NCBI GenBank assembly: GCA_963930775.1
Contig: OZ005696.1
Span: 186,001 to 250,000, forward strand
Reading direction: 5' to 3'
Length of the DNA stretch: 64,000 nucleotides
From: Cliona cf. orientalis
Lineage: Eukaryota; Porifera; Demospongiae; Clionaida; Clionaidae
Each line of letters begins with the position of its first letter. Within the stretch, counting starts at the first letter, position 1. The notes beneath the pieces are model-generated. The model did no database searches. It saw nothing but the letters and a program-made list of their open reading frames with translations, and had not been told where the DNA came from. This document shows positions 1 to 64,000 of this stretch, in pieces. The translations under genes and the position numbers were made by a program.

Positions 1-1211
1 GACTTACGCTCATTCAACTGTAGTTTTAACAATTATTACATACCATTATGTTGTGTTTGAGTGGAGGAAGGTGGTGTGTGTTGAGTGGGAGGCCGACTAG
101 CTGCACTGTTGCCGCCAGTTGGAGGTGTCACTCCGGCAGTGGCAGGTCCCTTCAACTTTCAAATTATTTGAGAAGAGTGATCTTTTTTGTATACTACGGC
201 TAGCTACTGCATACGTACTTGCCCAGCTCTTTCTTCAATCTCCTCCAGGAATCCAACTGAAAGCTCCAACTTATATTTACTATTTAATGCTGAAATATTG
301 TTCAAGAGCCGTTTCCCGTTTATCTTCGCTTCTACAAAAATAAACGGTAATTCGGTAATTTGGTGAGAGCAGTTAGTTGGTGACCAACAAGATTTAGTAG
401 AACTTACTGCAAAGCTTTTCAACATCATCACCATAATCAGCTCCATACTCCTGCCTTAGCCAGTGAGCTAGATCACTAGGGCCCAGCGATTCTGAGAAAT
501 CTACACAGTTCAGTTAGATCATAGACATCTATGGTTAGAGTACATGTACATGCACACCAGGGAACATACCAATGGCAGCTGTGGTGGTAGTGGTGGCGCT
601 GGCTGACTGAGCATGTGACACGGTGGTCGGTGTAGTGGAATCCACTCCCAGATCACCTGACACGGCACGTGTGCACAACATGAATGTACAGTATTAATCA
701 CATTTAATATGATAATGCCTTTAATACTTACATTACGATAATTTATTATGGTGCTTACCACTGTTGTCCTTGAACAGATCACAGACAAACTCAGCACAGT
801 CCACTTTACCAGCTTGGAAGAAGATTTGGATCAGAGCCCTGTACGTGGCTGCTTTTCCAAGACCTGATTTCCACCTGCTCAATGCCTCTCTCCTTCGCAC
901 ATATTATGCTACAAACTATCTCATCATAATAATAGGTTTATAGCAAAAAAATACCTTTGTAATTTTGGTTTATCTCGATATCTCTCGACAATATCGTTCC
1001 TGTCAGTGTCAGTCAGGCCAAGATGGTCCGCCACGACATCTTGCCGATCCAATATTACGTCAGCGATCCTACCTAGGTGTTTAGGTATTATTAGACCTCT
1101 GCCATCCCTGTGCTCGAAGTCGATCTCTTCATCCAGCTTCCATCGAACGGCTGCAGGGACGGTGGCTATGATATCCGATAAAGTGCGAGCGCGAGACATC
1201 TTCGCTGCCAC
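1..1211 (-). CDS. Death domain-SAM domain adaptor protein (3' part runs off the window)
   Basis: Six exons join in phase: 1211-955, 892-759, 656-570, 500-408, 331-219 and 149-44, with the last visible donor at 44, so the C-terminus lies outside. About 263 residues are visible. Exons 1-2 hold a Death-fold domain (roughly residues 40-128): a helix carrying ADHLGLTDTDRNDIVERY, then ALSRWKSGLGKAATYRAL, which matches the Death-domain pattern of a conserved Trp followed by ATY..L. A Ser/Thr-rich linker follows (exon 3), then a SAM-like domain in exons 4-5 (DLAHWLRQEYG, then KINGKRLLNNISAL). Exon 6 is Pro/Thr/Ser-rich. Such proteins act as cytosolic adaptors that oligomerise through both domains; partners here are unknown. 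The start is Met at 1211, with a second in-frame Met at 1199. The Death call is strong; the SAM call is moderate. Confidence 0.8.
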
Positions 1212-1267
1212 ATATGTGTGGGCGTGGTTCAGCCAGTACGTTGATTATGTAGGCGGGATTGGAAAAC
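1212..1267. promoter_or_regulatory. 56-bp divergent intergenic region (candidate bidirectional promoter)
   Basis: Only 56 bases separate the start codons of the Death-SAM gene (minus) and the TIR-MBT gene (plus). No TATA box is evident. Both 5' UTRs must be very short or overlap, so the two genes very probably share promoter elements. The function is inferred from layout alone. Confidence 0.5.
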
Positions 1268-4200
1268 ATGGCTGAAACGAACAAGGAACTTTTTATCAGC
1301 TATGGCCGCGAGCCGGAAACGGTCAATTTCGTGAGGTTACTCAAACGTGACCTGGAAAAGAATGGGTAAGTTTCCGGCCTAGATTGTATTACAAGTAATA
1401 GTACAAGCACTTGAATGCTTGCTTGTACAAAAACCACAACACAATTGATTAGAATTTGCGCACATTCCCATCATAATCGTACGTATGTAGGCTGACAATA
1501 TGGCTGGATGCGGAGGACATCAGCGCTGGGTGTGACTGGTACAGCGCTATTGGTCAAGGCCTGGAGAACTGTAAGGGCATCATAGCTGTCATTACCAACA
1601 AGTACATCAACTCCCACTACTGCAAGAGCGAACTCTACACAGCAAACAACGACAAGAAGCACATCTTTCCGATTATCTTTGAGGACGTCGACTTCACCTC
1701 GAGTGCGGCAGCCAAGGGAGTGAAGTACATCATTTCTGGTATCAACTGGACAATGTTTCGGCCCGCCATTGATGATTATCACACCTCCCTTATCAGGCTC
1801 TGCCAGGGAATGAAGGAACAAGGTAAGCATAACTAAATCAATGATTTTTTTAAGCATGATTGACTGACTTGTCCCTCATATCCTTATCTGGATGAAGCTT
1901 ATGTTGACAAAAACGATGCCAGTCATCCATGCCCTATTTGGCCCATTGGTGGTAATAAGTATAACACACTGCATGCTTGTGGTTTTATTGGGTGTTGAGC
2001 CACATGTGGTTTGCTATCTTAATCACCCTCTCAATTAACTCCTTTGGCAGTCACTTACACCCTCTTCACAACTACTTCACCACTTGCAGGTCTAGGAGTG
2101 CCAGCTGAAGGGGGCGTGGCTGCTGAGACTACAGATGCTCTGGCCACTAAGAGTGAGTGTATAACAAATCAAACCTCCCATCTCAAAATTTCGCATAATA
2201 ATTTAAGGCTGGTTCATTATAATTGGCTCTTTATTGTACTTAAATTTCTCTCTGCATAGCTTATTCAACCAATTTTTTTGATAACTTGATCTATTAATTT
2301 TGTTTCAGTGGGTCACCTTAATGTATCTGGCAGTGATGATGCTCCACCCAGTGCCCCTCCCCCTCACCTGTCTCCCCACGGCCACGGTGGTGGATATCCT
2401 CAATCACCTTATCCTTCTTATCCACCTCCGGCTCCCTATCCTTCAAGCCCCACCCCTTATCCTCCTGGGCCACTCCCACCCTATCAGACCACGCCCCCTC
2501 ATCCTGGCTATCCCCAACACCCCTCTGCAGCGTACTATGGATATGCACAGCAGCAACCAAATTCGAATGGTTATCCTCAGGGCTACACTATGCCACCGAG
2601 CACGCAGTATCCTGGAATGTATGCTCCACCCACTTCAATGCCTCCAGCTCCGCCCACACAGCATCCTGGTATGTATACTCCGCCCACTGCCACGCCTCCA
2701 GCTCCACCCCCTCAGCCTCAGCCGACTGCGTACACAGAGTATACTGATGGCCCTCCAAAGTACTCTGACCTTTATCAAGGCCAACCGCCCCCTCCCGCAA
2801 GTGCTCCGCAGCAGACGACCTATCCACCCCCACCTGCCGAACCACTCCCAGAAAAACCTTCCAGTGAGTTATTATCAATCATAAAATTAATATTTTACAC
2901 CATATCTGATTCTAGTATGGTGTAAAAATACAATTGTGCCAAATATTTATGGTTAGCGAACATTGATTTTCTTTAGTTGCATCTGATTGTGGTGGTCCCT
3001 CTAAACCGACATTCAGTGTTGGGATGAAGCTGGAAGCTGTCGACCGGAGGTTCCCTTACTTCGTCTGTGTCGCTACCATCATGGACAGGAAAGGTGTTCA
3101 ATTATCAATCAATACCAGAGCCAAATCACACAATTTTATTTATTTTTTTTTTTTACGAAGTATCTCCTACTAATTGAAGTTTTTGTCATGCACACATTTT
3201 TATCTCCCAATTTCTACTATTTATTTCAGAGAGTGAAGTTTTGATCCACTTTGATGGCTGGAGCAGTGACTATGACTACTGGTGTCCACCTGACGCTGTG
3301 GAGCTCCACCCACCTGGCTGGTGCTATAGAAACAGCTGGGAACTGCAAACGCCTAGAGGTAGCTGCTGCATGTACATACCCCACTGCTACAGCACCAACA
3401 ATAACCTTTATCATGCAGGTCAGGAATGGCGTGGCTGGGACGAGTATGTATCACGTATGGAGGCTGACAAAGCTCCTGAACATCTCTTTACACCAGTAAT
3501 AAATAATAATTATAAGAATTTCACGAAAAAAAAACCAACTGAAATTACAGCTGATCATGCACTGAAAGCCTTTTGCCCCTTACAGGGTCAAGTGGCTGGG
3601 CCGGGCACTTTGTTATTCCGAGCAGGGATGAGTATTGAAGCCAAGGACAGGAAGAACCCAAGCCTGATATGTGCAGCCACCATCCAGCGCATTGGCGAGA
3701 GAGGCAAACTGCTCATCCATTTTGATGGGTGGAGTCAGAACTACGACTACTGGTGCAAGCCATCCACCCCTGACATACACCCTCCTATGTGGTGTGGCAA
3801 AAACAGCAGAAAAGTCACAGCACCAAATGGTAAATAAATTTCATCTATAGAGCATCAATTTTCTTAGAAGTTAGATGTCGAAATTTAATTAGTAGCCTGT
3901 AATAACAGTATTCCACAGTGTTTCAAAACCAGTTGCCGTTACTATTTCCAGGTTATATGGGGAACTTCAAATGGAGCGAGTATCTTGCTAGTCCAGGAAG
4001 GATCCCAGCTCCAGCCCACCTGTTCACACAGGTAGCAAAGCAAGATGAAAATCTATTAATTTTTTTAGCGATTATTAATAATCCTCCATTATTATCCAGG
4101 AGCAACTCTCAGCTAATGGTGATGGTAGGTCAGGTGCCTCAGGTCAAGGGTCAAGTGGAGCACAGCTGGGTAAATTTCAAGTTAGTATGAAGCTCGAGGC

Positions 4201-4628
4201 AAAGGATCGTCTGCACCCCACACTGGTTGCCGTGGCTACCATCATCGACATTCGAGACGAAAAACTACTGATCCATTTCGATGGGTGGACATCAAAGTAT
4301 GACTACTGGTGCAAGCCTACCTCCGCTGATATTCACCCTGTGGGCTGGTGTGCTCAGCATAACAAAGACCTACAACCTCCGAAAGGTAGCTAGTCTTTAG
4401 AGTACAGTTTAGTATTCTTCCAAGTATCTTAATTCCTCCCACTATGGATTTTTTAATCTTGGGGGAGGAAGGGGGGAGCTCACCTCAATTTGCCAGTCTA
4501 GAATTAAATTTTATCAATTTTGTCATTGTGTTACAGATATTGATGGTACATTTTCATGGACTAGTTATCTCCAGCAGAATGGCGCTAAAGCTGTACCCAC
4601 AGATGCATTTGTCAGCTCACAAAAATAA
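1268..4628 (+). CDS. TIR domain / proline-rich / triple MBT-repeat fusion protein
   Basis: Eleven exons join in phase to 690 residues: 1268-1365, 1491-1822, 2090-2152, 2309-2863, 2977-3093, 3230-3358, 3419-3495, 3586-3829, 3952-4031, 4100-4385 and 4537-4628. Residues 1-140 are a TIR domain (LFISYGRE, then TIWLDAEDI). Its SHYCKSELY motif places a Glu where SARM1-type TIR NADases have their catalytic Glu. Residues 165-350 are Pro/Tyr/Gln-rich (exon 4). Residues 350-660 hold three MBT cores, each with IHFDGW...YDYWC and a GWC or MWC end. Core 2 carries DRKNPSL, the Asp and Asn of the methyl-lysine cage in L3MBTL1 repeat 2, plus the cage Phe, Trp and Tyr. There is no signal peptide or membrane segment, so a nuclear or cytosolic site is likely. 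Methyl-lysine reading and NAD cleavage are inferred from the families. Confidence 0.9.
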
Positions 4629-5099
4629 CTATCGATCAATCTCAGACACAGTCTGTTATTTTTATTTCAGTGTGATATTATGTCTTCTAAGACATGAATT
4701 AGCAACACTTTTCTGTACTTGTCATTATACTATATTATTATACAGTGAAAAAAATTTAATATTTTTCAGAACGACAATTTTCTTATTATAGTCTGTATCC
4801 TAACCTGGAGGGCACAAAAGATGCGCTCTCAGAAGACTCACGGTTGGTCAGAATTGTTGTGCCGTGTGCACAAACGAGGTTGCCAGGGCCTAGGTAATGT
4901 AGGGTAATGTAGGGTAAAGCAGGTAATGTAGAGTGATATAAGATAAAGTATGAGGAGACTGCAGGGGCTGGCACCCCCTCCCCCCCCCCCCTTGTTAATA
5001 TTATTATTATTTTAATACATTTCCCATAATAATAATGATAGTACTTAATATTATTATCATTCAGGCTCGGTTGTGTCATGTGCAATATTGCTGAATGTT
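4629..5099. other. Spacer between convergent genes
   Basis: This 471-base stretch separates the stops of the TIR-MBT and FSIP2-like genes. It holds short GGTAATGTAG-type repeats near 4890-4940, related to the satellite at 13.8-14.35 kb, and a poly-C run near 4978-4990. I see no AATAAA close to either stop. Confidence 0.5.
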
Positions 5100-8000
5100 C
5101 TACACAGGGGGAGCAGCAGTTCTCTCCATGGCCTTTGCCATGGCTAGGCTGACAACGTCAGACGCTGTACTCTGCTCGGCAACGATCATCTCTGCTGCCA
5201 GCGAGTCACTATCCTTTCCCTCCTCTCCCTCTAGATCTGCAGCAATACCCTCAGAACTAGCACTTCTTTTTCCAACATTGACTGTATCCACATCACTAGC
5301 CTCCTCCTCCCCGCCTGTTTCAGTGATATTATCATTAGAACCAGTCTGTGGTTCATCTTCTTCGTTCAGTGTCCGCTGCATGTGGTTAAATGACTGCTCC
5401 ACGCCATCACTAATCTCAAGTTGCTTCACATTGCTGTCTTGGTCACAGCTCAAGCTGGTCAGGCTGTCCTCTGCATCAACGACCTTGATGGTAGCTTCCT
5501 CCTTGTTTCGCTGCTGTTGGAGGTCATATGAGTCTGTGTGCTCAATACCATCCACTGATTCAGTAGCTAGGTCTGGTTCCAGCTCCTCAGATTCCCATTC
5601 TGGATTCTCAAATTCTGATTCCAATTCCTCTTCCTCTTCTTCTGTCAGTAAATCCTGCATATACAGTCATAGAACCACAGTCATGCTGAAATTCTTTAAT
5701 AAAATTAATCCAATGAGGAACTAGCTGCATCCATTTATGAGTGACTATTAGTATAATTATGGCAGTTTTAATAATAATTATTGTGTTTAGCACCTCAAGA
5801 ATGTGAACGGTTGGTGTTGTATCAAATCTGACGTTATTCCCACTCAATGGCCCTTTCTGAGTCAACCTCTTCACTTCCCTGTTGTGGGCAGGTGAAGGTT
5901 GGTACCACTTCTTAACGTCAGCGCTCATCTTCTTAGTGCGGCTCATGGAGGTGTGCAGCTGGGGGGCGTTGGGGTGACTCAGCAGCTCCTCAATGTGCTT
6001 CTCATGCTCTTTCCTCCTATAATGTGGCACGTATAATTCAGTAATGATGACATCATACTATTCAAATGTACAGTATATTAATATAGGCCACTGTGTAATT
6101 ATTTTGTTTCAGGGTCCATTAATAACGGTAATCATGCAGCCAGAATACATAATAATTATTATAGGAACTCTGTTTGTACCATGCTTCCTTCTTGTGCTCC
6201 AGGTGGTGCTGCCAGTGCTGGATCTTCTTTTGTGTCTTTTCCTTCCATTCCTCCATCTCGCACACCTTCTTCTTGTGCCACTGTTTCTCCAGTTTGTCTG
6301 CCTCTTGCTTCAGCTCCTCCACCTGCTGGTGGTTCTCCTCCATGACCCTCTGATGACGCTCTAGTTGTGATCGATACTCTCTCTAATAAATTCTAGAAAG
6401 AGATTCATTGAGCCTGTAGCTATATACCTTCTTCTCTTTGCTGTAGTATTTGAAATAGTTTCTCTCTTCTTCTCATCCTCTTTTCCCTCTCTTCCTTCTC
6501 TTCAGCTTTTCTCATCTTCTCTTCCTCCTTGGCCTTCTGAGCATGCTCTTCATATAATTGCCACCGACGTTCAACCTAAAATTTAGTAACAAAAGCGTAG
6601 CACCGACACTGCATGTTAAATGTCTGGCCGGCTGCGGAGTGGACTCACCTCTTTGAGGTGATTGAGTCTATCATCTTGCTTCATCTTGGCTAGGTAAATC
6701 CTTCTCATGCTGTCCTCTACCTCGTTCTGTTTCAAGAGGCTCTTTCGACGAAGCATTTCCTGAAATTACTTGGGAAGTGAACATCTATCCCATGCAAGAT
6801 ATATTATACTGTATAGCCGGAAATATTGGCGGTAATTAAATTTGGCGGTTGAGCCCAAAATCACTATTGCAAGAATATTGGCGGATTTAAATTTGGCGGT
6901 TCGGCACAGGATCACCATACGTATAATATATATGTGAGTAGGAAATTTTGGTGGATTTTAATTTGGCGGTTGTAATAATAATAATAATTATTATAGACCG
7001 CCAAATTTAATTCCCCTCCAAATTTTCCGGTTATACGGTAGTCTCTCTAGCTTATCAGAGATTGGAATTGAGAATTTAATAATAATACCGTAACCCACTT
7101 CATGTTCTTTTTGCAGCTGTTGCAGTTTCCTCTTCTCCCTCTCTGCCTCTTGCTTGACTTCATTCTTTTCTCTTTGCATCTTTCGTTCTTCTAGTACTTT
7201 CTTCTTGCTAATCTCTTCTTTTTTCTCTCTTCTTTTCAAGAGAAGCTGCTTGTGCCTCAACTTTTTCTCTTGCTGTCGAAAGAAAGCTTTTCTCCTTTCC
7301 TCTCTCTCCTTGTCCATGGCACTCGTTCGACTCTGCTCTCTAACATCACTCTTGTGCTAAAACATAAAATATAATAATATTGCTTAGTGTGCAATATCTG
7401 CTTAGTCTGCGTAATGGTTATAATATTATTCAGTCTGATTTGCCTTTCTATCTCGCTCCTTGATTTCGTCCTCTTGCTGTTTGCGAAGCTTCATAAACTC
7501 AAAATCCAGGAAGTTACGGTAAGCATTGTACTCCTTCAGGGAGTGGCAAATCACATGAAGATCACTGGTAATGTACCTATGCCGGAAATCACAACACAGA
7601 GAAACTGTAATAATAATATTGCTTTCTAGCCACTCAGATGTCCCTAAAGGACAGCCCTTCTTCCCATCAGGGCCTACCCCCCAGATTTTCATGTAATAGT
7701 GTGATAATTGTTATGCTAAAAAAACAGAGAGCCTATATGACTAATATCTAGACTACCCTTATTTTTCGGTTCTAATAATGAGACTGCTATGCGTACCCAT
7801 TTTGAAAGAGTTTCTCCTTCATGGCCTTGCGATGATAGTAGGACCTCAGGTGGGGGTCGTGTAGACTGTTGTACTCCAGAAACTGGTAGTATTCTTGTGA
7901 ATTGGACAAGTCGAACACGTGTCCGGTGTAAGACTTCCGCCTCTGTTCAATGATTGAATCCACAGATTTATCGGATTTAATCCACGAGAAAGTAGTTTTA

Positions 8001-8222
8001 AATTATTATACTTACTGTTTCGCATAGCTTTGTGCTGACTAGCGGCCCTCTTCGGTGAAGTTTTGGCAGCGACGGCACTCGGAAGGTCAAAGCCACGCCT
8101 CCTACGTGAACGGTAGGAGCTCTCGAACAACGGCGCATAGAACTTATGGTTGGTCTGAAGATCCCTTGCGGCGTAGGAGACGGAGAAGAGCACGGAGCTT
8201 CCGTTACATTTGCAGTAGCCAT
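5100..8222 (-). CDS. FSIP2-like coiled-coil protein (flagellar/fibrous-sheath type)
   Basis: Nine exons join in phase to 659 residues: 8222-8016, 7942-7797, 7576-7444, 7356-7099, 6759-6649, 6575-6428, 6378-6180, 6016-5794 and 5654-5100. Residues about 85-150 resemble the N-terminus of vertebrate fibrous sheath-interacting protein 2: a YNSLHDPHLRSYYHRK motif, then NGYITSD and SLKEYNAYRNFL. Residues 160-400 are a Lys/Glu/Arg-rich coiled coil. Residues 476-659 form an acidic tail that opens with a Glu run. FSIP2 lies in the sperm-tail fibrous sheath and binds AKAP4; a cilium or flagellum role here is inferred. Intron 3 appears to use a GC donor (AG|GCAAAT at 7444-7439), the only choice that keeps frame. 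The first ATG (8222) is used because it alone is in phase with exon 2. The FSIP2 link rests on my recall of that motif. Confidence 0.75.
6807..7040. mobile_element. Short inverted-repeat element (MITE-like) in intron 4 of the FSIP2-like gene
   Basis: The ends are imperfect inverted repeats of about 40 bases: TACTGTATAGCCGGAAA on the left and TACCGTATAACCGGAAA read from the right on the other strand. Each is followed by an AATTAAATTTGGCGGT block. The GGCGGT..AAATTTGGCGG motif recurs inside at 6890 and 6965. It has no coding capacity. The family is unknown. Confidence 0.6.
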
Positions 8223-8334
8223 CTCCTCGATGATATCAGCGCCAACAAATGTTCAACGATACGCGTAGCAGTTGCTATTGGGCGTGGTCATTCACGCTAT
8301 CATTTGCGCATGCGCAAATCGACAATGTATGATG

Positions 8335-9726
8335 CTAGTCAACATGGAATTCAAATTCTATATTGCAGTCACTGGTTCTTTCAAATTCCTCAGCAGCTAG
8401 TAACTCTTGTTGTTTGGTGCTTCCTCCTACACTCCCTCTTTCGTTCTCTGCCACAGCACCTGCTGTCCTTACTTCAGCTGGTTCTGTGCTAGTTACTGGA
8501 CCTCCCACATCCATCTCCACCAGCTCGTTCTGACCTACACAATGTCATTCAAGAGAAACATAGCATCGTATGCTTAAACAAGTGGAATAATTTTTATATT
8601 TTCTTGGTGAGGGATTACTCATTCAAACAATTACCTGGCTCTAGGGAAATACAACTTGTATGAATTTGACAATGAATTTATACAAGGGCTTATAGAGTCT
8701 ATGAGCCCTTGATTTATACCTGTTCCGTTTATGCTGCAGGTGCACTGATCCTGAGCTTCCTTCTGTTTTCTTAGCCTGTTCTCGAGGGCTTTTCTCTTCT
8801 TCTGCTTTTTCTTCCTGACATATTGCTTCTGCTTATCGATTTTAAATATCTCATCCCTTTGCTCCTTCGTGGCAGCTTTCTTCACAAGTGCCAGGAATAC
8901 TCCTCCTGGTGACTTCCTAAAATCATGATCGAGAAAAAAAAATCTGTTGATGATTGGAAAGAATTGCAATAATCCTCACTTGTAGTTTGCATCTGCTGCT
9001 ATCTGTCCGCCCTTTGATTGAATTTCTGATGTTCCTTTGAAGATCTCAAAAGATTTTTCAATCCCCATAATTCGCACAACATCTTGAATCAGGGGAATCT
9101 TTGGCTGGGGAGGGGGATGTAGAATAGAGAATAGTTCCAAGTTATAGTGTAACTATTATTGATCGATTCTTACTTCTTCCAAGCAGCGAGCTAACTCCTC
9201 ACCGACCTCGGATGTCGACAGCAGCTTCAGCTCTTCCAGAGAGAGAGGAGAGAGACACTGAACTGCTCCAACCCTCGCCAGCACACGAGGTATCTTCCTC
9301 TCCAAACCTGAAGCCAACCATAAGAACAATATGTACTACTGATCATATATAGCACATTTTGATCGTGGTATTAAATTATAGAGACAATATTAGAAATTCA
9401 CAGGTCTGGCATCCTGGGTCAAGGTGGTAGCTACCTGAATGATCCATGGGTTCTATTTCTCTAGATCTTTTCACTCCTCTCTTTGAGTCATCACACCTCC
9501 CTGGAGGTTTTTCAGTTGGCTGCTGAGAGTCGTCACTGGGATCAAAGATATCTATGCTGGGATCTGTCACCTCTCTGGCATGTTCTGACCCAGTAGCTGG
9601 CAGAATCGTAGACGAGACTACAGCTGCAGGGTCAAGGGGTTTATTCTCGCCATCTCCTCTTAGAACTTGGCCTGAATTGTCATCTGGTGGAGTTTGTCTC
9701 TCTGAAAGCGGCTCTACTTCTGTCAT
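8335..9726 (-). CDS. PHAX: PHAX, phosphorylated adaptor for RNA export
   Basis: Five exons join in phase to 315 residues: 9726-9435, 9307-9174, 9104-8980, 8916-8720 and 8534-8335. Exons 2-4 hold the PHAX RNA-binding domain: IPLIQDVVRIMGIEKSFEIF, then GG and KSPGGVFLALVKK, matching the TPGGVFLNLLK signature of human PHAX. A Lys/Arg-rich segment follows (QKQYVRKKKQKKRKAL). The N-terminus is acidic and disordered, with a basic KRGVKRSRE patch that could serve as a nuclear signal. PHAX bridges capped U snRNA and snoRNA to the CBC and CRM1 for export. At 315 residues it is shorter than human PHAX (about 394). Met 9726 is chosen; an in-frame Met at 9774 would add 16 residues. It lies 112 bases upstream of the FSIP2-like start on the same strand. 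Confidence 0.85.
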
Positions 9727-10514
9727 GATATGTACATGTACATGGTGTGCAAACGCAGACAGACGTCGTGGCATAGCATATAGGTAATGGTCGTCAAAAC
9801 ATGCGCGCGCCTCTTCGCTTCAGCTATGTACATAAAATTGCGAGAATACAGTGCCAGCCACACCATATACTTTGGGCGGGTCTGCAAATCAGTTCTCTCT
9901 GAGCTGCTGGCAGCTTCCCTCTTCTTCTCAAAGTGTTGCACGGCGAGCGAAAGAAGCCCTGTGAAGGAACTATCCCTTGCTTACGGCTACTTTCATCAGG
10001 TATATACTACAAAACTACTCACGAGTATCGATATCGTGGTGACCCCTGCACAACAATGATCATAGTTGTAACTAATACTGTCTAATCTGATTGGTCTGAT
10101 TGGTCATTAGCAGGTACTACGTAGGTATCTATAGAACCCTGATAAAATCCCTACAAGATTTTGATATCTGTATCCTCAGGCTATTACAGTGTTTTACTAT
10201 CATAATTATTATGATCTAAAATTGTTAGATACTGTTTAATTTCTATGTGATTTAGAAGACCTCTATGTGATTTAGAAGACCTCAGGGCTCCATAGAACCC
10301 TCACTTTGCTCGGGATTCTACAGAGAGCCCTTTTATCTTCTATTATCATGTAGAAACCTCCTAAACAGTGTCTGATTGAATTAATATAAAAATCATGAAA
10401 CATGATTTTAATCAAAAGGTCACTTTTACCATTAAGGTCACTTTTTCCCACACTAACAGGAATACTATATCTACAACCTACACTCTACTTTTGTACGGTA
10501 CAATAACTGCAGCA
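9727..10514. promoter_or_regulatory. Divergent spacer between PHAX and the acyl-CoA synthetase gene
   Basis: No gene is seen here. The stretch must hold both promoters. It contains CTGATTGGTCTGATTGGTCA near 10085, a 20-base unit repeated twice in tandem at 10242-10281, and a TTTGCTCGGGATTCTACA block at 10308-10325. These pieces are related to the satellite at 13.8-14.35 kb, so part of the spacer is an old copy of that repeat family. Confidence 0.4.
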
Positions 10515-12683
10515 ATGCTGTCTACTCTAAGATTTTCTACGACTAGGATCGCTCAGGCTCGCTGGCTGAGACCACTGCAAGCAGCCTCGTTAATTTCCAC
10601 CCCCACACCCCTCACACGTGCACCCCTTCACACATCACCACCAATACGCACTCTGGACGTCAGTAGCATAATCTCCCCAGACAACATAGTCCGGAGCCCC
10701 TTCCCCGACATTGAAGTGCCAACCAGTAGCCTCTATAGTTTCGTCTATAAAAACTTTGCGAAATACGGTTCAAAGGTTGCCCTTGTTCGAGGTGAGACGG
10801 GTCGTGAGTATACCTTCAACGAAATCGACGAACTCACGAGTAAATTTTCATCGTCTTTGCGACGCCAAGGTTTTCAGCAAGGTGATGTTTTGGCGATAGT
10901 TTCCCCCAATCTTCCCGAATATGCGACGGTCCTTTTTGGCACACTGGCCGCCGGGGGTGCGGTCTGTACATGTAACCCCACCTACTCCGTAGACGAGCTC
11001 ACCTACCAGTTTCAAAATTCAGGGTCAAAAATTGTGGCAACAGTTCCTGAAATCCTTGACACCGTTCGCCAAGCTGCCCAAAAGGCCAATATTGAGAAGG
11101 TGATTGTCATCGATCCATCGGACAATTCATCTTCTAGAGCTAGTGATGGAATTTTCTCGTACCAAGCCATGATCTCCGACAGCGGATCACTATTTTCACC
11201 AGTTGAGACAGCCCCTGGCGATATAACTGTGCTTCCCTACTCTAGCGGAACTACTGGTCTACCGAAAGGAGTTATGCTCACGAACAGGAGTGTGACTTCA
11301 AATATCGAACAGATGCACCATCCAGAACTTTTTCAGTACGAGCTGGAGGGCACGTGTCTGGTTGGCGTGCTACCGTTCTTCCACATCTATGGCATGGTCG
11401 TCATTTTATACTCCTCTCTCCACTTTGGCAGCAAGGCAGTGACAATGACAAAGTTCGATCCTGAGCTGTTTCTCTCTTGCCTCGACAAGTACAAAGTAAA
11501 TCTTTGCCATTTGGTACCCCCTCTGGTCCTCTTTCTCGCCAAGCACCCGCTGGTGGACAACTACAACCTCAAATCGTTAGACCAAATCATGGTAGGGGCT
11601 GCCCCACTGGGAGGAGAGGTCGTCAAGGCTGCGAGAGACAGGATCAACTGCCGACTGATTCGCCAAGGCTACGGGCTCTCCGAGACGAGCCCAGTGACGC
11701 ACATAATGCCACAGTCCTACAGCATGAGTAAACCTGCTTCAATTGGCCACCCCATCCGCAGTGTGCTGGCGAAGATCGTTAATCCCGAGACGGGTGAATC
11801 GTTGGGAGCGGGAGAGGAGGGGGAGCTGTGGCTGAGCGGACCAAACGTTATGACCGGGTACCTCAATCAACCCCAAGCCACTAAGGACACCATCACTGAT
11901 GACGGCTGGTTCAAGACGGGAGATGTAGGTGAGGGAAAACATACTATATACACATTCTGTTTTGACTGTACCTAATGACATTTTGTAAATCAAGGCTCCC
12001 TTTGTTAGCACCACAGCCCTTAATATTTTCAATGTAGAGCTCCATAGTTGCTTACTGACTTGGCAGCTGACACCACTCACTGACTGATAAAGAGCTCTTG
12101 ATATGCATACATACACTGAAGTTATGCAAACTCTGCTTACCACGTACATGTACATGTAGGTCGGTTTGATAATGATGGGAGTTTCTACATCACCGATCGT
12201 CTCAAGGAGCTGATAAAGGTCAAAGGTCTCCAGGTGGCCCCTGCTGAGCTGGAAGCCGTACTAGTGAGCCACCCGAAGATCGGCGATGCCGCGGTGACCA
12301 GCATACCGGACGAGAGGCAGGGGGAGGCCCCTAAGGCATTTATCGTTAGGAAGGACGAAAGGCTGACAGAGAAAGAAGTCATGGAATTCATGGCTAGCAA
12401 GGTGAGAGAGAGAGAGGAGGGAGGGAGAGAGAGAGAAGAGTATTGTTCAGTGGCAGTATTGTGAGGAGTGGTCATTGTACGGATACCTGATTGTATGAAA
12501 CAATGGTATTAAATTTAATGTATGTCTGTGCTCTGCAATAATTAATTATTGACTGTGTCATTGTTGTCCCTCTACCTTCAGCTTGCCCCACACAAGCAGC
12601 TGACTGGAGGGGTGCAATTCATCGACGCTGTCCCCAAGTCAGCCTCAGGCAAGATCCTCAGGCGGATGCTAAAGGACATGTGA
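10515..12683 (+). CDS. 4-coumarate:CoA ligase-like / acyl-CoA synthetase (ANL superfamily)
   Basis: Three exons join in phase to 585 residues: 10515-11928, 12160-12401 and 12582-12683. The protein has the ANL motifs in order: the phosphate loop [11 protein letters not shown] near residue 243, YGLSETSPV near 383, TGD near 469, the hinge region [13 protein letters not shown] at the start of exon 2, and [11 protein letters not shown] with the catalytic Lys near 572. It should activate a carboxylic acid to an acyl-adenylate and then the CoA thioester; the substrate is unknown. The N-terminus from Met 10515 is Arg/Ser/Thr-rich without acids ([18 protein letters not shown]), like a mitochondrial presequence. 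The C-terminus (KDM) is not a peroxisomal PTS1. The frame is open upstream to 10395, but that extension looks non-coding. Confidence 0.88.
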
Positions 12684-12778
12684 ACCCTCTTACAAATGTT
12701 TGTCTTTATTATAGCCTTGTACATGTATTTTTAGCATGATTAATTACCTGTCCTATATATAATTTATTTTTTGGTATA

Positions 12779-13355
12779 CAGTGGACTCTCTATTAACGGA
12801 CACTCCCAATAACGGACCTCTACCAAATAACGGACACTGCTATATGTACCAACCGATATCTCCATATGTTTAATACAGTAGCAGCACCTGAATAGCGGAC
12901 AACCTCCGAATTCCGGATAACGGACACAGCAGCTTGCACGAAGTAATACAGCACTATACAAAAAACGTTCCGACTAACGGACGGCGGTGGGTGTGGCTAA
13001 CCCCGCCTACGACCTTTTTGCATGCAGTTCATGGCATTATTAACAATCTGTACAAAAATAAGACAGCAATACATCTAGATCCACTCTAAAAAAATGGTAG
13101 TACTTTGTCTAGCTATAGTAATGACAACAGCCACTGATTTACTTGCTCAGATGGCAAGTAGCTAGCTAGCCATACAATGTCATGAAAACACTTGAATACA
13201 TCATGAATTTCTTTATAACAATGAATTATTGGCTATAAAATTAGTATTAGATGAAGTGGGGGGTGACTAAAGTAAAACACCCCAATAAAGGACATACCCC
13301 GAATAAAGGACAGAAGCCTATGTACCAAGGTGTCCGTTATTCGGAGAGTCCACTG
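12779..13355. mobile_element. pogo/Tigger-like MITE
   Basis: The ends are inverted repeats, CAGTGGACTCTC on the left and GAGAGTCCACTG on the right, each flanked by TA (12777-12778 and 13356-13357), the target duplication of Tc1/pogo elements. Copies of an AACGGAC or AAGGAC motif cluster at both ends, and the core is AT-rich without a transposase. The CAGTGGA start followed by 'TTAACGGAC' resembles Tigger-type termini. It is a non-autonomous element of 577 bases, 95 bases after the acyl-CoA synthetase stop. Confidence 0.7.
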
Positions 13356-13811
13356 TATTAAATTTACCATGCACTGTTGGTAATATTTATAATGACATAG
13401 TCTAGATATAAAGTAACATGTTTGGGACCATAGTAGCTATTTTTATCTGATTATGAGCTACATTTTAGTTTTTGCCAGCTCAATAAATAGCATTTTCTGG
13501 GAGGGACTATCGATAACGGGGCTAGACGGTGTCAGGGGTATCCCCTCTGGCACCTGCAGCTGAAAACTGCACATGGTCCTGGGCATATATGGCTTAGGGG
13601 TCGCCCAGGTTCCTCCCTTGAATACCCCCCATCCCTGGAAGTATGCCAGCTGCGGTAATGTCCGCAGGGTCACTCCCAAACGGATCACCGAAGCTGCGGC
13701 ACCTCGGCCCGGGGGGAGGGATGATTGGGACTATTTTTTGAATTTTTTTTTTTTTTCACTTGTCGAAATTACGTATATAGTACAGTGTGCATGCCAGCTG
13801 CTGCAGCACGA

Positions 13812-14355
13812 ACTGACCAATCAGATCACAGTATTTGTTACAACTATAGGGTAATGTAGGTATTGTAGGTATTGTAAGGTATTTTAAGGTATTGTGAGGT
13901 ATTGTAAGGTAATGTAGGTCAGGAATCTGATTGGTCAGTTGGCGGTCCACTATTTTACTTTGCTTTGCTCGGGATGCTACAGCCTTGGGCCATTGAGTGA
14001 CCAATCGGATCACAGTATTTGTTACAATTATAGGATAATGTAGGTATTATAAGGTATTGTATATAGGGTAACATAGGTCAGGAATCTGATTAGTCAGTTG
14101 GAGATCCACTATTTCACTTTGCTTTGCTTGGGATGCTACAGCCTCGGGCCTCTGAGTGACCAATCGGATCACAGTATTTGTTACAATTATAAGGTAATGT
14201 AGGTATTATAAGGTATTGTAAGGTATTTTAAGATATTGTAAGGTATTGTAGGGTAATGTAGGTCAGGAATCTGATTGGTCAGTTGGAGGTCCACTATTTT
14301 AATTTGCTTTGCTTGGGATGCTACACAGCCTCAGGCCTCTGAGTGACCAATCGGG
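13812..14355. repeat. Tandem satellite, about three units of 157-188 bp
   Basis: Unit starts (GACCAATC...ATCACAGTATTTGTTACAA) lie near 13812, 14000 and 14157, with a truncated start near 14345. Each unit has a variable run of AAGGTATTGT-type steps, then GGTCAGGAATCTGATTGGTCAGTTGG and TTTGCTTTGCTxGGGATGCTACA. Length differences come mainly from the number of GGTATTGT steps. GACCAATC and GATTGGTC are inverted relative to each other, so each unit can form a hairpin. The rest of 13356-14698 shows nothing coding. Confidence 0.75.
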
Positions 14356-14698
14356 GGGGGTTCTTTTTCTTCATTACAAGTATTTTTTTTCTTCAAGTAT
14401 GTTTGATATAATAATCATGGGATAATGTATAGCTAATATGCACGAGTTATTCACAGCATACATGACAGTAATGCATGCCCTCGAGCTCCAGGTAAGGATA
14501 CAGACTATTATAAGAAAAAATAATTATTAATGATTGTTTGAAAAATATTTTTCGTTGTAGCTATAGCTACAGTATAACAGTAAACCTTCACTGCATTCTT
14601 GTATTACAATAACAATGACTATTATACAATATAGAAACAATATCATGTATTTTCAAATAAATATTAGCTATGACAGAAATTTCTATACACACAAAATA

Positions 14699-17600
14699 CT
14701 ATTCTGCTAATGTAGTAATGAGTTGTTCTAGTTGCATGATGACCCCATCCATTATCGGCCTGTCGCTAGGCACCATAGAGAGGCACTTCTCAATAACAGT
14801 ATAAACAAGAGGAGACTCCATTTTGGCTTTCTCCATTATCCCAGCGAGGCCGCCACTGTGGTCCGAAGGGAAACAGCTGGTGATCACCTCACAAAGAAGC
14901 ACTCCATAGCTGTACACATCTGCAGAAGGGGACTGAGGTTGATGAGCTTCCGTGCGCATCTCAGGGGCAGAATAGACAAGAGCGCCTTCACCAGGAGTGG
15001 TCGCAAAGCGGACAAGATTTGCCGAGCCGAAATCGGATAATTTTGCTCTCCACTGCTTATGGGCGAGTTCTTCGAGCAAGACGTTAGAACTGCTGATGTC
15101 TCGGTGGATGATGGGTGTATGCTGAAGGTGTAGGTAGTTGAGAGCCAATGCCACGTCCTGCATTATCCATAACTTCTCCAAATTGGAAGTAACGATTTCT
15201 TCCCGATATGCACGTCTAAGAGTATAGCTGAGCAGCTCAGTGACTATCATCGGTCCAGTGGGGGCATCAAGAACAGCTGCAATGAAGAGGACGAGATTTG
15301 GGTGTCGAAGTTCAGCCATGATGCTAATCTCCCTTTGAATCTGACTCTTGGAGAATTGTGATAGAATGTTCTTGTGCAGGCACTTGACTGCAACAACTTT
15401 GCCACGGAATGTCCCCGTCATGACATAGCCCCAGGCTCCCGTGCCAACCATGTTTTGAGTTAGTTTGATTTCCTCATAACTCACGACATCCTTGTCACAT
15501 ATTTGGGGTTCACTCTGCTGAAGGCTTTCTTGGACCTGTTTTTGTAACTCTTGGATCTTTCTCAATAGATCCTCTCTCTCTTTGGTAAGTTGATCAACAG
15601 TGGAGGATCTCTCTATTAAGTCAGTCTCGAGCTTTTCAGTCATTTTCCCTGTTTTTTCCTTCATCTGTGAAAGTTGTTGTTGCAATTGCTTCACACTGAA
15701 TTGCAATGCCACCTTTTCCCCAGTGATTTGACTGACAACACATGTCTTTTCCATCAGCTCAGCCTCAAGTTGAACACTCAGTTTGAGCCTCTCTGCTTCA
15801 GCTTCTATCCTTGCTCTCAGCTTCTCTGCATCTTCCTGCTCACATTTCAGCTGCTCCTGAAGCTCTTGTATCTCTATCTTCATCTCTTCTTCCCTCCCTT
15901 CTTGTATCTTGATTGTGCAAAGAACATCATCTAATTTTTCCTTTATGTTATTTCTCTCGGCCATCAGTTCACTGTAGGCCACTGCTGAAGTAGATGCTTC
16001 ATTTTCCTTCTCTTTCAATTTCTCTGTCAATTCCTGGACCCTCTCTTGAAGCTGGTGTTCCTCTACCTCCGTGATGGATGGTTGCTGTAGATCTGTGGTG
16101 TTTGAATTCTCCAAAGTTTCCAGTACCTTCTTTAGCTCTTTCTCTAACTTATCTCTCTCCTCCCGTATCTCCCTCACTACACTTTCCGGCACCATACTGC
16201 TCTGTTCTGCATTGATTATAGACTCTGTCGAGAACTGGAACATGTTTTGATAATCTTCATCTGATGTCCCCTCAGTCGTTAGCTCCCCGCTTAGCTGACC
16301 CTCGACGAAAGCCCCTTCCGATAACGTGTATTTTTCATCACCTTCAAGCTGCTTTTCCAATGCAACGGATTGATCTGCTGGTAGTTGCTGGCCCACAGCC
16401 GTAGATCCTTGGAGCTGTTGTAAAGTGCGATCCATTTGCAACTGTAGTTGTTCCTTCTCTTCATAGAGCTGTTGTTCCATTAGTGAAGTCTGGCTGATTT
16501 GAGCCATGAATGAATTGAACAGTTCATCCTTCTCTTTCTCGATCTCCATGGCTTTGTTTGTAGCTAGAGCAAGCTTCTCTTCTGCAGCCATTAATTTTTG
16601 TTTTAACTCCTCCATCGCTTCATTCTCTCCATCCCTTCTCTCATTACCTAACTGCACATCATCATTCTCTGAACTTCCCCCAAAATCATTGACGTCTTGT
16701 TTCTGCTCCACTTCTCTTTGCTGCTGTTCTAGTTCCTCGCTCATCTCTTTGAGCTCTCTCCTTAGTGACTCACTGACGACCTGCTCCTTGGCATAATTGG
16801 TCTCGGCTGCTTCGAATTTCCCCTGAACCGTGCTCAGTTGATTTTTCAACTTCTCCATTCCACTTCTCATTTCGTGCATCTTCTTCTTGGCATGCTGTAG
16901 CTCGCTCATGGTAGCTACCACCCTCTGTTCATAGTCCTCCTTATCCACTCTCACTATTCCTATCTCCTCTCTCACCTATAAAAGTTTAATACTATCTTAT
17001 ATTGCACATTCAATGTCTAGTTGATAAAATAGTCCCCAGATACCTTCACAGCTCTAAAATTTAATAATAATTTTGCTTATAGCATACCTGTGTTATCTCC
17101 GTTACCATGGCGTCCAGTCGTTGTTTGTACTTTTCTTTCAGCTGCCTCTCTGTGACGATCTGCTGTTGCATCTCTTGCTGCATGGCATCGATCAATCCGC
17201 TAGTAAAGCTGCCTCTCTGAGCTAGCGTCTTGCTCTGTTCCATCTCCTTAATGTGAGCCTTCTCTATCTCCAGCGATTTATTAGCCGCTATCAAGCTGGA
17301 TTTTAGCATGTTGATTTCAACCTTTTTGTCCTCAATTTCTTTCCTTATCATCTTCAACTCTTCTACATGGCTGCACTGATCCTTGCAATTTTCCTTCTTG
17401 GGGGAATATGTCAATCCCCCCGGAGTCTGGGGGGCATGGCTTTGTCCCATGGAGACGACTCGGGGTAGAGTGGATGAGCTGGTTCTTGGGATGAGGGGGG
17501 TCTTTCTCACTGTGTAGACTGGGCATTGCTGTGAGAACTTGAATCTTACAACTTGAACAAGGGTTGTCAAGTCAGAGCGACCCTATAGCAGTATAATATA

Positions 17601-19168
17601 TAGGATAAAAAATCCCTTATGATAAATACATGCAGTGAGTGCTAAGTGAAACAGCTTTTATCATTATCATAGCTAATCACTCACACACACACACACACAC
17701 ACGCAAAAAAAACCCACCACGTAAGTAGCTGGCTGTTATAATCTTCCCCACTTTCAATTTATAGCACACCATGCAATACATATGTTGTGTGGATCCCAAT
17801 ATTAATAACATCAAGAGATTTAGTATAGCTAATACTTTCAATGTTATACTATTGCATAATCTTTGTTATTAATATCACAGTAACAGCACACTCGCTAGCT
17901 AGCTGTGGTCTCACCTCTTTCCACTCAGCGAGATAAGGTACATCGACCTTTCCATCTCTCTCCAGATATCCGGCAGAGGCTATGGCCATATCTGCCGTGG
18001 GATTGACGTAGACCAGTGGCCTCTCCTTTGGGTAGCCTTTGGGAAGCCACACCCTGATGGGGATGTTGTACTGATGATCTACACCAGGGAGATTAAAAGT
18101 TAATCACCATGGACGATAATAGCTAATTATTTTGTAATCAGTTTGAATCGTATATAAATCCTAGCCACTGTCAGATACGAGAAAGATAGTGGGGTTGCAA
18201 GTCAGCTATACAGTATGTATGCACAAGTTTATGGAGATAGGTGCCGGTGTCATATGGCTTAATATTAGTATCAATATTATGTGCTTGGATCTCACCAACT
18301 ATAGTGACTGGAATTGTTCCACTCAGCTGCATCAAATCAGCTCTCTTTCCAGTCGGAAAACCTGCCACAAATAAATCCAATCTAGAATGAGACTCATCAC
18401 TTATTTTCGATCATTCCCTTACTGTATTCCTTGACTGATGGTTTCAGATCATTGAAGGTCTCGATTGTTGCTAAAATGGCCCTTGCTACTTGTCCTGGGT
18501 GGCTGTACTGCATTCAGCATGTGTTTATGCAAGTGTGTGTGTGTGTGAGAGTATTTTATAGTGATTGTAGCTATCAGCTGGGCCGGGTATAGCTAGATCA
18601 GCTACTCTACTCAGTGAGTATGACAATAGTGTGAAATAGCTACAGCTATAGCTACGTAGCTCTCCCATTGATTGCATATTCTTTAGTTGGGAGTTTGCTG
18701 TTTTTGACAAACAGTCTTATCTCATGCCTAGCTCCTCCATTCACTACGGCTGGGCTGTTGTCGGATGAATCGCCCGTTAACAAAAGCTCTTGCTATCCAA
18801 TTACGCACACTTTACCCATCCATTTCCAAAACAGCAACTGTGGTATCATCAACACTGAATTCTGGCAACATCACGACATGGATTGCATACCATAACCATA
18901 GCTTTCAACCTATGGTGGTTTTAGCCCAGCACGGTATGTAGCTGCTAGATACTGTGCACTTGCACTCTATAGCTTCTGGGGCTGACAAATGAACAAAGCT
19001 AATTGTCTCAGTCCAGACTCATTTTCTTGAGGAGGTCCAAGCTAGGGAGCTAGGGGGTCTGGGGATGAGGTAGCACTAACAGTATGATGATACCTTTGTG
19101 TTCTTGAGTGTCTGTTTTATCTGTTTCTCTGTTGGGTGGGGGACACTGGTAGCACCGACGGTTGCCAT
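14699..19168 (-). CDS. UEV domain (TSG101 type) / coiled-coil / protein kinase fusion
   Basis: Six exons join in phase to 1053 residues: 19168-19094, 18507-18423, 18361-18296, 18078-17915, 17582-17088 and 16975-14699. Residues 1-150 are a TSG101-like UEV: LMQLSGTIPVTIV, QYNIPIRVWLPKGYP, VYVNPTADM, VPYLAEWKE and CPVYTV, all with close counterparts in human TSG101. Residues about 190-790 are Glu/Lys/Gln-rich coiled coil. Residues 796-1053 are a kinase domain with a GTGAWGYV loop, VAVK lysine, HRDISSSNVLL catalytic loop, DFG and SAPE, all intact, so it is likely active and of TKL type. Exon 5 spans the UEV end and coil start, and exon 6 spans coil and kinase, so the fusion does not rest on gene prediction. 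The TSG101 steadiness box is absent. UEVs of this type bind ubiquitin and PTAP motifs; an ESCRT or ubiquitin-linked kinase is inferred. Confidence 0.9.
17683..17702. repeat. (CA)n microsatellite
   Basis: A run of CA dinucleotides of about 20 bases in intron 4 of the UEV-kinase gene. Confidence 0.8.
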
Positions 19169-20535
19169 GGTATTATAGTTGAAGCGTAATCTGTAAGATT
19201 GGGCAATCCGGCACCTCATACAGCTGACAACTTGACAAGTATAGGCATGCATAATGATAATTATTATGTAGATATTTCAGAAGCCATGCAACAAGCTGTA
19301 GGTATAGCTAACTGTGATTCAACTTACCAACTTGATGATAGCTATCCTTGAGAGGATGAACAGGTCTACGTTTTGTCCAGGTTTGAGATAATGGAGCTAA
19401 CTAGCTTACTTTATCTTGAGCTTGTTGACTAATGAGTTTTACGGTGGAATAACTGACTGGATTGGGAAATCACAAATCCAAACAACTCACCCTTCAACTC
19501 AGTATAACAGTACACCGCAGCACTGTGCTGTCAATTGTATACAGTAGCTAGCGCTGTTGTATGCTTTCAGTTTTGAGTGCAAATGTATACTCAACATGCA
19601 ATAGTGACATGCACACTCTATAAGCTATAATCTTTGGCTGCATGGATCAAGTGTACTATTACATACAAACTGTATAGTTATCACTACATGAAATGTAGTC
19701 AGAGGTGCTGGTAATAATAGAGCATGCCTAGATGGTGGGTGCTGCTGTGTAAAGGGATTTCCACCATGACATTGTATTATTACAAACACGAAAGCAATGA
19801 GCATGCTGAGTATACAGTAGTTATCTTATAAACAGTAATCACATGCAGCATATTCGTACACATGTTGACGTTTAATATTGTTCAGCTGCACATGATAGTC
19901 TAGCTATAATAATATTATTATAACGCAGTATGCGCAGATATTCTGTATTGACAGACTGGAAATGTTAAACTTTTTTTTAATTGATCCACAATAGGCAAAT
20001 ACAAAAACCAAGAAAGTTATAACTCGAGAGAATTCACAGAAATAATAGATTTTAATAGAGTGACACAAAATAATAGAACACACAATAATTGCACCAAGCT
20101 CCTCAAATAGGAGAATAATTTCAATTAAAAATATTGGCAAAATTTGACAGAAAGAATAATATTAAAAGGAGAAAATAAACTTTAATTACAGACAGAGGTT
20201 TTGATTGGTGTAGTATTGGATGACATCATAACAAAAAGATTCTAAATAATATAGAATAGAATGGACAAATACTTGTGCTTGTGTTGGTGCTATAATTAGA
20301 TCTCTCTCTCTAGGGGATGCATCAAAAACGAGAAATTACTAAAACATCAAAAATAATCCTTACAATAGCGTACCACCTGACAATATCTCTGCAATTTTTT
20401 GAAAAATTTGAAATAACTCCTAGGATAAGAATATAATATTTCTCTCACCAAACGTTTTGGACAACGAAAAAAGGGAGAAAATTTGATCAAATTTATTCGC
20501 CTAAAGTTCAAAAAAAATTTCACCAGCCAGAGTTG
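19169..20535. other. Spacer upstream of the UEV-kinase gene
   Basis: This AT-rich stretch of 1.37 kb has no convincing exon on either strand. It must hold the UEV-kinase promoter and the 3' end of the zinc-finger gene, whose likely poly(A) signal is at 20492-20497. Confidence 0.5.
20492..20497 (-). terminator. AATAAA poly(A) signal of the zinc-finger gene
   Basis: AATAAA on the minus strand, about 40 bases after the stop codon at 20536. Confidence 0.5.
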
Positions 20536-35303
<14,768 letters not shown>

Positions 35304-35790
35304 GACAACACACTCGTGTATGTACGACCTTTCCAGGTACCACTTAAAGCGATTTACTCGACTCGACTGGGATGTGTAGCTACAGAGAACTAATAAATGC
35401 AGGTAATTTGTTCGACACACTTTTAGTATCCGCTGCTAATTAAAATTCTCTCTATATAGCTGACACTCACTTGAATACACTAGCTGATATAATCAATTTT
35501 TTTCAAACACAGCTAGTATTAGCAGCTAAATGGTGAATTAACTGTTGCTAGCTAGACGTATACACACTGACTGAACAGCAAGCCCAATTGGCAACACTGG
35601 TATAAATTTCCTATACTCCCTGAGCCAACTTATTGGCTGGACCAGCTGCTATAGCACAATAGGCTAGCTATGTCTGCAAGACAAACCACTTGCAATTCAC
35701 AACTGACTGATTTAGTTGAAAATTCATTGACCAAAAGTCAGACTTTTGGATACTGTCATGATAACACCTGGTCAAAGCAAGTGAGGCTGG

Positions 35791-35801
35791 GCCTTTATAT
35801 A
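35791..35801 (-). promoter_or_regulatory. Candidate TATA box for the zinc-finger gene
   Basis: The minus strand reads CTATATAAAGGC here, about 490 bases before the assigned start Met at 35303 and within range of a long 5' UTR. No other promoter evidence is visible, so this is tentative. Confidence 0.25.
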
Positions 35802-36839
35802 GCTAGCAGGGGGAGAGAGGGGGAGGGAGGGACGGAGAGGGAGGGGGGGGAGGTAGAATAGAAAGTGGCAAAAATCACCGCGACGACATATGCTCTGTGT
35901 GTGCGTACTGCGCCACATGTACACAATGAAAAAATGAATGGATGGCGAAAAAATGCATTTATTGCAAGTGAGAGAGGGCATGCGCAGAAAGCTAGGATCG
36001 ACTAGAGCCACGCACACTGCACGCACGTGACGGACCTAAAGGGGTGGATTAAATAGAAAAAAGTAAATCAACAGCAATTTTTCGAAGTATACACCTTTGC
36101 AGCTCTCCTATCCTATAGATCTAGTACGTCTTGGGTGTCGCATTCTCACCCCAGACATATTGTAACCTCCCCTGCATTTTTCTTTAATCTCGAGCCTATT
36201 AAAAGCAATCTGGAGCTGGTTCCATTATTCATTACTATCACACTAGACAAGTGCATGAATGTACAAGAGGTCAGTCCACTATCACTACAATATTCATTAA
36301 AAAAATAACCTGCTGACATGCCACTATACTATTGTTGAGTGCATACTTCCATTAAATTTACATTGATACATGTATACAGTACCACACCACTATCTAGAAT
36401 ATCAAAGCCTTTTGTACATGTACTCTGTAGCTAGCGTCTGCAGAGCTAGCTCACATGTACGCTACAAGCTATCATATGGCAAACCATAGCAAACATACAA
36501 ACATCCAGCCATAGCCATGCGCATAAATGGAAGCACTAAAGTGGTTGTTCTAGCAAGCAGCAAACAGCTGCTTCTATGCTGCCACATGGCTAGCTAGCTA
36601 CGCATGATCGACGGTGGAGCACGCAGATGTATATTATTTTGCTGATCGCCATGCGCATCTTATGGAAATGTATAGCTGCATTATCCACTTCTATACAGCG
36701 CATGCTTAAATCGATAGATCGTGTATAAAGTTAATGGCGGACGTATGGATGGCTCAGTATGTGCGTGCAGGAAGATGGATAGATTTAGAGCATGCAGAGG
36801 GCTAGAGGGGGAACTAGGGTAGCTAGCTAGGGGGCTGAC

Positions 36840-37022
36840 CTTGCACTCTCTTGAGCTCCTTCTAACCGCTCCTCCGCTGCTCGAAGACTTGCTAGCAGCA
36901 GCAGCAGCTGCTCCTGCAGGCGCCACCTGGGGTTGGTGCGCAGCAGCCGTCTCCGTGGCGACTGGTGAAGATGACGAACTAGATGTCTTTCTCATGGAGC
37001 GAGTGAATTGAGCACATCGCAT
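36840..37022 (-). CDS. Candidate upstream first exon, Ser/Ala-rich, ending at a donor
   Basis: An ATG at 37022 opens 61 codons (Ser runs, Ala runs, then VRRSSRECK) ending at a GT donor at 36839 in phase 0. It could splice in phase to an AG at about 35363 inside the open frame that leads into the first zinc-finger exon (SSRVNRFKWYLERS...), giving a longer N-terminus. The composition resembles the disordered N-terminus of the zinc-finger protein. No homology supports it; it may equally be 5' UTR or unrelated. Confidence 0.3.
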
Positions 37023-37684
37023 TTTCAAAAACAGAGGCTCGATCGATGGCGCGCGCGATGGACGGGTGATCCCAAGTGGTTCTGGAGGGTGTAGAGCAGT
37101 AGATCGGGGTTTATCGGCAGCAGGCGCGTGGCAAATAGCAATCTCTCCACTTTGCAAGGCAGCGCTTGATTGAGCTCGGGTCGATCTCCCACGTACGTAC
37201 AGAGCTAGCCTCGATCGCGACACGATCACTCAACAAGCACACTATCAGCTCAAGTACAGGCGCCACACTCGGGAAAACGCACCTATCAGGTACGCTTTTG
37301 TATGCCCAGCCCATGCCTGCAAATCCATGGATCCAGCGCTTCCTAAATGCATTACGTCATTTTTTTCGGAAATGCGCGCGCGCTGGCGCGCATCGATCGC
37401 ATGATCTAAAAGTGATAAATTATGTAATTTGTTCTGGAATTCACTTCCACCTTCATAACTTCCGGGGCAAAATTCCTCGCCCAAGAAAACTCGAGTTCCC
37501 ATTTTTACCATATTCAGTCGAGGATGTGACAACACGGTGAAACTTAATGCAGCTTCAAAGGACAATATCTAGTGCATGTGATGACAATAATATTATTATC
37601 ATAATCCTGTTACATAAGAAAAGCATTATTAAGTCAGAACAAAAGTCATATGATAGTTTATTTAGACAGCCGAGGGAAGGGAGT

Positions 37685-54953
<17,269 letters not shown>

Positions 54954-57900
54954 CTGCAGTGTGAGAGAGTGAGTGCATGTTTGAAGAAATGATAAATATT
55001 TATCACAATATTTACCAGCTAATCAAGACTTAGCTAATGCAAAAATTTTTGTGAAAGTTTAAAAGGGTTTATCAAATCTTAATTCCAGATGAAACCATTC
55101 TAGTGTCCGCTCAGGTAAACAATGCCACTCACAAACCATCCATAAGCACTTACTAAACTAAAGGTAGAGAGAGGAGTCATCCTACATGTACGTACATTGG
55201 CCATTGTTTAACAGTGTAGAGTACTACTAATAGACAATACACAAACAATCTTCAGCCATCTGGCCTGGACCAGACTGCTGCACCGCCAAAAGACCTCCAC
55301 TTAGGAGAGGACAATGGCTGGAAGCCCTCCTATCCCCCCACCACCTCCAGTTATGAGATATTGATCTGTGTCACCACCACCAAAAGCACACCCAGACTCT
55401 ACATAGTACGTTAACCATTCACTCAGGTAGGAGAGAGTGAAGATAATGACTGGAAGCCCCCCTACCCCACCCCACCCCATGCAGAGCCGAGATATCGATC
55501 AGCATCACCACCAAAGCACCCAGCCCAACTGCACTAAAACTTAATGAGTATGTTAATAATTCATTTAGGTAGGAGAGAGTGAAGACAATGGCTGGTAAAC
55601 TCCCCCCCCCCCCCCCTCCACCTTCCTCCATCACCCAAGACACCACTGAAGCATAAACAGCCAACTGTAGACAGGTCACAGGTGGGGGCAGCTACTTACG
55701 TACATACATGTGGTGAGGTGGTTTAGCAGAGGGAAGAAAGGGGAGAGAAAGAGTCAGGCTTTGGGGAACAGCAAACAGGCAAGAGATGTGACAGAACTTC
55801 CCTAACTACTCCAGCCACCCACTCAAACTCACTTTCTCTCTCACACCCTGAAAACCACGTAACCACTACACAGAGCTAAGGAGAAGAGGATACCTGAGTG
55901 GGGTCAAAGGTCAAACTCAGCCCTCTCTGGTGGAAGCCACGATTGGATTCTTAACTTTGGAATTGGAATTAATAATCAGTCATTAGCCGACCACTTCCTG
56001 TTGGTCCAAAACCACATTAGAGCCATGTTAGGATATTGGGAAGAGCCAGCCAAAAATGGGCCAAACCTAATTACATACATGTAGATGTAGATGATATCTG
56101 TTCCATCCCCTTCTAGTAATTCTAGTAATAATACTACCAATTTGCAATATTTGGTATGCTCGTTATCTAAATGAGATTATGTGACGAGGCATTGTTCTAA
56201 AGGGGGGGGGAGCGGGTGAGGTTTCTATTTGGGCTGACGGGACCCACTTAATTAAACTAACTCAAGCACATGAAGGAATTCTGCTTTCAATGTCTCCCCT
56301 CTCTCCCTCTCTCTCTCCCTTCACGCTCCAGCAACAGCGACAGCTTTGCTCATGTGATTGCAACCAGCCACCAGACAAAACTTTCTATGTGTAAATTGGC
56401 AAGCAGAACAGAGCGGGGGGGGGGGAGGGGGAATTGGGGGGGAGGGGGGCATGTGACCCTGACGTAGAGGGAGGAGGAGGGAGGGGGAGGGGACAGGTGA
56501 CCCTGATGACGTAGAGAGAGAGAGAGGAAGGGCGGACTGTTTGCGAATTTATTACGACCTTAATTACTACCATACTAGCTGAGCACACTTCCTTCGCTTC
56601 ACTCGTAAACCACACCAAAAAAAAAAAATGATCACGACACCGCCGACGAAAATAATCCCCTACCCATCCATTTTAGTACTCATCTCGTCGACGCTAAAAC
56701 AATTGTGGTTATTCCAGTGCTATCAGCCGGTCACTCACATGTGGTCTCGCACAGGGGAATAATTACTGAGTAGGCGGTTGTGGTGGAAAAGATGAAAACA
56801 TGGTGAACGGTAGACACTAGCTCACAGGAGTGCAGCAGACAGGTGTGGTGGACATGAGAACCATGGCTACCTCGCACGAGCAGACGCGTGCTCTCTCTTT
56901 CCCTCTCTGACTGGCTCATTGGAAATCGATCAAATATCTACTTTTTTTGCATCGAGATGATAATAAGGATTCCCTATACACTAGCCAAATAATAATAGCC
57001 ACTTGCTACTTGTGCATGTCCTTCACTCTGGCTACTAGTCCCTGGACTGACTGAGTAGCCACATTTGCCATTATTTCCTTCATAACCTGCTTTTGAGATC
57101 AGCAATGATCTCTGGGAAGTGGTTGCAATATCTTACACACTTTGCCTTGGGAATGTTTTGTCAGAGGGAGATAGAGAGAGAGAGATGAAGGGTGTGGGAA
57201 GAAGAGAGAGATGAAGGGTGTGGGAGGAAAAAGGGGATTTCTTTCCAGTGGGCACTCTCATGGTGGTGGTGGTGGTAGTAATGGATTAGCAGGTGCAGAA
57301 ATGAAATAGCAAGTGGCTGACTCAATCCCCTGAGCTGGGCTGGGTGTACTCTTTTTGGTTGTTTAGTGGTAGTCACTCTGTGGTGGCAACAGCTAACTGA
57401 TACTGAAATGAAGAAGGTGACTGGTGGAGTAGCTGATGATTGTGGCTGCTTTGTTGAGAGACAGCTACTGCATACTCCTCTAACCAGCTGCAGGATGCCT
57501 TTTCCTTTGAGGAAAGCATCCATGGCTCTTGTCAGCTAAGAAGCCAATAAATTTCTTATGAATATTAATGAAAGTACAGTATATACGTATATCTGTACTA
57601 GCCTCCAGAGACGTCTACTTTGCATCCAAAATATCAAAATTGTGGTGCTCTTGGCTGCTATCTGAATGAATATTAATTCTAATATTCCGCTGCAAACACA
57701 GTGCTAGTACATACGCATATCTGTGCAAGCTTCCAGGGACATCTACTTTGCATCCAAAGATACATATAATATCAAGATTGTGGTGCTCTAGTACAGTTTG
57801 GCTGCTATCTGATAACACAGACATGAATGAATGGTAAGGTCTCCATCTGTATTAAGCAAAGCCTGAACTACTATGATATTTTTATAGCAACATAATAGGC

Positions 57901-58896
57901 ATTATGATGAATTATTTTTCATTGAGAGAAATAATGCCAGATTGGTGTAACACGATCTAGCTCGCAGCTATCAATATCAGTATCTCTAGGTGTGACTGAG
58001 TGGGCTGGGTGCCAGACCTACCCTGAGGGGACAAAAATCCTTACAAAATACACTGTATGTGCAATAGAAACAACACTACTATGTACGTATATCATCATAC
58101 GTAATACATCACGAGCCACTCTGGTCTGCTGGACTCTGGCAGCCTGCAATAGGTAGGCAAAGAATGCTCATCAGCAAAACATGCTACGTCGTAATGTCAT
58201 TCCCAGCCAAAGCTGATGCAGATACAGACATAGGTCGACTGACAAGAGGGGGGAAATTAATTTTATACATCCTCACAAAATACGGTATCGTAGTCGCTAC
58301 TGTAGAGAGAGAGAGAGAGAGGGCAGCCATATTGAGGGAGAGAGATCACAGGGAAGCATGTAACTGACACCTCAAAAAAAGAAGTTACCCTCTTCATAAA
58401 GTCTTTTCAAAAGAGAAGCTCACAAAGTTGCAAGGAAAATGGAGCTATTCCATCCTCTTCAGCATTCCAGGCCTCCCTCACTCGATCTGTCAGTCAGTCA
58501 GGAATCAAACATTTGCTGCTGCTATGTGGGTTCACTGCTCACGCACCAGTGAGTGCAGGGACGAAATGATGACCAGCTAACACACACACACACACACACA
58601 CATGGAAAGCATAGCGTGAGAAAGAGGAAGTGCTTAATTGATCTAATTGAAGGGACCACCCCCTCTCCTTCTCCATTAGTGATGCCAAACATTCATTTTG
58701 AAGGTTTTGTTCATTCATACTTTCCTCCCAAAATGTCATCACCACCCTGGGATAAAGGTCACGCACCAACGGCAAAGGGGGACAACCACTGTAATAATAA
58801 AACATAATAACTAGTCAATAATGAAGCCACTTTGTGTGTGTGCACAATAGAGCTCTGTGAGCTTAGACTGGATAGGTGTTTAATTGTTATAATGGG
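54954..58896. other. Region between the SF3A1 Ubl exon and the gap
   Basis: No convincing exon is seen on either strand. A repeated GGTAGGAGAGAGTGAAGA(T/C)AATG(A/G)CTGG phrase occurs at about 55425 and 55570, with related text near 55300. CT/GA and CA runs lie near 56513, 57171, 58302 and 58580, with poly-G/C near 55603 and 56416. A short related pair, TCTACTTTGCATCCAAA, occurs near 57613 and 57740. Confidence 0.4.
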
Positions 58897-59096
58897 NNNN
58901 NNNNNNNNNNNNNNNNNNNNNNNNNNNNNNNNNNNNNNNNNNNNNNNNNNNNNNNNNNNNNNNNNNNNNNNNNNNNNNNNNNNNNNNNNNNNNNNNNNNN
59001 NNNNNNNNNNNNNNNNNNNNNNNNNNNNNNNNNNNNNNNNNNNNNNNNNNNNNNNNNNNNNNNNNNNNNNNNNNNNNNNNNNNNNNNNNNNNNNNN
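58897..59096. other. Assembly gap, 200 N
   Basis: Exactly 200 N, the usual placeholder for a gap of unknown size. Sequence order across it is therefore not proven. An upstream exon of the TIR-protease gene could be hidden here. Confidence 0.99.
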
Positions 59097-59186
59097 ATTA
59101 ATTATGAGATGCATGATGATAATGATATTATGACGTACGTGAGGAGTTGACACTGATTCACTGGACGCTATGATTTTACAGTGGAA

Positions 59187-62100
59187 ATGAGAAAGTATAG
59201 TCCTGCTGGTCCATCTGAAGACCCTAAAATTGAACCAGGTACATGTATATATGTCGGTAGGGTAATGGTTATATAAAACAAATTTTGACCAATTCTCTGC
59301 TATATTATAGAAAAATGTCCCAAAGTATTCATTAGCTTCAGTAGGAGAAAAGTGTTTGGTGACTCACCAGATGCATACACTGAAGCCAAGGGCCTCTATG
59401 ACGAGTTAGAGGCCCAAGGATGTAAACCTTGGATGGACGAAAAAGGGCTTGAGTTTGGAGATGTTCTGGCTAAGGAGATATTCTGGGCGATTAAACAGTG
59501 TGATTTTATCATCCCCATCATGACCGGTGGCTATGCTACCTCCCTCTGGTGCCTCAGGGAACTATACTATGCTGCACTGCAAACAGACTCCAAGCCGAAA
59601 ACGATCATTCCAATGCTGTTGGAAGATGAGGATATTATCGACAACCAAAAGGCGGGCAAGTGGCTATTGAGAATTGGAACAGGACAAAAGTACTTCAGAA
59701 AAGAGGAAAAGGCTGATATGATCAAATCTTTGAAAGATAAGGTACTTCCTACTCTATATCCATACATGAATTAGAGTGTGATAAGCTTGGTAGGTGTAAG
59801 AGTCAAGGGATAATCGATTCAGGGAATGGTTACAGGATTTTTTTGCTCTGCTATAAAATTTTGTCAAGGGCTTATAGACTCCTGTAAGCCATGCCCTACG
59901 CAATAACATTTTTGTGGTTTGGTAAGACCCTACAAGAGCTAGTAGCATGATAAGCTAGCACAAAGAAGTCATTGTTCTTAGGCTCCTGGCAGCCTTATCA
60001 AATCATTTTTGCCACAAATGCTTTCTATGTGTGCAGTGTGGATTTAACCTATCACGCAAATTTTTTTATCCTGTGTTAAGATTGCATAGAGGATATGGCG
60101 ACCTTTACCACATTGCCAAATATTTTTTCTGTGAATTTTTTCTGCAATCCAAAAGTAGCTGGGCTTGGCAAAATTTTTATCCAGCGAAAAATTTCACGTA
60201 TAATATGGTAATTATTTACTGCTCTATAATTATCCCGCAAGGGAATAAAGTAATCGGTTATGTCATTGTCGTTGTTAGCACGAAAATTGCCATATCTTGA
60301 GGTGTAGGCATCTATGCAACTCGTAAGCACAACGAATCAATCAAATTTTGGCGAAAAACTTTATGTGTGCTTCAAATCAGGCTGACATCATTGTACAACT
60401 AAGCAGCATTTCCACTATTTTTCTTAAATTCACAATTAAATTTTTAGCCATGCACACGAAATAGATTACACAATGTGTACACGGGGTATGTGCTCTACAG
60501 AGCTCTAATTATAGTCTGAGGATATTTTCTGTGCATAATTCGTGTATGCATGTCGATTTGGCATACACTGAAGCCAGTTTTTCACCAAATTCGATTGATT
60601 CGTTGTGCTTACAAGTTGCTTAGAGGCCTACATCTCAAGATGGCGATTTTTATGCTCACGACGACAACAACGACGACGACACGACCCATTACTTTACCCC
60701 TTGCGCATGCACACAGGGTAAAAATCCGAAGGGCAATATTGTAGACTAGGATGTGTAGATTCTTATGAATACCCTATCATGATGCTAGCAAGGGTGCTTG
60801 TTCTCCGGATTTTGGCTTTAATGACATTATAGTGCACGTACGAGATCGGCTATGCCCTCCATAGTGATGGTGGGCGTGGTTAATTAGCAAGCAACTTTGA
60901 TGTGGTAAGAGATGAACAATCATAGCATATCAGAGACATGAAACAAACTCCATATTATGAAGTTTGTTTCATGTCTCTGATATGCTCACAAGTGGAGATC
61001 TATGGCCTTGTATAGTCGGTGCTTTTTCTTCGTGTATAGTCAGTGCTTTTTCTTCGTTGTATTGACACTCACATTTTTAATTTTAATTTTGCATATTAGT
61101 TAAAGGAGAACTCTAGTGCACCTGCCCCTGTCCCCACACCACCTACCAATGATAATCCCAGCCTAACCCAAACAGAAGCTACGATGGTGAGTAGTTTTAG
61201 GGGAAAAAAACTGTATTATCACATTAATCCTGCACATATTATTGTACAGCATATTCCTTTTTGTACCACTGCTGATTTGGATGAAGAAGACATGCGCTCA
61301 GGCACTGTTGAGCCTGATGAAGCCATGGAGACTGATGAGGGCCATGCCTATGGCGATGTCTTAGCAGCATGGGTGCCAAAGAATGTTCTTTGGGGTAATC
61401 ATAAGAAGGAGCTTACAGTGAAGTTCCTGAATAACATTCTACCTCAGTGGACCTATGGTGGGAGTGGAATGAACGTGGGGAACATCATGAGCTGGGCCAA
61501 TGAGTGGTATCTTCGAGGAGGTGGTACTATTCCGAAATTCACTTGGGTGGAAGGGCCAAGTGCTCCCTCTGATATTCGCATCGAGTTCAACAGTAAGTAA
61601 CACGAGCTACGTATCTAATTTGAGTCAAATGTGAATATTTTATTAACCTTATAGGTAATAGGAGGACGGAAACGATGATTGGTAAGAGGGCAACCAAAGA
61701 AAAGTACGACCAACCAACAATGTGGCTGGATCTGAATGTATCGGGTGACAACTACAAGAAGCACTTAGTAATCCACGAGTTTGGCCATGCCCTCGGTCTA
61801 GGGCACGAACACCAGCGCTCTGACTTCTGGAAGCTCATCAAGCCTTATGTTGACATTGAAGAGATGAAGAAGGATCTGAAAGTAACTACTAAAGGCTTTG
61901 AAGTCAACTGGGACAGTGACTCGCAGTTCAAGACAGGCAAATGCACTGCCTATGATCCCTATAGCATCATGCACTATTGGTAAGATATTCCCAGCATGGG
62001 TGCATGATAGCGCTAGCCTGGAATTAATATGACCATCGAATGCAATAGGTTCAAGAAGCAATGGCTGAAGAGCGGATACAGTGATCAGAGTAAAGTGGAA

Positions 62101-63764
62101 ACAGACCGTGACTCAGGAGTTCTACCAAAGAACGTGGCAGAAGCTCTTCTCGGCGTTCACTTGCGCAGCTCAATTCCATTGGCAGACAAACCATCCGACA
62201 TGGACATACAGCTGCTCAAGGATCTCTATGGTAACCAGCCACTAAACCAATAGCTAGCTAGCCTCGTTCCCATGCAGGCTTCTCATTGCAAGCGGAAAGG
62301 CTAGAGGCATGCGACAGTGAGGAGCCTGTGGACAAGGCTAACTAACTTTTAGCTATACTGCATGTTTGATTGATAACGTTCTGTCATGGCATGCACTGCA
62401 GGAAACACAAGCTGCACAATCCTTGGACTACCCTCTCAGTCGAAGACGCTTCAAGGTGTGTAGCTAGTCAGCTAGTTATTGGGTACCTTTGTGTTTCAAA
62501 TTTTGTATCCATATCATAATGTAATTACATTCACGTGGCGTGTCAGTTGATGTTCCCAAGCTAGCACTACCACTACTACCATAGCTGCCCACATAATCAT
62601 TGGTATGTTCTACCATGACGATAACATCTTCCTAGTCCTATATGCCATTCTATGTACGTTGCACGCAGAAGTCTGTATACTCACTGTTTATGCTAAAACG
62701 TGCCCCATCTTGGCTGCCAAAATACCCGAACGATAGCAGCCACCGAAGTCTTGATGATAAACATTTCTAAGGATAGTTAGTACGCATTATTTATGTGCAG
62801 CTGCCATGCTTATCTAACCGCAGTGCATGCCATGGGCACTAGCACATGACAGTTTACACAAGTGACCACTGGGTCGTACAGTGGATGGAGCAGCACTCTA
62901 CTTTTGCTTGGGTCATTCTACCAGAACGTTGTGTAGACTTTTCTAAAAATAGAATAGACACTGTCGCTATAGCTAATGTTAGCACTTACAGAATTTTGTG
63001 ATTTCGGTCAATCTGCAAAGAATTGTAAAAAAAAACATACAATATATAGTCATGTTAAGATTCTGTGAACAAAAATTTTTTTAGGTGGACAGGAGATGCC
63101 ACTAAGTGACCCTTCTTCAGGAAGTACCAATAGAACAGTCACACCTTCACATCGTTTTAAGTGGTGTGGTAAGTCCATAGTGTAATATTGCTGGATTGAA
63201 TTGTAGGAGGCCACTAATAATAACTAGCTATTGGTTGTTTGATCCCAATACAGTACTAGTCATTATTGAATTTATTGTTTCATAGGGTGGCCGTTGCAAT
63301 TGTTTGTGATGATGCTAGTCTTAGTTGCAGCCGGCTTGCTTCCTTTCACTTTCACTATTCATCCAACAGGTATGTTGAGAAGGAAACCTATTACTGTGTA
63401 CGTAGAAATTTTCACGAGTTTCGCCACCTGCTCTCATTAGTAAATTTTTCTGCCAAAAGTTTATCATAGCTTGGTGAAATTTTATTTCTATAATATTATA
63501 ATTATTACACCAGTACAAAATATGATAAGTATGCAAAAGGTTGAATATTTGTTTGAATTAACCCGACCAGCTGTAAAATTTAAAGCATCCTATAGCTGAG
63601 TTTCAAACTATACAGGTATGAAAACTTGACCACATGCCCAGTAGCTGCATAATGGTTCATATGCATGGTAAAGGTCGTCAATATAGTGCGTACACACATT
63701 GACACTGGCGCCTGGCCCTCACTGATCTTTTTCAACCACAGGAGACGAACTCGATAGCTTCTGA
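59187..63764 (+). CDS. TIR domain / astacin-like metalloprotease / C-terminal membrane anchor protein
   Basis: Ten exons join in phase to 554 residues: 59187-59238, 59311-59741, 61100-61186, 61250-61592, 61655-61979, 62049-62230, 62402-62455, 63085-63168, 63286-63369 and 63742-63764. Residues 18-161 are a TIR domain (KVFISFSRR, GCKPWMDEKGL, SLWCLRELYYA with the Glu used by TIR NADases). Residues about 245-440 are a zinc metalloprotease: HEFGHALGLGHEHQR gives the HExxHxxGxxHExxR zinc site, and YSIMHYW is the Met-turn with the astacin Tyr. Residues 520-545 are hydrophobic (LFVMMLVLVAAGLLPF) and only about 10 residues follow, as in tail-anchored proteins. There is no signal peptide at the chosen start. 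The exon at 61100 has no usable ATG, so it needs an upstream exon; the phase-0 donor after KSLKDK at 59741 supplies it. An exon before the gap cannot be excluded. Confidence 0.8.
59742..59774 (+). other. Retained-intron C-terminus giving a stand-alone TIR protein
   Basis: If the donor at 59742 is not used, the frame continues 10 codons (VLPTLYPYMN) to a stop at 59772-59774. This would make a 171-residue TIR-only protein without protease or anchor. Whether it is used cannot be told from DNA. Confidence 0.35.
60228..60722. mobile_element. Palindromic MITE-like element in intron 2 of the TIR-protease gene
   Basis: The two halves are inverted copies: AGCACAACGAATCAATCAAA near 60327-60346 pairs with TTGATTGATTCGTTGTGCTT-type text near 60590-60612. 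The match extends outward through CATATCTTGAGGTGTAGGC / GCCTACATCTCAAGATGGC to TTATCCCGCAAGGG and the mirrored CCCCTTGCG...AGGGTAA. There is no coding capacity. The family is unknown. Confidence 0.65.
60924..60986. other. Perfect 26-bp inverted repeat with 11-base loop (hairpin)
   Basis: Left arm 60924-60949 and right arm 60961-60986 are exact reverse complements over 26 bases, starting AGCATATCAGAGACATG and ending in the mirrored CATGTCTCTGATATGCT. The loop is 60950-60960. It sits in intron 2 of the TIR-protease gene, 114 bases before the exon at 61100. It could be a small-RNA precursor, a cruciform or the remnant of an element. Confidence 0.8.
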
Positions 63765-64000
63765 ACATCAGGTTAGTCGTGGCATGGCACACAGCGTGCG
63801 TGCTATAGAGAGCACAAGGCTAGCTTTATTTATCCACGGGATTACGTCAGCCAAGAGAAAGCGTGAAGTTCGGCCGGCGGTACTTTGCAGAGAAAGTAGC
63901 GCTGAGCTTATAATGTATTCGCTGGATACATGCGTCAGATACTCTACATATATACCAATTTTCAAGTCTCAGAAAGGCTCCACGGAGGCCCTGAGTTTTC
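63765..64000. other. Downstream flank of the TIR-protease gene
   Basis: No further exon or clear poly(A) signal is seen before the window edge. Confidence 0.4.

Follow-up and report, generated by a model that had tools for sequence, protein, structure and literature searches.

We propose that a single gene encodes a protein in which a TIR domain is joined by a Pro-rich linker to three MBT repeats; judged from the sequence, this is very probable. Our best overall explanation is that this gene is a product of shuffling and that docking of its MBT part concentrates TIR domains, and taken as a whole we give it even chances. The gene lies on the forward strand at 1268-4628 of the window, the whole stretch of DNA analysed (64,000 nt, C8:186001-250000, from a genome of 216.8 Mb in 149 contigs). 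Rebuilding the model from the DNA reproduced what the preliminary description had claimed, namely eleven in-frame exons that end in a stop and yield 690 residues. All ten introns are GT-AG and the frame is kept throughout a coding sequence of 2073 nt (Table 1). The ATG at 1268 stands in a good start context (AACATGG) and is preceded by an in-frame TAG 18 nt upstream (1250). From N to C terminus the protein consists of TIR, Pro-rich linker and three MBT cores. The preliminary description gave the same composition, and Pfam agrees with it: TIR_2 (PF13676) matches aa 9-123 with 70.1 bits (cut-off 28, 3e-19) and MBT (PF02820) matches three stretches with 255 bits (cut-off 22, 3.7e-77).

Table 1. 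Exons of the proposed TIR-MBT gene and its divergent neighbour (window positions)
Feature	Position	Strand	Description
Divergent Death-domain gene	757..1199	-	two exons given, 1199-954 and 900-757; ATG 68 bases from TIR-MBT ATG
Exon 1	1268..1365	+	start ATG, first part of TIR (aa 1-33); donor TGG/GTAAGT
Exon 2	1491..1822	+	remaining TIR (aa 33-144); phase 1 end
Exon 3	2090..2152	+	short linker exon, phase 1-1; donor AGA/GTGAGT
Exon 4	2309..2863	+	Pro/Tyr/Gly-rich linker, phase 1-1; donor CCA/GTGAGT
Exon 5	2977..3093	+	MBT core A, first half; no preceding arm
Exon 6	3230..3358	+	MBT core A, second half
Exon 7	3419..3495	+	MBT arm behind core A; weak match, 1.7 bits
Exon 8	3586..3829	+	MBT core B; full pocket D478, N481, C486, F503, W506, Y510
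Exon 9	3952..4031	+	MBT arm behind core B; 14.2 bits
Exon 10	4100..4385	+	MBT core C; pocket D601, H604, A609, F625, W628, Y632
Exon 11	4537..4628	+	C-terminal MBT arm (18.6 bits), stop codon

The N-terminal domain is also matched by Pfam TIR (PF01582; 26.5 bits, cut-off 21.3, 6.2e-6), and a match to Tlr3_TMD stays below its cut-off (17 bits vs 25). Among PDB sequences the TIR alone finds AbTIR (7uwg, 1.2e-4), and a profile of the ten-member TIR family finds 52 distinct sequences at E <=0.001. The fold was assessed by proxy on the paralogue C4, which is 57% identical to the TIR of the MBT gene over 146 aa; its model has pLDDT 84.4 and its top PDB matches are TIR domains. Both NADases and scaffolds occur among the best structural relatives, and two of the 50 matches listed are 2-deoxyribosyltransferases. 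Glu80 (in YCKSEL; codon 1630..1632, forward strand) is invariant in all 20 aligned TIR domains of the genome and aligns with the Glu of the YEL motif in AbTIR as well as with the Glu of plant Roq1. We take this position to be where NAD-cleaving TIR domains, AbTIR and SARM1 among them, carry their catalytic glutamate; the same conserved Glu is present in scaffold TIR domains too. Relatives of the TIR family were confirmed for 1 of 40 pattern matches in GTDB (a Ruminococcus MAG, L075; 33%, 7e-16) and for none of 10 in IMG/VR viral contigs.

Compared with PDB sequences, the MBT part is closest to L3MBTL1 (1.6e-77). An MSL3_chromo-like Pfam match also exceeds its cut-off (1.1e-9), with its best stretch within core A. 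Pocket and gatekeeper residues were defined after the consulted part of PMC2747274, where the pocket of MBTD1 is given as Phe, Trp, Tyr and Asp, with Leu508. The pocket Asp is kept in all three cores (372, 478, 601) and so is the Phe/Trp/Tyr triad (396/399/403, 503/506/510 and 625/628/632). The gatekeeper column holds C380, C486 and A609, all small residues, where repeats 1, 2 and 3 of L3MBTL1 have Phe, Cys and Arg. In L3MBTL1, according to the same sections, only repeat 2 binds, and repeats 1 and 3 fail through their bulky Phe and Arg gatekeepers (PMC2747274). Replacement of Arg by Cys in repeat 3 still gave no binding (PMC2747274, part consulted), so that a small gatekeeper is insufficient and the signature is necessary at best. 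Known MBT proteins are described as having one binding repeat only (PMC10889763). The Asn-like pocket position is kept in core B alone (Asn481; Phe375 in A, His604 in C), which makes core B the safest binder. Taken from the residues, the view that both halves retain what is expected of working domains, Glu80 in TIR and three MBT pockets, is supported.

The arm HMM found three arms, which the preliminary description had not mentioned, each after its core. Because arms were found only in this position, the repeat unit is core-arm repeated three times and not arm-core, and the exon layout matches this plan, with each arm on an exon of its own (exons 7, 9 and 11). According to PMC2747274, the MBT arm packs onto the core of the preceding repeat. 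The L3MBTL-type propeller is characterised by an arm ahead of each core, an arrangement that this protein lacks; with no arm at the start of the array, where one is normally found, the propeller might stay open. That the Pro-rich exon conceals an N-terminal arm was considered and rejected (the linker scores -2.9 bits, and 58 of 200 shuffles are as good). An AlphaFold model of core C was unusable (pLDDT 44.5). The closest human repeat to each core is repeat 2 of L3MBTL1, for core B equally repeat 2 of L3MBTL3. The three cores share with L3MBTL1 and L3MBTL3 their number and pocket residues and are 49-57% identical to repeat 2 of these proteins; whereas the human proteins are arm-core, ours is core-arm, has the pocket together with a small gatekeeper in all three cores and carries an N-terminal TIR. 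A repeat order inherited one-to-one from L3MBTL is unsupported, since the three cores cluster together (81/88). Origin from a four-MBT ancestor by loss of arm 1 and core 4 is our guess.

Other animals have several MBT genes. Here a Pfam search of the genome returned three MBT matches above cut-off, all within the TIR-MBT gene. The search was exon-wise, so the count is a lower bound; a chromodomain control gave 21 matches. A protein search with MBT at E <=10 gave nine matches, seven in the TIR-MBT gene and two elsewhere (E 0.43 and 1.36). Both of the latter lie on the minus strand: L071 (C1:22296943-22297080) has 25 MBT-like residues at 12.6 bits vs the cut-off of 22 (E 0.16), and the minus frames of L072 have no Pfam MBT match. 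That a single MBT gene exceeds the cut-off means either that others were lost or that the exon-wise search missed them. None of nine pattern matches for MBT relatives in GTDB was confirmed, nor was the single one in IMG/VR; these collections are not meant for animals and are uninformative on orthologues.

The origin of the TIR half can be approached through nine paralogues in the 217-Mb genome (41-60% identical), the closest TIR domains found. Downstream of six of them, on the same strand, lies another Pfam domain: NHL in two, Death in three (once with a kinase) and B-box-filamin-NHL in one; the other three have no Pfam partner. In-frame linkage was examined in two of the nine, the TIR-NHL genes, where a phase-1 intron, placed at nearly the same end of the TIR, would allow splicing in frame; for the rest the association means proximity and strand only. 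The end of exon 2 in the TIR-MBT gene agrees in phase, and roughly in position, with the ends of the TIR exons of C4 and C9. Not every paralogue has a phase-1 TIR end: the candidate donors close to it belong to phase 2 in C13 and to phase 0 in C17, and other paralogues have a mixture. A SAM tail on C17 proved non-significant. A sister relation of our TIR to the two TIR-NHL paralogues is not rejected (p-AU 0.408) and has no support either. The genes with NHL, Death(-kinase) or B-box-filamin-NHL resemble TIR-MBT in having TIR first and the other domain after it; they differ in the partner, and the MBT gene has one intron more in its TIR. We therefore consider it probable that TIR-MBT is one product of TIR shuffling, in which a TIR exon from a local family, itself re-used several times, was combined with an L3MBTL-like MBT array.

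Two of the paralogues deserve separate mention. At L036 (C13:8355969-8359355, minus strand), a TIR frame comes before one that holds B-box, filamin and NHL; the pair resembles a TRIM2/3-type protein with TIR replacing RING. At L035 (C11:1130622-1134008, minus strand), three consecutive frames hold TIR, Death and protein kinase domains; spliced as one, they would bring MyD88-like and IRAK/RIPK-like parts into a single gene.

How such a protein might act can be imagined as follows. The MBT array would dock on mono- or dimethyl-lysine, a step to which we assign somewhat less than even chances. Since the pocket is kept in all three cores, docking through more than one of them is possible. Docking would raise the local density of TIR domains, and TIR domains so crowded would assemble with one another, after which they would cleave NAD+ or else attract other TIR or Death proteins. 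A flexible linker (its exon 4 holds one PPxY and one PSAP motif) would let TIRs on neighbouring marks meet. MBT would thus act as sensor and localiser and TIR as output. The domains, pocket residues and Glu80 are observed; methyl-lysine binding, TIR clustering and the output we infer from them.

The place of action is a separate matter. In the part of PMC10889763 consulted, L3MBTL3 reads SET7-methylated non-histone proteins, with RelA and STAT3 named as SET7 targets. As MBT proteins also read non-histone methyl-lysine, the nuclear danger sensor proposed in the preliminary description becomes one option among several. The 690 aa contain no basic NLS of the kinds searched for (three consecutive K/R, or K[KR]x[KR]). 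Both points also suit a cytoplasmic reader, in which MBT would bind a hypothetical methylated non-histone immune protein (e.g. NF-kappaB/Rel or STAT) and TIR would be a scaffold joining MyD88-like or Death-domain partners, chromatin being uninvolved. The head-to-head Death-domain gene, 68 bases away, and the three paralogues with Death downstream point in the same direction. The relatives of the TIR fold include NADases as well as scaffolds, so a scaffold is not favoured, and we regard the cytoplasmic reader as rather unlikely.

The neighbour itself matches Pfam Death when its exons are joined (3.5e-05; 24.3 bits, cut-off 22.6). The TIR gene L035 at C11:1132k is also flanked by a divergent Death-like frame on the other strand. 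Similarity between the two reaches 31% over 45 aa (E 0.009), which is too weak for us to call a conserved TIR/Death gene pair.

The docking model also has a stronger form, a trivalent methyl-lysine-gated TIR enzyme. Methyl-lysine would fit into each of the three cores, and closely spaced methyl marks, whether on chromatin or on histones bound to foreign or damaged DNA, would cluster TIRs and trigger local NAD+ cleavage. The only MBT reader above cut-off in the genome would then be fused to TIR, the array, by its core-arm order, would amount to an MBT ring in permuted or doubly truncated form, and members of the TIR family would be interchangeable outputs with swapped sensors. We find this form improbable.

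SAM domains in Scm or L3MBTL have an oligomerisation role and offer a model for another explanation: a transcriptional MBT repressor that captured a non-catalytic TIR for oligomerisation only, immunity being irrelevant. TIR domains do self-associate (PMC8635717, as far as consulted), and the sole MBT gene found above cut-off may carry general MBT functions. Glu80 is nevertheless kept, and the TIR family otherwise stands beside Death, kinase and NHL/B-box, typical of immune signalling. Such a repressor is very improbable in our opinion.

Finally, TIR and MBT might for the most part be separate proteins: TIR-only through retention of intron 2, and an MBT form with its start in the Pro-rich exon, the full-length reading being rare or a modelling artefact. 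Retention of intron 2 would yield a TIR-only protein, as the stop TAA 1834-1836 falls in its first 14 bases. Exon 4 has in-frame ATGs, and TIR-only proteins occur in anthozoans (PMC5094078, portion consulted). Introns 6 (3359-3418, 60 nt) and 7 (3496-3585, 90 nt) are multiples of three and have no in-frame stops, so that their retention would add 20 or 30 residues in frame, and splicing may be permissive.

The junctions speak against separate proteins. The three introns linking TIR to MBT are all phase 1 with strong donors; the end of exon 2 and the starts of exons 3, 4 and 5 are in phase 1, which makes exons 3 and 4 symmetric 1-1. The 3,361-base span has only four GTRAG[TC] donors, all on proposed junctions (introns 1-4), the joining introns among them. 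Their number is no excess over chance (background 0.72 per kb on the forward strand and 1.22 on the other); their significance is in their placement. No AATAAA/ATTAAA occurs between the two halves (1823-2976); the motif is equally absent from 4629-5100 and present three times inside the MBT part, which makes it a weak guide to gene ends here. Exons 3 and 4 show coding-like periodicity, with period-3 ratios of 3.39 (reached by <=2 of 500 shuffles) and 16.54 (shuffle mean ~1), and introns 3 and 4 give no signal (1.38 and 0.55). Intron 2 is periodic as well (3.70, equalled by <=2 of 500 shuffles), introns 1 and 6 have a lesser signal (2.36 and 3.03), and exon 1 and most MBT exons have none; being present in intron 2 and weak in MBT exons, period-3 proves little. 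The value of exon 4 could be due to its Pro-rich composition. Its open frame is also weak evidence alone, since the C-rich stretch is long-open in all three forward frames. The plan of TIR plus partner is, in addition, repeated in the paralogues. On balance, separate proteins are highly improbable.

We return to the proposed fusion and its place among known proteins. Gerdol et al. 2017 is reportedly the source of the ecTIR-DC classes. Shuffled invertebrate TIR proteins are a known kind, and within the literature searched the two-part TIR-MBT protein is new among them. The preliminary description went further, to no described TIR-MBT protein and a new type of system; this is contradicted by ROCO-type proteins with TIR and MBT from Trichoplax and Aplysia. 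In Trichoplax, the text consulted reports TIR_2 together with GTPase and MBT domains (PMC5094078), and a Figure 1 legend on ROC-COR proteins names MBT and TIR among the domains (PMC4104024, legend consulted). Aplysia LOC101848126 is presented as a putative TLR that has an MBT region besides ROC and COR (PMC9334734). These resemble ours in uniting TIR and MBT in one invertebrate protein, but they carry ROC/COR or a related GTPase, of which our protein has no Pfam match to E 1. Above Pfam cut-off it has only TIR, MBT and the MSL3_chromo-like match; the ROCO domain order is not readable from the text.

The bare TIR-linker-MBT architecture was not found in the article text searched, and TIR-MBT phrasings gave no match there. 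MBT is unmentioned in the main text of PMC6321704 on placozoan immunity, and likewise in the consulted parts of an account of sponge TIR with Ig (PMC8242945) and of one on the many TIR combinations of amphioxus (PMC2575513). TIR with Ig or Death is reported from sponges in what was consulted of PMC12909245. SARM1 and the bacterial and plant TIR NADases share with our protein the TIR fold (by the C4 model, to which they are ~16-22% identical) and the glutamate after a Cys-x-x motif. However, SARM1 has ARM and SAM before TIR, and in TIR-MBT the TIR starts at aa 9, with no ARM, SAM or NB-LRR called. MyD88 and sponge IgTIR are likewise animal TIR proteins, those of innate immunity. MyD88 combines Death and TIR in one protein, whereas the 690 aa here have no Pfam Death or Ig, and Death is found in the divergent neighbour gene.

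Three further frames were seen elsewhere in the window. The TIR frame at 59289-59774 (forward strand) belongs to a different, much expanded subfamily with many similar copies along C8. An astacin-like metalloprotease frame (61624-61983, forward strand; PF01400, 9.3e-9) follows 1.85 kb past it on the same strand, and the two possibly form a TIR-metalloprotease gene. A long frame at 14699-16975 (minus strand) ends in a protein kinase domain (PF00069, 4.1e-34), ahead of which there is a Glu/Lys/Gln-rich, coiled-coil-like stretch.

Taken together, the nine paralogues and the TIR-MBT gene make this one genome suited to following the partner changes of a TIR, which in three genes or more involve phase-1 introns. 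Should the fusion be expressed and work in the way proposed, methylation of lysine would have a direct part in positioning or activating a TIR output in immunity or cell death. No link of this sort was found for any animal TIR protein in the literature searched. With all three MBT pockets intact, multivalent reading can be put straight to the test, and TIR-MBT would tie the methylation of proteins or histones to innate immunity in a direct and testable manner.
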